A stretch of 64,000 nt of DNA from Gloeobacter morelensis MG652769 (GTDB lineage Bacteria; Cyanobacteriota; Cyanobacteriia; Gloeobacterales; Gloeobacteraceae): assembly GCF_021018745.1 (NCBI RefSeq), contig NZ_CP063845.1, forward strand, positions 3,844,001 through 3,908,000. The letters are read 5' to 3'. Below, one piece after another: positions 1 through 64,000 of this stretch (positions are counted from its first letter, which is position 1; every line of letters starts with the position of its first letter). Both the position numbers and the translations under genes were made by a program. The notes beneath the pieces were generated by a model, which saw only the letters and a program-made list of their open reading frames with translations, did no database searches and had not been told where the DNA came from.

Positions 1-336
1 CATCCGGCAGCCGTTCATCTCAAAAAGCACCTCGCCGCGCACGCGAAAGCGCGCCGCCACCTCCGGGAAGCCTTCGCCCGGCTCCGGACGGTACAAGATG
101 CCGTCGCGCGGCAAGATCACCAGCGCGTCGCCTTGGCGCACGGGTCGCTTCTGGATGGCGGGGTTCGCCCCCAGCAGGGTCTCGATCTTGAGGGCGCGGG
201 CGCGGGCAATCGCTGCGGCGCTCTCGCCCCGCGCGGCAACGTAGGTTTCAATGGGCAAGCCGCTGCAGGCTGCCTCCGGCTGCACCTGGGCCAGCGCCGC
301 CCACCCTCCGATCGCCATACCCCAGGCCCATTCCAT
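1..336 (-). CDS. LysM-like envelope protein, 3' end beyond window
   Basis: The reading frame starts at an ATG three bases after the stop of the upstream gene on the same strand and runs open for 112 codons off the left edge. The first ~25 residues look like a signal peptide (an apolar Trp/Ala/Gly-rich stretch followed by Ala-Cys). Residues ~28-75 resemble a LysM repeat: a Thr-Tyr start, 'ARGES..AIA', an 'LLGANPAI' segment and 'VRQGDALVILP'. A second, weaker repeat seems to begin near residue 80. LysM proteins bind peptidoglycan, and cyanobacteria often attach them to M23 peptidase domains, but any catalytic part would lie outside the window. The LysM call is by eye. Confidence 0.6.
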   Translation of the reverse strand, partial: MEWAWGMAIGGWAALAQVQPEAACSGLPIETYVAARGESAAAIARARALKIETLLGANPAIQKRPVRQGDALVILPRDGILYRPEPGEGFPEVAARFRVRGEVLFEMNGCRM

Positions 337-339
337 CGG

Positions 340-936
340 CTAGTTTTGTGGTGAGTCGGCTTCGTGCCACAGGCGCGTCAACTTCAGCCGCCAGACCTGC
401 AGCGTCAGCTCGCGGTCCTCGCGCGTCGACTGCAAGGTGCCCAGCACGCCTTCGTCGTAGAGCCGCTCCAGCAGTTGCAACGCCTCTTCGAGGCTCTTGG
501 CCTGATCCTGCAGGGCCAGCACAATCTGGCGCAGCTTGGCGTCGGCCAGATCTTCAAAAGCCTGCTGGAAACCCCGATCGTGCAGTTGCTGCAGTTGCTC
601 GACGGCCGCCTGAAGATCTTCGCTGCCGATCGTGGAGAGGCGGTGCTGGTACATGCCCCACAACAGACCGTTCTGAAAGGCAAAGCGCGTCTCGCGCGTG
701 CGGTCGAAATTGGCTTCCAACAGCTGTGCGGCCAGTGGCATCGCCTCCTCCTGGGGCACCAGCGGAATCATCATCCGCAGCCAGTCGCGCTCGACGCTAG
801 TAAGCACCAACAGCCGCCACTGACCGGTTTCGATCTGCCACTGGCCGGGGGCCATCTCGCTGAGGGTGCCGCCGGCCGCCGCCAGGGTCTGTTGCAAGGC
901 CGTCAAATCCAAAGGGCGCCACCAGAGAATACTCAC
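340..936 (-). CDS. Conserved hypothetical protein, 198 aa
   Basis: This is a soluble protein of 198 residues with no signal peptide or membrane segment. The N-terminal ~90 residues alternate short apolar strands with Trp-rich turns ('GQWQIETGQWRLLVL'). The C-terminal half is strongly helical and rich in Leu, Gln and Glu, consistent with a helical bundle or coiled coil. I do not recognise a functional family. It lies three bases upstream of the LysM-like gene, so the two are probably co-transcribed. It diverges from cobS across a 71-bp gap. Confidence 0.65.
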   Translation of the reverse strand: MSILWWRPLDLTALQQTLAAAGGTLSEMAPGQWQIETGQWRLLVLTSVERDWLRMMIPLVPQEEAMPLAAQLLEANFDRTRETRFAFQNGLLWGMYQHRLSTIGSEDLQAAVEQLQQLHDRGFQQAFEDLADAKLRQIVLALQDQAKSLEEALQLLERLYDEGVLGTLQSTREDRELTLQVWRLKLTRLWHEADSPQN

Positions 937-1007
937 CCAATTTTACCGCCCGGTAGTCAAGCGGGCCTGCACAGGAGACACTATAACCTGACCTTCGCCC
1001 CGGTCCG

Positions 1008-1736
1008 ATGCGCGACTGGCTTGCCGCTTTGTTGTTCTATACCGCTTTGCCATTGCCCCTGGGCTCTGTGTCTTTCGATCGCATCGCCCGCTGGCTGCCG
1101 GCGGTGGGCCTGGTGGTGGGTGGCCTGAACGCCGGGGTGTACGCGCTGCTGTTGGCGCTGGGGTTTGCAGCCCACCTGGCTGCACTGCTGGCGGTCGTGG
1201 CGGGGTTGTGGATCACCGGCGGGCTGCACCTCGACGGGCTCATCGACACCGCCGACGGTTGGGCCGCAGGCCCCGAGCGGCGTCTTGCCGCTATGGCCGA
1301 CAGCGCCGTGGGTGCCTTCGGGGTGATGGCCGCCATTGCCCTGTTGGCCACCAAGACCTTTGCCCTGGCCGAACTGGCCGGTGCTGCCGCCCCCCCGGCC
1401 CTGGTGCTCGCGGCGGTCACCGCCCGCTGGGGACAACTGGTCGCCATCGGCTGGTTTCCCTATCTCAAAAGCGAAGGCAAGGGCAAGTTCTTGAAGGACA
1501 ACACCCACTGGCCCGCCGACGGCTGGTTCGGTAGTGTCTGGTGGCTGGCGAGTCTGATCGCCCTGGGGAGCGCGTACCCGGCGGTGGCCCTTGCCGCCGG
1601 GATTGGAGGAGCACTCGGCGCCCTACTGAGCGGTGCGCTCGTCGCCCGCCGCTTCGGAGGCCACACCGGCGACACCTACGGAGCGGTGATCGAAGTGGGC
1701 GAGGCGATGGCACTGGTGCTTGCCACCCTCGTCTAA
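1008..1736 (+). CDS. cobS: Adenosylcobinamide-GDP ribazoletransferase
   Basis: CobS joins adenosylcobinamide-GDP to alpha-ribazole (phosphate), the last assembly step of cobalamin, at the cytoplasmic membrane. The 242-residue length is typical. The family's acidic motif is visible at residues ~70-87 ('GLHLDGLIDTADGWAAG'), followed by several apolar membrane segments and a 'GDTYGA..E' motif near the C-terminus. The ATG at 1008 puts the first membrane helix right at the N-terminus, as usual. The upstream gap is too short for a cobalamin riboswitch and I see none. The stop overlaps the convergent 1733-2155 gene. Confidence 0.93.
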   Translation: MRDWLAALLFYTALPLPLGSVSFDRIARWLPAVGLVVGGLNAGVYALLLALGFAAHLAALLAVVAGLWITGGLHLDGLIDTADGWAAGPERRLAAMADSAVGAFGVMAAIALLATKTFALAELAGAAAPPALVLAAVTARWGQLVAIGWFPYLKSEGKGKFLKDNTHWPADGWFGSVWWLASLIALGSAYPAVALAAGIGGALGALLSGALVARRFGGHTGDTYGAVIEVGEAMALVLATLV

Positions 1737-2155
1737 CCGACCTGGGACAATCCCGCCAGCGCCCTGAGTTTGCGTTCGCTGCGCGCTGTGGTGGCGTGAC
1801 CCGCCGCTGCAAACCCGGTAGAGAACAGCGGTTCATCGGCAGGCGCATCGCTTACCGGGGTGACGATCGGCTGCCAGACTTCCTTGAGCACCAGGCGCTG
1901 AAATTCGCGATCGAAACTGAGGCGAGGTTGACCGCGCCGCTGCCAGCAACGCAAAATTTGACCGACAGAGGTCAGTTTGTAGCGGCCCTGGTGCAGCGAT
2001 TCGACGATGGCGAGCAGTATCCACTCGCGCCCATACTCCACCTCCCAGTCGGCCAGCACGATCCCCAACCGGCTGGAATTGAACTCGAACCCGAAGGAGT
2101 GCAGTACTTCCTTGGCATCGGTATCTTGCAATACAGGCCTGTTAGGAGTGAACAT
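1733..2155 (-). CDS. Conserved cyanobacterial protein, DnaD-like helical domain
   Basis: The 140-residue protein has a compact helical region at residues ~15-80. It carries 'EWILLAIVESLHQGRYKLTSVGQILRCW', then 'QRRGQP' and an aromatic 'FDREF' segment. This layout resembles the small DnaD-like domains of cyanobacterial proteins, but that is my impression rather than a secure assignment. The C-terminal ~50 residues are low complexity. The gene is convergent with cobS and the two stop codons overlap. The function is unknown. Confidence 0.6.
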   Translation of the reverse strand: MFTPNRPVLQDTDAKEVLHSFGFEFNSSRLGIVLADWEVEYGREWILLAIVESLHQGRYKLTSVGQILRCWQRRGQPRLSFDREFQRLVLKEVWQPIVTPVSDAPADEPLFSTGFAAAGHATTARSERKLRALAGLSQVG

Positions 2156-2277
2156 ACGTTAAGGCATTTTTAATTCCAAGTATTTTAACACCGTTTTGCA
2201 AGGATGTTATCCACGAAACAGAGAATTGGTGCCGCCCAAACTGCTAGGCTTTGGGCGTTATCGACGAGGGTAGGAGC

Positions 2278-3123
2278 ATGGTCCAGGCGAGTGCCGCGCG
2301 CCGGGCGAAAGTAGTGTTGATCCCGGTGGTTTCTGAGGGAGGGCCGGAGGCGGCCCGGGGTATCCAGGCTGTGCTGGAGGCCAGCCTGGCCATTGAAGCA
2401 TTCGATGAAGAACTGCGCGCCGATCCGTTCGCAGTCGGCATCGATGCGATGCGCGCCTTTTGGGACGAGCCGCCCTTTGCCAATGCCGAGCAGGCGGTCG
2501 GCCTTGTGCTCGATCACCGACAGTTTGCCCTGGTGCTGGTGGGGGAGCACACCCTCAGCCTCGGAGCGGTGCGGGCCGCCTGGAAGCGCCACCGCGATCT
2601 GGCCGTGGTGCAGGTGGCCGCCCACGCCCAACTGCGCAGCGAGGTCGAAGGCGATCCCTACGGCCCCTGGTGCCTGGCGGCCCGACTCGGGGACTGGGGG
2701 TTGCCGGTGGTGCAGGTGGGGGTCCGCTCCCTCAGCCGTGCCGAATGGGATTGGTACGAAGCCCAGGGCCAGGATCGCCACCGTATCTTCTGGTCCCGGC
2801 AATTTCGTGCCCACTGCCCGGACGCCCAAAGTTGGGATGTGCCCGAGGTGCTCGCAGCAATTGAACCCGAACGTCCGCTTTACGTGAGTATCGACATCGG
2901 CGGCCTCGACGCTCCGATGGCGGCGATGGCCGAGCATCCTGAGCCCGGCGGGCTGGGCTGGTTTGCGCTGCTGCGACTTTTGCGCGCGCTTTTCGAGCGC
3001 CACGCAGTGGTGGCCTGCGACCTGAGCGGCTTTGGCGCCGAGGCTTCCCCGGCCGCCAGTGCCCCCCTCGCCCGTCTGTTGCACAAGATCGTCGGCTACA
3101 AGTTCTACGGCGGCGGGCGCTAA
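2278..3123 (+). CDS. Arginase/agmatinase-fold protein with degenerate metal site
   Basis: At 281 residues the protein has ureohydrolase size and order: 'LVGEHTLSLG' where active enzymes have GGDHS, 'VQVAAHAQL' where they have DAHxD, and 'SIDIGGLDAP' where they have SxDxDxxDP. Several Mn-binding aspartates are therefore replaced (D to E in the first motif, both D positions of DAHxD lost, the second D of DxD changed to G). A classical binuclear ureohydrolase reaction is unlikely; it may be a non-catalytic or altered-function paralogue. I chose the ATG at 2278 (GAGGG nine bases upstream) over the upstream in-frame TTG at 2251. Confidence 0.75.
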   Translation: MVQASAARRAKVVLIPVVSEGGPEAARGIQAVLEASLAIEAFDEELRADPFAVGIDAMRAFWDEPPFANAEQAVGLVLDHRQFALVLVGEHTLSLGAVRAAWKRHRDLAVVQVAAHAQLRSEVEGDPYGPWCLAARLGDWGLPVVQVGVRSLSRAEWDWYEAQGQDRHRIFWSRQFRAHCPDAQSWDVPEVLAAIEPERPLYVSIDIGGLDAPMAAMAEHPEPGGLGWFALLRLLRALFERHAVVACDLSGFGAEASPAASAPLARLLHKIVGYKFYGGGR

Positions 3124-3177
3124 CTTGACGGCGGCAGCCCGCGGACGCCATGCTGTGCCCAGCATTGCAAACCACCT

Positions 3178-4503
3178 ATGAGCCGCGCTGCCGGAATGCC
3201 TCTACACACCCGTATATTCATCGGCCTGGCCGTCGGGCTGGTCCTGGGACTGTTGTGCAACATTTTATTGCCTGGCGATGAACGGGTCCAGTGGGTAGTG
3301 GCCAACGTCGCCTACCCGGCGGGCCAGGTATTCCTGCGTTCGATCTTTATGATCGTTATTCCCCTCATCTTCACAGCCATCGTGCTGGGGGTGGCGGACC
3401 TGGGCGACATCAAAAAAATCGGCCGCATTGGCCTCAAGACCCTGCTGTTTACGGTGGTGATTACCAGCATCTCGGTGCTCATCGGCCTGACGCTGGTCAA
3501 TACCGTCAAGCCGGGGGTGGGCCTTTCTGAACAGAGCCGTACCGCCCTCATCAGTGCCCTCGGCAGCAACGAGAAAGTTTCGGGAATCGTCACTTCTGCA
3601 GGCGAAGCGAAGACACCGATCCAGACGCTGGTCGAAATCATCCCCCGCAACCCGCTTGCCGATGCAGTCTACGCCTTTGATCCCGAATACCGCGGCGGCG
3701 GGTTACTGTCGGTGATGTTCTTTTCGGTAGTCTTCGGTGTGGCGCTCGCAGTGAGCGATCCCCGGCGCACTGCCCCCCTGGTGCAAGGGTTGCAGGGGCT
3801 CTACGACGTGATCATGAAGATTATCGAATTTGCCATGAACCTGGCACCCTACGGTGTGGCGGCCCTGATCTTCACGACGGCGTCCCAGCTCGGTTTTGAA
3901 GTCATCCTGGTGCTGCTCAAGTATGTGCTGGTAGTAATAGCCGCCCTTGCCATCCACCAGTTTGTCACCTACGGTCTTATTGTTCGTTTTTTCGCTCGCC
4001 TCAATCCGATCAAATTCTTTCAAAGCATTCGCGAGGTGATGCTGACGGCTTTCTCCACCAGCTCCTCCAATGCCACGCTGCCCACGGCTATCCGCGTCAG
4101 TTCCAACGAACTCAAACTCAACCGCGATATTGCCAATTTTGTGCTGACCGTCGGCTCAACCGCTAACCAAAATGGTACAGCTCTCTACGAAGGAATCACG
4201 GTTCTGTTTCTCGCCCAGTTCTACGGTGTGGAATTGACTATTGCCCAGCAGTTGACCGTCGTGCTGCTGTCCATCCTGGCCGGAGTGGGCACGGCGGGCG
4301 TCCCCGGCGGCTCGCTGCCCCTGGTGGTCCTGGTGCTGCAGACGGTGGGAGTGCCCGCCGAAGGCATCGGCATTATTCTGGGGGTGGACCGCATTCTCGA
4401 CATGTGCAGAACCGTGGTCAACGTCACCGGCGACATTACCCTGGCCGCCTGTGTCGATGCCAGTGAGAACATGGCCTCCGCCAAAGATACCGGTGTGGCC
4501 TGA
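3178..4503 (+). CDS. Dicarboxylate/amino acid:cation symporter (DAACS family)
   Basis: The 441-residue membrane protein has about eight hydrophobic helices and the re-entrant loop motifs of the GltP/DctA family. These are the serine-rich 'FSTSSSNATLP' motif near residue 290, 'TVGSTANQNGTALYEG' near residue 325 and 'GVGTAGVPGGSLP' near residue 368. Members import glutamate, aspartate or C4-dicarboxylates with H+ or Na+; substrate and ion cannot be told here. It follows the arginase-like gene by 54 bp and may share its transcript. A weak hairpin lies downstream at 4577-4608. Confidence 0.92.
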   Translation: MSRAAGMPLHTRIFIGLAVGLVLGLLCNILLPGDERVQWVVANVAYPAGQVFLRSIFMIVIPLIFTAIVLGVADLGDIKKIGRIGLKTLLFTVVITSISVLIGLTLVNTVKPGVGLSEQSRTALISALGSNEKVSGIVTSAGEAKTPIQTLVEIIPRNPLADAVYAFDPEYRGGGLLSVMFFSVVFGVALAVSDPRRTAPLVQGLQGLYDVIMKIIEFAMNLAPYGVAALIFTTASQLGFEVILVLLKYVLVVIAALAIHQFVTYGLIVRFFARLNPIKFFQSIREVMLTAFSTSSSNATLPTAIRVSSNELKLNRDIANFVLTVGSTANQNGTALYEGITVLFLAQFYGVELTIAQQLTVVLLSILAGVGTAGVPGGSLPLVVLVLQTVGVPAEGIGIILGVDRILDMCRTVVNVTGDITLAACVDASENMASAKDTGVA

Positions 4504-4576
4504 GATCCGCGCCCATCCGCCGCGCCTGCCTCCCCGCGATCGCCTCCCCCGTGTGTTCCCTCTTACTTTAAAAACA

Positions 4577-4608
4577 GAAAATGGCATTGGCCCATAAGTA
4601 CCATTTTC
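4577..4608 (+). terminator. Weak hairpin downstream of the symporter
   Basis: GAAAATGG at 4577-4584 can pair with CCATTTTC at 4601-4608, leaving a 16-base loop. There is no real T-tract afterwards, so termination is only a possibility. Confidence 0.3.
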
Positions 4609-5238
4609 ACTAAAAGACTAGACAAGCTTGCGTATGTTGCTTAAGTATTGTTCCATCGGCAAGTTCAAATCACCCAGTTAATGCTGCGGTTTCTGCCGAG
4701 GTCACCCGATACAGCCCGCGCAAGTTTTTGTTTGTTCATTCACCGATGACTTTTTGAACAAGGGAGAGATAAAGTTCAGCTTCTTTCTTCGTTGCGTTAC
4801 AAGCTATCTCGTGTTTACCGAAACGCCTTGTTGATCTGTCCTTCCAAGTATGTTCTGTGACGACTCCGTGTCCTTCCAAAGCGTAAGAGGTGTGTTATGC
4901 GCCGAAGACTTCTAGACGACTCCCTACTCTGTGTGCTTTTAACGGCCCTACACCGGTTTCTTTGTTCTAATAGGCAGCGGCTTTACATTGTGCCTACTGC
5001 AGTGCGGGAGGAGCCGGAGATATGTCAGGTATGATTTATTTTTGGCCACGGATAGCTCGCTGTCGATAAAGTTCTGCCTGCGAGAAGCTGTCCACCTCCT
5101 GTGTATGTAGGGGCGAACTGCGTTGCAGGCAATTTGCCCGGTAAAGCCTACATTTTGCATCCGTCGACTAGGCCGTCGTCATTGGAGAACCCTCCTCCGG
5201 TGCGACCCTGTCGCCTATAACCGTTGCTTCGTCCGCCT

Positions 5239-5270
5239 AGATTGAACACCTCTGAGTGCGCTGGGCAGGC
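5239..5270 (+). repeat. Intergenic repeat, copy 1
   Basis: AGATTGAACACC, a short variable spacer, CTGAGTGCGCTGG and a GGCA-like end recur at 6177-6209. The flanking 'TCGTC' upstream is also shared. The two copies bracket the zinc-ribbon gene. Confidence 0.6.
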
Positions 5271-5722
5271 AAGTTGACCGAAGCTTTCGGCAGATTTTCT
5301 GCCCGATAGCTCCGGCATAAATGTTCACTCAAGTAGTTTGTAAGCCAATCTATAAAGTTAAATAATTCGGTTGTTTTAGTGCGAATTCAACCCCACCTGG
5401 CGAGCACCACTTCCTAAACACCGGTAAAGAATAGTACTTAGGTGCTAATTTCGCTATAGTACTGGACAAAACGCGATCTACTGATTCAGTATTATCGCAG
5501 TGAGACAGGCGTAGTTGGTATAGGATTCCACACCCTCTTTTCGACAGTCTTTGCGGAAATTCATCGACTTGCATTCCAGGTTTGGGTGATGCCTATCTTG
5601 CAAAGCATCTGCCGTTACTGCTCGGTAGTGAGCAAACGCAGCATCGATTTTTATCTCTAATGCTGATTGAATTGCCAGACGCAGGATGAGCTATTTGTTC
5701 CATCCAGACATGAGGAGTAGTC

Positions 5723-6124
5723 ATGCCCGGAAAAAGAGCGCACTACGCCCGAGCCCTCGCCACTAAGTGTCCCTATTGCGGACAGCGCGTCCATCGCCTC
5801 AACAGCCAAAAGTTTTATTTGCAGCCGGAGGAGCCCACTGCCTCCGATATCCCCGACGCCGATGCTGCGAAAACCCAGGCAGAAAAGGCCACCCCGGCCC
5901 GCAGTTGGATCGAGGAATTCTACTGTCCGGAACACGGTCGACTGTGGCTACACATCGAGCGCCTTGCCGACGGGGCGGTGCGTTCCCGGCTGCCGGAGGC
6001 CTCGGAGTGGAAAAAGACAAAGCTCACGATCGACCCCGATCACATCAATCCCTCCGTCAGCGCCTACACGCTGCGCCACAGCCGGCAGGCCAGTCCGCAC
6101 CTGCTGCAGCGATATTTCTCCTGA
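5723..6124 (+). CDS. Zinc-ribbon-type hypothetical protein, 133 aa
   Basis: The ATG follows a clear GAGGAG ribosome site. Residues ~15-22 carry 'CPYCGQRVH' and residues ~68-74 'YCPEHGRLW', so two Cys/His clusters could hold one zinc ion in a split ribbon. No signal peptide or membrane segment is seen. I do not recognise a named family. It stands alone between two copies of an intergenic repeat, downstream of the AT-rich stretch and upstream of the EPS cluster. A nucleic-acid-binding role is possible but not shown. Confidence 0.6.
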   Translation: MPGKRAHYARALATKCPYCGQRVHRLNSQKFYLQPEEPTASDIPDADAAKTQAEKATPARSWIEEFYCPEHGRLWLHIERLADGAVRSRLPEASEWKKTKLTIDPDHINPSVSAYTLRHSRQASPHLLQRYFS

Positions 6125-6176
6125 TTTTGGCAAGACCATCGCGGACTTCTTGAATCCTCGGTATCCTCGTCGGTTC

Positions 6177-6209
6177 AGATTGAACACCAGCTGAGTGCGC
6201 TGGACCGGC
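6177..6209 (+). repeat. Intergenic repeat, copy 2
   Basis: This is the second copy of the motif at 5239-5270: AGATTGAACACC, two bases, CTGAGTGCGCTGG, then CCGGCA. It lies just after the zinc-ribbon gene, in the 267-bp gap before the transposase remnant. Confidence 0.6.
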
Positions 6210-6340
6210 AGGAGGGAACTGGCATCCGCAGGGATGGGGTTCCAGAAGTGCGCCGAAAATCGCTTTTGCCGCAGGGGGAGTCAGCCGACGGCTCTTCCTT
6301 TCGACGACGCCCTCGCGGTTGAACATTTTGATGCCCAATG

Positions 6341-6364
6341 CCGCCCCGAACAGGCGGTTTTTTT
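6341..6364 (+). terminator. Intrinsic terminator ahead of transposase remnant
   Basis: CCGCC (6341-6345) and GGCGG (6353-6357) form a five-base stem with a seven-base loop, followed directly by a run of seven T residues. It sits 28 bases before the ATG at 6392 and only about 15 bases before its ribosome site. It therefore ends an upstream transcript or acts as a leader attenuator. Confidence 0.65.
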
Positions 6365-6391
6365 GTTGTTTTTGCCTTGGAGGAAATCGCC

Positions 6392-6685
6392 ATGGAAACC
6401 CAAGCGTACCTTTTTGATCTGTCGGAATATCAGTGGCAGTTGATTGCGTCGTGCATTCCGCCTGCCAGGTTCGGCGGAAGGCCGCGCTCCGCCGACACCC
6501 GCGCCGTTGTGAGCGCCATCTTTTACAAAGAGATGACGGGCTGCCCCTGGCGGCAACTGCCGGCCGATCTGCCGCCGTGGCCCACGGTGTATGCGTATTT
6601 TCGCCAATGGCAGGACAGCGGTGTCTGGCGGCGCATCTGCGGTGTGCTCGACACAAGCTTTGTGCGGGAAAGCTCCGCAGCGTAG
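6392..6685 (+). pseudogene. IS5-type transposase, N-terminal domain only
   Basis: The 97-residue product matches the N-terminal domain of IS5/IS4-like transposases (DUF4096 type). It shows 'LSEYQWQLIASCIPP', 'GGRPRSADTRAVVSAIFY', 'GCPWRQLPADLPPW' and 'VYAYFRQWQDSGVWRRI'. A stop then comes before the DDE catalytic domain, so it cannot transpose on its own. The ATG has a strong GGAGG ribosome site and a terminator lies just upstream. It is most simply a truncated IS remnant at the border of the EPS cluster. A retained small DNA-binding protein is a less likely alternative. No terminal inverted repeats were found. Confidence 0.7.
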
Positions 6686-6749
6686 CCCGCAACGGCGGGC
6701 GCATCGAGCACGGTTAAGTATTGATAATTACTGCATTCTCACCCATCCC

Positions 6750-7409
6750 ATGGAAATTCTCACCCGCAAATCCGAGGTGCGCGGCTTTGCTCTCCCGCTG
6801 GCGAACAAGCGCCTTCTCGATACGTTGGCGGCCCTGGTGGGCCTGGTGTTGCTGGCGCCGGTGTTTGCCTGCATCGCCATGGCCATTCGTCTCGATTCGC
6901 CCGGTCCGGTATTTTTCCGCCAGGGGCGTCGAGGCCTCGGTGGCCGGACCTTTCGCGTCTGGAAGTTCCGGACGATGGTTATCGATGCGGAGGCCCAACT
7001 GAGTCGATTAGAGCAGTTCAACGAATCGGAAGGCGGGGTGCTTTTCAAGATGAAAGACGACCCGCGCGTCACCCGTCTGGGCCATTTCCTGCGGCGCACC
7101 AGCCTTGACGAGTTGCCGCAACTGCTCAATGTGCTGGCAGGCGAGATGAGCCTGGTGGGACCGCGGCCGCTGCAGGAGCGCGACTGCCGCAAAGCCGGCG
7201 CCGGTTTTGACAGCGAGCGCCTCGCTTTGCGCCAATCGGTCCGGCCGGGCATCACCGGCTTGTGGCAGGTACGCGGCCGCAGTGAGCTGAACTTTGAGCA
7301 GATGTTGCAACTGGATCTCGAATATATCGACAACTGGTGCCTCAGCCAGGATCTGGCAATTCTCTGGCAAACCGTCGTCGTGGTGTTGGCTAAAAAAGGC
7401 GCCTACTAG
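6750..7409 (+). CDS. Undecaprenyl-phosphate sugar phosphotransferase (initiating)
   Basis: This enzyme starts EPS repeat-unit synthesis by moving a sugar-1-phosphate from an NDP-sugar to undecaprenyl phosphate at the inner membrane. The 219 residues match the short PglC-like class with one N-terminal membrane helix (~25-45). The family motifs are present: 'KRLLDTLAAL', 'GPVFFRQGR.G', 'WKFRTM', 'DELPQLLNVLAGEMSLVGPRP' and 'RPGITGLWQV'. The ATG at 6750 precedes all of these. It is the first gene of the EPS series. The sugar cannot be told from sequence. Confidence 0.92.
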   Translation: MEILTRKSEVRGFALPLANKRLLDTLAALVGLVLLAPVFACIAMAIRLDSPGPVFFRQGRRGLGGRTFRVWKFRTMVIDAEAQLSRLEQFNESEGGVLFKMKDDPRVTRLGHFLRRTSLDELPQLLNVLAGEMSLVGPRPLQERDCRKAGAGFDSERLALRQSVRPGITGLWQVRGRSELNFEQMLQLDLEYIDNWCLSQDLAILWQTVVVVLAKKGAY

Positions 7410-7421
7410 GAAAAAACTGCC

Positions 7422-7856
7422 ATGAACGACGTGCAACCCGGCGATTGGCGCACCCGCTATCTGCTCGAATGCATTCCGCAGATGAGCTGGATGGCGGGTG
7501 CGGACGGCTGCTTCGAGTGCGGCAACGGCCGCTGCTTGGAGTTTACCGGTCTGAACTTGGAACAGCTGCGGGGCTCGGGCTGGCGCTCGGTGGTGCACCC
7601 GGAGGATCTGGGCCGATGGATGGTGCATTGGCAAGCCGCGGTGCGGCTCGGCGAACCTTACCGGTTGGACTACCGCCTCAGGCGCCGCGACGGTGTTTAC
7701 CGCTGGCATCTGCTGCTGGCGCAACCGGTCTACGACGGCGACGGCCTGGTAATTCGCTGGTTCGGCACCTGCACCGATATCCACCGCTACAAACTTCTCG
7801 AATTGTCGGTGCGCGAGCGCGAAATTGGGCCTGGGCCTTCTGACGACCCTGCCTGA
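7422..7856 (+). CDS. Stand-alone PAS domain protein
   Basis: The 144-residue protein is one PAS/PAC unit. It has 'LLECIPQMSWMAGADGCFECGN' at the start, 'GSGWRSVVHPEDLGRW' in the middle, and the PAC part 'YRLDYRLRRRDGVYRWHLL' with 'VIRWFGTCTDIHRYKLLEL'. No kinase, GGDEF or DNA-binding domain is attached. It lies 12 bp after the initiating transferase and 64 bp before ugd, in the same direction, so it is probably translated with them. A sensory or protein-interaction role in EPS control is inference from position. Confidence 0.8.
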   Translation: MNDVQPGDWRTRYLLECIPQMSWMAGADGCFECGNGRCLEFTGLNLEQLRGSGWRSVVHPEDLGRWMVHWQAAVRLGEPYRLDYRLRRRDGVYRWHLLLAQPVYDGDGLVIRWFGTCTDIHRYKLLELSVREREIGPGPSDDPA

Positions 7857-7920
7857 CATCGAGCCGACCTGATTTGTCCATGTCCACATGAATTATTTAT
7901 GCCCATCGCAAGGAGCATCC

Positions 7921-9309
7921 ATGAAAGTAGGGGTTATCGGCACCGGTTACGTCGGCCTGGTCACAGGCGCCTGCCTGGCCACCATCGGCCACACCGTCGT
8001 CTGCATGGACAACAACGAAGCGAAAATCCAGCGGTTGCGCCAGGGCGTCATGCCGATTTACGAACCTGGGCTCGAAGAATTGGTCGCCGCCGCCGCCGCC
8101 GCAGGCCGACTGGTCTTCACCACCGAGATGGCCGAGACCGTCCGCCCGAGCGACGTCGTCTTCATCACCGTCGGTACTCCCTCGCGGCCCGATGGTTCGC
8201 CGGATCTTTCGGCCGTGCGCGCTGTGGCGCGCGCGATTGGCTCTCACCTGGACGGACGCTTTCGGGTGATTGTGAACAAGTCGACCGTACCGGTGGGTTC
8301 GGGCAACTGGGTGCGCATGCTCGTCGAAGACGGCGCGAACCTCGCCGCTGCCCAGAGCAGAAGCAGCCACCACACAGGCAACGGGGTGGCGGTGCTCGCC
8401 CCCGCGGAGGAGCCGAACTTTAGTGTGGCGAGCAATCCCGAATTTTTGCGCGAGGGCAGCGCCGTCTGGGATACCTTCAACCCCGACCGCATCGTCATCG
8501 GTGCGGAAGATGTCAAAGCGATCGCCGTCATGCGTAAGCTCTACGCTTACTGGCTTGCCCCCGAGCAAGCCGATCGCGAGCTGGTGCCGATGGTGGTGAC
8601 GGACTTGGCCTCAGCAGAGATGATCAAGTACGCCGCCAACGCCTTTCTGGCCACCAAAATCAGCTTCATCAACGAAATCGCCAACATCTGCGAACGGGTC
8701 GGTGCCGATGTCACCCGCATTGCTGAAGCGATCGGTCTCGATAAGCGCATCGGCCGCTCATTTCTCAATGCCGGGGCGGGCTGGGGCGGCTCGTGCTTTC
8801 CCAAGGATGTCTCGGCTCTGGTCTCCACCGCCGCCGAGTACGGCCACGAGTGCCAGTTGCTCAAGGCGACCCTGTCGGTCAACGATCACCAGCGCCAAGT
8901 GGTGATCGAGAAATTGCAGCGGGAACTGCGCATCCTCAAAGGCCGCACCGTGGCGCTGTGGGGACTGGCTTTCAAGCCGCACACCGACGACATCCGCTGT
9001 GCTCCGGCTCTGGCGGTGGCGGAGCATTTGCTCAATCTCGGTTGCCGGGTGGTGGCCCACGACCCGGTGGTGACGGCTCATCAGGTGCAGGGGCAATTGC
9101 CGGACTTGCAGGTGGCGGCCGGTGCGGTGGAGGCGGTGCAGGGAGCCGACGCGCTGTTGGTGATGACCGAGTGGCCCGAGTATACGCAGGTAAATCTGGG
9201 GGTGGTGGCTGCGGCTTTGCGCCAGCCCATCGTCATCGACGCGCGCAACTGCCTCGATCCGCAGCAGGTGGTACAGGCGGGTATGCGCTACTCGGGCATT
9301 GGTCGCTAG
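7921..9309 (+). CDS. ugd: UDP-glucose 6-dehydrogenase
   Basis: Ugd oxidises UDP-glucose to UDP-glucuronate with NAD+, supplying an acidic sugar for the EPS. The N-terminus has the nucleotide motif 'GVIGTGYVGLVTGACLA'. Further on are 'NKSTVPVGS', 'SNPEFLREGSAV', 'YAANAFLATKISFINE' and the catalytic-cysteine motif 'GWGGSCFPKD' near residue 290. The length of 462 is normal. The ATG at 7921 is preceded by AAGGAG; an in-frame ATG at 7888 lacks such a site. A low-complexity insert with a Ser/His-rich stretch lies near residues 145-160. Confidence 0.95.
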   Translation: MKVGVIGTGYVGLVTGACLATIGHTVVCMDNNEAKIQRLRQGVMPIYEPGLEELVAAAAAAGRLVFTTEMAETVRPSDVVFITVGTPSRPDGSPDLSAVRAVARAIGSHLDGRFRVIVNKSTVPVGSGNWVRMLVEDGANLAAAQSRSSHHTGNGVAVLAPAEEPNFSVASNPEFLREGSAVWDTFNPDRIVIGAEDVKAIAVMRKLYAYWLAPEQADRELVPMVVTDLASAEMIKYAANAFLATKISFINEIANICERVGADVTRIAEAIGLDKRIGRSFLNAGAGWGGSCFPKDVSALVSTAAEYGHECQLLKATLSVNDHQRQVVIEKLQRELRILKGRTVALWGLAFKPHTDDIRCAPALAVAEHLLNLGCRVVAHDPVVTAHQVQGQLPDLQVAAGAVEAVQGADALLVMTEWPEYTQVNLGVVAAALRQPIVIDARNCLDPQQVVQAGMRYSGIGR

Positions 9310-9335
9310 CCACCGGCATCAAGGGAGCGAAATCC

Positions 9336-10394
9336 ATGACGATATTTAGGCAAGCGCACTTTCCGGCGGCTCATCGGCCACCTTCCAGTAGCGACGAACC
9401 GCTGGTCAGCGTGCTCATCTGCAATTACAACTACGGCCGCTTCGTCGGTGAAGCGATCGGCAGTGTCCTGGAGCAGACCTATCGCAATATTGAACTTATC
9501 GTGGTGGACGATGGTTCCACCGACGACTCCCGCCAAGTCATCGGTGCGTACAGCGACAGGCTGAGGGCCATCTTTCAGCAAAACGGCGGCCAGGGCGCAG
9601 CCTTCAACAGCGGCCTGGCCGAGGCCCACGGCGAGATTATCTGTTTTTTGGACGCGGACGATTACTTTCACCGCGAAAAAGTCGCCCGGGTGGTGCGGGC
9701 TTTTGCTGAGCACCCCGAATGGGTGCAGTTGGCCCACAACTGGATATCCGTCGACATCGACGGCCGGCCGATGGGCCGCAACCCGGTGCGGCGCTTCACC
9801 CGCGGCGATATCCGCACGCTATTGTTGCGCTGGGGTCGCTACGGTTGGGGGATCACCTCCGGCCTGAGCTACCGGCGCGTGGTGCTCGAGCGGGTGCTGC
9901 CCATTCCCAAGCGTCCGCGCGCTGCAGATACCTATCTGACAGCGACGGTGCCTTTTTATGGCCAGGTGGGTGGGATCGCCGACCAGCTGATGTACTACCG
10001 GGTGCACGGCAAGAACCGGCGCGCCCGCAGCGACAACCTGCCCTACTTACTCCAGCAGCGCGAGGACACCTGCGTCTGCATCAACACCGCCGCCCGCGAC
10101 TCGGGGCTGGCAGAGCGCTTCGACATCCGCTGCGATGGAGATTATCGGGGCTTCAAGGCCCTCGAAAGCGGCGGCGGCTCCTGGAGCGATGCCTTCGGAA
10201 TTTGCTGGTTGTCGCTGCGGGAATTTGCCGCACTGCGGCGCAAGCCGGCCGAAGCACTCGCCAGACTCGCCCAGCGCCTCGGTTGTGTGCTGTTGCCGCC
10301 CGAGCAGGCCCGGGCGCTGTTGCGCCTCGGGTTGCAGGGCTATGTGCGCTCGCGGCTACTCGGTGCACAGGCGCCTTCAGGAAAAAGCTCCTGA
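9336..10394 (+). CDS. Family 2 glycosyltransferase
   Basis: This is a GT-A fold enzyme using an NDP-sugar to extend the lipid-linked EPS unit. The motifs are 'VSVLICNYNYGRFVGEAIGS' near residue 25, 'ELIVVDDGSTDDS' near 53, 'GGQGAAFNSGLAEAHG' near 84 and 'CFLDADDYF' near 104 (metal-binding DxD). The ATG at 9336 has AAGGGAGC upstream. It follows ugd by 26 bp and is followed by the export protein gene. Donor and acceptor sugars are unknown. Confidence 0.88.
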   Translation: MTIFRQAHFPAAHRPPSSSDEPLVSVLICNYNYGRFVGEAIGSVLEQTYRNIELIVVDDGSTDDSRQVIGAYSDRLRAIFQQNGGQGAAFNSGLAEAHGEIICFLDADDYFHREKVARVVRAFAEHPEWVQLAHNWISVDIDGRPMGRNPVRRFTRGDIRTLLLRWGRYGWGITSGLSYRRVVLERVLPIPKRPRAADTYLTATVPFYGQVGGIADQLMYYRVHGKNRRARSDNLPYLLQQREDTCVCINTAARDSGLAERFDIRCDGDYRGFKALESGGGSWSDAFGICWLSLREFAALRRKPAEALARLAQRLGCVLLPPEQARALLRLGLQGYVRSRLLGAQAPSGKSS

Positions 10395-10446
10395 ACTTTG
10401 CGCCGGTCGAACCACCAACCGCTTCATTTATTCATGAGGAACAGTC

Positions 10447-11418
10447 ATGGTCAAACGCTTTGCTGCCGCTCTGCTCGCCGGTGTGCTGGGCGGCGTCTGC
10501 CTGGCTCCCGGAGCCGTCGCAAGCACCCTCAGCGCCTTCGACCGCATCTCGGTGATCGTCACCAACGGCGAAGAATTCAGTTCCCAAAGAGGCGGCCGCG
10601 GCGATGAAGGCTACCTGGTCGGCGCCGACGGCAACATCTTTATCTACCGCCTGGGCAGCATTGCAGCTGCTGGCCGCGAGGAGGTCGAACTGCAACAGGA
10701 GATCACCGAGCGCCTGCGCGAGTACTTCAAGGTGCCCGAGGTGACCGTGCGCCTGATTGGTGTCAGCCCAATCAACGTCGATGTTGCCGGAGCCGTCTAC
10801 CGACCGGGGCTGATTACCGTCAAAGCCAACGGCGACACCCCGAGCGGCGCTTCCTCGCGGACGGTCTTCAACGCCATCCAGAGCGCGGGCGGCGTGCGGC
10901 CGGACGCGGACCTGTCGCGCATCCGCCTGGAGCGCGCGGGCCAGTCGTTGGTCCTGCCCCCCGGGCAGGACGCCCCGGTGATCTACGGCGACCGCATCAT
11001 GATCGAGCGGCTCGCCGCCGGTCAGGCGCCGGTCCTGCACGTCGCCACCCAACTGACCCCGGCAGAAATTACTGTCTACGTCTCCGGCACCGACGCGCGC
11101 GAAAACCAGGGACCGGTGAAGGTCAAACCCGGCACGACCCTATCGGGGGCGCTGACCGCCGCCGGCATCTCAGGAGAATCCTACCTGCGCGAGGGCCGCA
11201 AAGTGGCGCTCATCCGCCGCGACCCGGTCGAAGGCAAGCGCGAGGTGACCGCCTACGACATTGCCAGAGTGATGGGCGGTGAGAGCGACCCACCCTTGTG
11301 GGACGGCGACGCGATTGCGATCACCGCCGGTCCCTCCCAGAACACGATGGGCTTTTTGGACATGCTCAGCCCCCTGCTCAATCCTTTGGGATTCATGCTT
11401 CGCGCCTTTATCCGCTGA
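10447..11418 (+). CDS. Polysaccharide export protein (Wza-like, SLBB domains)
   Basis: The N-terminal ~25 residues form a signal peptide ending near 'GAVA-S'; no lipobox cysteine is present. An export domain (residues ~30-105) with 'YLVGADGNIFIYRLGSI' and 'EITERLREYFKVPEVTVRL' is followed by a first SLBB domain ('INVDVAGAVYRPGLITV') and a second SLBB-like region (~200-290). Wza-type proteins form the outer-membrane or periplasmic channel for polysaccharide export and work with Wzc-type kinases, which the next gene encodes 13 bp downstream. Confidence 0.88.
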   Translation: MVKRFAAALLAGVLGGVCLAPGAVASTLSAFDRISVIVTNGEEFSSQRGGRGDEGYLVGADGNIFIYRLGSIAAAGREEVELQQEITERLREYFKVPEVTVRLIGVSPINVDVAGAVYRPGLITVKANGDTPSGASSRTVFNAIQSAGGVRPDADLSRIRLERAGQSLVLPPGQDAPVIYGDRIMIERLAAGQAPVLHVATQLTPAEITVYVSGTDARENQGPVKVKPGTTLSGALTAAGISGESYLREGRKVALIRRDPVEGKREVTAYDIARVMGGESDPPLWDGDAIAITAGPSQNTMGFLDMLSPLLNPLGFMLRAFIR

Positions 11419-11431
11419 CGGAGAAACAACC

Positions 11432-13486
11432 ATGCACGTAATTCAGGTTCTCAAGCGGCACTGGCGGCCGTTGCTGGTGCTCAACGGCCTGGTGCTGGCA
11501 GCCACGATCGGGGTGGCCTGCTACTACCCGCGCACCTGGACGGCCACCACCCAGATTATTCTTCCCAGCACCAACAAAAATGCCGAGATCAGTCTGGGGG
11601 AGCTAGGCGAAGTGCGCGAGACCGGCACATCGTTTTCGAGTGAAGTGAACGCCCTCAAGGTGCAATCGGCGATTCTGACCAGCAGCGAGGTCCTCTCCAA
11701 AGCCTGGCAGGCCGACCCGCAGCGCGAGAAATATCCGCAACTGGGTAGCTATGAAAAGCTGTTCAAAGCCGTTCCCCAGAGCCAGACGACGATCCTGGCG
11801 GTAGAAGCCAAAGGCAATGCCCCCGAGGTTGCCGCAGCGCGAGCGGACCTGTTGGTGCGCTCCTATATGACGCGAGTGGAAGAGTTGCGCACAGCCTACG
11901 CCGCTTCGCGCGACGACCTCTCGCACAAAGAACTCGAACGCGCCCGCCGCGAACTGACCCAGGCGGAAGGTGCGTTGGCGCGCTTCAAACGTTCGACCGG
12001 CCTGGTCAATACCGATCAGCAGACCGGGGGGCTGGTGACGGTGATCAGCTCGCTGACCACCAGCCAGGCCCAGGCCGTCGCCGAGGGCACTGCGGATAAA
12101 GCGCGCGCCCAGATGCTCGCCGCCCGCCTGGGCATGGACGCCCCCCAGGCAATGCGCGCCCTGCGGCTGGGGGAGAGCAAAGAGTACCAGGCGATGCGCC
12201 TGAAACTCAGCTCCCTCGATACCGCCCTGGCGGAAGCCAGGGGGCTTTACACCGAAAAACACGCCCGGGTGCAGTCGCTGCTGGTGCAGCGCGAAGAACT
12301 GCAGCGCGCGCTGCGCGCGCTGTTGGCCAAAGTCGTTCCCGGCAGCCGCACCGAGCGCGCCCTCGAAGATTCGCTGGGCGGTGGCGGTGGCAACCGCGAC
12401 AGCCGCATCGACTTGATCTTGTCGCTGCTTGAGGCCGAGCGCGCCGCCGAAGCCCGGGCGCGCCAGAGCGCCGAGTTGGGCCGCACCATCGAGCGGGCCA
12501 CCGAGCGGCTGAGCGCCATCTCGACCCGCCAGGCGACCTTGCTGGATCTGCAGCGGCGCTACGAGCTGGCGGAGGCGGCCTACAAAGCGATCGTCGTTCA
12601 GATGCAGCAGGCCCGGCTCAGCGCATTTAACGCATTTCCGGATGTGGAGGTGCTCGACAAAGCCTACTCCGATCCCAAAGAAACCAATCCGCGGACGCTG
12701 CTCATCGCCCTGGGCGGGCTGGTCGCCGCCGCCTTCGGCAGCCTGGGGCTGATTTTGCGCCAAGAAGCGGTGAACCCGCTCCTTGGCCCCAAAGATTTAC
12801 AAAGTGTCGAATTGCCGGTGCTCGCGCGCCTGCCCCGCACCAAGGGCTTGTTGCCGTCGGGCGATCCGCCCCGGCTCGAATCACAGCAGCTTGCCTCCAC
12901 CGTCAGCCTGATGGATCTGCCCAATCGCCGATTGATGATCACCAGTTCCACCGCCGGCGAAGGCAAAACGACCCTCACCCTCGGGCTGGCAAATGCCCTG
13001 CGGGAGATGGGTTTTCGGGTGCTGCTCGTCGATGCCGATTTCCGCCAGGCGAGCCTCAGCCGCCTGCTGGGCCATGGTCCCCGGGCAGAAGGTGCCCGGG
13101 CGGAGCCTGTTTCGGTCACGACCGATCTCGATCTGGTCCCGGCGCTCGCCCTCGAGGACACCTCGACCGCCTTTTTCGTGCAGGGTGGATTTGAACGCCA
13201 CCTCGACGATGTGCAGACCGACGGCTACGACTATGTGCTGGTGGATAGCCCACCCATCAGCCTGACCAGTGAAGCGGCCTTGATGATCCCGGCGGTGCGC
13301 AATGTGTTGTTTGTCGTCCGCCCCGGGGTGAGCGGTCGCGACGCGGTCAGTGAGAGCCTCGATCGCCTCGTCCGCCACAATGCTCGTCTGGTGGGGCTGG
13401 TGGTCAACGACGTGACGACCCGCCAGGAGGGCTACCGCTACAGCTACGGGCGCTATGGGCGGCAGAGCCTCGAGGTGGTCACATGA
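11432..13486 (+). CDS. Wzc-like chain-length determinant with BY-kinase domain
   Basis: The 684-residue protein combines a Wzz domain (membrane helix ~15-35 and a second before residue ~435), a long periplasmic coiled coil (~140-380) and a cytoplasmic tyrosine kinase. The kinase has Walker A 'SSTAGEGKTTLTLG', Walker A' 'VLLVDADFRQ' and Walker B 'YVLVDSPP'. The C-terminus carries clustered tyrosines ('GYRYSYGRYGRQS'), the usual autophosphorylation tail. It controls polymerisation and export with the Wza-like protein. Its last codons overlap the polymerase start by four bases (ATGA), implying translational coupling. Confidence 0.92.
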   Translation: MHVIQVLKRHWRPLLVLNGLVLAATIGVACYYPRTWTATTQIILPSTNKNAEISLGELGEVRETGTSFSSEVNALKVQSAILTSSEVLSKAWQADPQREKYPQLGSYEKLFKAVPQSQTTILAVEAKGNAPEVAAARADLLVRSYMTRVEELRTAYAASRDDLSHKELERARRELTQAEGALARFKRSTGLVNTDQQTGGLVTVISSLTTSQAQAVAEGTADKARAQMLAARLGMDAPQAMRALRLGESKEYQAMRLKLSSLDTALAEARGLYTEKHARVQSLLVQREELQRALRALLAKVVPGSRTERALEDSLGGGGGNRDSRIDLILSLLEAERAAEARARQSAELGRTIERATERLSAISTRQATLLDLQRRYELAEAAYKAIVVQMQQARLSAFNAFPDVEVLDKAYSDPKETNPRTLLIALGGLVAAAFGSLGLILRQEAVNPLLGPKDLQSVELPVLARLPRTKGLLPSGDPPRLESQQLASTVSLMDLPNRRLMITSSTAGEGKTTLTLGLANALREMGFRVLLVDADFRQASLSRLLGHGPRAEGARAEPVSVTTDLDLVPALALEDTSTAFFVQGGFERHLDDVQTDGYDYVLVDSPPISLTSEAALMIPAVRNVLFVVRPGVSGRDAVSESLDRLVRHNARLVGLVVNDVTTRQEGYRYSYGRYGRQSLEVVT

Positions 13487-14844
13487 ATCAGGCCCTCTCC
13501 ACCGCCATCCGCCGCCGGCCCTGGCAGGAGATCAAACTGCCGGGTCTGGGGCTCAGCTGGTCGATGCTCTCCGCCGCCGAGCGGCTGGTGATGCTCTATA
13601 TCGCCCTGCTGCCGGCCTGGTGGGTGAGCGGTCTGTACCGCTATATGCCCGCGTTGACCCTGGCGGGGGTGCTGTATTTCACCATTCGCCGGGAGGGCCG
13701 CTGGCCCTTTGGGCGTCCGAGTCTGGCGGTGGTGGCCCTACTGGCCTTCGCCGGTTATCAGTTGCTCTTTCCCGCCCTGGGCGGCACCCTCGCGCCTGGT
13801 TTCATTCTGCAGACGGTACTGTTTTATGTGATGCCGGCGCTGCTGCTCTGGTGCGTCCAGGGCAGCGGCGTCAAGGTCCGCTTCCCGGTGGCTGCCTGGG
13901 CACTTTCGGTGAGCGTCCTGCAGATGGTCTTGATCTGGTTGGTCTTTCACTTTGTCCTGGGGGAGCCCAGCTTCACCCCGCCGCGCACGCTGCTTGCCAC
14001 CCTCAACGACAAACCCACCGACTACGACTTTCACGACTACGGCGAGGGCAGCGGCAAGGCGAACTACCTGTACTTTTACAGCGCCGGGGATCGGGCCTTC
14101 GCTGGGTTGACCCGCTACATGTTCTTCTTTTTGACCCCGGAAATCTTTGGGCTGGTGGCGGGGTATCTGGTGCTAGTCGCCCTGGATCTGAAAAATCGCC
14201 TCTGGTCGCTGGCGCTTTTGGGCAGCAGCCTGTTCTTGCTGCTGCTCAGCGGCTCGCGGGCGGTGCTGCTGGCGATGCCGCTGGTGCTGCTGTTGCGCTA
14301 TGGGGTTTCCCTGGGCAAAGAGCGTGGCCCGGCCCTTTTGTGCCTACTGGTGGCAGCGCTGGGCTTTACCTGCCTGGCGGTGCCGCCGGTGACCAATTTT
14401 CTGGTCGACACGACCGTCGGCACCGTCGAAGCGGCCAACGACTTTCGGGCCGGTTCGACCCGCGTGCGCATGCTCATCTACGAGCGTACCCTCGATCGCA
14501 TCCCCGATGAGCTGTGGACCGGCCACACCGAGCCGGGCGAGCCGGTGTTTTCCTCCTTCAGCCTGGGCCGGGTGGGCAGCCATAGTTTTATATTGGGTAA
14601 TCTGCTCTACCGCTCCGGGGTACTGGGTACAGCGTTATTCGTCATTTTCTGGTCAGCGCTGTGCTGGTGGTTTTTTCGCACCCGCGCAGGACGGCCGCTT
14701 TCGAGCTACGGGCTGTTGTTGCTGCTGGTATTGCTCTCGCCGCTGATGGTCTTCGGCTCCGAGCTGGTGGGCATGCTCATTTTGCTTGCAGCTACGGTCT
14801 GCACACCTTCCACTTCTTCCCCAGGAGGGAGCCGCCGTGGATAA
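13483..14844 (+). CDS. Wzy-like O-antigen/EPS polymerase
   Basis: The 453-residue protein has about ten to twelve apolar helices and a large hydrophilic loop at ~165-205. The Wzy/WaaL-like segment 'LLLLSGSRAVLLAMPLVLLLRYG' falls at ~245-270, and a second loop with 'GSTRVRMLIYERTLDRIPDELWTGHTEPG' follows. This pattern suits a polymerase joining lipid-linked repeat units on the periplasmic face. Wzy proteins share little sequence, so the call rests on topology and on location between wzc-like and glycosyltransferase genes. Its end overlaps the next gene by eight bases. Confidence 0.78.
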   Translation: MNQALSTAIRRRPWQEIKLPGLGLSWSMLSAAERLVMLYIALLPAWWVSGLYRYMPALTLAGVLYFTIRREGRWPFGRPSLAVVALLAFAGYQLLFPALGGTLAPGFILQTVLFYVMPALLLWCVQGSGVKVRFPVAAWALSVSVLQMVLIWLVFHFVLGEPSFTPPRTLLATLNDKPTDYDFHDYGEGSGKANYLYFYSAGDRAFAGLTRYMFFFLTPEIFGLVAGYLVLVALDLKNRLWSLALLGSSLFLLLLSGSRAVLLAMPLVLLLRYGVSLGKERGPALLCLLVAALGFTCLAVPPVTNFLVDTTVGTVEAANDFRAGSTRVRMLIYERTLDRIPDELWTGHTEPGEPVFSSFSLGRVGSHSFILGNLLYRSGVLGTALFVIFWSALCWWFFRTRAGRPLSSYGLLLLLVLLSPLMVFGSELVGMLILLAATVCTPSTSSPGGSRRG

Positions 14845-16039
14845 ACCCTCGGCCCTACCACGCAAATTGTTGATCCTGCCTGGTTATTGCGATTCGCTCG
14901 GCGGCACAATGGTGACGCTGGAGGCAATCTTGACGGGATTTCGAGCGGTCCGCGCCGAAGGACAGCTGTCTGTGCTGGTTCGTGCCGGCTCGTTTATGGA
15001 GCAGTACCTTCAGGAGCGGGGGCACACCTGCGTGGTGACCCTGCCCTCGGCGGACCAACCGCGCTTCTGGCGCGACGCCCTTGCGTGGGCGATGGCCCAG
15101 CCCAGCGATCACCCGCTGCTGTTGGAGCACTGGGTGGATCGGCGCATGCTGCCCTTGCTCGCCTCGGTGGCGTTGCGCCTGCGCTTGAGCGGCAGGCTGG
15201 TGCTGCACTCCTGCCACGATCTGGCCCTTTCTTTTCAGCCTTTGGGTTTCTGGGCGCGCCGGCTGACTTTCGCGTTGCTTGCCCCCCGGGTGATCTGCAA
15301 CTCGCTCTATACCGCCAAGCACGTGCGGGCGCTCATGCCCCGGATCGAAGGAATTTTGCACCCACCCATCGACACCGAGCGCTTCAGCTGCCGGCCTGTC
15401 CCGGTTGTACCGCCGGAATTGCTGCCTATCCTCCGCCCCGGGGTGCGGTTGATGCTGACCCCTTCGCGCATCAGCTCCGCAGACCGGATGAACGACAAGA
15501 ACCTGCGCGCCCTACCGCGGGTGCTGGCCAGCCTCAAAGCCGCCGACCGACACTACCACGGGGTGGTGGTCGGCGACGATTTGTCCCCCGGCAAGGTGCA
15601 GACGCAACTGCTCATCGAGCAGGCCGCCCACGAGGGGGTGGGCGATCGCTTTACGGTGTTGCCGCGTACCACCGCCATCGAGCGGTACTTCCAGTGCGCC
15701 GATGTCGTGGTCACCCTCGCCCCGCGCGAGCCGTTCGGGCGGACGGTGGCGGAGGCGGTGGCCTGCGGGGTGCCCGTCGTGGGCAGCAACAGCGGCGGTA
15801 TCCAGGAAATTCTTCACCACTTCGCCCCCGAGTGGACGGCGGATCCCGGCGATCCGGCGCAGGTCGCCCGGACCATTCTCACCGTGGCGAGCGACCCCGC
15901 CACCCCCGAGCGGCTGGCCCGCGGTCGGCGATGGGTAGAACAAAACTGCAGCGCCGTCCACTACGCCCGCCGTCTGTTGGCCCTTACGAATCTGGCCACC
16001 GGCGAGGACCGTCCCGTCCCGGCGGTCACCCGCCGCTGA
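14837..16039 (+). CDS. Family 4 glycosyltransferase
   Basis: This is a GT-B fold retaining glycosyltransferase of 400 residues. The N-terminal domain begins 'LLILPGYCDSLGGTMV'. The C-terminal domain has the EX7E motif in 'EPFGRTVAEAVACGVPVVGSNSGGI'. I chose GTG at 14837 because a GGAGGG ribosome site precedes it and it overlaps the polymerase stop slightly; the upstream in-frame ATG would intrude 59 bases into that gene. The likely role is adding a sugar to the EPS repeat unit on the cytoplasmic face. Confidence 0.85.
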   Translation: MDKPSALPRKLLILPGYCDSLGGTMVTLEAILTGFRAVRAEGQLSVLVRAGSFMEQYLQERGHTCVVTLPSADQPRFWRDALAWAMAQPSDHPLLLEHWVDRRMLPLLASVALRLRLSGRLVLHSCHDLALSFQPLGFWARRLTFALLAPRVICNSLYTAKHVRALMPRIEGILHPPIDTERFSCRPVPVVPPELLPILRPGVRLMLTPSRISSADRMNDKNLRALPRVLASLKAADRHYHGVVVGDDLSPGKVQTQLLIEQAAHEGVGDRFTVLPRTTAIERYFQCADVVVTLAPREPFGRTVAEAVACGVPVVGSNSGGIQEILHHFAPEWTADPGDPAQVARTILTVASDPATPERLARGRRWVEQNCSAVHYARRLLALTNLATGEDRPVPAVTRR

Positions 16040-16061
16040 CCCACCGACAGAGAATCGCCCG

Positions 16062-17198
16062 ATGCTGACCAAAACCCAGTCCAGGCTCCGCGAAGTGGGT
16101 ATTTACCGCCGGGTCTACCCGCTCGCCTCCGAAGCGTTCATCACCGAGCAGGCCGGCAGCCTGGTGCGCTACCGGCCGACGTTTATTCTGTGCACGCAGC
16201 TGGCCAACGCCGCCTTCCCGAGCGTCGCCCTCAGCCGGCGCGACCGGTGGGGGATGCGCCAGGCGCTGTTTTTGCTCACCCGCTCGCCACGTTTATTCGA
16301 AGGCCGCGATTTTGGACGATTGGATCTGCTGCACGCCCACTTCGGACCGGACGGCATCTACAGCCTGCCTCTAGCCCAGCAACTGGCCATTCCGCTGCTG
16401 GTTACCTTCCACGGCTACGACATTACCGTGGAGCGCAACTGGCTGGCCTTTCGCAGCCCGCTGTTCTATCAGCTGATGCTGCACGAGCGGCAATTGCAGC
16501 GCCAGGCGGCCGGTTTCATCGCCGTCTCCCGCTTTATCCGGGAGAGGTTGATAGCGGGCGGCTACCCGGCGGAGCGGGTCATCCAGCACTACATTGGGGT
16601 GGACACCGCCAAATTTGCCCCCGGCCGCGAGCGGCCCACCGAGCGCTATATTCTCTGCGTCGGGCGGCATACCGAGAAAAAGGGCCTCGACACGTTGCTT
16701 GCCGCCTTCGCCCGCATCGCCCATCGCTACCCCGACGTTTCGCTGGTGCAGGTGGGTACCGGTGCCCTCACCCGCCAGTTGCACGCGCAAAGCGCCGCCC
16801 TCGGGCTTGCGGGAAGGGTGCGTTTTTTGGGGGCCATGCCCCACGCCGAAATCTTGCGCTGGATGCGCGGGGCGGAGATCTTTGCTCTGCCCAGCCAGAC
16901 CGCCCGCGACGGCGACAGCGAAGCGCTCGGCATCGTCTTCAACGAGGCGGCGGCCTGTGCCGTACCGGTGGTCTCCACCCGCCACGGCGGCATCCCCGAA
17001 GCGGTCCTGGAAGGCCAGACCGGATTTTTGGTCCCCGAGCGCGACAGCGCGGCACTTGCCGATCGGCTCGAAACACTGTTGGCCGACCGCGCCCTGGCCC
17101 GGACAATGGGGCGCCGTGCCCGCGAGTTCGCCTGTGAGATGTTCGATATTCGCAAACAGGCCAAAAAGCTGGAACTCATCTACGACAGTCTGAAGTAG
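16062..17198 (+). CDS. Family 4 glycosyltransferase (colanic-acid type)
   Basis: The 378-residue protein has the acceptor-domain motifs of WcaL-like enzymes ('SEAFITEQAGSL', 'LHAHFGPDG', 'VTFHGYDIT'). The donor-domain motifs are 'LCVGRHTEKKGLDTLLAAF' and the EX7E segment 'DSEALGIVFNEAAACAVPVVST'. It probably transfers a hexose to the growing lipid-linked EPS unit. It starts 22 bp after the previous gene and belongs to the same run. Confidence 0.88.
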   Translation: MLTKTQSRLREVGIYRRVYPLASEAFITEQAGSLVRYRPTFILCTQLANAAFPSVALSRRDRWGMRQALFLLTRSPRLFEGRDFGRLDLLHAHFGPDGIYSLPLAQQLAIPLLVTFHGYDITVERNWLAFRSPLFYQLMLHERQLQRQAAGFIAVSRFIRERLIAGGYPAERVIQHYIGVDTAKFAPGRERPTERYILCVGRHTEKKGLDTLLAAFARIAHRYPDVSLVQVGTGALTRQLHAQSAALGLAGRVRFLGAMPHAEILRWMRGAEIFALPSQTARDGDSEALGIVFNEAAACAVPVVSTRHGGIPEAVLEGQTGFLVPERDSAALADRLETLLADRALARTMGRRAREFACEMFDIRKQAKKLELIYDSLK

Positions 17199-17245
17199 AA
17201 CCGTTCGGCTTTAAAATAGTATTTCTAATCTGCGAGGAGGTTGCG

Positions 17246-17695
17246 GTGAAGATACTGCTGGTCTGCAATCCGGGCGGGCATTTTGCGACGATGCAGTCGT
17301 TGCGCAAGTTCTGGGTGGCCCACCAACGCGAGTGGGTCACCTACGAGCGCTTCGACACCCTGCAGTTGCAGGAAAAAGAACGGGTGCACTGGGTGATCAA
17401 GCAGGAGGCTCGCGAATTCTGGCGGGCCTTCGCCAATTTTGGCAGGGCTCTGGCCATTCTGCGTCAGAGTCGGCCGGAACTCATCGTCTCCACCGGCGCC
17501 GGTCTGGCGGTGCCCTTCGTGTTGGCGGGCAAGCTGCTTGGGATTAAGACCGTCTTTATCGAGAGCATCTCCCGCGCGGAGGATCTGAGCCTGAGCGGCA
17601 AACTGATCTACAACCTCGTCGATGAATTGTACGTACAGTGGCCCGAGTGCACCGTGCGCTACCCGCGCGCCCGTTACATGGGAGTAGCAATATGA
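17246..17695 (+). CDS. PssD/Alg14-like glycosyltransferase membrane subunit
   Basis: Alg14/PssD proteins anchor and form the acceptor half of a two-part glycosyltransferase. The 149 residues show 'LLVCNPGGHFATM' at the N-terminus, 'PELIVSTGAGLAVPFVLAGKLLGIKTVFIES' in the middle and 'LVDELYVQWPE' near the end, all typical of the family. The GTG start at 17246 has GAGGAGG upstream. The stop overlaps the start of the partner gene by four bases, fitting stoichiometric synthesis of both halves. Confidence 0.85.
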   Translation: MKILLVCNPGGHFATMQSLRKFWVAHQREWVTYERFDTLQLQEKERVHWVIKQEAREFWRAFANFGRALAILRQSRPELIVSTGAGLAVPFVLAGKLLGIKTVFIESISRAEDLSLSGKLIYNLVDELYVQWPECTVRYPRARYMGVAI

Positions 17696-18168
17696 TTCTG
17701 GTGACGCTGGGGACGCAGTTTTTTCCGTTCGATCGCTCGGTGCGCTGGCTCAATGAACTGTTAGCGCAAGGGGTGATCGACGAACCTGTACTGCTGCAGC
17801 ACGGAGAGACCACGCCCACCCGGCCCTTGCATCCGCTGGTGACGGCGGTCTATTCGCTCGAAATCGGCGAGATGCAGGAGGCGGTGCGCCGTTCTTCGCT
17901 GGTGGTCTCCCACGCCGGGCAAGGTTCCGCCCGCATGCTGGCCCGCCTCGGGGCGCGCTTTGTCCTGCTGCCGCGGCTGAAGCGCCACGGCGAGCACATC
18001 GACGATCACCAGTTGCTCTTTGCCCAGGCCGTCGCCCGCCTCGGTGTGCCCCACTGCACCAACCGCACCGAACTGGCGCGCTATATCCTGCAGCCGCCCG
18101 CTCCTTTCGAAGGCGAATTGTTCAAAGCCCCTTCGCTGGCCGATCACCTGGTGCTGCGCTTCGGCTAG
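17692..18168 (+). CDS. PssE/Alg13-like glycosyltransferase catalytic subunit
   Basis: This is the donor-binding half of the split GT28-like enzyme and the partner of the preceding gene. The 158 residues start 'MILVTLGTQFFPFDR' and carry 'SSLVVSHAGQGSARM' followed by 'ARFVLLPRLKRHGEHIDDHQ', the nucleotide-sugar site of Alg13/PssE. ATGA overlap with the upstream stop implies coupled translation. In known systems the pair adds a GlcA or GlcNAc residue. With ugd in the same cluster, glucuronate is a reasonable guess but is not shown. Confidence 0.85.
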   Translation: MILVTLGTQFFPFDRSVRWLNELLAQGVIDEPVLLQHGETTPTRPLHPLVTAVYSLEIGEMQEAVRRSSLVVSHAGQGSARMLARLGARFVLLPRLKRHGEHIDDHQLLFAQAVARLGVPHCTNRTELARYILQPPAPFEGELFKAPSLADHLVLRFG

Positions 18169-18242
18169 ACGGGCCTTCCCGGCAAGGTTGCCCGCTTATC
18201 CAGTCCCGATTACCGCCGTTCTATACTTTTTGAGCATTGCCC

Positions 18243-19301
18243 ATGAACCCGCTTTCGCGCGTCCTGCCTTTTCTGCCGCCCGAATTTGCCGAAGCGATCC
18301 ACTGGTTGGGCTGGGCTACGGATCATTTTTTTCCCCTGAAGATGGCAGCGCTGCTGGCGCTGCCGCTGGCGATCGCACTGGCGATCCTGGCGCTGCAGGT
18401 GCACGTCGCCCGCACGCACAGCTGGCCAAAAATTTGGGCCGACCTGCGCCAGGCCCACCAACTGACGCCCTCGTTTCGGGTCGAATTGGGGCTGATGGCT
18501 CTGGGGATGATGGGCATCGTGGGCTGGGCTACCGCCCTGGGCGATCAGGGCCGCCGGGTCACCCAGGGAGCCGTCGCCCAGTTGCTGCATCAGTTCTACC
18601 CGGAGCAGTGGACCCTGGCCGCTTTGGGTCACCGCTCCTTTGGGGGCACCTTGCTGGCGCTGGTGTTCTACATTGCGCTGTTCGATCTGATTTTGTATGC
18701 CTCCCACCGCATCAAGCACAGCCGGCTGCTCTGGGACCTCCACAAGATCCACCACTCGCCGACCTCGTTCAATCTGGTCTTTGCCGTCTACAACCGGGAT
18801 CGATCGATTATTCCCACCTACGCGCTACTCGATTGGATCCCATTTGCTCTGCTGTTGCCCTTGGGTACGCCGGTGGGGGAGGCGACGATCTATTTCGCCA
18901 TCTACAAAGTCCTCGACAAAGCGCGCAATATCTGGATTCACCTGCCTTTTTACACCAGCTTCGGCTGGCTCGATTACGTGTTTGTTTCGCCCGCGGTGCA
19001 CCAGTGCCACCACGGAGCCGACACGATTTACCACGGCAAGAATTTCGGATCGCTGCTGTCGGTGTGGGATGTGCTCTTTGGCACCTTCGCCAAACCGCCG
19101 GCCGAGCCCCCGGCCCTCGGCATCGGCGAGGATGGCGAGCGGTTGCACCGCAACCTGTTCGCCTTTTTGTGGCTGCCAATCCACGATCTGGGCCGCACCT
19201 GGATGCGCACGGCCGGATCGCTATTGCCCGCACGGCGTCCTCCGCCGAAAATGGCCGCCCCGGTGCCGCCTGTCCCCTCGAAGGAGCCTTCCCTTAAATG
19301 A
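18243..19301 (+). CDS. Fatty acid hydroxylase/sterol desaturase superfamily protein
   Basis: This is an integral membrane di-iron protein of 352 residues. The histidine boxes are 'SHRIKHS' near residue 157, 'HKIHHS' near 170 and 'HQCHHGADTIYH' near 255, spaced as in the family, with hydrophobic helices around them. Members hydroxylate or desaturate lipid chains. Its place between PssE-like and Wzx-like genes suggests it acts on a carrier or envelope lipid made with the EPS, but the substrate is unknown. ATG at 18243 is preferred over TTG at 18237. The stop overlaps the flippase start (ATGA). Confidence 0.85.
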   Translation: MNPLSRVLPFLPPEFAEAIHWLGWATDHFFPLKMAALLALPLAIALAILALQVHVARTHSWPKIWADLRQAHQLTPSFRVELGLMALGMMGIVGWATALGDQGRRVTQGAVAQLLHQFYPEQWTLAALGHRSFGGTLLALVFYIALFDLILYASHRIKHSRLLWDLHKIHHSPTSFNLVFAVYNRDRSIIPTYALLDWIPFALLLPLGTPVGEATIYFAIYKVLDKARNIWIHLPFYTSFGWLDYVFVSPAVHQCHHGADTIYHGKNFGSLLSVWDVLFGTFAKPPAEPPALGIGEDGERLHRNLFAFLWLPIHDLGRTWMRTAGSLLPARRPPPKMAAPVPPVPSKEPSLK

Positions 19302-20767
19302 ACTTGCGCCAGAAAGCGGTCAAAGGTGTGGGCTGGTCTGCAATTCGCAATCTGGGCAGCCAGGGCATCTCCCTCGGTGTGTACTTCGTGCTCGCGCGTC
19401 TGTTGGGGCCGGAGGCCTACGGTCTGGTCGCCCTGGCCGGTATCTTCATTTCCTTTATTCAGATATTCCTGGAGCAAGGTCTGCCCCAGGCGATTGTCCA
19501 GAGGCCGAAGCTCGAAAAATCCCACCTCGACACGGCCTTCTGGGCCAACCTGGCGATGGGAGTGGCGCTGACCGGCCTTTGCGTAGTCTTCAGCGGACCG
19601 GTGGCGGTTTTCTTTCGCGAACCGCGGATAGCCCCGGTGATCTGCTGGCTGGCACTCAGCCTGTTGATCAGTTCTTTCAACGCCGTTCAGCAGGGTATCC
19701 TGACGCGCGAATTCGCCTTTAAGTCCCTGGCCATCCGCTCCTTGAGCGCTACCATTGCCGGCGGCATCACCGGTATTGCCATGGCGATGTGCGGCTTTGG
19801 CATCTGGAGCCTGGTGGGGCAACAACTGATCACCCAGATAGTTGGGGTGTTGACCCTCTGGCAGGTGAGTACCTGGCGACCGGGCTTCGCCGTCTCCCTG
19901 AAGCACCTGCGCGAATTGCTGGGCTTCGGGGTCAGCGTGACCGCCTTCAACCTGTCCAATTTCTTCAATCGGCGCTCGGACGATTTTTTGATCGGCTACT
20001 TTCTGGGACCGGTGGCGCTGGGGTACTACAGCATTGCCTACAGTATTTTGCTCGCGATGACCCAGCTGTTGACCACGACCACCACCCAGGTGGCACTGCC
20101 GACTTTCTCCCGGCTGCAGCACGCCCCGCAACGGCTGCGCGCCGCGTTCTACACGGTGACGCAATTTACCAGCCTGATTTCTTTTCCGGCCTTTCTGGGG
20201 GTTGCCGTTCTTGCCCCCGAACTGGTGGCTGTGTTGTTCGGCGAGCAATGGACCGCCAGTGTGCCGGTCATGCAGGTGCTCGCCCTGGTCGGTATCCAGC
20301 AGTCGGTATTTTTCTTCAACGGTACGGTGCTCATGGCGATGGGCAAGCCGTCCTGGCGGCTCTGGCTCAATGTGCTCAACTCCATCGTCGGAGTGGTCAC
20401 CTTTGCCGTTGCTGTCCACTGGGGGATCGTGGCGGTGGCCGTCGCCTACGTCGTGCGGGTCTACTTGCTCTCCCCGGTGGCGCTCTGGGCGGTCAACCGG
20501 TTGATGCCCATCGATCTGGGCAAGTACCTGCGCCAATTCGCCCCGGCCCTGGTCAGTTCGCTGGGCGTGGTCTGTACCGTCTGGGCCGTCCGGGCGTTGT
20601 TTGGGAGCGTGCTTTCGCCGTTGGCGCTGCTCACCCTGGCCAGTGTCTTCGGGGCGGCGGTCTACGCCCTCGCTCTGCGGCTGAGCGCGCCGGATCTGTT
20701 CGCGCGCGCCCTCGATTATGCGCGCCTGTTGGTGCCGCTCGGTGCGGGCAGCCGGGCGCCGTCTTAA
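19298..20767 (+). CDS. Wzx-like oligosaccharide flippase (MOP superfamily)
   Basis: The 489-residue protein has about 12-14 hydrophobic helices. It shows the WzxC-type motifs 'GVGWSAIRNLGSQGI' at the start, 'LGPEAYGLVALAGIF', 'FFNRRSDDFLIGYFLGPVALGYYSIAY' and 'FGEQWTASVPVMQVLA'. Such proteins flip undecaprenyl-linked repeat units to the periplasmic side for the polymerase. Translation is coupled to the hydroxylase-like gene by a four-base overlap. With the Wzy-, Wza- and Wzc-like proteins it completes a Wzx/Wzy-dependent export set. Confidence 0.9.
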   Translation: MNLRQKAVKGVGWSAIRNLGSQGISLGVYFVLARLLGPEAYGLVALAGIFISFIQIFLEQGLPQAIVQRPKLEKSHLDTAFWANLAMGVALTGLCVVFSGPVAVFFREPRIAPVICWLALSLLISSFNAVQQGILTREFAFKSLAIRSLSATIAGGITGIAMAMCGFGIWSLVGQQLITQIVGVLTLWQVSTWRPGFAVSLKHLRELLGFGVSVTAFNLSNFFNRRSDDFLIGYFLGPVALGYYSIAYSILLAMTQLLTTTTTQVALPTFSRLQHAPQRLRAAFYTVTQFTSLISFPAFLGVAVLAPELVAVLFGEQWTASVPVMQVLALVGIQQSVFFFNGTVLMAMGKPSWRLWLNVLNSIVGVVTFAVAVHWGIVAVAVAYVVRVYLLSPVALWAVNRLMPIDLGKYLRQFAPALVSSLGVVCTVWAVRALFGSVLSPLALLTLASVFGAAVYALALRLSAPDLFARALDYARLLVPLGAGSRAPS

Positions 20768-20794
20768 GCGTCGTTACTTTGGAGTGCCTTGCAT

Positions 20795-21634
20795 ATGGTC
20801 GCCGTTACTGCCTTCGACACCAGCCAACTTTCGACGTTCCGAACCCACCACCACTTCGAGCGCTACGGTGAATTCAAAAGCGCCGAAGAATTCGCCGAGT
20901 ACTGCCGGTGGGCGGACGCACACAGCGCCCAGGTTTATATTCTGGGCAACGGCTCCAATACCCTGTTTGCCCGCCCCTCGGTGCGCTCGCTGGTGCTCAA
21001 AAACAGCCTGCCCAGAACGATTCGATCGCTGGGCGACGGTCGGGTGGAAGTGTCCTCGACCGTGCAGATCAACGAAGTATTGAACTATTGCTATCAGCAC
21101 GCCCTCGATTCGTTTTACTACCTGGCCTCGGTGCCCGCTTCAATCGGCGGCGCGCTCGCGATGAACGCCGGCCGGGGCAAAACCCACAACTGCACGATCT
21201 ACGATTTTGTCGAAAGCGTCACTTACGTTCATGAAGGTGTAGTAAAAACCCTCTCGAACACCGAGGTCCAGCGGGGTTACCGCAGGACGATGTTCACTGG
21301 TATCCAGCGCAGCTTGATCCTTAGTGCGGTTCTGCGCTTCGACGCGGCGCACTTCGAGCACAATCCGCTCACCGAGAGGCGGCAGTGGGCCAAAGAACAC
21401 CAGGATAATACCCTGCCCAACTGCGGCACGGTCTTCAAGTACGCGAGCTACCCGATCATGAACCGCCTGCGCGGTCTGCGCATCGGCGATGCCAGTTTTT
21501 CCTCGAAGACGAGCAACTGGATATTAAACAAATCCAGCAGCAGCGCTCCGATTCTCACCTTGATCAAAGTCGCCAAAGTCCTGCATTATCTGAGTTTCAA
21601 AAAGATCGACCTCGAAGTGATTGAAGTCGATTAG
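20795..21634 (+). CDS. MurB-like FAD-binding protein in EPS cluster
   Basis: The 279 residues follow the layout of UDP-N-acetylenolpyruvoylglucosamine reductase of the short class. They show a FAD motif 'YILGNGSNTLFA' near residue 48, 'YYLASVPASIGGALAMNAG' near 108, a 'GYRRTMF' arginine motif near 165 and 'PNCGTVFKY' near 210. MurB enzymes have Ser in that last motif (CGS); here it is Thr. The C-terminal glutamate may survive in 'DLEVIEV'. No other murein gene is nearby, so a role on an EPS or carrier enolpyruvyl group is possible. ATG at 20795 is spaced better from GGAG than the TTG at 20789. Confidence 0.75.
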   Translation: MVAVTAFDTSQLSTFRTHHHFERYGEFKSAEEFAEYCRWADAHSAQVYILGNGSNTLFARPSVRSLVLKNSLPRTIRSLGDGRVEVSSTVQINEVLNYCYQHALDSFYYLASVPASIGGALAMNAGRGKTHNCTIYDFVESVTYVHEGVVKTLSNTEVQRGYRRTMFTGIQRSLILSAVLRFDAAHFEHNPLTERRQWAKEHQDNTLPNCGTVFKYASYPIMNRLRGLRIGDASFSSKTSNWILNKSSSSAPILTLIKVAKVLHYLSFKKIDLEVIEVD

Positions 21635-21667
21635 TTGTTTTGCATTCTTTTCGAGCGAGCACACAGC

Positions 21668-22774
21668 ATGAAAATCGGTATTGTCACGTTCCACCACACC
21701 ACCAACTACGGTGCTACTCTGCAGACTTACGCGCTGTGGAAGACCCTGAGCCGCCAGGGACATGCAGTCGAAATCATCGACTATCAACCGACCGCAGCGG
21801 TCAAGTACTACCTCAAAGAGTTTTTGCCCGGCCGGCCGGTGCTCAGCAACCTGAAAAAGGCCTGGAAGATGAGTGCCTTCTTGCGCTCACAGATGCGCCT
21901 GGGTGCAAAGACCTGCTACACGCGCGAACAGTTGAAGCGTCACCACGGGCAGTACGATGCGGTGATCTGCGGCAGCGATCAAATCTGGTGCATCGACGCC
22001 TTTCGTGGGTACGACCCGTCGTTCTTTCTCGACTTTGTCGATGGGCGCACGACGCGCAAAATCAGCTACGCGGCGAGCGCCGGCTATACCCGGACGCTCG
22101 GGGAACGCCAGGGGGCCATACGCGACTTGTTGGGGGATTTCTGGGCGCTGTCGGTGCGCGACGCCAATACTGCCAGCCTCGTCGAGCGCGAATGCCAGCT
22201 AAACTCGACCCACGTGCTCGATCCGACTTTTCTGGTCGATTATGGCGAATTCCTCGCGCAGCCGGCGGTGGGCAATTATTTGCTCATCTACAAGATGGGT
22301 CCGATGTCGCGGCCCGAGGAGCAATCGATTCTGGCCCTGGCAAAGGCGCGGGGATTGAAAATTGTCTCGGTGGGCTTCGAGCACCGCATCGCCGACCAGA
22401 ACCTGATCGGGGCCGGCCCGGTGGAGTGGATCAACGGTTTTGCCGGTGCCCGGTACGTCTTCACCGACACCTTCCACGGCACGATCTTCTCAATTATCTT
22501 CCGCAAACCTTTCTACACTTTTATTTCCAAGAACAAGGCGGCCAAGATCGGCGACTTGCTGCACAACCTCGGCCTCGCCAAGCGGATGATCGACGCCCAA
22601 TCCGAACCAGTGGTCGACTTTGGAGATCTCGATTACACCGCTGTCAACCCGCAGCTCGAAGAGCGCATCGCCGGGTCGAAAGCTTTTTTGCGGCAGGCTC
22701 TGACCAGCGCCAGACCCCTTTTGCGCCCGCGCACCCACCCGGCCGAAGCGCTCTACCGGCCGGCACTGGGCTGA
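21668..22774 (+). CDS. Polysaccharide pyruvyl transferase family protein
   Basis: The 368 residues match the CsaB/EpsO-type family that uses phosphoenolpyruvate to put pyruvate ketals on sugars. They show 'IGIVTFHHTTNYGATLQTYAL' at the start, 'YDAVICGSDQIWC' near residue 100, 'KISYAASAGY' near 138 and 'EWINGFAGARYVFTDTFHGTIFSIIF' near 260. The ATG at 21668 follows the MurB-like gene by 33 bp. Pyruvylation would add negative charge to the polymer. The acceptor sugar is unknown. Confidence 0.88.
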   Translation: MKIGIVTFHHTTNYGATLQTYALWKTLSRQGHAVEIIDYQPTAAVKYYLKEFLPGRPVLSNLKKAWKMSAFLRSQMRLGAKTCYTREQLKRHHGQYDAVICGSDQIWCIDAFRGYDPSFFLDFVDGRTTRKISYAASAGYTRTLGERQGAIRDLLGDFWALSVRDANTASLVERECQLNSTHVLDPTFLVDYGEFLAQPAVGNYLLIYKMGPMSRPEEQSILALAKARGLKIVSVGFEHRIADQNLIGAGPVEWINGFAGARYVFTDTFHGTIFSIIFRKPFYTFISKNKAAKIGDLLHNLGLAKRMIDAQSEPVVDFGDLDYTAVNPQLEERIAGSKAFLRQALTSARPLLRPRTHPAEALYRPALG

Positions 22775-22866
22775 AGCGCCCAATTGCTCCCGCGTGTCCG
22801 AGTTTTCCCCTCCACCTTCGACCCACCCCGGTGTCGTTCTATTTATTTCGTTAGGAGAGTCGAGTC

Positions 22867-24837
22867 ATGTTGAAACGATTGGGTTGCACCTTAGTGTTAC
22901 CGCTACTGGCCTGCTTGCAGGCGGTGCCCGGCTCTGCCGAGCCCCGGCCGGCGGCCGTCAGGGCCACCGGCGGCAGGATTCTGGTGGAGACGCTTGCCCC
23001 CGACGCGAATGTCGTCAAAGGGCGCCTCGTCTTCAGCACCGTCAACGAAGAGATTCGCCCGGCCAAAACCGTGCGGATCAGCAATACCGGCACCGGCACG
23101 CTGCAGGTGAACAGCCTCAGCCTCGGGCAATCGCTAGATATCGTCAATGCCGTCGCGGGCCGCTCGAAGGACCACACGCGGGAGGAAGATTTTATCCTGG
23201 TCGATCCGCCCGCCCTGCCCCTCGCCCTCGCTCCGGGGGCATTCTACGACCTCGCGGTGCAGTATGCCCCGCAGCGGCCCGCCACCTTGCACAGCTCCGG
23301 GCAGCCCACCCACACCAAGGACGGCGAGAGCTACGCCGCCCTCACGATTGCAAGCAGCGATCCGAAAGCTGCGGCAGTCGTCGTCGGCCTGGCCGGGATC
23401 AATGCCTACGACTTCGAAGGCAACAACGAAAACTCCCTGGCCGAGATTGCCCGGGCTTTCGGCTGGACCACCGACATCGGCTCGGAAAAAGGCGACATCG
23501 GTGGACAGAAAACCCTGATGGGCGATGAGGTCTACTCGCCCTACTGGCTGCGCGCCGATACCAGCCGGCCGGTGTTGCTGTGGCCCCTGGCCCGATACTC
23601 CGGCCGCAGCGACGGTGCCGGCGGTTCGCAGCGGTGGGAAGCAAAAGCGGGCAGCGGCGGCAACCTTTACCAGTTTGCCGGCCGCGACCAGGACGACTCG
23701 CCGGAGGGCTGGGAGGTGCCGGGCAGCGACGATCTCAGCGGCGGCGAAAACCAGAAGGTGCTGCTGAAGATTCTGCCGTTCAACAGCGGCAGCTACAGCA
23801 AGACCAACACGGTCCCCAGTCAGGATGCGGTCGACTTTAAACCCTCGGCGGCCTTTTCACTGAAGAACACCGGCGGTGGTTCTTCCACCGACGACAGCCT
23901 CAACGGCGCAGAGCAACTGCATAACTGGCGGCTCTATCCCGTGCGCGACGGCAACGGCCAGTTGGTTGCCAACACCTGGCTGGCCGCGCAGGACAACGGC
24001 ATCGACGGCGAGTTCACCAAAAACTTCGACTACAACGACGCTGTCTTTTTGTTGACCAACGCCAAACCCGAGCAGGCCGAACTCGATCCGGCCGTACCGG
24101 CCGCCGCTCCAGGTGCCGCGGCCGTCAAACTCTACTTCAGCTCTACCTACACTGGCACCCTCACCGACAACAACGGCGACACCCTCGGATTCACCGATGT
24201 TCAACTCAACGGACAGGACGGCTACACCCACTCGGCTTCTTACCGCCCCGATCTGCTGGATTTGACCCGCGGCGATCCCGGCACCCTCAAGGTCACCACG
24301 ACCGAAGGGACCAACGAAGGAGACTCCAACTCGCTGGTCAATGGTCTACAACTCAAATTCGACGGACGCAACACCAAATTCAAGGTCTCCGCCCGCCTGC
24401 TGGGACCGTTAAGCCAGATCAACATTCCCAACCAGCGCGCCGGGATCATGCTTGGCCCCAACCAGGACAACTACCTGCGGCTGACCGCCTCGGCGCGCAG
24501 CAACGGCAGCCTGGCGCTGCAGTTCGTCTTCGAGCACAAAGGCGAGCCCGTCTATGTCGGATCGAGCGTCTATATCCGCGATCCCGACAAACTCCAGTAC
24601 CTGGAACTGTTTTTGCTGGGCGATCCGAACGCCGCCCAGGTGCAGGCCGCCTACCGGGCGGTGTACACCACCGGCGAGGATAGCGGTCAGGTGGCTCTAG
24701 CCACACCGGTCACCCTGGTGGGCGGTCAGGTCGGTCACTTCTTCGCCGCCCAAAGCAAAGCGGGAATTTTTACTAGCAGCAAGGATGCCCCCGCCATCAC
24801 CATCACCTACGACAACTTTGCGGTGAGGGCCAACTGA
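22867..24837 (+). CDS. Secreted multidomain protein of unknown function, 656 aa
   Basis: A signal peptide covers residues ~1-24 ('LPLLACLQAVPGSAEP'). Residues ~45-175 look like an ASPM/HYDIN-type Ig domain ('KTVRISNTGTGTLQVNSLSL', 'AALTIASSDPKA'). A central part (~180-400) begins 'YDFEGNNENSLAEIARAFGW' and contains an acidic, Gly-rich stretch. The C-terminal ~200 residues resemble a LamG/DUF1349-like beta sandwich ('LQLKFDGRNTKFKVSARLLGP', 'NQRAGIMLGPNQDNYLRL'). It is probably an exported carbohydrate-binding or surface protein of the EPS system. I do not recognise a catalytic motif. The ATG has a TAGGAGAG ribosome site. Confidence 0.7.
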   Translation: MLKRLGCTLVLPLLACLQAVPGSAEPRPAAVRATGGRILVETLAPDANVVKGRLVFSTVNEEIRPAKTVRISNTGTGTLQVNSLSLGQSLDIVNAVAGRSKDHTREEDFILVDPPALPLALAPGAFYDLAVQYAPQRPATLHSSGQPTHTKDGESYAALTIASSDPKAAAVVVGLAGINAYDFEGNNENSLAEIARAFGWTTDIGSEKGDIGGQKTLMGDEVYSPYWLRADTSRPVLLWPLARYSGRSDGAGGSQRWEAKAGSGGNLYQFAGRDQDDSPEGWEVPGSDDLSGGENQKVLLKILPFNSGSYSKTNTVPSQDAVDFKPSAAFSLKNTGGGSSTDDSLNGAEQLHNWRLYPVRDGNGQLVANTWLAAQDNGIDGEFTKNFDYNDAVFLLTNAKPEQAELDPAVPAAAPGAAAVKLYFSSTYTGTLTDNNGDTLGFTDVQLNGQDGYTHSASYRPDLLDLTRGDPGTLKVTTTEGTNEGDSNSLVNGLQLKFDGRNTKFKVSARLLGPLSQINIPNQRAGIMLGPNQDNYLRLTASARSNGSLALQFVFEHKGEPVYVGSSVYIRDPDKLQYLELFLLGDPNAAQVQAAYRAVYTTGEDSGQVALATPVTLVGGQVGHFFAAQSKAGIFTSSKDAPAITITYDNFAVRAN

Positions 24838-25079
24838 AGGGCAAACTCGGGTGCCTTCGCCCGGATTCAGAAATAGACCCGCTACACAAATACAGGCAAC
24901 TGTATAGCGCAAGAATGAGTATTTCCCCTGTTTGGAGGGTATATAAGTGCGGTAAAGCAAAGTAGCATCTCGGTGGACTTCGCCTTCCGGAAAGTATACA
25001 TCGCTCAGAGGGCTCCAAAATGGACCTATTTGAGCAGTCGCCTTTTCAGATTTAGTCACAAATTCCACCGAGAACTATT

Positions 25080-27686
25080 ATGCCGACATTTCAGCCGCAG
25101 GCCGGGCGTCTTGCCGCGGGCGGATGCATTGTACTTATAATGTCTTTTTTTTTGGTGAATCCGGCCGCGGCCGCTCGCAACTGGTGGACATTTATTTCGC
25201 CCACCGAGGCCGAACTGCTCTACAAAGCTGCGAGTTTCAGCGCGATGAAAAGCGAAGTGGACAGCGATTATCTGGGCGGTCTGAGTGAACCTAAGACCTG
25301 TCTGGATACCCGCTCGCCGTGGGTGCAGCAGATGGCCGCCGCCCAGGAAATGCTCTCAGCCACCTACCTCGCCCTCAAATGGGGCAAATACGGCGGCGCC
25401 GACAACGCTGAACTGGACACCTACCGCGAACAGATCGCAGCCAACTGGAAAGCCATCCTCGAAGCCGGACCGATCGACCTGTGGCAGGACAACTTCGACG
25501 GTGCGACCCGCCAGTTCGTCGCCGGCGGCTGCGACTACACCAAATCCTACCAACCGGGCTGGTACGAAGGAGATATCGCCCTGCGCTTTTGGATTTTCGG
25601 GGCTCTGCCTGCTTATGATGCGGTGCGCGACGACTTGAGCGCTTCGGATCGCGAGGCGATCGACGCGTGGTTGCGGGGGTTGGCGGACAAGCTGTGGTCG
25701 GGTCGCGATTTTGGTCGGGAGCACAACCGGGGGGCGAGTGCCGTGGCGCAGGCGCATGTGATTGCGCTGGTGCTGCAGGACCGTTCGCGCTTCGAGTCGT
25801 ACTATTCGCATTCGAGTGGGGGGTTAAAAGATTATTACCAGCAGATGAACTACGCGCCGCTGGCCGGGTGCGACTTTCCCGAACGGCCCGGTCTGACCTC
25901 TGAGCTGGCAAGCCGCGACGGCGTTCACGGCAGCCAAACGGTGATGCACAGCTTCGGCGCCCTCGCGGTGATCGCCCACGCGGGGCACATGGGGGGCAAT
26001 GTCGATTGGAACATCTACAACACCACCCGGGATCCGAATCTGCTGGCCGCTGTCCTGGGTACCTGGTACGACATTGAAGGGGCATTGCGCGATGAATTCA
26101 ACTCCTATATCACCTGTCTGGAGAACGAGACAGACGCTTCGGACAGCTTCGAGGACACGATGCTCGACGAGCGCATCTGGGCGCCGCTGGCGTTTTTTCA
26201 GACCCGCTTTCAAAATGTCGATTCGTGGGGGCTGGGCAACCTGCGCGCCCTGAGAAAGGAGCGCGCTTCGCTGCACGCCCAGACCCGGCTGGCCAACCAG
26301 AAGCCGACCGTCGAGTTGACCGCGCCCGCCTCCGGCGCAAAATTGACGGCACCGGCCACGGTCACCCTAAATGCCGAAGCCCGCGACAATAACGGTGCAG
26401 TGAGCAAAGTCGAGTTTTTCCGCGACAGCACCAAAATTGGCGAGGATCTTACCAGCCCCTACTCCGCCACCTGGAAGCTCGCAGAAGCTGGAACCTATGC
26501 GCTGAAGGCCAAAGTGACCGACAGCCAGGGTGTCACCGCCGACTCCGCCTCCCGGACGGTCACGGTCTCCCAGCCTTCGGGGTTGTCGGTGTACCTGGTA
26601 CAGCCCCTCGATGGGGCGTTCGTGGCCAGTGGTTTGGATGCGAAGCTGCAGGCGGTGGCCGCCCACAGTTCCGGCAGCGTCAGCAAGGTGGAATTTTATC
26701 AAGGTTCCACCAAACTCGGTTCCGACTCGGCAAGCCCCTACTTCTACACCTGGGTCAAGCCCCCGTCGGGCAGCTACTCGCTGACGGCCAAGGCAATCAG
26801 CAGCACTGGGGCCACAATCACCTCCAGTGCAATCGACCTGAGCGTCGGATCGCCCAATGCCGTGCCGACGGCGAGCATGGTCGATCCGGAGGACGGTGCC
26901 CAGTTGACGGCCCCTTCGGCGCTCAGCCTCCACGCCGAAGCCGACGACAGCGACGGCACAATCGGCAATGTCGAGTTTTTCAGCGGCGGCCTCAAACTCG
27001 GTCAGGACACCACATCGCCTTACTACTTCAGCTGGAAAGGCATGGCGGCGGGCAAGTATGCGATCGCAGCGGTAGCTACGGACAACCGGGGAGCCGTCTT
27101 CACCTCCGCTGCGGTGAGTGTTACCGTATCGCTGCCGGATCCCTGGCAACTCAAAGATGTCGGCAATGTGGGCCTGAGCGGCAGTGCGGCTTTCAACCCC
27201 GACAGCGGCACCTTCACAATCAAAGCCGCCGGAGCGGACATTTGGGGCGACGCCGACGGCTTTATGTACGTGTACCAGTCGCTTTCCGGGGATGGGCAGA
27301 TCGTTGCCCGGGTTTCGAGCCTGGCCAACACCGATGCGTGGGCCAAGGCGGGGGTGATGATCCGCGACGGCTTTACCTCCAGCGCCCGCAACGTGTTTGT
27401 CGGTCTCACCCCGAGCAAAGGCATCACCTTTCAGTACCGGACCAAGACCGGCGGGGACAGCGCCTCCAAGACTGTCGCCGGCTACAAAGCGCCCTACTGG
27501 CTCAAACTGGTGCGCACCGGCGACACGATCAAAGGCTACTACTCCAGCAACGGCGGCAGTTGGGTCTGGATTGGCACCCAGAGCATCCCGATGGCGACGG
27601 ACCTATTTATGGGTCTGGCCGTCACCAGCCACGACAGCGCTGCGCTGACGACGGCCGCCTTCACCGATGTGAGCGCCAGCAAGTAA
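25080..27686 (+). CDS. Alginate-lyase-like secreted protein with Ig-like and LamG-like domains
   Basis: The 868-residue protein has an N-terminal signal sequence (~10-32) and an all-helical toroid domain at ~33-400 resembling the alginate lyase/heparinase fold ('WVQQMAAAQEMLSATYLALKWG', 'GREHNRGASAVAQAHV'). Three bacterial Ig-like repeats follow at ~405-497, 499-590 and 592-685, each with 'KVEF' or 'NVEF' and 'SPY' motifs. A C-terminal DUF1349/LamG-like domain spans ~686-868. It probably trims or binds the exported polymer in the periplasm or outside the cell. Codons ~79-272 appear identical in DNA to those of the next gene. The lyase call is by fold resemblance. Confidence 0.7.
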   Translation: MPTFQPQAGRLAAGGCIVLIMSFFLVNPAAAARNWWTFISPTEAELLYKAASFSAMKSEVDSDYLGGLSEPKTCLDTRSPWVQQMAAAQEMLSATYLALKWGKYGGADNAELDTYREQIAANWKAILEAGPIDLWQDNFDGATRQFVAGGCDYTKSYQPGWYEGDIALRFWIFGALPAYDAVRDDLSASDREAIDAWLRGLADKLWSGRDFGREHNRGASAVAQAHVIALVLQDRSRFESYYSHSSGGLKDYYQQMNYAPLAGCDFPERPGLTSELASRDGVHGSQTVMHSFGALAVIAHAGHMGGNVDWNIYNTTRDPNLLAAVLGTWYDIEGALRDEFNSYITCLENETDASDSFEDTMLDERIWAPLAFFQTRFQNVDSWGLGNLRALRKERASLHAQTRLANQKPTVELTAPASGAKLTAPATVTLNAEARDNNGAVSKVEFFRDSTKIGEDLTSPYSATWKLAEAGTYALKAKVTDSQGVTADSASRTVTVSQPSGLSVYLVQPLDGAFVASGLDAKLQAVAAHSSGSVSKVEFYQGSTKLGSDSASPYFYTWVKPPSGSYSLTAKAISSTGATITSSAIDLSVGSPNAVPTASMVDPEDGAQLTAPSALSLHAEADDSDGTIGNVEFFSGGLKLGQDTTSPYYFSWKGMAAGKYAIAAVATDNRGAVFTSAAVSVTVSLPDPWQLKDVGNVGLSGSAAFNPDSGTFTIKAAGADIWGDADGFMYVYQSLSGDGQIVARVSSLANTDAWAKAGVMIRDGFTSSARNVFVGLTPSKGITFQYRTKTGGDSASKTVAGYKAPYWLKLVRTGDTIKGYYSSNGGSWVWIGTQSIPMATDLFMGLAVTSHDSAALTTAAFTDVSASK
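25314..25897 (+). repeat. 584-bp identical block, copy 1
   Basis: Read against 27993-28576 (offset 2679), I find no difference over 584 bases, while coding sequence on both sides diverges at once. The block is in frame in both lyase-like genes. It suggests recent gene conversion. Confidence 0.9.
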
Positions 27687-27717
27687 TCCCGCTCACCCCA
27701 GAACCGAAAACGTCGAA

Positions 27718-27758
27718 GTGCCGTCTTGGCTACCGAGGCCGAGGCGGCACCATTTTTT
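27718..27758 (+). terminator. Intrinsic terminator between the two lyase-like genes
   Basis: GTGCCG at 27718-27723 pairs with CGGCAC at 27745-27750. The stem continues inward for about seven more pairs including G-U pairs, and CATTTTTT follows. It lies only about 20 bases before the ATG of the second lyase-like gene. Confidence 0.75.
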
Positions 27759-27779
27759 GTCGCTACGGGGGCTGTACCG

Positions 27780-28970
27780 ATGCGCTTGTTCCTGGTGCTT
27801 ATATCCTTGTGGGCCCTCCTGGTCTACCCGGTTCAGTCGGCGTCGCCCGCGGCCCGCCGCTGGTGGGCCTACTTGAGCCCGGCCGAAGCCCGGCAACTTT
27901 ATACCTCCCCTGTCTTCGCCGCGATCAAATCCGAAGCGCAGAGCACCTATCTGGGAGGCTTGCGAACCCCCAGAACTTGCTTGCACACGCGTTCGCCGTG
28001 GGTGCAGCAGATGGCCGCCGCCCAGGAAATGCTCTCAGCCACCTACCTCGCCCTCAAATGGGGCAAATACGGCGGCGCCGACAACGCTGAACTGGACACC
28101 TACCGCGAACAGATCGCAGCCAACTGGAAAGCCATCCTCGAAGCCGGACCGATCGACCTGTGGCAGGACAACTTCGACGGTGCGACCCGCCAGTTCGTCG
28201 CCGGCGGCTGCGACTACACCAAATCCTACCAACCGGGCTGGTACGAAGGAGATATCGCCCTGCGCTTTTGGATTTTCGGGGCTCTGCCTGCTTATGATGC
28301 GGTGCGCGACGACTTGAGCGCTTCGGATCGCGAGGCGATCGACGCGTGGTTGCGGGGGTTGGCGGACAAGCTGTGGTCGGGTCGCGATTTTGGTCGGGAG
28401 CACAACCGGGGGGCGAGTGCCGTGGCGCAGGCGCATGTGATTGCGCTGGTGCTGCAGGACCGTTCGCGCTTCGAGTCGTACTATTCGCATTCGAGTGGGG
28501 GGTTAAAAGATTATTACCAGCAGATGAACTACGCGCCGCTGGCCGGGTGCGACTTTCCCGAACGGCCCGGTCTGACGCGCGAACTGAGCTACCGCGACGG
28601 AGCCCATGGCATCCATCCGGTAATCCACGGTTTTGGGGCGCTTGCGGTGGCCGCCCATGCCGCCCGCACCGGCGGGAGCGCCGATTGGAACGTCGCGCGC
28701 ACCGGCGATCCGGCCGGGTTGCGGGCTGTGCTCGACACCTGGTATGCCATCTCAGGCCCGCTGCGCCGCCGCTTCACCGCCTATGCCCATTGTTTGGAGC
28801 GCCGCTCCGGAGCCGCCACCGCATTCAAAGAAGCGGCCCTTGATGGGCGCTTGTGGAGTCCGCTCGCCTTTATCGAACCGCGCTTTGCGCAGGTGGCCAA
28901 TCAAGGCCGCGGCAGCAGACGCCTGCTCTGGCAGGCGCGCTCGCAGTTGTTTGCCCGTGACACCCGATAG
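27780..28970 (+). CDS. Second alginate-lyase-like secreted protein, catalytic domain only
   Basis: The 396-residue protein has a signal peptide (~1-21, ending 'VQSA') and only the helical toroid domain; it lacks the Ig-like and LamG-like tail of its neighbour. Residues ~72-265 are encoded by DNA that appears identical to the upstream gene, whereas the first ~70 and last ~130 residues are clearly diverged. I chose the ATG at 27780; an in-frame TTG at 27726 would start inside the terminator hairpin. With a terminator just upstream, expression may depend on read-through or a promoter within the hairpin region. Confidence 0.7.
   Translation: MRLFLVLISLWALLVYPVQSASPAARRWWAYLSPAEARQLYTSPVFAAIKSEAQSTYLGGLRTPRTCLHTRSPWVQQMAAAQEMLSATYLALKWGKYGGADNAELDTYREQIAANWKAILEAGPIDLWQDNFDGATRQFVAGGCDYTKSYQPGWYEGDIALRFWIFGALPAYDAVRDDLSASDREAIDAWLRGLADKLWSGRDFGREHNRGASAVAQAHVIALVLQDRSRFESYYSHSSGGLKDYYQQMNYAPLAGCDFPERPGLTRELSYRDGAHGIHPVIHGFGALAVAAHAARTGGSADWNVARTGDPAGLRAVLDTWYAISGPLRRRFTAYAHCLERRSGAATAFKEAALDGRLWSPLAFIEPRFAQVANQGRGSRRLLWQARSQLFARDTR
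27993..28576 (+). repeat. 584-bp identical block, copy 2
   Basis: This is the second copy of 25314-25897 and shows no difference in my reading. It is flanked on both sides by sequence that is only moderately similar at the protein level. Confidence 0.9.
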
Positions 28971-29059
28971 CCACAGCATTTCTGTTTTGTTGCCCACTGC
29001 CCTGCGAGATTGGCAGCGTTTTTGTTTTGTCTACCCGTCAAACATCCTGGAGGAAACCG

Positions 29060-30043
29060 ATGAAAGCATTCGTGCTCGCCGCCGGCAAGGGTACGCGCCT
29101 GCGCCCCTTCACCGACGCCCTGCCCAAGCCGCTGATGCCCGTGATGAACAAGCCCGTTATGGCCCACATCCTGGGACTATGCCGCAAGCACGGCCTCGAT
29201 CAGGTCGTTGCAAACCTGCACTACAAAGGCGAAAAGATCAGCGAGTACTTCGGCAACGGCTCGCAGTACTGTGTGTCGCTGGGCTACTCCCGCGAGGAGC
29301 AACTGTTGGGCACCGCGGGCGGTGTGCGCCGCCAGGCGGACTTTTTGGCCGACGGCGCCTTTTTGGTCATCTCCGGCGACGTGATGACCGATTTGGACCT
29401 GACCGCCCTGCTGCGCTTCCACAAACAATCCGGCGCCGTCGCCACCATGGCCGTCAAAGAAGTCGGCGACCCGAGCCGCTTCGGGGTCGTGGTGAGCGAC
29501 AGCCACGGCAGAGTCGAAAGTTTTCAAGAAAAACCCACCCGGGGCACCGAGCGCTCGCGGTGGGCCAATACGGGTATCTATGTGCTGGAGCCGGAGGTGT
29601 TCGATTACATCCCCGAGGCGACCTTTTTTGATTTTGGCAACGACCTGTTTCCGATGCTGGTGGCCAAGGGAGCACCGGTCTTTGCGATGCGCACGGGAGC
29701 CTACTGGTCGGATGTCGGTACCCTGGCGCAGTACCTGTACACGCACTGGGAATTGTTGACCCATCCCGAGATTGTCCAGCGCATCGGCGAAGGAACGGTC
29801 GTCGAACCGGGGGCGGTGATCTCCGAACAGGCGCTCATCGGCCGCCGCTGCACCATCGAAAAAGGGGCGCGGGTGCTGGGCTACAGCTGCGTGAGCGACG
29901 GGTGCGTGATTCGTGCCGGCTCGGTCGTGGTCGACAGTGTGATGTGGACGAGTGAGCAGCTGGGCGAGCGGCTCAGCGGCGACCTGGTGCGCTCGATCTG
30001 GGGCGACGGCAAACACGTCTGCCTCGGCATCCCCCACCTCTAG
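29060..30043 (+). CDS. Sugar-phosphate nucleotidyltransferase (GMPP/RfbA-like)
   Basis: This enzyme makes an NDP-sugar from a sugar-1-phosphate and NTP. The N-terminal domain has 'FVLAAGKGTRLRPFTDALPKPLMPV' (the signature with catalytic Arg and Lys), 'GTAGGVRR' near residue 85, 'VISGDVMTDLDL' near 100 and 'FQEKP' near 155. The C-terminal ~75 residues look like a short left-handed beta helix ('GTVVEPGAVISEQALIGRRCTIEKGA'), as in mannose-1-phosphate guanylyltransferases. Sugar and nucleotide are not certain. The ATG has a GGAGGAAA ribosome site. Confidence 0.88.
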   Translation: MKAFVLAAGKGTRLRPFTDALPKPLMPVMNKPVMAHILGLCRKHGLDQVVANLHYKGEKISEYFGNGSQYCVSLGYSREEQLLGTAGGVRRQADFLADGAFLVISGDVMTDLDLTALLRFHKQSGAVATMAVKEVGDPSRFGVVVSDSHGRVESFQEKPTRGTERSRWANTGIYVLEPEVFDYIPEATFFDFGNDLFPMLVAKGAPVFAMRTGAYWSDVGTLAQYLYTHWELLTHPEIVQRIGEGTVVEPGAVISEQALIGRRCTIEKGARVLGYSCVSDGCVIRAGSVVVDSVMWTSEQLGERLSGDLVRSIWGDGKHVCLGIPHL

Positions 30044-30147
30044 TCGCTGCGAAGTGGGCGCTGCGCCCGACCCCGATCCTCCCTTGCTGCCAAATTACGG
30101 TATATCTGGTAGGGCTCCAGCCGTAAATGCACAAAGGGGAAAGTCGG

Positions 30148-30708
30148 GTGCAACGCATCGAAACCGCACTTCCGGGCGTCTACGTGATCGAACCGAAGGT
30201 TTTCGGCGACGCCCGGGGTTTTTTTTATGAGTCCTACCACCGGGCCAAGTTCACCGAATTGGGAATCCCGGATGAGTTCGTGCAGGACAATTGCTCGCGC
30301 TCGGCGCGGGGCGTCCTGCGCGGCCTGCACTATCAGTTGCGTTTCCCCCAGGCCAAACTTTGCCGGGTGGTGGAGGGTGAAGTCTTCGATGTGGCCGTCG
30401 ATATCCGCAAAGGTTCACCTACCTTCGGCCAGTGGGCGGGTGTGGTCCTCTCCGCCGAAAATAAGCGCCAGATCTATGTTCCGGCCGGTTTTGCCCACGG
30501 CTTTGCGGTGCTCTCGGAATCGGCGGAATTCCTTTACAAATGCAGCGATTTCTATCACCCCGAGGATGAGCAGGGAGTGATCTGGAACGATCCGGACATC
30601 GGCATTCCCTGGCCGGTGGAGCTCCCGGTTCTCTCGGGCAAGGACCAGAAGTACCTGCCGCTCAACCAGACGGACCCGGAGCGGCTGCCGGTGTATCACC
30701 AGAAATAA
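30148..30708 (+). CDS. rfbC: dTDP-4-dehydrorhamnose 3,5-epimerase family protein
   Basis: RfbC epimerises dTDP-4-keto-6-deoxyglucose on the way to dTDP-L-rhamnose. The 186-residue cupin has 'DARGFFYESYH', 'DNCSRSARGVLRGLHYQ' (with catalytic His), 'VRKGSPTFG'-like sequence and 'VPAGFAHGFAVLSE..EFLYKCS..Y'. GTG at 30148 is preferred, with AAGGGGA about eight bases upstream; the ATG at 30127 lacks such a site. No rfbB or rfbD lies in the window. It is the last gene of the EPS series and ends at a bidirectional terminator shared with psaD. Confidence 0.88.
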   Translation: MQRIETALPGVYVIEPKVFGDARGFFYESYHRAKFTELGIPDEFVQDNCSRSARGVLRGLHYQLRFPQAKLCRVVEGEVFDVAVDIRKGSPTFGQWAGVVLSAENKRQIYVPAGFAHGFAVLSESAEFLYKCSDFYHPEDEQGVIWNDPDIGIPWPVELPVLSGKDQKYLPLNQTDPERLPVYHQK

Positions 30709-30714
30709 TAGGCA

Positions 30715-30745
30715 CGGGGGCACAGCGAAGGGTGCCCCCCGCTTT
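30715..30745. terminator. Bidirectional terminator between rfbC and psaD
   Basis: CGGGGGCAC (30715-30723) pairs with GTGCCCCCCG (30732-30741) around an eight-base loop, followed by CTTTT on the plus strand. It lies between two convergent stop codons. Confidence 0.8.
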
Positions 30746-31179
30746 TACACGTCGAAGGTCTCTTTGCCGGTGAACTTGACATCGACCGGGTTGGGATTGT
30801 CGCCGATTTTGCGCGGCACGTAACCGACCACCTCGCGGCCGGGATTGGACTTCTCCGAGGGGACGCCGTCCATCGGGAAAATCAACACCTGCTCGCCGTT
30901 GGGATAGACCCGGTAAATCTTCGAATCGCGAATTTTGAAAGTGGAGACCAACTGCCGGTGCAGGGCGTGGCACTGCTCCTTGCGCGCCAGGTACAGGACG
31001 TTGGTGCCGGCGACCATCGTCGCCGCCCCGCCGGTCGGCATCTCAAACACCTGCTCCTCTTTGCTGTTCCAGACGATGAGATATTTTTCTTCGATCTGGG
31101 CTTTGCGGAGCAATCCCCCGGTGCTGCCACCGAACAAAGGCGTGCTGCCGCCGAAAGGCAATTCCTTGACGTCCGCCAT
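30745..31179 (-). CDS. psaD: Photosystem I subunit II (PsaD)
   Basis: PsaD is the stromal-side subunit that docks ferredoxin and stabilises PsaC. All 144 residues fit the cyanobacterial family: '[21 protein letters not shown]' near the start, '[17 protein letters not shown]', '[13 protein letters not shown]', '[27 protein letters not shown]' and '[22 protein letters not shown]'. It diverges from petN and is a single-gene unit ending at a bidirectional hairpin. Confidence 0.97.
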
Positions 31180-31354
31180 AGCGTGGTTTCTCCTCGGGAT
31201 ATTGCGTCATGATAGGTCGCCCCAGATCGCCCTGGCAAGGGCGCGACAGGCGCTCGAACCACCGGCGGCGTAAAGAAATATGTCGATGGATCGGCCGTGT
31301 GTTGCCCGGTTTGCAACTGTGGCATGATGAGTCTGTAACGTTCTGTATTGCTTG

Positions 31355-31441
31355 ATGGAACCCACCGTTGGCTGGATTGCTCTGTTGGCGTTTTTCGTCG
31401 TCTCCATCGCGCTGGTGGTGTGGGGACGCAACGGTTTTTAG
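31355..31441 (+). CDS. petN: Cytochrome b6-f complex subunit 8 (PetN)
   Basis: The 28-codon ORF encodes a single membrane helix ending in 'SIALVVWGRNGF', the nearly invariant C-terminus of PetN. The N-terminus 'MEPTVGWIALLAFF' also fits. PetN is a one-helix subunit needed for a stable b6-f complex. It lies between psaD and a second tiny membrane-protein gene. Confidence 0.9.
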   Translation: MEPTVGWIALLAFFVVSIALVVWGRNGF

Positions 31442-31447
31442 GCAAGC

Positions 31448-31612
31448 ATGCTCGAACAGATTCTGGTGGTGTTGCTGTTTGTGATGCTGGCGGCAATCAC
31501 CGGTGGCGTTGTCTATATTACCTGGGTTGATTTTCGCGACAGGCGTCGGCGAGCCGCTCCCAAAGCGTCCCAAGCGCCTCCTCCGGCCCGCAAACGTAAG
31601 TCCCGACGCTGA
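31448..31612 (+). CDS. Small membrane protein downstream of petN, 54 aa
   Basis: ATG follows the petN stop by six bases. The product has one apolar helix (residues ~3-25, 'ILVVLLFVMLAAITGGVVYI') and a basic, Pro/Ala/Arg-rich tail ('DFRDRRRRAAPK...RKRKSRR'). It ends just before a strong terminator, so petN and this gene form one short transcript. It matches no small photosynthetic subunit I know. A basic cytoplasmic tail next to petN hints at a thylakoid-less membrane or complex-assembly role, which is inference. Confidence 0.6.
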   Translation: MLEQILVVLLFVMLAAITGGVVYITWVDFRDRRRRAAPKASQAPPPARKRKSRR

Positions 31613-31623
31613 GAATACCGTTT

Positions 31624-31666
31624 AAAACAACAAGGGGCCGGATCACTCCTACCCCTTGTTGTTTTT
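31624..31666. terminator. Bidirectional terminator between petN unit and cp12
   Basis: AAAACAACAAGGGG (31624-31637) pairs perfectly with CCCCTTGTTGTTTT (31652-31665), with a T-tract on the plus strand and, by symmetry, one on the minus strand. It serves both convergent units. Confidence 0.9.
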
Positions 31667-31679
31667 AATAGTGGAAAAT

Positions 31680-31907
31680 TTAGTCTTCGTAGATGCGGCA
31701 CTCGGCAGCTTCGGGATTGTCGGCGCAGTAGCTTTGCAAAGAATTCATCTTCTTTTCTTTGTCGCCCGCGTGGGAGGCAGCTGCCTGCACTTCTTCGACA
31801 GCGTCCCAGGCGGCTGCGCACTGGGCGGACCCGTCGCCGTTGATCGAGCAAATTTCCTTGGCTTCGGCCTTTTCCTGTTGAATCAGTTTGTCGTAGTTGG
31901 TGGTCAT
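31680..31907 (-). CDS. cp12: Calvin-cycle regulatory protein CP12
   Basis: CP12 is a small disordered redox switch that ties GAPDH and phosphoribulokinase into an inactive complex in the dark. The 75-residue protein has both cysteine pairs: 'EICSINGDGSAQCAAAWDAVEEV' with its AWDxVEEL-type core, and 'YCADNPEAAECRIYED' at the C-terminus, where the final residues enter the GAPDH site. It stands alone on the minus strand with a shared terminator downstream. Confidence 0.97.
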   Translation of the reverse strand: MTTNYDKLIQQEKAEAKEICSINGDGSAQCAAAWDAVEEVQAAASHAGDKEKKMNSLQSYCADNPEAAECRIYED

Positions 31908-32011
31908 GGTTTCGCCTTCGTGAATCAGGACGGATGGATAGCCCTGTACGCCCCTTAGTATCGCTGAGAGTTTCGGCTCCCTGAGCTATTCATAACATTT
32001 TTTTGAAGGTT

Positions 32012-32566
32012 TTAGTCTGTCTCTGCAGGGGGAGAACTCAGCTCACAAAGAATCTGGGCGTAGCTTTTGACCTCCTGCCAGGCGGGGTCGAGGCCCAGTT
32101 GCTCTTCCCAGGTGCGCAATTGGCTGAGGGCCGCCTCCTGGTCGGAGGCCAGGATTTCCAGTTCCGCGAAAGGCTCCTCCGGGAGCGCGTCGAGGTCATC
32201 CAGCACCACCTCCGCGCGCTCACCGAGCTTCCAGACCGAGCGGGTTCGCCGCATCGCAGGCAGAGCGTCGGTGGCGATAAGCTGCACCAGCGCGCGGGCA
32301 GAGTCGCTCACCTCCGGCGAGAGGGGAACTTCGATCTCCCGGCGGCTGCGGATGCCGTCGGCGCTCAGTTGGGTCGGTCCCTTGGCGATGAGCTTGAGGC
32401 TGTCGCCACTCGCGCGCAGACGCAGGTAGTGCTTCTCAGGGCTGGTAAACCCGTGCACATCCTCCTCGCGCAGTACCCGAGGCGGGCCGTAGCACTCGGT
32501 GAGCTTCTGTTGCAGAGCGTCTCGCTGCGCTCGGGGCAGGCGGTACTTTTTTTCGACCTCGAACAT
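32012..32566 (-). CDS. CYTH domain protein
   Basis: The 184-residue protein begins 'MFEVEKKYRL', the ExExK motif of the CYTH (CyaB/thiamine-triphosphatase) superfamily. Alternating Arg/Lys and Glu strands follow: 'HYLRLRASGDSLKLIAKGP', 'SRREIEVPL', 'RTRSVWKL', 'AEVVLDDLDALPEEPFAELEI'. The fold is a triphosphate-binding beta tunnel. Substrates range from ThTP and inorganic triphosphate to ATP and cannot be told here. It lies 48 bp downstream of the M41-like gene across a heptamer repeat. Confidence 0.85.
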   Translation of the reverse strand: MFEVEKKYRLPRAQRDALQQKLTECYGPPRVLREEDVHGFTSPEKHYLRLRASGDSLKLIAKGPTQLSADGIRSRREIEVPLSPEVSDSARALVQLIATDALPAMRRTRSVWKLGERAEVVLDDLDALPEEPFAELEILASDQEAALSQLRTWEEQLGLDPAWQEVKSYAQILCELSSPPAETD

Positions 32567-32567
32567 C

Positions 32568-32595
32568 GGTGTCAGGTGTCAGGTGTCAGGTGTCA
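32568..32595. repeat. Four tandem GGTGTCA heptamers
   Basis: GGTGTCA is repeated four times without interruption, starting just upstream of the CYTH start codon. It resembles the short tandem heptamers (STRR type) known in cyanobacteria. Confidence 0.85.
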
Positions 32596-32614
32596 GTATC
32601 CTCCGAAACCGGAC

Positions 32615-33310
32615 CTACGCGCAGGTCGCCGGCTGCCGGGCGCGGTCAACCGCCGCCAGCAACGCTTCGACTGGAACGTGGCGGCGCATGCCGTCCGCTA
32701 CCTGCTCGATAAGCAGCGCGTCGATCTTGAGCAGTTGGCGAGCCTCCGCCTCGCAGGCCTGCTGCCAGAACCCGGCTCCCACAGGAGAACGGCCCTGGGC
32801 TTCGAGGCCGGCGTCGATGAGCGCAGCCCACTGCGCCAGTGTGCGCAAATCATGACCGGCTCCCACCGACTTCCCGAGCACCAGTTCTTCGCTCACTTTG
32901 CCGGCCACCAGCACCGTCAGGGTGCGCAGCAACTGTCTTGGATCGCGTGCGTTGGGGTGGTGCTCGAAGTAAGTGGCACCACAGCGCTGGTGGAGGTAAC
33001 TTGCCGCCGGGGTAAGCGCGTAGCCTGCGACCGGTACCCCAAGGCGGTGGGCGACGATGAGGTGACCTGCCTCGTGCACCGAGGCCACCCGTCGCCAGAC
33101 GGGCCACTCGATCCACTGGTTGAAACGCAGATGCATCCGACCGGCGAGCCTGGCCCAAACCGGCCGCATCAGCCGCAGGGCGCCAATCACCGTGGCTACC
33201 AGCAGGGCGGTCAGCTCGATCGGGCACTGCCACATCGCCCAGAACAAAAAGCTCAGCACCACAGCGAGCAGGCCATCGGCGACTACTTCCCGCAGGATCG
33301 ATAGGAGCAC
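32615..33310 (-). CDS. M41-like membrane metalloprotease domain without AAA module
   Basis: The 231-residue protein has two N-terminal hydrophobic helices (~8-50). A zinc-protease motif 'VHEAGHLIVAHRLG' follows near residue 78. The FtsH-type downstream segment 'LVAGKVSEELVLG....GHDLRTLAQWA' comes near 150-175, where the third metal ligand (Asp) is expected. No ATPase domain is present, and FtsH normally carries one. Some cyanobacteria have such stand-alone M41-like proteins of unknown function. It lies between cbiA and the CYTH gene on the same strand. Confidence 0.8.
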   Translation of the reverse strand: MLLSILREVVADGLLAVVLSFLFWAMWQCPIELTALLVATVIGALRLMRPVWARLAGRMHLRFNQWIEWPVWRRVASVHEAGHLIVAHRLGVPVAGYALTPAASYLHQRCGATYFEHHPNARDPRQLLRTLTVLVAGKVSEELVLGKSVGAGHDLRTLAQWAALIDAGLEAQGRSPVGAGFWQQACEAEARQLLKIDALLIEQVADGMRRHVPVEALLAAVDRARQPATCA

Positions 33311-33365
33311 CCGGGCCTCCGCTCAGTGCAAACCGTTTGGCGACTATCCTATCAACCGGTTGCCT

Positions 33366-34724
33366 TCAGAAGCGGGCCGGTGTGGATTTTCCCTCCAAAG
33401 CAGCCGCCAGACAGCGGCGCATAAAGCGGCGGGCCGCCCACGCCTGGGTGCCCCAGTGCAGGTGCAGATACGAAGCGTGCAGATTGCCGCGCACCCAGCC
33501 TTCTTGCCCATCGTCGTCGAGTTGCCATAGCGGCACGCCTGGCTGGGGTTCCATGCGCGAGCGGTGAAACAGGTGGCCGCGCACCTGTCTACCGGCTTCG
33601 ACGACGCAGGAACTGTGCAAAGCCGTGGCCACCCGGTAGCCCAGCACCGTGCGTTTGCCCATCCAACAACTGGCCTCCAGGATGCCGGCCATCGGGTGGG
33701 AGTGACCTTCGGCGGTGCGCAGCGCCTCGCCCAGCACCATCAACCCGCCGCACTCGGCATAGAGGGGTACCCCACGGGCCACCGCCCCCCGCAGTCCTTC
33801 CCAGAAGCGATTTTTTTCGCTGAGTTCGCCCGCGCACAGCTCGGGAAACCCGCCTCCCAGCAGGTAGCCCCGGCAATCGGGCCACTCGCCCGCCAGGGGC
33901 GAGAACGCCTCCAGCTGCGCCCCCAGGGCGGCGAGCAACTCCAGATTGTCCTGGTAGTAGAAGCTGAAGGCCCGGTCGCGGGCGACGGCGATGCGCACCG
34001 GCGGCAGTGGCTCCGCTTCCCAGCGCGGCAGGGCGGGAGCAGCAGGCTGGATGGCCACCAGCGGCAGCAATTGCTGCCAGTCGAAGGAGCGCGCGGCGAG
34101 GGCAGCCAACTGCCGCTGGGTGCGCCGGAAGTCGGACAGTTCCTCCACCGGTACCAACCCCAGGTGGCGGTGCGGCAGGGCGATCGTTTCGTCTTTGTAG
34201 ACGGTTCCCAACAGTTCCAGACCCTGGCTGCGCACCGCCTCGGCGAGGATCTGGGCGTGGCGCTCGGAGCCCACCCGGTTGAGGATCACCCCGGCGATGC
34301 GCACGCGCGGGTCGAAGCGGCGAAATCCGTAGAGGGTGGCCGCCACCGAAAAGCCGGCCCCCGCTCCATCGATGACCAGGATCACCGGCAAGCGCAACAG
34401 GCGGGCGACGTGGGCGGTGCTGGCAAAATCGCCCTGCCCCGCCCGTCCGTCGAATAACCCCATCACCCCTTCGATGACGGCCGCCTGCTGGGCCTGGCAG
34501 TGGTGGTGGTAGGTGGCGCGCACGAACGGTTCGTCGGTCAAAAACAGGTCGAGGTTGACGCAGCCCTGGCCGGTGACGGCGGCGTGGAACATCGGGTCGA
34601 TGTAGTCGGGGCCGACTTTAAACGAGCGCACCCGCAGGCCGTGGGCCTTGAGGTAGGCAAGCACAGCGAGGGTAATCGTCGTCTTGCCGGTGCCGCTCGC
34701 CGGGGCTGCAATGATGACCGCCAT
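33366..34724 (-). CDS. cbiA: Cobyrinate a,c-diamide synthase
   Basis: CbiA/CobB amidates the a and c side chains of cobyrinate using glutamine and ATP. The N-terminus 'VIIAAPASGTGKTTITLAVLAYL' holds the P-loop, followed by 'KVGPDYIDPMFH' and 'GVMGLFDG'. The C-terminal glutaminase half has 'GYLLGGGFPELCAGELSEN'-like sequence and the nucleophile motif 'YAECGGLMVLG' near residue 325. ATG at 34724 puts the P-loop at the usual position; the longer frame adds ten unlikely residues. With cobS at 1008 it points to cobalamin-type synthesis. I see no cobalamin riboswitch upstream. Confidence 0.93.
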   Translation of the reverse strand: MAVIIAAPASGTGKTTITLAVLAYLKAHGLRVRSFKVGPDYIDPMFHAAVTGQGCVNLDLFLTDEPFVRATYHHHCQAQQAAVIEGVMGLFDGRAGQGDFASTAHVARLLRLPVILVIDGAGAGFSVAATLYGFRRFDPRVRIAGVILNRVGSERHAQILAEAVRSQGLELLGTVYKDETIALPHRHLGLVPVEELSDFRRTQRQLAALAARSFDWQQLLPLVAIQPAAPALPRWEAEPLPPVRIAVARDRAFSFYYQDNLELLAALGAQLEAFSPLAGEWPDCRGYLLGGGFPELCAGELSEKNRFWEGLRGAVARGVPLYAECGGLMVLGEALRTAEGHSHPMAGILEASCWMGKRTVLGYRVATALHSSCVVEAGRQVRGHLFHRSRMEPQPGVPLWQLDDDGQEGWVRGNLHASYLHLHWGTQAWAARRFMRRCLAAALEGKSTPARF

Positions 34725-34916
34725 GGAGCCTGTCGTCCAGTAAAAAAACCGCAATTCAGTCTATGGGCAAAATCCGGGTGGCTGCCACGTTGAACAGGGA
34801 GACAGGTGGTCCAAATTGTTGCGCACCCATGGCCGACCCGGCATATTCGCGCTGCAATGTCGCTAGAAAGAGGCAATGGCGGTGAAATACATCCACCGTG
34901 CGGGAGGCGGCAAACG

Positions 34917-36257
34917 ATGACTATCTATCAAAAGCTCTGGGACAGCGACGAGAACCGATTCACGGTGACTCAGCGCAACGAGGCGGGCGAATGGGCCGAC
35001 CCACAGGCCGAAGTCTTCCTGGACGCGCAGGTGCGTGCCAGCGGCAAGCGCAGTTTGGATCTGGCGGCCGGACCGCTGTTTGCAAAGGTGGAGGAGGCCA
35101 AACTGCGCTTGCCGACCTACGGGGCGTTTATTGCGCTGCTGGACAACTACGTGACCACCGCCCGGGCGGCGGAATCCTACGACGCGGGTGAAGAAGAAGA
35201 AATTCAGAACTATCTGGAAACTATCCGCGAGACGGCGCCGGTGCGCCTCGCGCGCGAGTACATCAATGGGGATCTGGGCCGCAACCTGAGCGAGGCGCAG
35301 TTTATGGCTGCCTTGCGGCGCATCTGGTTTGAGCTTTTTACCAACTATTTCCAGGGCAAATCCCAGGAATATTGCAGCGGTTTCGAGCATGTATTCGTGG
35401 GCGAGGCCAAGTACGACACGCGCTTTGGCGGGGCTGAAAATTTGGGAGAGATTTCCGGCTACCACAACTGGATCAAGTTCTTTCTGGATGAAAAGTTCGG
35501 GCGGGTGAATTTTTTGGGCTACAAGTACGACCTGCGGGGCGAGGAGACCCCCGACAACCCAAACGTCGTGACGCTGCAGATGGAATGGGAACTCAAGAGT
35601 ATGGGCGGCGAAACCCTCGCCCGCCTGTTCAAGAAAAAGGGCGGCTTTTTTGTGGGTACCAGCCCGGAGTGTGAAATCGCCATGGGGACGGTCGCCTTCT
35701 ACGAAAGCGAGCAGGGTCTGCTGCGCCAGGAAAAGCGTCAGACGACGATCAACGGTGCGCGCTACAACCTGGTGCTCTACCGCAGCACGACCCCCCAGGG
35801 CAGCCGTGGCGACTTTATCCGCTCGTTTTATCCCGAATTTTTGGGCGATGAGGACGGGCGCGAAGACCCGATGGATCGCACGGTTGTCCGCCCGCGCGCC
35901 GCGGCGCGCAAAGCCGATGGGCCGCTGGTGATCGTGGCGGCGCTGCCCAATCCCGGCCGGGGCGATTCCGACGAGGAGTGGGTGGAACTGCAGAACGTCT
36001 CAGCCGGGTCTATCGAGCTCACCGGTTGGCAACTGCGCGACCGGGCGAACCGCCCCGAGCCGCTCGCAGGGACGATCGCCCCCGGCGAGACTCGCCGGAT
36101 CCTCGTGACGCGCGCCCGGCCCGATTCGATGCAGTTGGGCAACCGCGCCGGTCTGATTGCTCTGTTTGACGCTCAAGATGCGTTGGTGGCTGCGGTCGAC
36201 TACCGCCGCACCCGCTCCGGGCAGGTATTGCGTTTCGAGGGCGGGCAGGGGGGCTAA
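34917..36257 (+). CDS. EndoU (XendoU-type) endoribonuclease with C-terminal lamin-tail domain
   Basis: Residues ~1-305 match the eukaryotic XendoU/placental-protein-11 nuclease: 'YGAFIALLDNYVT' near 68, 'RRIWFELFTNYFQGKSQEYCSGFEHVFVGE' near 135-162 with the first catalytic His, 'GYHNWIKFFLDEKFG' near 180 with the second His, and 'TSPECEIAMGTVAFY' near 250. Residues ~340-440 form a lamin-tail (LTD) domain ('EEWVELQNVSAGSIELTGWQLRD', 'IAPGETRRILV'). EndoU enzymes cut RNA at uridines to give 2',3'-cyclic phosphate. No signal peptide is evident. ATG at 34917 follows GGGAGG. It stands alone, divergent from cbiA. Confidence 0.88.
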   Translation: MTIYQKLWDSDENRFTVTQRNEAGEWADPQAEVFLDAQVRASGKRSLDLAAGPLFAKVEEAKLRLPTYGAFIALLDNYVTTARAAESYDAGEEEEIQNYLETIRETAPVRLAREYINGDLGRNLSEAQFMAALRRIWFELFTNYFQGKSQEYCSGFEHVFVGEAKYDTRFGGAENLGEISGYHNWIKFFLDEKFGRVNFLGYKYDLRGEETPDNPNVVTLQMEWELKSMGGETLARLFKKKGGFFVGTSPECEIAMGTVAFYESEQGLLRQEKRQTTINGARYNLVLYRSTTPQGSRGDFIRSFYPEFLGDEDGREDPMDRTVVRPRAAARKADGPLVIVAALPNPGRGDSDEEWVELQNVSAGSIELTGWQLRDRANRPEPLAGTIAPGETRRILVTRARPDSMQLGNRAGLIALFDAQDALVAAVDYRRTRSGQVLRFEGGQGG

Positions 36258-36416
36258 TCACCGCCGACGATGCGGGTGGTGACCTGGGTCTTGGCGGTCT
36301 GGCCCAGTTGGGCAAGCGCCTCAAGGCACTGAGATTGCCAGTGTTTTATCTGACCTGCTCCCTGGAGCTGCTCGCTTCTGCCTGCCACCGACGGCGTCGC
36401 CGCTTCGCATCCTACA

Positions 36417-38321
36417 ATGAGGTTACGATTTCGCTCTGCGACAGTGCATTATCTTGCTGAATTTGACGTCGTCGTCGTCGGCGCCGGCCACAGCGGCTGC
36501 GAAGCGGCCCTCGCCTCCGCTCGCCTCGGCTGTCGAACACTCCTGATCACCATGAACCTCGACACGATCGCCTGGCAACCCTGCAATCCGGCGGTGGGCG
36601 GCCCGGCCAAGTCGCAGCTGGTTCACGAGGTCGATGCCCTCGGCGGTGAGATGGCCAAAATCACCGACCGTACCTATTTGCAAAAACGCGTCCTCAATAG
36701 TTCCCGCGGACCGGCAGTCTGGGCGCTGCGGGCGCAGACTGACAAGCGCGAGTATGCCCGCGAGATGAAGCAGGTGCTCGAAACCACCCCCAACCTCACC
36801 CTGCGCCAGGGGCAGATTACCGACATTCACCTGGGCCCTCACGACGAAATTTGCGGCGTCAGCACGTTTTTTGATGTGCACTTTGCCTGTCGGGCGGTGA
36901 TCTTGACCACCGGCACGTTTTTGGGCGGGCGCATCTGGATTGGCCGCAGGTCGATGAGCGCCGGGCGGGCAGGCGAATTTGCTGCGGAGGGTTTGACTGC
37001 GACCCTGGAGCGATTGGGTTTTGAGACCGGGCGGCTCAAGACGGGCACCCCCGCCCGCGTCGATCGGCGCACGGTCGATTTTGGCGTTATGGAGGCGCAG
37101 CCGCCCGATCCCGAGTTGCGCTGGTTCTCGTTCGATCCGCGCGCCTGGGTGGAGCGCGAGCAGCTCAATTGCTATCTGACGCGCACTACCGCTGCGACCC
37201 ACCAAGTGATCCGCGACAATCTGCACCTCTCGCCAATGTATAGCGGCGACATCGACGCACGTGGGCCGCGCTATTGTCCTAGCATCGAGGACAAGATTGT
37301 CCGCTTCGCCGACAAAGAAAGCCACCAGATTTTCATCGAGCCGGAGGGCCGCGATACCCCCGAACTCTACGTCCAGGGCTTTTCGACCTCGCTGCCGGAG
37401 GCTGTCCAAATTGCGATGCTGCGCACCCTACCGGGCCTGGAAGCGTGTGCCGTACTGCGGCCCGCCTACGCGGTCGAGTACGACTACCTGCCTGCCACCC
37501 AGTGCCATCCGACCCTGATGACCAAGCGGGTGGAGGGGCTTTTTTGCGCCGGGCAGATCAACGGCACCACCGGTTACGAGGAGGCTGCCGCCCAGGGGAT
37601 CGTAGCGGGGATCAACGCTGCGCGCCTGGTGCGCGGCGAAGCGCTCGTGATCTTGCCCCGCGAGGGCTCCTACGTCGGCACGCTCATCGACGATCTGGTC
37701 ACCAAGGAGATCCGCGAGCCGTACCGGATGCTCACCAGCCGCTCGGAATATCGCCTGGTGCTGCGCTCCGACAACGCCGACCGGCGGCTGACCCCTTTAG
37801 GCCGCGAGATCGGCCTGGTGGACAACGAGCGCTGGGGGTTGTACCAGCAAAAAATCGCCGCGATTAGCTGCGAGCGCCAACGCCTGGAGACGACGCGCCT
37901 CAATGCCCGCGATCTGCCTGTCCACCTCGCCGCCAAACCAGGATCGATCACCCTGGCGGACCTGCTACGTCGGCCGGGGTTGCACTACGGCGATCTAGAG
38001 AGTCTGAATCAGGCGGCCCTCCTCGATGCGCAGGTGCGCGAGGGCGTCGAAATTGAAGTGAAATACAGCGGCTACATCGAGCGCCAGAACGAGCAAATTG
38101 AACGGGTGAGCGCCCAACACGCCCGGGCGATCCCCGCCGATCTCGACTACGAGCGGCTGAGCACCCTCTCCAAAGAATCCCGCGAGAAATTAAACCGAAT
38201 GCGCCCCCAGACCATCGGCCAGGCCAGCCGCATCGGTGGGGTGAGCCCGGCGGATGTCAGCGCGCTTTTGGTATATCTGGAACTAGCTCAGGCTGGGCGT
38301 TTGACCCCTGCTGCCCTCTGA
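36417..38321 (+). CDS. mnmG: tRNA uridine-5-carboxymethylaminomethyl modification enzyme MnmG
   Basis: MnmG (GidA) with MnmE modifies U34 in the tRNA wobble position using FAD. The dinucleotide motif '[23 protein letters not shown]' starts near residue 16. '[23 protein letters not shown]', '[17 protein letters not shown]', 'LTTGTFLGG' and 'LKTGTPAR' follow in order. The helical C-terminal domain ends '[22 protein letters not shown]'. The length of 634 is normal. The ATG at 36417 has no strong ribosome site; the GTG at 36444 is an alternative. Two small-RNA loci and trxA follow. Confidence 0.95.
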
Positions 38322-38346
38322 AATGTGGAGAAAGACTACCGTGGGG

Positions 38347-38375
38347 TTTACAGACTATGCTGCTCGTCGTATACT
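38347..38375 (+). promoter_or_regulatory. Strong sigma70-type promoter of the upstream small RNA
   Basis: TTTACA at 38347-38352 and TATACT at 38370-38375 are separated by exactly 17 bases. Transcription would begin near 38382, where no ORF follows before a terminator at 38401-38450. Confidence 0.65.
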
Positions 38376-38381
38376 TCAGGA

Positions 38382-38450
38382 CTAGTGAGGGGTGAATGGA
38401 AGAAGGGCTCAGGACGAAACGCGGACAGTCCTGCAGCCCTTCTTTATTTT
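38382..38450 (+). ncRNA. Candidate small RNA complementary to Yfr1
   Basis: A near-consensus promoter and a strong terminator hairpin bracket about 69 bases with no ORF. The hairpin pairs AGAAGGGCT (38401-38409) with AGCCCTTCT (38435-38443), and CAGGAC with GTCCTG inside, followed by TTATTTT. The predicted unpaired 5' end, 38385-38402, reads GTGAGGGGTGAATGGAAG. It can pair with 38507-38524 of Yfr1 over all 18 positions (15 Watson-Crick, 3 G-U). This suggests an antisense regulator of Yfr1 encoded directly upstream on the same strand. Expression is not shown by sequence alone. Confidence 0.55.
38401..38450 (+). terminator. Terminator hairpin of the upstream small RNA
   Basis: A long stem (nine plus six pairs, one bulged C) with a 12-base loop is followed by TTATTTT. 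It separates the candidate small RNA from the Yfr1 promoter. Confidence 0.75.
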
Positions 38451-38459
38451 GGAAGATTT

Positions 38460-38486
38460 TTGAATGGGTCGGGCATCGCATAGAAT
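38460..38486 (+). promoter_or_regulatory. Putative Yfr1 promoter
   Basis: TTGAAT (38460-38465) and TAGAAT (38481-38486) lie 15 bases apart, slightly short of the optimum. They would place the start at about 38490-38493, at the base of the first Yfr1 stem. Confidence 0.45.
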
Positions 38487-38489
38487 GAA

Positions 38490-38560
38490 GGAAGCGGAGA
38501 CGCATGTTTCCGTTCACTCCTCACACCATGTTCCGCCCGGTCGCTCCGGGCGGTTTCTTT
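38490..38560 (+). ncRNA. yfr1: Yfr1 small regulatory RNA
   Basis: Yfr1 is a cyanobacterial small RNA of about 55-70 nt with two stem-loops around an invariant single-stranded ACTCCTCACAC, present here at 38516-38526. Upstream, GGAA/TTCC and GCG/CGC (38490-38511) can form the first stem with a GAGA loop. Downstream, CCGCCCGG (38533-38540) pairs with CCGGGCGG (38546-38553), followed by TTTCTTT. The location just before trxA is the classic Yfr1 site. In other cyanobacteria Yfr1 pairs with mRNAs of outer-membrane proteins. The 5' end is an estimate. Confidence 0.88.
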
Positions 38561-38649
38561 GTGCCGGGGCCTTGATCCCCGCTGCGGGCGCAGGCCGAAG
38601 GCCCATGGTACACTGAAGAAAAACCCTTGTATCAGGAGCACCATCAGAT

Positions 38650-38982
38650 ATGTCAGCTGCAGTGCCGGTTGGTGATTCGAACTTCAAAACCGAAGTTCTC
38701 GACAGCGAATTGCCAGTGCTGGTCGATTTTTGGGCTCCCTGGTGCGGGCCGTGCCGCATGGTGGCGCCGGTGGTCGACGAGATTGCCCAGCAGTACAGTG
38801 GCAAACTCAAGGTGGTCAAGGTCAACACCGACGAAAATCCCCAGGTGGCAAGCCAGTACGGCATCCGTAGCATTCCGACGCTGATGGTCTTTAAGTCCGG
38901 CTCCAAGGTGGACATGGTCGTCGGTGCCGTTCCGAAGACGACGCTGGCCACTACCCTCGAAAAGCATATCGATATCAAATAG
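38650..38982 (+). CDS. trxA: Thioredoxin
   Basis: This is a 110-residue dithiol reductant with the active site '[15 protein letters not shown]' near residue 30 and the cis-proline loop '[13 protein letters not shown]' near 75. It is a standard m-type TrxA. In cyanobacteria it reduces Calvin-cycle enzymes and CP12, whose gene is also in this window. AGGAG precedes the ATG. It ends 12 bp before the carboxyltransferase gene, so both may share a transcript. Confidence 0.96.
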
Positions 38983-38994
38983 CGCAGGTGTGCT

Positions 38995-40518
38995 TTGACC
39001 TCCATTGCAGTTGATCCCCACAGCGAGTGGCAACTATCGACCGGGTCTACTGCCCGGGTTGGCGTCACCGACACCACCTTTCGCGACGCCCACCAGTCGC
39101 TTTTAGCCACGCGCATGACCACAGCCCAGATGCTGCCGGTCGCGTCGCGGATGAACCGCATCGGTTTTCATTCGATGGAGGTCTGGGGCGGCGCCACCTT
39201 CGACGCCTGCATCCGGTTTTTGGGCGAAGATCCGTGGGAGCGTCTGAAAGTTCTGCGCCGCGAGATGCCCGACACCCGCCTGCAAATGCTGGTGCGCGGA
39301 CAGAACTTGCTCGGTTACCGCCATTATCCCGACGACATCGTCGAGCGATTCATTCGCCGCTCTGTGGCCAACGGCATCGATATCATCCGCACCTTCGACG
39401 CCCTCAACGACGTGCGCAACATGCGCAAAACGATCGAGACGGGCAAGGAGTGCGGTGCCCACGTGCAGGGCACCCTAGTCTACACCGTGAGCCCCGTGCA
39501 CGACCTTGATCATTACACGGCGGTTGCCCGTGACCTGGTGGCTTTGGGTATCGACTCGCTGTGCATCAAGGACATGGCGGGCCTGCTGAAGCCTGACGCC
39601 GCCGGCCGCCTCGTGCGCGCTCTGCGCCCGGTGGTGGGTACCCTGCCTATCCAGATGCACGCCCATTCGCTCTCGGGTATGGCCTCAATGGCGTACTGGG
39701 AAGCCATCCAGATGGGGGCCAACGCCGTCGACACGGCCATTTCGCCCCTGGCCCTAGGATCGAGCCAGCCGGCCACCGAGACGATGGTGGTGGTACTGCG
39801 CGATACGCCCTTCGACACGGGCCTCGACATCGACGCTCTAGTCGACGTGGCTGAATCTATTGAGCGCATCTTCCGCGACGCGGGCAACGCCCCGATTCGC
39901 CAGACGATCATCGACACGCGCGTCCTCTCGCACCAGGTGCCCGGCGGCATGATCACCAACTTGCTCGCCCAACTCGACCAGCAGCGCGCTTCGCATCGCC
40001 TTCAGGAGGTGCTGCGCGAATTGCCGCGGGTGCGCGCCGATTTTGGCTATCCGCCCCTGGTCACCCCCACCAGTCAGATCGTGGGCACCCAGGCGGTGCT
40101 CAACGTGCTGATGGGCGAGCGCTACAAGATTATCCCGGCTGAGGCGTGCGACTATCTCTTGGGGCGCTACGGCCGCCCGCCCCACCCGATCGCCGAGTAT
40201 CTGTTCGAGCGCGTCTCCGCAGGCCAACAACCGATCACCCACCGACCCGCCGACGATCTCGAACCGGGTTGGGAGCCAGCGCTGGCCGAAAGTGCACCCT
40301 GGGCCGGTTCGGAGGAAGATGTGCTCACCTATGCGATGTTTCCGCAGGTGGCCACCAACTACTTCAAAGCCCGGGCGCGCAAGCTTTCCGGCGAGCGTCG
40401 GCCCTTCCCGGTCGCACTGCATCAGGTGAACGAAGTGGTACGCGGTTTTGCCGAGGCGACTGCCCTCGATCGCTTTGAGTGCGAAGTGAACGGTCTGCGC
40501 CTTCGACTGGTCCGCTAA
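38995..40518 (+). CDS. Carboxyltransferase subunit (pyruvate carboxylase B/OadA type), no biotin domain
   Basis: The 507-residue protein has the PYC/OADA catalytic barrel: 'VGVTDTTFRDAHQSLLATRM' near residue 20, 'MEVWGGATFDACIRFLGEDPWERL' near 60, 'LLGYRHYPDDIV' near 105, the carboxyl-lysine motif 'CIKDMAGLL' near 187, and 'VDTAISPLALGSSQPATE'. The metal-site motif, usually HxHDTSG, reads 'HAHSLSG'. The barrel-associated domain follows to the end, but no lysine-bearing biotinyl domain is present, so a separate carrier would be needed. The start is TTG at 38995; no ATG lies before the conserved region. Confidence 0.82.
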   Translation: MTSIAVDPHSEWQLSTGSTARVGVTDTTFRDAHQSLLATRMTTAQMLPVASRMNRIGFHSMEVWGGATFDACIRFLGEDPWERLKVLRREMPDTRLQMLVRGQNLLGYRHYPDDIVERFIRRSVANGIDIIRTFDALNDVRNMRKTIETGKECGAHVQGTLVYTVSPVHDLDHYTAVARDLVALGIDSLCIKDMAGLLKPDAAGRLVRALRPVVGTLPIQMHAHSLSGMASMAYWEAIQMGANAVDTAISPLALGSSQPATETMVVVLRDTPFDTGLDIDALVDVAESIERIFRDAGNAPIRQTIIDTRVLSHQVPGGMITNLLAQLDQQRASHRLQEVLRELPRVRADFGYPPLVTPTSQIVGTQAVLNVLMGERYKIIPAEACDYLLGRYGRPPHPIAEYLFERVSAGQQPITHRPADDLEPGWEPALAESAPWAGSEEDVLTYAMFPQVATNYFKARARKLSGERRPFPVALHQVNEVVRGFAEATALDRFECEVNGLRLRLVR

Positions 40519-40628
40519 TTGCCGGCAACTAGCATTATCGCCAGCGACTCAAATCAGGTGCTGGTCTGCATCTTGTTCGCATTTACCCATGCTAGCATCA
40601 AGGCATCATTAACTTTATGTTTCGATGC

Positions 40629-40877
40629 ATGAGAACCACGCTCAGTTTGGACGATGACGTTTCAGTACAGCTTGTGCGGCTACAGAAGACCACCGGCAAA
40701 TCTTTCAAGCAAGTGGTCAACGACGCTTTGCGCCTTGGCTTGCAGCAGATGAGCGCTCCGACTTTGCCCCGTCGGCCTTACTCCACACCCACGGTAGATC
40801 TGGGACCCAGCCTGATCGGCAGCCTGGACAAGGTTTCGGAGGTTCTGGCCATTGTTGAGGGAGAAGCGTTTCGATGA
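40629..40877 (+). CDS. VapB-like antitoxin (ribbon-helix-helix)
   Basis: The 82-residue protein starts 'MRTTLSLDDDVSVQLVRLQKTTGKSFKQVVNDALRLGL', a ribbon-helix-helix DNA-binding segment. A tail of about 40 residues follows that could wrap the toxin. An in-frame ATG at 40617 adds four residues. It overlaps the PIN-domain toxin gene by four bases (ATGA), the usual arrangement for coupled antitoxin-toxin translation. It probably represses its own promoter together with the toxin. Confidence 0.8.
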   Translation: MRTTLSLDDDVSVQLVRLQKTTGKSFKQVVNDALRLGLQQMSAPTLPRRPYSTPTVDLGPSLIGSLDKVSEVLAIVEGEAFR

Positions 40878-41302
40878 TTTTGGTGGACACCAATCTACTG
40901 GTGTACGCTCACATTCGTTCGTTTCCTCAGCACCAGGAGGCGAGAGCCTGGCTGGATGAAAAGCTCAATGAACCGATACCCGTCGGTCTTCCCTGGCCGA
41001 GCTTGCTAGGGTTTGCACGACTGGTCACCAATCCCCGCATTTTTGGACAGCCGCTATCCACTCAAGCTACCTGGCGGCAGATTGAATCGTGGTTGGGTTG
41101 TCCCTCTGTCTGGATACCCCAGCCCACTGCGCGCCACCGAGAAGTGCTTGCTTCTCTGCTGATTTCAGCGGCTGTGCAGGCAAATCTGGTGCCCGATGCC
41201 CATCTGGCGGCACTCGCCATCGAACATGGTTTGTTGCTGTGTTCAACCGATGGAGACTTTGCCCGGTTTTCCGGCCTGCGCTGGGAAAACCCACTGCGTT
41301 GA
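40874..41302 (+). CDS. VapC-like PIN-domain ribonuclease toxin
   Basis: The 142-residue PIN protein has the acidic catalytic positions: 'ILVDTNLLVYA' (first Asp, residue 4), a Glu in the helix after it, 'LVPDAHLAALAIEHG' (Asp near 105) and 'CSTDGDFARF' (Asp near 123). VapC toxins cut tRNA or rRNA when freed from VapB. It is the second gene of a two-gene unit between the carboxyltransferase and bciB genes. Confidence 0.85.
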   Translation: MILVDTNLLVYAHIRSFPQHQEARAWLDEKLNEPIPVGLPWPSLLGFARLVTNPRIFGQPLSTQATWRQIESWLGCPSVWIPQPTARHREVLASLLISAAVQANLVPDAHLAALAIEHGLLLCSTDGDFARFSGLRWENPLR

Positions 41303-41394
41303 GTTGTCGTCCAAACTCAAGCAAGCCCGACGCGGCTCTGGGTGTTCCTGCTTTGCTGCGCTACACTGCTAGCGACTCGACCGCAGCAAGTCCG

Positions 41395-42558
41395 ATGCAC
41401 CCGAAGCCTAAGAACCGGCCCGCCCTGGAACTGTGCAGCGAGTGCGGGCTGTGCGACACCAGCTATCTGCGCTATGCCAAGTGGGCCTGCGCCTTTATCA
41501 CCCAGCACATGGACGAGCTGGAAAGCAAAGCCCACGGCCGCGAGCGCGACCTCGACAACGAGCGCGAACTGTACTTTGGGGTGCACCGGCAGATGTACGC
41601 CGCCCGCAAGCGCCAGCCCATCGAAGGGGCGCAATGGACCGGCATCGTGAGCACCATCGGTGTGAGAGCCCTCGAAAATGGCCTGGTGGACGCGGTGCTG
41701 TGCGTGGGTGCCGACAAAATCGACCGGTTTACCCCCCGGCCGCTGCTTGCCCGGACTCCCGAAGCAGTGCTCGCCGCCCGCGTCAACAAGCCTACCCTCA
41801 GCCCCAATCTCTCGGTGCTCGACGAGATCCCCAAGCTCGGGATCAAGCGGTTGCTTGCCATCGGCGTGGGCTGCCAGATCCAGGCTTTGCGCACCGTACA
41901 GGACAAACTGGGCCTCGAAGCGCTCTACGTACTGGGCACCCCCTGCGTGGACAACGTCACCCGCCAGGGTCTGCAAACTTTTCTCGACAGCACCAGCCGC
42001 TCGCCTGCCACAGTCGTGCATTACGAGTTTATGCAGGACTTTCGCATCCACTTCAAACACGAGGACGGCTCGATCGAGAAGGTGCCCTTTTTTGGTCTGG
42101 ATACCAAAGCCCTCAAAGAGGTCTTTGCCCCTTCCTGCCTGAGCTGCTTTGATTACGTGAACGGCCTCGCGGATCTGGTAGTAGGCTACATGGGTGCCCA
42201 GTTCGGCTGGCAGTGGATTGTCGAGCGCAACGACAAAGGACGGGTGCTGCTGGAGCTGGTGCGAAGCGAACTGGAATTTACCGACATCGTCGAATCAGGT
42301 AAGCGCTTCGCCGCTGTGCAGCAGGGCATCGAAGCCTACGACAAAGCGGTGACGCTGCCGATGTGGGCGGCGAAGGTCATGGGCGCGGTGATCGACAAGA
42401 TTGGCCCGCGCGGCCTCGAATATGCCCGCTTCTCGATCGATTCACACTTTGCCCGCAACTATCTCTACGTGCGCCGCCGCTATCCTGGTAAGTTCGACCG
42501 GCATATTCCGCGCTACGCCAAAAAAATTGTCTCCCGATACAGGCTGCCGACCAACTAG
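41395..42558 (+). CDS. bciB: Ferredoxin-dependent divinyl (proto)chlorophyllide 8-vinyl reductase
   Basis: The 387 residues match the F420-dehydrogenase beta-subunit family that includes BciB (cyanobacterial slr1923 type) and plant HCAR. The 4Fe-4S motifs are 'LCSECGLCDTSYLRYAKWAC' near residue 12 and 'APSCLSCFDYVNGLADLVVGYMG' near 245. Flavin and core motifs 'ALENGLVDAVL', 'IGVGCQIQALR' and 'GTPCVDNVTR' lie between. BciB reduces the 8-vinyl group during chlorophyll a synthesis. HCAR-like activity cannot be excluded. ATG at 41395 places the first cluster at the usual N-terminal position; longer frames are implausible. Confidence 0.88.
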   Translation: MHPKPKNRPALELCSECGLCDTSYLRYAKWACAFITQHMDELESKAHGRERDLDNERELYFGVHRQMYAARKRQPIEGAQWTGIVSTIGVRALENGLVDAVLCVGADKIDRFTPRPLLARTPEAVLAARVNKPTLSPNLSVLDEIPKLGIKRLLAIGVGCQIQALRTVQDKLGLEALYVLGTPCVDNVTRQGLQTFLDSTSRSPATVVHYEFMQDFRIHFKHEDGSIEKVPFFGLDTKALKEVFAPSCLSCFDYVNGLADLVVGYMGAQFGWQWIVERNDKGRVLLELVRSELEFTDIVESGKRFAAVQQGIEAYDKAVTLPMWAAKVMGAVIDKIGPRGLEYARFSIDSHFARNYLYVRRRYPGKFDRHIPRYAKKIVSRYRLPTN

Positions 42559-42687
42559 CACACTCTCCAACCCGCGCCAACGCCAAATAGCAAACAGCGA
42601 TCTTTAACCATCGCACGGGAACGGGTGACGCTCGCGGTTGTTAAATTTTACCCACAGCTTCAAAAACCCGACAGTAGGCTGATCCCT

Positions 42688-42975
42688 TCAGCGGGCGGCG
42701 CGGCCGGACAGGCTTGCAAGCAAAGCGTTCAGCAGTCCCTGGTTGAGGGAGACGTACTTGCTCTGCCCCTCCTTGCGCTTGTGCACAAGTCCCACGTCCA
42801 CGAGCAGCTTCGTGTGGTGGCAGGCCAGAGGCAGGCTGATTCCCAGCCGCTCCGCCACCTCCGAAGTGCTCGACTCGCCGCCTGAGCCGAGCAGTTCGAC
42901 GATTTGCAGCCGCGTCGGGTCGGAAAGGGCCATAAAGGCCCGCGCCCGCTGTTCGTAGTCCGATTGCCCGTCCAT
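42688..42975 (-). CDS. ArsR-family transcriptional regulator
   Basis: The 95-residue winged-helix protein shows 'ALSDPTRLQIVELL' near residue 17, the recognition region 'STSEVAERLGISLPLACHHTKLLVDVGLVHKRKEGQSKYVSL', and little else. No cysteine pair of the ELCVCDL type is present, so it is not a classical arsenic or cadmium sensor. Its signal is unknown. It diverges from the RND efflux genes over a shared region holding a dyad (43008-43033) that overlaps the predicted efflux promoter. It probably represses them and itself. Confidence 0.85.
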   Translation of the reverse strand: MDGQSDYEQRARAFMALSDPTRLQIVELLGSGGESSTSEVAERLGISLPLACHHTKLLVDVGLVHKRKEGQSKYVSLNQGLLNALLASLSGRAAR

Positions 42976-43007
42976 GGCTTCTTAACGTACCACTACCCTC
43001 CTGAACG

Positions 43008-43033
43008 GTCAAATGCTCAAATAAGTGTTTGAC
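43008..43033. promoter_or_regulatory. Putative ArsR-type operator dyad
   Basis: GTCAAA at 43008-43013 and TTTGAC at 43028-43033 form the ends of a 26-bp imperfect palindrome. The right half covers the -35 box of the divergent efflux promoter. Confidence 0.5.
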
Positions 43034-43057
43034 TAACCAAGTCGTTTCCCGTACTCT
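43029..43057 (+). promoter_or_regulatory. Predicted promoter of the RND efflux operon
   Basis: TTGACT (43029-43034) and TACTCT (43052-43057) are 17 bases apart. The transcript would carry a leader of about 135 bases before the ATG at 43199. Confidence 0.5.
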
Positions 43058-43078
43058 AGTCATAGATTTCCACACGTA

Positions 43079-43178
43079 CAGCGCTCCCGGCTGGTTTTTC
43101 AATGGGCCGGGTGAGCGCTTCGGTTCCACCGATTTCAGTTACCAGTCGGCCGACTCTGGTCGGCTGCGCTTTTCTTTG
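43079..43178 (+). promoter_or_regulatory. Structured leader with terminator-like hairpin before RND genes
   Basis: A first hairpin pairs GCGCTC-CCGGC with GCCGG-GTGAGCGC (about 43080-43118). A second pairs GCCGAC (43149-43154) with GTCGGC (43159-43164) and is followed by TGCGCTTTTCTTT. The arrangement could attenuate transcription into the efflux genes. Confidence 0.4.
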
Positions 43179-43198
43179 CTGTTGCTGTGGGTGGCTCT

Positions 43199-46100
43199 AT
43201 GTGGATTGTCCGGCTGGCTCTGCGCCGTCCCTACACGTTTATCGTTGCCAGTTTGCTGGTTGTGCTGTTGGGGGTGGTGACCATCCGCCGGATGGCTACC
43301 GACATCCTGCCGGAGATCGACGTACCGGTGGTGAGCGTGATTTGGGCCTACCCCGGGGTGAGCCCCGAGGACATGGAAAAACGGGTCGTCACGGTCGCCG
43401 AGCGGGCCTACACCACCACGGTCAACGACATCGAGCACATGGAATCGCAGTCGATGAACGGGGTGAGCGTCATCAAGGTCTTCTTCCAGCCGGGGGCGAA
43501 AGTCGAGGCGGCGGTCGCCCAGCTCACGTCAATCTCCCAGACGGTTCTGCGCATATTACCGCCGGGGATCACCCCGCCGCTGATTATTCGCTACAGCGCC
43601 GCGAGCGTACCGGTCCTACAGGTGGGTATCGGCAGCAAAACGCTTTCTGAGCAGGAACTGTACGACTACAACCTCAACTTTGTGCGCACGCAGCTGGCCA
43701 CGGTGCAGGGGGCGTCGATTCCGCTTCCCTACGGCGGCAAACCGCGGCAGGTGATGATCGACCTCGATCCGGAGGCGCTGTTTGCCCGTGGGCTCTCGGC
43801 GACCGACGTCACCGCCGCCATCAACGCCCAGAATCTTATCCTCCCCGCCGGTACCGCCAAGATCGGCGAGCGCGAGTACAACGTGCAGATCAATTCCAGT
43901 CCCGAAGTGCTGGCGCAACTGGCGGACCTGCCCATCCGCGAGGTGAACGGCAGTACGGTCTACATCCGTGACGTGGCGCAGGTGCGCGACGGCTACGCCG
44001 TGCAGTCCAATGTCGTGCGCCAGGACGGGCGGCGCTCCAGCCTGCTCACGGTGATCAAAAACGGCGGCGCTTCGACGCTCGATGTGGTCGAGCGCATCCA
44101 GGCGGCCCTGCCGCGCATCCAGGCCACCTTGCCGCCGGAACTGGAAGTCAAGCTGCTGTTCGATCAATCGGTTTTCGTGCGTGCGGCTGTCGATGGCGTC
44201 GTCAAAGAAGCGCTCATCGCCGCCCTGCTCACCGGCACGATGATCTTGTTGTTTTTGGGCTCCTGGCGCAGCACCCTCATCATCACCATTTCGATTCCGC
44301 TGTCGATTCTCGGCTCGATCGTCGCCTTGAGCGCCCTCGGCCAGACCCTCAACGTCATGACCCTGGGCGGGTTGGCCCTGGCGGTCGGCATCCTGGTGGA
44401 CGACGCGACGGTTGAAATCGAAAACATCCACCGCAACCTGGGCCAGGGTAAACCGCTTCAGCAAGCGATCCTCGATGGAGCGCAGCAGATTGCCACCCCC
44501 GCCTTCGTCTCGACCCTGTGCATCTGCATCGTCTTTGTGCCGGTATTCTTCTTGAGCGGAGCGGCCCGCTCGCTGTTCGTACCCCTGGGGATGGCGGTGG
44601 TCTTTGCGATGCTCGCTTCGTACCTGCTCTCGCGCACGCTGGTGCCGGTACTGGTGCGCTACTTGCTCAAGCCCGAAGTCGAGCTTTACGTCGCACCCGA
44701 GCAGACCCAGGGCGGCTGGATCTGGCGAATCCATCAGGGCTTCGACCGGGGCTTCGAGCGTTTTCGCGGCGGGTATCGGGGCGTACTCGCCTGGGCGCTT
44801 GGCCATCGGGGCGCCGTCTTTGCGCTGTTTGGCGGCTTTTTTGGGCTCTCGGCACTGCTTTATCCGCTATTGGGCCAGGACTTTTTTCCGAGGGTGGACG
44901 GCGGCCAGTTTCGCCTGCACGTGCGCGCCCCGGCGGGGACGCGCATCGAACAAACCGAAGTGTACTTTGCCAGGGTGGAGGCGGCGATCCGGCGGATGGT
45001 GCCCGAGCGCGAACTGGCGCTGATCATCGACAATATTGGTTTACCCGTAGGCGGGGTCAACCTCGCCTTTAGCGACAGCGCCACGATCGGCGCGGCCGAC
45101 GGCGAAATTCTCGTCTCCCTCGAAGAGGGGCACACCCCCACCCACCGGTACGTCGAGCGCCTGCGCCGGACGCTCAAAACCGAATTTCCGGAATTGACCT
45201 TTTTCTTCCAGCCCAGCGACATCGTCACCCAGATTCTCAACTTCGGCCTGCCTGCCCCCATCGATGTGCAGGTGAGCGGCCCGCCGCGCAATCAGGCCGA
45301 AAACTATCGGATCGCCAGAAAGCTCGAGCGCGAGATCGCCCGCATCCCCGGCGCAGCGGACGTGCACCTGCACCAGATAGTCGATTCTCCGGCCCTGCGC
45401 GTCAACGTCGATCGCACCCGGGCGGCCCAAATGGGCCTCAGCCAGCGCGACGTCGCGAACACTTTGCTCTATTCGCTCGCCTCCAGCGGCCAATCGGCGC
45501 CCAACTACTGGCTAAATCCCAAAAACGGCGTCAACTATCTGGTGGCCGTCCAAACCCCTCAGTACCGGGTCAATTCGGCGGCGGCCCTCGAAAACACACC
45601 CATCACCGCCGCCGGGCTGAGTTCCCCCCAGCTGCTGAGCAACCTGGCTTCACTGGAGCGACGCAACCAGATGCAGGTGATCAACCACTACAACGTCCAG
45701 CCCACCTTCAATGTCTACGCGAACGTCCAGAACCGCGACCTGGGGGGGGTCGCCTCTGAAATCGGCGCCGTCGTCGCCCGGGCCGAAAAAGCACTGCCCA
45801 GGGGCAGCCGCATCGCCGTGCGCGGCCAGGTGGAGAGCATGAACACGGCCTTTACCAGCCTCGCCCTGGGCCTGGTATTTGCCATCGTGCTGGTCTACTG
45901 CCTGATGGTGGTGAACTTTCAGTCCTGGGTCGATCCGCTGGTGATTATCGCCGCCCTGCCCGGGGCGCTCGCGGGCATCTGCTGGATGCTCTTCCTCACC
46001 CAGACCACCGTAAGCGTACCCGCCCTGATGGGGGCGATTATGGCCATCGGCGTGGCCACCGCCAACAGCATTTTGCTGGTCACCTTCGCCAATGACCGGC

Positions 46101-46429
46101 GCCATGAGGGCGACGACGCCACCGCCGCCGCCCTCGCCGCCGGCTACACCCGCCTGAGGCCGGTATTGATGACGGCGCTGGCGATGATCCTGGGCATGCT
46201 GCCGATGGCGCTCGGCTTCGGCGAAGGGGGTGAGCAGAATGCACCCCTGGGCCGGGCGGTGATTGGCGGCCTGCTGGTGGCGACTTTCACGACCCTCTTT
46301 TTTGTGCCGGTGGTCTACAGCGTCCTGCGGCGCAGGCCGCCCCACGACCCGGAGGCCGAGGACAGCGAAGCTGCCGAGTCCCCGATGCGTCCCGCCTACT
46401 CAGCCCTACCGCAGCAACAGCAGGAGTAG
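43199..46429 (+). CDS. RND efflux permease (AcrB-like, HAE type)
   Basis: This is a proton-driven inner-membrane pump of 1076 residues, normal for the family. It has the N-terminal helix, two large periplasmic loops and twelve predicted helices. The paired aspartates of helix 4 are in 'ALAVGILVDDATVEIENIHRNL' near residue 400, and 'GAIMAIGVATANSILLVTFANDRR' near 950 is the repeat-2 equivalent. The DD pair suits the organic-compound (HAE) group more than heavy-metal pumps. ATG at 43199 is preferred over GTG at 43187. The adaptor gene follows by six bases. No outer-membrane channel gene is nearby. Confidence 0.92.
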   Translation: MWIVRLALRRPYTFIVASLLVVLLGVVTIRRMATDILPEIDVPVVSVIWAYPGVSPEDMEKRVVTVAERAYTTTVNDIEHMESQSMNGVSVIKVFFQPGAKVEAAVAQLTSISQTVLRILPPGITPPLIIRYSAASVPVLQVGIGSKTLSEQELYDYNLNFVRTQLATVQGASIPLPYGGKPRQVMIDLDPEALFARGLSATDVTAAINAQNLILPAGTAKIGEREYNVQINSSPEVLAQLADLPIREVNGSTVYIRDVAQVRDGYAVQSNVVRQDGRRSSLLTVIKNGGASTLDVVERIQAALPRIQATLPPELEVKLLFDQSVFVRAAVDGVVKEALIAALLTGTMILLFLGSWRSTLIITISIPLSILGSIVALSALGQTLNVMTLGGLALAVGILVDDATVEIENIHRNLGQGKPLQQAILDGAQQIATPAFVSTLCICIVFVPVFFLSGAARSLFVPLGMAVVFAMLASYLLSRTLVPVLVRYLLKPEVELYVAPEQTQGGWIWRIHQGFDRGFERFRGGYRGVLAWALGHRGAVFALFGGFFGLSALLYPLLGQDFFPRVDGGQFRLHVRAPAGTRIEQTEVYFARVEAAIRRMVPERELALIIDNIGLPVGGVNLAFSDSATIGAADGEILVSLEEGHTPTHRYVERLRRTLKTEFPELTFFFQPSDIVTQILNFGLPAPIDVQVSGPPRNQAENYRIARKLEREIARIPGAADVHLHQIVDSPALRVNVDRTRAAQMGLSQRDVANTLLYSLASSGQSAPNYWLNPKNGVNYLVAVQTPQYRVNSAAALENTPITAAGLSSPQLLSNLASLERRNQMQVINHYNVQPTFNVYANVQNRDLGGVASEIGAVVARAEKALPRGSRIAVRGQVESMNTAFTSLALGLVFAIVLVYCLMVVNFQSWVDPLVIIAALPGALAGICWMLFLTQTTVSVPALMGAIMAIGVATANSILLVTFANDRRHEGDDATAAALAAGYTRLRPVLMTALAMILGMLPMALGFGEGGEQNAPLGRAVIGGLLVATFTTLFFVPVVYSVLRRRPPHDPEAEDSEAAESPMRPAYSALPQQQQE

Positions 46430-46435
46430 CCCGCT

Positions 46436-47617
46436 ATGCCTTCTTCGACAACGCCCAAGGTTATTGCCGGCCTCGTCGCAGGCGGTCTGCTGATTGGGGG
46501 GCTGTTTGCCCTGGGCCTGCTTCCCCGCCTCACCCGACAGCAGGAGTTGCTGGCTGCCGCAAACGAAGCGGCAAGCGAGACCAGCACCGTAACGCTGACC
46601 CAACCGACCCGCGCGGCCGTCCCGGCTCCTCTGCGCCTCCCCGGCAACATCCAGGCGCTGCAGGAAACGGTGATCAACGCCCGCTCCGAAGGCTACCTGC
46701 GCCGCCGCCTGGTCGATATCGGCGATCGGGTGCGCTCGGGCCAACTGCTGGCCGAGATCGACACCCCCGAACTCGATCAGCAAGTCAGTGAACTGCGCTC
46801 GACCGTCGCCCAGGCCCGCGCCGATCTCCAGCAGCAGCAGGCCAATTTGTCCCTGGCGCGCACCACCTTCGAGCGCTGGCGCACTCTGCGCGAGGAGCGG
46901 GCCGTCTCCCAACAGGATGTCGATGAACGCGAATCGGCCTACCGGGCGCAAATGGCGACGGTCGAAGCCCGGCGCGCCAACCTGCGCGCCCGCCAGGCGG
47001 ATCTCGACCGGCAGGTGGCCTTACAAAACTTCAAGCAGGTGCGCGCCCCCTTTTCGGGCATCGTCACCGCCCGCAACGTCGATACCGGGGCGCTCATTGC
47101 CGCGGGCAGCAGCCAGAGCGGCTTGTTTCGGGTCGCCAAGACCGAGCGGTTGCGCATCTTTATCGATGTGCCCCAGACCTTCGCTCCAGCCATCCGTCCC
47201 GGCCAGAGCGCCCGGATCTTTGTCCAGGAATACCCGCGCCCCTTCGAAGGTCGGGTGACGCGCACGGCGGGTGCTCTCGACCCGGCAGCGCGCACGCTGC
47301 GCACCGAGGTGCAACTCGACAACCGCGACGGACGGCTGCTGCCGGGCATGTACGCCCAGGTGGAGATCGCAGGCCGGCAGGTCAGCCCACCGCTCACCAT
47401 CCCGGCCAATACGCTGCTGGTGCGCACCGGCAGTACGCAGGTAGCGGTGGTGGGCACCGACCATGTCGTGCGCTTTCGCCGGGTGGGCCTCGGGCGCGAT
47501 CTCGGTGAGACGATAGAGGTCGTTTCGGGCCTGACCGGCAACGAGCGGCTGGTGGTCAATCCGGGCGACGACATCGCCGAGGGCAAAAAAGTTGAAGTTA
47601 CCCCGACGCGGGCGTAG
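46436..47617 (+). CDS. RND periplasmic adaptor (membrane fusion protein)
   Basis: The 393-residue protein bridges the pump to an outer-membrane channel. It has an N-terminal membrane anchor (~8-30), a first lipoyl half ('NIQALQETVINARSEGYLRRRLVDIGDRVRSGQLLAEIDTPELDQ'), a coiled-coil hairpin (~105-190), the second lipoyl half ('VRAPFSGIVTARNVDTGALIAAGS'), a beta barrel and a membrane-proximal domain. It is encoded directly after the permease and ends at a hairpin before the convergent phoH gene. Confidence 0.93.
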   Translation: MPSSTTPKVIAGLVAGGLLIGGLFALGLLPRLTRQQELLAAANEAASETSTVTLTQPTRAAVPAPLRLPGNIQALQETVINARSEGYLRRRLVDIGDRVRSGQLLAEIDTPELDQQVSELRSTVAQARADLQQQQANLSLARTTFERWRTLREERAVSQQDVDERESAYRAQMATVEARRANLRARQADLDRQVALQNFKQVRAPFSGIVTARNVDTGALIAAGSSQSGLFRVAKTERLRIFIDVPQTFAPAIRPGQSARIFVQEYPRPFEGRVTRTAGALDPAARTLRTEVQLDNRDGRLLPGMYAQVEIAGRQVSPPLTIPANTLLVRTGSTQVAVVGTDHVVRFRRVGLGRDLGETIEVVSGLTGNERLVVNPGDDIAEGKKVEVTPTRA

Positions 47618-47625
47618 CTGCCCTG

Positions 47626-47653
47626 AAGGCCGAAAGCGCCTTGCCTATTTTTT
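47626..47653 (+). terminator. Terminator after the RND operon
   Basis: AAGGC (47626-47630) pairs with GCCTT (47638-47642), followed after five bases by TTTTTT. The stem is short. Confidence 0.5.
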
Positions 47654-47663
47654 GTGAAAAGCG

Positions 47664-48635
47664 TCACGATTTGCTTGACTGGATCGCTTCGAATTGTTCG
47701 TAAGCTTCGACGATGCGCTGCACGAGCGGGTGGCGCACGACATCTTCGCGGCCGAACTCGCAAAAGGCGATCCCCCGTACCCCCGAGAGGATGCGCCGGG
47801 CGAGGGCGAGCCCCGAGCGGCTGCCCGCGGGCAGATCCGTCTGGGTCAGATCGCCGGTGACGACCATCTTCGAGGCGTTGCCGAGCCGGGTGAGCATCAT
47901 CTTCATCTGCTCGGCGGTCGTGTTCTGGGCTTCATCGAGAATCACAAAGGCATTACTCAGTGTCCGGCCGCGCATGTAGGCGAGGGGAGCCACCTCGATG
48001 GTGCCTTTTTCCATCAGCTGCATCAGCCGCTCGGGTTCCATAAAGTCGTAGAGCGCGTCGTAGAGGGGGCGCAGGTAGGGACTGACCTTTGCCTGCAGAT
48101 CCCCCGGCAAAAACCCCAGCCGTTCGCCCGCCTCCACCGCCGGGCGGGTGAGGATGATGCGCTCGACGCGCCGCTCCTGCAGGGCGAGCACCGCCTGCAC
48201 CGCCGCCAGATAGGTCTTGCCGGTGCCCGCCGGACCGATGCCGAAGGTGAGATCGTTGCGGGCAATAGCCTGCACGTAGTGCCACTGGCCGAAGGTGCGG
48301 GTATAGAGGGGTTCGCCGCGGCGGTTGACGGCCACCACGGTGCGCTGCAGACGCTGGAGTTCCTCGGTGCGACCGGTGCTCACCGCCCGCTCCGCATTGG
48401 CAAGATCGATGTTGCCGATGCGCCTGCCGCGCTGCCAGAGATTTTCGAGATGCTGGATAATCTGCTGCGAGCGCTGGATCTGCTCGTCCGTCCCGGCAAT
48501 GACTAGATCCTGACCGCGCAACACCAGTTGGGCTCCCGTTTTTGCCTCCAGTAGACGCAAATTTTCTTCGGCGGGACCGGCCAGGTTGAGCGTACTCGGG
48601 ATATCGGGCAGGTGGATGGTCAGGCTGTCGGGCAT
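47664..48635 (-). CDS. phoH: PhoH-family ATPase
   Basis: The 323-residue protein has an N-terminal KH-like region ('[39 protein letters not shown]') and a P-loop ATPase domain. The ATPase motifs are '[21 protein letters not shown]' near residue 130, '[34 protein letters not shown]' and '[24 protein letters not shown]'. PhoH-like (YbeZ) proteins act in RNA metabolism or ribosome maturation. I chose ATG at 48635, after which similarity begins; the longer frame runs into rnhA. Confidence 0.93.
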
Positions 48636-48661
48636 GCAAAAATTCCGGGATGCCGCAGATC

Positions 48662-49291
48662 TTAACCTTCCAGCTGTACGAGTGCCGCGGGCGGCAGTCC
48701 CCAAGCCACAACTGCGTCCAATTCCTCCGCCCGGTTGCGGCACTTTTTGTAGCGCGCCCCCGATACGCCCTGTACCAGCGCCTGGCAGGCGCTCCAGCTG
48801 GCCGAGCGGCTGAGACGCCCATCCACCAGGCTCAGATAGGTCGTTCCGTTTGCGGGCGCAGCCCGCGGAGCACCGCCGCGGGCTGCCGTCTGGGCGAGGG
48901 TGTTGGCCCGCTCGTTCTCGGGGTGGCCGGTGTGGCCGCGCACGTGCTCCCAGAGCACGCGCCTTCCTGCCGCCCGCTCCAGCGCTTCCCATAGATCCTG
49001 GTTCTCGACGGGTTTGCCGGCGGCGGTGATCCAACCGCGCCGCTTCCAGCCGGGCAGCCACTCGCTCATGCCTTTAATCACGTACTGGCTGTCGGTGAGT
49101 ACCTTGACCCTGGCGTCCGCAGGTACGCGCGCCAGACCTTCGATGACGGCGCGCATTTCCATGCGGTTGTTGGTGGTGTGCGGCTCAAAACCGAACACTT
49201 CCTCGTAGGTGCCCTCCCCCACCACCAGGGCCGCCCATCCCCCGGGGCCGGGGTTACCGGTGCAGGCCCCGTCGGTCGCAATCCGAAACAT
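48662..49291 (-). CDS. rnhA: Ribonuclease HI with C-terminal hybrid-binding-like domain
   Basis: RNase HI cuts RNA in RNA-DNA hybrids. Residues ~1-140 hold the catalytic Asp-Glu-Asp-Asp set: '[19 protein letters not shown]' (Asp 7), '[14 protein letters not shown]' (Glu), '[11 protein letters not shown]' (Asp), and '[17 protein letters not shown]' (His and a final acidic position, where Glu-Asn-Glu replaces the usual N.x.AD pattern). Residues ~155-205 ('[31 protein letters not shown]') resemble the eukaryotic RNase H1 hybrid-binding/viroplasmin domain, here at the C-terminus. It lies 26 bp upstream of phoH. Confidence 0.88.
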
Positions 49292-49395
49292 CCGTACTTC
49301 CTAGTTACAAACATTCCACACGATACCGGATCGGGGCGGTTGACGGTGGCGAGGCAAAAGCGCACAGTGGAATCTGATCAAAATCGGAAAAGCCT

Positions 49396-50190
49396 ATGAA
49401 GCGCTGGGTGCAGGGATTGGCGGCCGTCCTGGTGAGTGCAACCGTCTGGAGTCCAGAAGCTTCGGCGCTCACCCAGGAACAGATCATCGAAAAGCTCAAG
49501 CCGGTGGTGCTCTTTACTGTCGCCACCGCCGACGGCAAACCGCTGTTGTCGCTGCCGCCGGACGGCTCCAAAGGGCCGCTGGTAGCCGGGGTCTATTTCT
49601 CCCCCCAGGACGCCGAGGCGTTCGTCGCCGCGTTCAAGAAAAAAGACGCCGCCCGCGGCGCCCAGTTGCGCGTACAGCCGGTTTCGCTTGGCAACCTCTA
49701 CCGGCTGCGCCTTGAAAGCCGCGGCAGCGAGGAGGAAGTCACCCTCGCCTTCTTCGCAAACCGCACCGAAGTCGAGTGGGCGCTGTCGCTGTTGCAAGCC
49801 GCCGGGCGCAAACCCGAAGATTTGCAAGGGGCGCCGCTGTTTGCCGCCACGGTCAACTCGGGCAAAAAGCAGTACCTGACCCTCCAGCAAAACAACCGCA
49901 CCGTCGTACCGGTGTACTTCACCAAACAGGATGTGACGGCCTTTGTCGACCGATACCGCCGCCAGCAAACCAACCCGAGCGCCCCCGTCACCGTGGAAGT
50001 GCTCGATCTCGAAGGCATTCTGGAAGCACTGCAAGAACCCACCGACGCCCAGATCGAAAAAGTGATGCTCGTCACCCCCAGAGCTTCCCTCGACTATGTC
50101 CGCTCCCCATCCGACAGCCCAGCTCCGGCGGCGCAACCGCCCAGGTCCACTCCCGCCGAGGGTCTCGCCCCGAGCGCGGACCCGCACTAA
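49396..50190 (+). CDS. Tic22-like family protein
   Basis: The 264-residue protein has a signal peptide (~1-24, ending 'PEASA-LT'). It has the duplicated core of the Tic22 family: 'VVLFTVATADGKPLL..' with 'VAGVYFSPQDAEAFVAAFKKKD', and a second half with 'PLFAATVNSGKKQYLTLQQNNRTVVPVYFTKQDVTAFVDRYRRQ'. A Pro/Ser-rich tail follows. Cyanobacterial Tic22 is periplasmic and aids outer-membrane biogenesis, possibly as a chaperone. It precedes the DUF885 gene by about 140 bp. Confidence 0.85.
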   Translation: MKRWVQGLAAVLVSATVWSPEASALTQEQIIEKLKPVVLFTVATADGKPLLSLPPDGSKGPLVAGVYFSPQDAEAFVAAFKKKDAARGAQLRVQPVSLGNLYRLRLESRGSEEEVTLAFFANRTEVEWALSLLQAAGRKPEDLQGAPLFAATVNSGKKQYLTLQQNNRTVVPVYFTKQDVTAFVDRYRRQQTNPSAPVTVEVLDLEGILEALQEPTDAQIEKVMLVTPRASLDYVRSPSDSPAPAAQPPRSTPAEGLAPSADPH

Positions 50191-50332
50191 CCCTCAAGCC
50201 TGTTCTGTTGTCCAACCCTTACCCCGGCCACAGGACCGATACTCCTCTGCCGCCGTTTGGCCTGGAGCGGGCCGCCTGCAAACCCGGCCCCCAAAACCTG
50301 CTATCTTCGTCTGCATCTGTCAGGAACAGGCA

Positions 50333-52072
50333 ATGCACAGCAGCAAGGCAAGCCGGTGGGCAAGGGCGATCGGGTGGGCGGCGGCGGCAACTTTTGCTGT
50401 GGGAGTGCCGGCTCCCGCCGCCCCCGAAGCTTATCCCCAGCTTGTAGATGCGTACTTTAAGGCCACCTTCGAGGTCAACCCCAGTTTCGGCACCTCCGCG
50501 GGCTTCCACGAGTACGACAGTCGGCTGGAAAATTTTGCACCGGCCACCCGCACCGCCTGGATAGCCAGGCTCAAGGCATTGATGCAGGCTTTTGAGGCGC
50601 TCGACCCGGCAAGCCTCAATCCGGCCGAGCGCAACGACCGCGAGATCGTGCTCGCTTCGATCCGCTCGAATTTGCTCGAACTGGAGCGCATCCAGATGTG
50701 GAAGCGCAACCCGGACCTGTACCCGAGCTCCGTCACCGGCAGCATCTTCACCCTGGTCAAACGCAACTTCGCCCCGCCCGAGGAGCGGCTGCGCTCGGTG
50801 ATCGCCCGCGAAGAGCAGATTCCTGCCGCCCTGGAAGCGGCCCGCGCGTCGCTGGTCAACCCGCCGCGCATCTACACCGAAATTGCTCTGCAGCAACTGC
50901 CGGGGAATGTCGAATTTTTCAAGACCACCGTGCCGGAGGCGTTTGCCCAGGTCAAAGACCCGGCCCTGCTTGCGCGCTTCAAGCGCGCCAATGCCCGCAC
51001 GATCGCCGCCTTGCGCCGCTACGAACTGTTTCTCAAAAAAGATCTGCTCCCCCGCTCAAAAGGCAACTTCGCCATCGGGGCTGAGCGTTATCGCCTGAAA
51101 TTGCTCTACGACGAGATGGTCGATATTCCCCTCGACCGGATGCTGGAAATCGGCTACGCCCAACTGCGCAAGGACCAGCAGGCACTGGTCGAGACCGCCA
51201 GGCGCATCGATCCCGCCAAATCCGTGCGCGAGGTGCTCGCCCTGGTCGAAGACGACCATCCCACCGCCAAAGAGCTGCTCCCCGCCGCCCAAAAGCAACT
51301 CGACGCGCTGCGCCAGTTTCTGGTGGATAAGCGGATCATCACCGTGCCCGGCGACGTGCAGGCCCAGGTGACCGAGACGCCGCCCTTCCTGCGCGCCCTC
51401 ACGTTCGCATCGATGGACACCCCCGGCCCCTACGAGAGCAAGGCGACCGAGGCCTACTACAACATCACCCTGCCCGATCCACAGTGGCCCGCCAAGCGCC
51501 AGGAGGACTACCTGCGCGGCTACAACTATCCGCTGCTCAACACCGTTTCGGTGCACGAGGTCTGGCCCGGCCATTACACCCAGTTTTTGTGGGTCAAAAA
51601 CAACCCGGATCTCTCGAAGGTGCGCAAGCTCATCACAGCCGGCTCCAACGCCGAGGGCTGGGCGCACTACACCGAGCAGATGATGCTCGACGAAGGCTAC
51701 GGTGGCGGCGATCCGAAATTGCGCTTCGGCCAACTCATCGACGCGCTGTTGCGCGACTGCCGCTACATCGTGGGCATCCAGATGCACACCCAGGGCATGA
51801 CCTACGATCAGGCGGTCGACTTTTTCGTCAAAGAAGGCTTCCAGCAGCGGGTGAACGCCGAAATCGAAAGCAAGCGCGGCACCACCGACCCGACCTTTCT
51901 TATCTATACCCTCGGCAAGCTGCAAATTCTCAAGCTGCGCGACGATTACCGCCAGAAAATGGGGGACCAATTTACGCTGCTCGATTTCCACGACCGCTAT
52001 ATCAGAGCCGGTTCGCCGCCCATCAAGATCGTGCGGCGCGAACTGCTCGGCGACGACAGCCCGAGTCTTTGA
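50333..52072 (+). CDS. DUF885 family putative metallopeptidase
   Basis: The 579-residue exported protein has a signal peptide (~1-30, 'WAAAATFAVGVPAPAAP'). The family's zinc-site-like motif 'VSVHEVWPGHYTQFLW' lies near residue 405, where members usually read HEAIPGHHLQ. A helical segment with 'AGSNAEGWAHYTEQMMLDEG' near 440 carries the likely third ligand. Such proteins are peptidase-like with unknown substrates. ATG at 50333 is chosen because it starts the signal peptide and follows AGGAACAGG. Confidence 0.85.
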   Translation: MHSSKASRWARAIGWAAAATFAVGVPAPAAPEAYPQLVDAYFKATFEVNPSFGTSAGFHEYDSRLENFAPATRTAWIARLKALMQAFEALDPASLNPAERNDREIVLASIRSNLLELERIQMWKRNPDLYPSSVTGSIFTLVKRNFAPPEERLRSVIAREEQIPAALEAARASLVNPPRIYTEIALQQLPGNVEFFKTTVPEAFAQVKDPALLARFKRANARTIAALRRYELFLKKDLLPRSKGNFAIGAERYRLKLLYDEMVDIPLDRMLEIGYAQLRKDQQALVETARRIDPAKSVREVLALVEDDHPTAKELLPAAQKQLDALRQFLVDKRIITVPGDVQAQVTETPPFLRALTFASMDTPGPYESKATEAYYNITLPDPQWPAKRQEDYLRGYNYPLLNTVSVHEVWPGHYTQFLWVKNNPDLSKVRKLITAGSNAEGWAHYTEQMMLDEGYGGGDPKLRFGQLIDALLRDCRYIVGIQMHTQGMTYDQAVDFFVKEGFQQRVNAEIESKRGTTDPTFLIYTLGKLQILKLRDDYRQKMGDQFTLLDFHDRYIRAGSPPIKIVRRELLGDDSPSL

Positions 52073-52097
52073 AATTTACCGACGCCTGTGGGGTCTG

Positions 52098-52241
52098 ATG
52101 GCCAGAATTGCCCGCGACTCCGCACAGCAGGCAGCAGATAATATGAGGTTGTTGGAGCAGGCGCATCTGCGGACTCGCGAGCGAATAGACGCTCTGACTC
52201 GCAGCGTTCGAGAGATCAAAACCGACTGGGGACTGGGATGA
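52098..52241 (+). CDS. Small charged hypothetical protein, 47 aa
   Basis: ATG at 52098 opens a 47-codon frame rich in Arg, Ala and Gln that is predicted wholly helical ('ARDSAQQAADNMRLLEQAHLRTRERIDALTRSV'). Its stop overlaps the next start by four bases, which suggests translational coupling and supports both being real. No homology is recognised. Confidence 0.45.
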   Translation: MARIARDSAQQAADNMRLLEQAHLRTRERIDALTRSVREIKTDWGLG

Positions 52242-52447
52242 GTCACGAACCGATCAAACTGCTTGTCGATGACAAGACCCACGAGCGGCATCTGGAGAAT
52301 CTGCGGCAAGCTACCGAAGGTCTGCGCGCACTCAATGCCGAACTGGCATTGATAGAAGCCGAACTCGACCGCCGCTACGAAGACAGCCCCATTGGCCAAT
52401 TCCATGCCCGCCGCCAGGGCAATGGCGCCCCACCAGTTCAAGAGTAA
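52238..52447 (+). CDS. Small helical hypothetical protein, 69 aa
   Basis: It starts within the stop of the 47-codon gene (ATGA). Residues ~12-45 are amphipathic and coiled-coil-like ('HERHLENLRQATEGLRALNAELALIEAEL'). The pair could form a heteromeric helical complex. The function is unknown. It lies 15 bp before hisIE. Confidence 0.5.
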   Translation: MSHEPIKLLVDDKTHERHLENLRQATEGLRALNAELALIEAELDRRYEDSPIGQFHARRQGNGAPPVQE

Positions 52448-52462
52448 GGGAGCATTCAGACT

Positions 52463-53080
52463 TTGGTCCACGTACGGGAAGCCGCCCGCTTCGACCGCGA
52501 CGGGCTCATCCCCGCCGTCGTGCAGGATGTGCTGGATGGCACGGTGCTGATGGTGGCCTGGATGAACCGCGAGGCGCTCGAACGCACACTCGAAACCGGC
52601 GAGAGCTGGTTCTGGAGCCGCTCGCGCCAGGAACTCTGGCACAAAGGCGCCACCTCCGGCCACCGGCAAAAAATCAAAGCGCTGCGCTACGACTGCGACA
52701 GCGACGTGCTGCTGCTCACCGTCGAGCAGCAGGGCGACATCGCCTGCCATCTGGGCGAGCGCAGTTGCTTTCATCGCGACGCGGCGGGCAACTACGACCC
52801 ACCCCCGGCCGACACCCTCTCCCAGGTCTTCCGCGTCGTGGAGGAGCGCAAAGCCCATCCCAATCCCGATTCTTATACCAGCCGCCTGCTCGAAGCCGGA
52901 TCCAACCAGATCCTCAAGAAAATCGGCGAGGAGGCGACCGAGGTGGTGATGGCCGCCAAAGACGGCGAGCGGGTGGCCGAAGAAGTGGCCGACCTCTGGT
53001 ACCACACGCTGGTGCTGTTGGCCCACACGGGCGTCGATATTCTCGATGTCTACCGGGCGCTCCAGCAGCGCAGGCGCTGA
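52463..53080 (+). CDS. hisIE: Bifunctional phosphoribosyl-AMP cyclohydrolase / phosphoribosyl-ATP pyrophosphatase
   Basis: It catalyses the second and third steps of histidine synthesis. The HisI domain (~1-115) shows '[42 protein letters not shown]' and the zinc cysteines in '[29 protein letters not shown]'. The HisE domain (~115-205) has '[17 protein letters not shown]' and '[19 protein letters not shown]'. The start is TTG at 52463 with AAGGGAG upstream; no ATG precedes the conserved part. It is not near other his genes here. Confidence 0.95.
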
Positions 53081-53158
53081 GCAGATGCCCGCGGCGACCC
53101 GCTGTGCCGCCCTGTCTCACCCGCGCGCTCCCCAACAGCACCCCGCATAGGGGCGGTG

Positions 53159-53623
53159 TCAATGGTTGCGGGGCTGCCACATGCGCCGGTCGAAACGGAA
53201 TTGTTGGGGCGGGTCGGTGCGCAGTTGCAATTCGGGATGGGCGGGGTTGAGGAGGTAGTTGTACTCGACAGGAACAATGGCCGAGGGCACCTTCAAAACC
53301 GCTGCCCTCAGCGACTCCAGCCATTCTCGACCGATCGCCTGCAGGCGTGGGTAGGCACGGACTGCTTGCCAATCCTCCGGCAGCATGGCCGGTTCGATCG
53401 TCTGGACGGTCGTTCCCTCGGCCAGAAATGCCCGGATGGCCACGAGCGGAATTTTGTCGCTCTCTAAGCGCACAAACACCTCCAGACTGGCTAGGGCCAG
53501 GCTTTCGGAGGTGTACACGCACCGAAAACCCTGCGGCGTCCATCGTCCCGGCGCGTACAGACCACCCAGACCCTGGAAAGCTGTTTGCAGGTGTTTGCGC
53601 TGGCAAAGCCGCCACAGTTGCAC
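53159..53623 (-). CDS. RES-domain toxin
   Basis: The 154-residue protein carries the RES pattern: 'LWRLCQRKHLQTAFQGLGGLYAPGRWTPQGFRCVYTSESLALASLEVFV', with the conserved Arg, Tyr, Glu and a later Ser that act on NAD+. RES toxins (MbcT, Res) degrade NAD+. GTG at 53623 overlaps the antitoxin stop by one base (TAGTG), giving a coupled pair. Longer frames into the antitoxin are not needed for the domain. Confidence 0.82.
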   Translation of the reverse strand: MQLWRLCQRKHLQTAFQGLGGLYAPGRWTPQGFRCVYTSESLALASLEVFVRLESDKIPLVAIRAFLAEGTTVQTIEPAMLPEDWQAVRAYPRLQAIGREWLESLRAAVLKVPSAIVPVEYNYLLNPAHPELQLRTDPPQQFRFDRRMWQPRNH

Positions 53624-54045
53624 TATCCGAAAATTCCGTACTCGGCGCGGTACAACATCTGCTCCACCCGCTTGCTCCCTTCGTCCGTACCCAGTAGATC
53701 GAGGGGAGCCAGACCTTCCAGGTCCACTTTCGAGGTTGCAAGCCACCGCTCGGCCTCCACTTCGTCCTCGAACAAATCGACAGCCTGGGCCAGGATACGC
53801 CGGAAACGCTTCAACCTATCACCAACCGACGGCTTGAGCACAGGATTTTCCCGCTCATAGCGGTACTGGGTTCGCTCGGAGATGCCGAAGATCTCTTTGA
53901 CCTGTTTTCTACTGAGCGAGAATCGGGTGGACAAGACTTTGACAGCCTGGTAGCTGTCGACCGCCGCCGCTTGCTCCAAAGATCCTGCGCCCGGCTTTGC
54001 GGCATTGCCCGATACCGGACGCGAACGTCCTACGGCGTTGCTCAT
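53623..54045 (-). CDS. Xre/MbcA-type antitoxin with DUF2384 domain
   Basis: The 140-residue protein has an Xre-like helix-turn-helix ('FSLSRKQVKEIFGISERTQYRYERENPVLKPSVGDRLKRFRRIL') and a C-terminal DUF2384 toxin-binding part ('DLFEDEVEAERWLATSKVDLEGLAPLDLLGTDEGSKRVEQMLYRAEYGIFG'). It is the first gene of the pair. Direct repeats upstream (54065-54095) could be its operator. Confidence 0.88.
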   Translation of the reverse strand: MSNAVGRSRPVSGNAAKPGAGSLEQAAAVDSYQAVKVLSTRFSLSRKQVKEIFGISERTQYRYERENPVLKPSVGDRLKRFRRILAQAVDLFEDEVEAERWLATSKVDLEGLAPLDLLGTDEGSKRVEQMLYRAEYGIFG

Positions 54046-54064
54046 AAGCGTGTCCTATTGGTGA

Positions 54065-54095
54065 CAACTGGCACCATCATACTGCCAACTGGCAC
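54065..54095. promoter_or_regulatory. Direct-repeat operator candidate of the RES/Xre pair
   Basis: CAACTGGCAC occurs at 54065-54074 and again at 54086-54095, 21 bp apart (two helical turns), just upstream of the antitoxin start. Such spacing suits two Xre dimers on one face of DNA. Confidence 0.5.
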
Positions 54096-54161
54096 GCACG
54101 ACCGGCAGGTCAGTTCGCAGCGAGGAGTCGCGGTCCTCCTGCAGCCACAGCAAGATAGTTG

Positions 54162-54380
54162 TCACCCAGTGTCGCGACCGACCAGGCGGGCTACCAGCTC
54201 TACCAGCCGTTCTATATCCACGGGCTTGGTCAGGTGCGCCTGGAAACCGGCCGAGCGCGAGCGCGCCGCATCTCCCGGTTGGGTAAAGGCGCTCACCGCC
54301 ACCGCCGGCACCCGCCCGCCCTGCCCGGGAGGCAGGGCGCGCACCTTGGCGATCAGCACGTAGCCATCCTCGTCAGGCAT
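54162..54380 (-). pseudogene. Receiver-domain remnant (C-terminal half)
   Basis: The frame encodes 72 residues matching the second half of a response-regulator receiver: 'MPDEDGYVLIAKVRALPPGQGG' and 'VPAVAVSAFTQPGDAARSRSAGFQAHLTKPVD', including the conserved Lys. The first half with the phosphorylated Asp is missing, and upstream in-frame sequence reaches a stop within about seven codons. It is a leftover of a regulator or hybrid kinase, next to another broken kinase. Confidence 0.75.
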
Positions 54381-54414
54381 CGCGATGTTGCTATCTTAAT
54401 TACCGGAGTTACCC

Positions 54415-55975
54415 ATGTCTCCGCCCTTGTCATTGACCGGCTATTTCATCGCCGTCGGTGCGACTTTGTTGGCATTGGTGGTGACGTTGCTGATGTGGCC
54501 GATTCTGCAGGGCAGCCCCTTCATGGTGTTCTTTCTGGCCGTGCTCGTCAGCGCCTGGTACGGTGGCTTGGGGCCGGGGCTCTTCGCGACCGCCCTGACG
54601 ATGTTGCTGGCGGCTTATTTCTTTGCGGCGCCGGTGAATTCGCTGCTCGTGAGCGATCCGGCGGTCATCGCCCGCCTCGGGTTGTTCGGTTTGGCGGCGG
54701 GGCTTGTCACCTTGTTCAGCAATTCGCGCAGGCAAGCCCTGGTGGACTTGAAACACATCCAGCAGGAGCAGTTTGCACTAATGGAGCGCGAAAGGCAGGC
54801 TCGTCAAGCGGCGGAGGCGGCCAACCGCGCCAAGGACGTCTTTCTGGCCACCGTCTCCCACGAACTGCGCAATCCGCTCAGCGCCATGCTCGGTTGGGTG
54901 CAGGTGCTGCGCAGGCGCAGCGCGGATGGGGCCACCACCGAACGCGCCCTCGAAATCATCGAGCGCAACGCCAAGCTGCAAGATCAGCTCATCGAAGATT
55001 TGCTCGATGTCTCGCGCATCGTCTCCGGCCAGTTGCGGCTCAACGCCTGCCCGAGCGACCTGCTGCCGGTGGTCGAGGCGGCCATCGATGTCGTGCAGCC
55101 CGCGGCCCAGGCCAAGTCCATCCGGCTGTTGCGCATGCTCGATCCGGCCGCCGGCCCGGTGCTTGCCGACGCCACCCGTATCCAGCAGGTGGTCTGGAAT
55201 CTGCTTTCCAAATGCGATCAAATTCACCCCCCAGGGCGGGCGCGTCGAGGTCCGCCTGGTCCGCACCGACGGCCATGTCGAACTTTCGGTAAGCGACACC
55301 GGCCAAGGCATCGCCGCCGAAGCGCTGCCCCGGCTGTTCGAGCCTTTCTGGCAGGTCGACGCAGGCACCTCGAAGCGCCACGGCGGCTTGGGATTGGGGC
55401 TGGCTATCACCCGCAAACTGGTGGAGATGCACGGCGGTGAGATCCGCGCCGCCAGCGACGGGGTGGGGCAGGGGACGACCTTTACCCTGACGCTGCCTTT
55501 GATCGACACCGCCCGGCAAGGATCCCACCGCGTCGTCGGCGCGGCTGCGGCCGAGCGGCCGATACTGCTCAAAGATCTGTCGGTGCTGGTGGTCGACGCC
55601 GAGCCGGGTATTTGTACTCTGGCGCGCAGCATTCTGGAGGAGCACGGAGCACAGGTGACGACGGCCGCCTCCGCCTCCGAGGCCCTCGCTGCCCTCCGGA
55701 GCACCGTCCCCCATATCCTGATTGCCGACATTGCGCTTGCCGACATCGACGGGTGCACTTTGCTCCGCAAACTGCGCGATTCGTACCAAAGCGCTATCCC
55801 GGCGGTCGCCCTCACCGCCCTCGCCGGGGCTGAAGACTCCGAGCGGATCTTGGCTGCGGGTTTCCAGGTGCACATAAGCAAGCCGCTACAGCCGGTGCGG
55901 CTGGCCGCCGCCGTGGCGAACTTGACCAGACGGGTCGCGGGCAAAACCGACGGTGTCGAACCGCTCAGCAGTTGA
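54415..55975 (+). pseudogene. Hybrid histidine kinase with single-base frameshift
   Basis: The first frame gives four membrane helices of the KdpD/DUF4118 type (~5-105), a linker and a HisKA box 'FLATVSHELRNPLSAMLGWV' near residue 145. After 'VVWNLLS' an extra A in the AAA at 55210-55212 shifts the frame. The shifted frame continues the kinase N box as 'NAIKFTPQGGRVEV', then 'VSDTGQGIA', 'GGLGLGLAIT' and a receiver domain ('VLVVDAEPGICTLARSILEEHG', 'ILIADIALADIDG', 'HISKPLQP'). Removing one A restores one protein of about 519 residues. A sequencing error is possible. Confidence 0.8.
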
Positions 55976-56023
55976 AGGCCGGGGACGCCTGCAGACGCAA
56001 GGTCTGGCCTACCGCCCGCCGGG

Positions 56024-57088
56024 CTAGGTCTGCACCAGAAATTCTTCCGGATCGCTGCCCCCGTTGGCCCACCGGGCGGCGGTGCGGGCGGTTGTGAACT
56101 CCGGCGGCACCCTGAGGACCTGGACGGCCCCGGTGCCGGGACAGCCCGTCTGCAGCAGATAGACCGGCTCGACGTCGATGTGCTCGACTTTGAGCAGGCT
56201 GTACTCTTGCCAGCGGTCGAGCGGACGGGCCTGCAACTGCCGACAGATGCGTTCGTAACCGATACCTTCGATTAAGACCCGGCGCAATTCGGCGTCGTTT
56301 TCTTCGAGAATCCAGTGGGGCCGCCACTCGGCGGGGGGCACCCGGCCGTAGCTTTCAGGCAGCGTCACCCCGTGCCAGGAGTAGATTTCAAAACCATCGG
56401 CAAAGCGCAGGGCCGGTGCCCCCTCGGCGTGCAGACGCTCGCGCCCGTCGAGGTGCAACGATACCGGTCGCTCGCTGACCAGACACACCCGACGGTACGG
56501 AAAGAGCCAGCCACAACTTTGGACCACCGCACAAAACGTTTGCCATTGGTTGCGGTCGTGGGGACAACCCAGCACAGTGTGGCAGTAATCAAAGTAGCAG
56601 CACAGGGCCGTCCAACCTTCCGGTGAGATGCTGTTGGCCGAGAGCCCCCACACCCGAGCGTCGAGGGTGGCCACCAACTGGTTTTCGAGGCTGCGCCACA
56701 CCTGACCGGCCAGGTGCTTTTTGAGGTTGTCCTCGAGCTGTTTGCGCAGCCGCTCGACATAGCGACGGCGCATCCGCCGGGCCAACTCGTCTCCCAACGC
56801 CCAGCTGAGGCGGTGCCAGAGGGTGCCTGCCTGGGGAACTTCGCTGCCGCTTTGAAAAATCTCGGTCTGGGTGGCCGCGTAGGGACTCGGACAAAAGACA
56901 ATCTCCGGTTCGCCCAAATCCGCAAGTGCGTAAATGGCCCGGACCGCTTCGCAGGCTGCCTGCCGGTTCAACGGCTCGCAACGGAGCGCTATGCGCCGCC
57001 ACTTTTCGCAGTACACCGAGATCAAGGCTTCCTGGTCGGGAGTCAGACTCTCCAGCCGGATCGGCCGCTCGCCGGTCTCGTTGCCCAT
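56024..57088 (-). CDS. DUF6745-type conserved hypothetical protein
   Basis: The 354-residue protein ends with the motif set I associate with DUF6745: 'ALRFADGFEIYSWHGVTLPESYG', 'WILEENDAELRRVLIEGIGYERICRQL' and 'VYLLQTGCPGTGAVQVLRVPPEFTTARTAARW'. The N-terminal half is helical and Arg-rich, with Trp/Cys clusters in 'GWTALCCYFDYCHTVLGC'. The function is unknown. ATG at 57088 is preferred but has no clear ribosome site; an ATG at 57121 adds 11 residues. Confidence 0.7.
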   Translation of the reverse strand: MGNETGERPIRLESLTPDQEALISVYCEKWRRIALRCEPLNRQAACEAVRAIYALADLGEPEIVFCPSPYAATQTEIFQSGSEVPQAGTLWHRLSWALGDELARRMRRRYVERLRKQLEDNLKKHLAGQVWRSLENQLVATLDARVWGLSANSISPEGWTALCCYFDYCHTVLGCPHDRNQWQTFCAVVQSCGWLFPYRRVCLVSERPVSLHLDGRERLHAEGAPALRFADGFEIYSWHGVTLPESYGRVPPAEWRPHWILEENDAELRRVLIEGIGYERICRQLQARPLDRWQEYSLLKVEHIDVEPVYLLQTGCPGTGAVQVLRVPPEFTTARTAARWANGGSDPEEFLVQT

Positions 57089-57246
57089 GCGGATACTCGA
57101 ATCGTGGGCACATCGTATCACGCAAGCGGACGGGGGCCGGTCGGCCGCGAGACGCTATGTCTGTCTTTATCGCTACCACCAGCAGGACAGGATCGCGGTG
57201 AAAAACACCCATGGAAGACATCATCTTCCCTGATCGCGGCGGTGCG

Positions 57247-58140
57247 CTACTGGCGCAGCGAAGAAGACCGGCAGGCACCCCAGGCGAGCAGGTGGGCGTT
57301 GACTTGTTCGGGTGCTTCGTCCTGCGGGCAGTGGCCCGCCCGCTCGATGGGCACGAACTTCTCGACGCACGGGTGGTCCGCGAGAGCGCGGCCCAGGGCA
57401 AAGGGCTCCCAGGGGTCGTCTTTACCCCAGAGGATGAGCACCGGCGAGCGTACCTCGGGCAGCAAGTCCTCAGCGAGCGGGCCGCTCGCATAATTGATGA
57501 AAGCCAGAAACACCGCCCTTGCCCCGGCATCGGCGGCCGGGCGGGCGAGCATTTCCACCAGTTCGTCGGTGACCGCCTCGCGGCGCACGTAGGCTTGCTG
57601 GAGGATCTTGCGCACGCTCTCGGGACGGCGCAGCCGCTCAAAGAAGAAACGCCCCACCGCCGGTACCGAGAGCAACCGCTGCAACAGCGGCGTCCCGGCG
57701 CGGCGCAGCCAGGGAAGCGTCCGGCGCTTGCGCTCGTGCAACAGCCGCAGCGAACAGTTAATCAGAACAACGCTGTCGGTCTGTTCGGGAGCGCTCACCG
57801 CCGCCTGCAGCGCCACGATGGCGCCAATCGAGTTGCCGACCAGGATGGCGGGCCTGCCTACCACCTCGCGCACAAAATCGGCGAGCTGCGCGCCCCAGGT
57901 CTCGAAGGTGTAGGCCAGTTCGGCAGGGCTCGGCTTGGCACTCGCCCCGAAACCCACCAGATCCAGCGCAAAGACGGGGTGCTCCTGCGCCAGGACCGGC
58001 AGGTTGCGGTGCCAGTGGCCGAGGGAGGCGCCGAAGCCATGGATGAGCACCAGCGGCGGCCGGTCGCTGTGGGGCTCCCCGGCGCTCGTGTAGGCCACCG
58101 GGTAACCGCGCCAGGACCACTTTGTTACGGAAGATTGCAT
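57247..58140 (-). CDS. Alpha/beta hydrolase
   Basis: The 297-residue protein has the hydrolase signatures '[25 protein letters not shown]' (oxyanion loop), '[15 protein letters not shown]', the nucleophile elbow '[12 protein letters not shown]' (Ser near residue 110), a helical cap with Arg/Leu-rich sequence, the acid in '[11 protein letters not shown]' and the catalytic His in '[16 protein letters not shown]'. Related cyanobacterial hydrolases are sometimes linked to pigment or lipid turnover; the substrate here is unknown. ATG at 58140 is chosen. It diverges from hemA. Confidence 0.88.
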
Positions 58141-58230
58141 AACCCACCATCTAACACTTTGCGCGGTTGTGCGCAAAGTGCAATGTGCTACAGTATGAGG
58201 CGCTACGGACGCGCAGTTGGGAGAGCGTGG

Positions 58231-59523
58231 ATGCAGATCGCGGTTATCGGATTGAGTCACCGAACTGCACCAGTCGAAATTCGCGAACGGGTCAGCATTG
58301 CCGAGGGGCAGGTTCCCGAATACGTGTCTCGGTTGCGAAGCTGCTCACAAGTTGCCGAATGCGCGATTTTGAGCACCTGTAATCGTCTAGAAATTTATAC
58401 GGTCCTGCGCGACAGTGAGCACGGTCTGCGCGAGGTGACCCGCTTTCTGGCCGAGAGCAAAGGGGTGCTGCTGCCGACGCTCCAGCGCCACCTGTTTGTG
58501 CTGTTGCACCAGGATGCGGTGATGCATCTGATGCGCGTGGCGGCCGGGCTCGATTCGATCGTGCTGGGCGAAGGGCAGATTCTTGCCCAGGTGAAGATGA
58601 CCCAGAGCCTCGCCCAGCAGGGCAAGGGCGTGGACCGCGTCCTCAACCAGCTATTTAAGACGGCGATCACCGCCGGCAAGCGGGTGCGCAGCGACACCAA
58701 CATCGGCACCGGCGCGGTCTCGGTCTCCTCGGCGGCGGTCGAGATGGCCCTGCGCAAAAAAGGTCCCCTGCACAACCAGCGCTGTCTGGTGGTGGGGGCG
58801 GGCAAGATGGGCGAACTGCTGGTGCGCCATCTGCTCGCCAAGGGGGCGCGCCAGATCATCGTGCTCAACCGCTCCCTCGAAAAGGCAGCCCAGATGGTCG
58901 AGCAGTTCGGGCTGATGCTGCCGGTGGCCACGGTCGACGAATTGACCAACTACGTGCCCTGCTCCGATTTGATCTTCACCTGCACCGGTGCTAGCGAACC
59001 GCTGCTGACCCTGGAGAAGATGAGCGCCCTGCGCCGCGACCAGTCGCTGATGATCTTCGACATCGCCGTGCCGCGCAACGTCGCGACCGAAGTGGATGAG
59101 TTGCCGAACGTGCAACTATTCAACGTCGATCACCTCAAGCAGGTGGTCGAGGAGAATCGCGCCTACCGGCAGTTGATGGTCACCCAGTGCGAGGAGATCC
59201 TGCTGGAGCAGCTCGACGAATTTCTCGATTGGTGGCGCGGCCTGGAGGCGGTACCCACGATCAACCAGTTGCGCCAAAAAGTCGAAACCATCCGCGAGCA
59301 GGAACTTGAAAAAGCCCTCTCGCGCCTGGGAACCGAATTCGCCGAGAAGCACCAGGGCATCATCGATTCGCTCACCCGCGCCATCGTCAACAAAATCCTG
59401 CACGACCCGATGGTCCAGCTGAGAGCCCAGCGCGACATCGAAGCGCGCCGCCGTGCCCTGCAGACCCTGCAGACGCTCTTCAACCTCGAAGCGCAGAGCA
59501 ATCCCGAGCCTCCGACGCTTTAG
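58231..59523 (+). CDS. hemA: Glutamyl-tRNA reductase
   Basis: HemA makes glutamate-1-semialdehyde from Glu-tRNA with NADPH, the first committed step to heme and chlorophyll. The 430 residues begin '[17 protein letters not shown]'. They contain the catalytic-cysteine motif '[12 protein letters not shown]' near residue 50, '[16 protein letters not shown]' near 108, the Rossmann motif '[22 protein letters not shown]' near 190 and a dimerisation helix at the end. ATG at 58231 follows GGGAGAG. The much longer upstream frame lies over the divergent hydrolase gene and is not real. Confidence 0.97.
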
Positions 59524-59528
59524 GCGAT

Positions 59529-59792
59529 TTACTTCGCGCCGTTAGCGACGAATACCCAGCCGTTGAGGGCCAGTCCCAGGCAGATGAAGCCGAGGGTTGT
59601 CAGCGGCGGGTTGAATTTGCCCGTCTGGAAGGCGCGAAAGGGCAGCGCAAAGAAGACCACCGACCCGACGACGGCCGCGATCATCTGCCAGCTCGCCCCG
59701 TGGTAGACCATCGTCATCGGAGCCACCAGCAACATCAGCCCGATCGAGGCGGCCAGAAAAAAGGTCAGCAGCGAGTAGAACACCCAGAGCAC
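59529..59792 (-). CDS. Small membrane protein, 87 aa
   Basis: Three apolar helices fill most of the 87 residues (~4-28, ~35-52 and ~62-83). A 'PFRAFQTGKFNPPLTT' loop lies between the last two. No family is recognised. It is convergent with hemA, five bases apart. Confidence 0.65.
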   Translation of the reverse strand: MLWVFYSLLTFFLAASIGLMLLVAPMTMVYHGASWQMIAAVVGSVVFFALPFRAFQTGKFNPPLTTLGFICLGLALNGWVFVANGAK

Positions 59793-59856
59793 CGAAACGC
59801 TTTTACCAGTCTAGAGGGCGGCGGTTATGGTGGGTGAAGCAGCACTGGAGGTCATC

Positions 59857-60303
59857 ATGGCAATCGACGTCGGCCAGCAGGCACCCGATTTTACCCTCGA
59901 CGGTTCCCAGGGAACGGTCACCCTCTCGCAGTACCGGGGCAAAAACAACGTTTTGCTCGCCTTCTACCCGGGCGATTTTACGCCCGTGTGCACGAAGGAA
60001 CTGACCTGTTTTGTCGAGGACTGGTCGAAGTTCCAGGGCAAGGACACGGTGATTCTGGGTATCAGCAGCGGCTCGGTCGACTCGAAGAGCAAGTTTGCCC
60101 AATCGCTGGGAGCCCAGTTTCCCCTGCTCAGCGACGGCGAGAAGCGCGTGGCGGGCCTTTACGACGTCTCGGGATTTCTGGGAGTCGCCCGCGCCTACTT
60201 CATCGTCGATAAGCAAGGCGTGCTGCGCTACAAGCATGTCGAAGCCCTCCCATTTTTCAAGCGCGAGGACGAGGAGTTGTTGGGCGTGCTGGCGGGGTTG
60301 TGA
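59857..60303 (+). CDS. Peroxiredoxin (Bcp/AhpC-like)
   Basis: The 148-residue thiol peroxidase has 'GQQAPDFTLDGSQGTVTLSQYRGKNNVLLAFYPGDFTPVCTKELTCF', with the peroxidatic Cys in 'PVC' near residue 46 and another Cys six residues on. 'ISSGSVDSKSKFAQSLGAQFPLLSD' and 'VARAYFIVDKQGVLRY' follow. Spacing of the second Cys differs from the PrxQ four-residue gap, so the resolving mechanism is uncertain. ATG at 59857 follows GGAGG; an upstream in-frame ATG at 59827 is less likely. Confidence 0.88.
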   Translation: MAIDVGQQAPDFTLDGSQGTVTLSQYRGKNNVLLAFYPGDFTPVCTKELTCFVEDWSKFQGKDTVILGISSGSVDSKSKFAQSLGAQFPLLSDGEKRVAGLYDVSGFLGVARAYFIVDKQGVLRYKHVEALPFFKREDEELLGVLAGL

Positions 60304-60357
60304 TGCCCCTGACTTACCGGACTTTGATCAATCTGACAACCTGCAGGAGAGTACCCG

Positions 60358-60645
60358 GTGGAGGAGCGACTTGAGCGGGCCGAGCAGCGTCTCGACCAGC
60401 ATGGGGAGTTGATAGCCGAGTTGCGGGCCTCACAACTGGCCACCAACCAGGCCCTACAGACAACCAATCAAAACCTCGATCGCCTGGCTAGTATCAGCGA
60501 ACGGTTTATCGCCGTGGCCACCGATACCCTTGTCCGGCTTGATGAAGCGGTTGAAGAACTGCGCTCCTTCAATCGCCGCCAGGAAGCCATCAACGACTAC
60601 CTGATCAGACGCGACCAGGAACGGGGCAACAGCAGCAGGGGTTGA
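60358..60645 (+). CDS. Coiled-coil hypothetical protein, 95 aa
   Basis: It starts at GTG 60358 with AGGAG upstream. Heptad-like sequence runs through most of the protein ('RLERAEQRLDQHGELIAELRASQLATNQALQTTNQNLDRLASISERF' and 'LVRLDEAVEELRSFNRRQEAINDYLIRRDQ'). This architecture is common among small cyanobacterial proteins of unknown role. It may be co-transcribed with the peroxiredoxin 54 bp upstream. Confidence 0.6.
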   Translation: MEERLERAEQRLDQHGELIAELRASQLATNQALQTTNQNLDRLASISERFIAVATDTLVRLDEAVEELRSFNRRQEAINDYLIRRDQERGNSSRG

Positions 60646-60752
60646 TGTGAATGAGAGCGAATCATTTAGCCTGTGCTTCTTGAAATTGTGAGATTCAACC
60701 GGCCACCGGGATACCCACTTAGGCGAGGGCTGCGGTCATGGAGGGAATATCC

Positions 60753-61472
60753 TCAGCTGACCATCGACTCGCCCAGATAGCTCCGGCGCACCTCCTCGCA
60801 GATCAGTAGTTCATCTGCCGGCCCTTCGAGGGCGATGCGGCCGTTTTCGAGTACGTAGCCCCGGTCGGCCAGTTTCAATGCTTGCAGAGCGTTCTGTTCA
60901 ACCAGGAGCACCATCACCCCCTGGGAGCGGATGCGCTCGATGATCTGGAAAATGCTCTGCACAATCAGCGGGGCAAGGCCCATGCTCGGTTCGTCGAGCA
61001 CCAGCAGGCGCGGCTTGCCAAGCAACGCCCGGCCGATGGCGAGCATCTGCTGCTCGCCCCCGGAAAGCGTACCGGCGCGCTGGTAGCGGCGCTCTTTGAG
61101 AATCGGAAAAAGATGAAAGATCTCTTCAAGGTCCGCTTCGATGCGGTCGTTGCGGGTGTAAGCGCCCATCTCCAGGTTTTCGAGCACCGTGAGGCGCGAG
61201 AAGATGCGCCGCCCCTCCGGAACGTGCATCAGCCCGGTGCGGACAATCAAGTCGGCTGAGAGCCGGTCGAGGCGACGGTTATCCAAGAGCACCTCCCCGG
61301 CGGTGGGCCGAATCAGACCCGAGATGGTGCGCAGCAAGGTCGATTTGCCGGCGCCGTTGGGGCCAATCACCGTCACCAATTCCCCCGCTCCTACGTGCAG
61401 GTTTACCTGGTGCAGCACTTCAATTTGCCCGTAGCCCGCCGTCAACCCCCGCACTTCCAGACCTGTACCCAT
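60753..61472 (-). CDS. livF: Branched-chain amino acid ABC transporter ATPase (LivF-type)
   Basis: The 239-residue ATPase has Walker A 'VIGPNGAGKSTLLRTISGL', the LivF-specific 'GLMHVPEGRRIFSRLTVLENLEMG', signature 'TLSGGEQQMLAIGRAL', Walker B 'LLVLDEPSMGL' and the switch His replaced by Gln in 'VLLVEQNA', as is normal for LivF. It would power uptake of branched-chain or other amino acids or urea. No permease, LivG or binding-protein gene is adjacent within the window, so its partners must be elsewhere. Confidence 0.9.
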   Translation of the reverse strand: MGTGLEVRGLTAGYGQIEVLHQVNLHVGAGELVTVIGPNGAGKSTLLRTISGLIRPTAGEVLLDNRRLDRLSADLIVRTGLMHVPEGRRIFSRLTVLENLEMGAYTRNDRIEADLEEIFHLFPILKERRYQRAGTLSGGEQQMLAIGRALLGKPRLLVLDEPSMGLAPLIVQSIFQIIERIRSQGVMVLLVEQNALQALKLADRGYVLENGRIALEGPADELLICEEVRRSYLGESMVS

Positions 61473-61543
61473 GCTGTCGCTCGTTTGCTCTCTGCCTATT
61501 AATACACGGCGCCCACCATTTGGCTGATTGCCCCACCAAAGGC

Positions 61544-61573
61544 AAAGCCTGCACCAGTAACGGCGCAGGCTTT
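61544..61573 (-). terminator. Hairpin after groEL
   Basis: AAAGCCTGC (61544-61552) and GCAGGCTTT (61565-61573) form a nine-base stem 21 bases downstream of the groEL stop. The T-tract on the minus strand is broken. Confidence 0.55.
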
Positions 61574-61593
61574 GCAGGCATGGTTTGGTCGGG

Positions 61594-63604
<2,011 letters not shown>

Positions 63605-63643
63605 AGCACTCTCTCCTTGCAGACCAAATTTCCATTCATCACG

Positions 63644-63670
63644 TTAGCACTCTCTTGGTCCAAGTGCTAA
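63644..63670. promoter_or_regulatory. CIRCE operator (HrcA binding site)
   Basis: TTAGCACTC (63644-63652), nine bases, then AAGTGCTAA (63662-63670) match the CIRCE consensus TTAGCACTC-N9-GAGTGCTAA with a single mismatch. Its position upstream of groES predicts heat-shock control by HrcA. Confidence 0.93.
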
Positions 63671-63822
63671 CGGTCCTGGCTGGAGATCACTTGACTGCTG
63701 TGGGACGATGGCCGGGAAGCTGCCGGCCAGACCTTGCTTGTGTTTGCCATGTCCCCACATGAGTATGCCGGACTTACTCCGCTATGCCATGATGGAAAAA
63801 CGTAATAACATCCGTGATCACA

Positions 63823-64000
63823 ATGGTCGCAAAGCGCTACAAGGTTGGGTGGGCAAAGATCGGCAACAGTGCGGGCTTCCGGCTCAGTGCCAACTTTTTC
63901 AGGGACTTCCCCCAGTATGCAGGTGCTGAGGGTTCAGTGGAAGTGCTGGGCAACGGTAAGCTGCTTGTCTGCTTATTCTCCGCTGAAGACGAGCAATGCG
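63823..64000 (+). CDS. MazE/AbrB-like DNA-binding protein, 3' end beyond window
   Basis: Fifty-nine codons run to the right edge from an ATG at 63823. The product has the swapped-hairpin style 'KVGWAKIGNSAGFRLSANFF' followed by 'GAEGSVEVLGNGKLLVCL', as in MazE/AbrB/SpoVT antitoxin-type proteins. A toxin gene may follow outside the window. The call is moderate because the protein is incomplete. Confidence 0.6.
   Translation, partial: MVAKRYKVGWAKIGNSAGFRLSANFFRDFPQYAGAEGSVEVLGNGKLLVCLFSAEDEQC

Follow-up and report, generated by a model that had tools for sequence, protein, structure and literature searches.

A putative divergent Yfr2 (Cyano-1) RNA directly upstream of Yfr1 in Gloeobacter morelensis

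Two RNA units between mnmG and trxA

In the 64,000-nucleotide stretch of the Gloeobacter morelensis genome analysed here (the window), the interval between mnmG (36417–38321, + strand; NCBIfam TIGR00136, 880 bits) and trxA (38650–38982, + strand; NCBIfam TIGR01068, 139 bits) holds two promoter-hairpin units, both on the + strand. As the first-pass annotation had recognised, the second is the small RNA Yfr1 (38494–38555, + strand), which is matched by RF01116 at 59 bits against a gathering score of 38 and preceded by a -10 box, TAGAAT (38481–38486, + strand), that is kept in the Gloeobacteraceae. A weak Yfr1-like match of 18.8 bits also occurs on a second contig, likely a plasmid (G000:C2:21000–21047, where G000 is taken to be G. 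morelensis). In what is taken to be the G. violaceus PCC 7421 genome, the gene upstream of the pair likewise reads as mnmG (L013, 1630–3066). For that genome, trpE is named as the upstream neighbour of Yfr1 in Table 2 of PMC2190773, a study that included Northern blotting of G. violaceus Yfr1.

The first unit corresponds to a predicted transcript of 69 nt (38382–38450, + strand), separated from Yfr1 by 43 nt on the same strand. Its promoter, TTTACA and TATACT spaced by 17 nt (38347–38375, + strand), had been read from the sequence beforehand and was recovered by a scan as the sole sigma-70-like site in 37900–39200, where 0.4 were expected. Folding of the predicted RNA (-28.7 kcal/mol, z -4.1) gives a 17-nt unpaired leader containing the tail GUGAGGGGUGAAUG (38385–38398, + strand), followed by a terminator-like hairpin of 17 pairs (38399–38445, + strand) with a single 3′ bulge at 38434 and a 12-nt terminal loop, GAAACGCGGACA (38416–38427, + strand). 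The hairpin, earlier described as a strong terminator, is absent from the terminator-scan list, the loop limit of the scan being 8 and the loop here 12 nt.

Assignment to the Yfr2 family

The best Rfam family for 38382–38450 is RF01701 (Cyano-1), matched over its full length at 21.2 bits; this lies well below the gathering score of 41 and counts against Yfr2 identity. Matches to microRNA families in Rfam were discarded as chance hairpins. A profile search of the G. morelensis genome with RF01701 left the element unlisted even at E 10, so that this route alone would have given "no Yfr2 in Gloeobacter"; the same profile matches 208 of 242 Cyanobacteriia genomes and has no match in any of the six Gloeobacteraceae. 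With RF01701, copies of this kind from other cyanobacteria reach 37–47 bits and straddle the threshold, and the Rfam cut-off therefore splits the Yfr2 family. RF01701 has four places in the genome taken as Prochlorococcus MED4 (G159). Three of them adjoin the coordinates published for Yfr10, Yfr12 and Yfr18, which neighbour Yfr2, Yfr4 and Yfr5, and this supports equating RF01701 with the Yfr2 family.

A model built from 26 Yfr2 sequences of other orders, with no Gloeobacterales included (R1), finds the element as its sole match in the G. morelensis genome (38.7 bits, E 3.1e-4). Its best match in each of the other five Gloeobacteraceae lies at the orthologous place, with E values of 1.2e-5 to 3.1e-4 over all six, and neither R1 nor the pattern GTGTGAGGAGT found a canonical Yfr2 elsewhere in the G. 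morelensis genome. Three Yfr2 hallmarks are present, namely an unpaired GUGAGG tail, a 12-nt GAAAC..GG loop and a long stem. The conserved unpaired 5′ region of about 8–13 nt complementary to Yfr1 (GUGUGAGGAG) occurs as GUGAGGGGUGAAUG, unpaired and Yfr1-pairable, and the 12-nt conserved loop on a long stem (PMC2662882) differs by one base from that of ordinary Yfr2 (GAAACGCGGACA versus GAAACACGGACA). The Yfr2 bulge at -4 from the loop is absent, the sole bulge lying on the 3′ side six pairs from the loop, which counts against the assignment; since that bulge was described in 8 sequences (PMC2662882) and is not a strict criterion, the element is still filed in the Yfr2 family. On these features, 38382–38450 is best classed as a divergent copy of Yfr2 (Cyano-1), a known cyanobacterial RNA.

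The middle closing pair of the element is A-U, as compared with U-A in most R1 members. R3, a model made from GAC/GUC-type copies with Gloeobacterales left out, scores the element at 40.9 bits, hardly above the 38.7 bits of the ordinary-type R1; a division into two Yfr2 subtypes would therefore rest on the closing pair and the missing linker, and is not proven. R2, a further model assembled from six copies of Gloeobacterales origin, finds matches in 213 of 242 genomes, and the examples inspected are Yfr2 copies near the Rfam cut-off. Several genomes of one genus (g28, family f25) show no RF01701 match and an R2 match at about 2e-6, so the Rfam Cyano-1 model, which misses divergent members, probably overlooks Yfr2 beyond Gloeobacter as well. 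A draft genome of 94% completeness (G008) has Yfr2-like matches, but RF01116 finds no Yfr1 in it; a single exact copy of the Yfr1 motif ACTCCTCACAC is present (C290:6539–6549), without the usual two hairpins.

Predicted pairing with Yfr1 and its conservation

The tract 38385–38402 differs from the exact complement of Yfr1 38507–38524 at three positions, all of which yield G-U pairs, and the longest run is 18, in keeping with the original observation at this locus. Eleven of these pairs (38385–38395 with 38514–38524, + strand, the single-stranded Yfr1 segment facing the tail) join bases unpaired in both predicted folds. The unpaired 5′ end had been drawn as 38385–38402; folding confirms this for 38385–38398 and places 38399–38402 in the hairpin stem. 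As 38507–38513 are likewise part of the Yfr1 5′ stem, the remaining pairs of the 18 would need strand invasion.

With opening costs included and helices restricted to those without gaps, the best pairing between the two RNAs is -17.6 kcal/mol. None of 400 whole-RNA shuffles (mean -2.9, sd 2.25) reached this energy or an 18-pair run, and none of 400 Yfr1 shuffles (mean -6.5) reached the energy. Three of 400 tail-only shuffles (mean -5.3) did so, and conservation is therefore stronger evidence than energy. Among 1600 segments of the 64-kb stretch, a better value was obtained only for Yfr1's own complementary strand, and across the 5.1 Mb genome the G-U-aware 15-mer GTGRGGRGTGRRYGG is confined to this RNA and Yfr1's own complement. 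The Gloeobacter value is ordinary among 21 other Yfr2/Yfr1 pairs, which range from -14.4 to -17.8 kcal/mol. The MED4 copy tried gave -5.6 under the gapless scheme; pairing there needs a bulge, and the figure is hence no benchmark for a validated pair.

The Yfr2-like unit lies upstream of Yfr1 in all six Gloeobacteraceae genomes, which span three genera and include those taken to be G. morelensis, G. violaceus PCC 7421 (G005) and G. kilaueensis (G003). The tail reads GUGAGGGGUGAAUGG, except that one genome (G006) has GUGAGGAGUGAAUGG, swapping a G-U for an A-U pair; the loop GAAACGCGGACA is identical in 6/6, and both TTTACA and TATACT are kept throughout. In two sister-family genomes (G001, presumably Anthocerotibacter, and G002) a related copy is found at another locus and not beside Yfr1, which counts against the decoy reading set out below; these copies retain TTTACA with TATACT or TATGAT and largely keep the tail, and both genomes also carry ordinary Yfr2. 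Loss of the complementarity in relatives that keep Yfr1, named at the outset as a possible refutation, was thus not seen in these eight genomes.

The stem covaries, whereas the tail, the promoter and the 12-nt loop stay conserved. Of the 17 consensus pairs of the stem, 15 show two-sided changes, and pairing holds in 94.8% of cells, compared with 37–56% when the alignment is slid (26 distinct sequences; the alignment had been adjusted to the structure, which biases these figures in its favour). In the tail, columns 6–11 and 14–16 are Yfr1-pairable in 27/27 sequences and column 12 in 14/27. The longer tract is broken by a C.A mismatch in genomes outside Gloeobacterales and the g10 family, which leaves only about 10 pairs as general and is a further point against the decoy reading. 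Taken together, energy, uniqueness and conservation in relatives make a small RNA predicted to pair with the target-binding motif of Yfr1 well supported.

The Yfr2-Yfr1 tandem and its likely role

Among the matches listed, 12 of 92 genomes have an R2 match no more than 5 kb from Yfr1, always upstream on the same strand at 107–186 nt start to start; these genomes are the six Gloeobacteraceae and six of genus g10. A seventh tandem genome (G111) belongs to the same family as g10 and one member of that family (G102) is without the tandem, giving 7/8 for the second family. The tandem was found in 0/80 other genomes compared, among the matches listed, where weak copies beside Yfr1 could be missed, and in 74 genomes every RF01701 place listed is more than 5 kb away from Yfr1. 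In 11 genomes of a picocyanobacterial family (g7, Prochlorococcus-like), an RF01701 copy lies about 28–34 kb from Yfr1 on the same strand. The second tandem family is probably Thermostichaceae, with G012 and G082 taken to be Synechococcus JA-2-3B'a and JA-3-3Ab. In PMC2190773, ligA and clpX flank Yfr1 in the strains called A' and B', so that both groups share the tandem in spite of different flanking genes.

This distribution is most simply read as an ancestral tandem; convergence or transfer may instead have produced it. It is conceivable, at rather less than even confidence, that the last common ancestor of living cyanobacteria had a yfr2-yfr1 tandem in which RNA and decoy were co-inherited, that the arrangement was kept in Gloeobacteraceae and Thermostichaceae while yfr2 was scattered and multiplied elsewhere, and that from that copy descends a Yfr2 subtype marked by its GAC/GUC closing stem and in part missed by the Rfam cut-off. 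The Yfr1/Yfr2 logic may be as old as living cyanobacteria, and adjacency would allow RNA and decoy to be moved or deleted together.

PMC2518516 had already suggested that the tails of Yfr2–5 pair with the Yfr1 motif. In work on Prochlorococcus MED4, Yfr1 and Yfr10 were both recovered in pull-downs with Yfr2; Yfr2 also keeps Yfr1 from binding ppa, brings back the expression of a reporter that Yfr1 represses in E. coli, and is no longer cleaved by RNase E once Yfr1 or Yfr10 is bound (PMC6778093). Given these findings and a Gloeobacter pairing energy like that of the 21 other pairs, the element is taken as a Yfr1 decoy. With family membership, conservation, base-pairing potential and tandem position established above, 38382–38450 is very probably the Gloeobacter Yfr2: it would be made from its own promoter and end at its own hairpin, its unpaired 5′ tail would pair with the CUCCUCAC centre of Yfr1, the product of the next gene on the same strand, and as a decoy or sponge it would keep Yfr1 off its mRNA targets, the conserved loop serving as a second contact site. 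That the RNA is transcribed in Gloeobacter, binds Yfr1 inside the cell and lifts its repression is carried over from Prochlorococcus by analogy.

That a Yfr2 family member acts mainly by binding mRNAs or protein through the GAAAC..GG loop, with Yfr1 pairing secondary, appears unlikely but deserves consideration, for the loop is the most constant part of the RNA, 302 mRNAs are bound by Yfr2 in MED4 (PMC6778093) and GGA motifs resemble RsmA sites (PMC2662882); the Yfr1-pairable tail core (columns 6–11) in every sequence and an adjacency kept in two families of different orders speak for the decoy instead. Read-through of both RNAs as one precursor, with intramolecular pairing setting Yfr1 activity at processing, is improbable: the shared strand, the 43-nt gap and a 270-nt Yfr10-Yfr2 precursor reported in MED4 (PMC2518516) would suit it, but the two RNAs have separate conserved promoter boxes, and between them stands a terminator-like hairpin. 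An unrelated RNA or terminator with complementarity by chance, to which the low Rfam score and the 3/400 tail-only shuffles might point, is scarcely credible: R1 matches the element in each of the six Gloeobacteraceae, the unit is conserved in relatives and the pattern is unique genome-wide.

The sponge or antisense partner of Yfr1 envisaged by the first-pass annotation is probably right but not new. Its remark that no such partner had been described is mistaken, as PMC2518516 put forward the Yfr1 complementarity of the Yfr2/Cyano-1 family and PMC6778093 demonstrated it; the family, the Yfr1 partner and their interaction are already known. New are the Gloeobacter Yfr2 copy, unless already included in Gierga et al. 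2009 (RNA Biol 6:222), the Yfr2-Yfr1 adjacency in two early-branching groups and the closing-stem variant, which extend the RNA pair to the earliest-branching cyanobacterial family.

Compared with the Yfr2 family (RF01701; Yfr2a-c in Synechocystis, Yfr2–5 in Prochlorococcus MED4), the Gloeobacter RNA shares the unpaired 5′ tail complementary to Yfr1, the 12-nt loop and the long stem. It differs in its closing stem (GAC/GUC, against GUC/GAC or GUG/CAC in R1 members), in having no linker before the stem, in a tail match that extends past the usual motif, in adjoining Yfr1 and in scoring below the Rfam cut-off. RNA sponges of other bacteria are small RNAs that titrate another small RNA by pairing; the logic is the same, but they are non-homologous. 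Further parallels are Yfr10-Yfr2, Yfr12-Yfr4 and Yfr18-Yfr5 in MED4 (PMC2518516), where a Yfr2-type RNA likewise lies beside an RNA with a complementary Yfr1 motif on the same strand, but the RNA that carries the motif in those pairs is one other than Yfr1 and comes first, as with Yfr10 before Yfr2.
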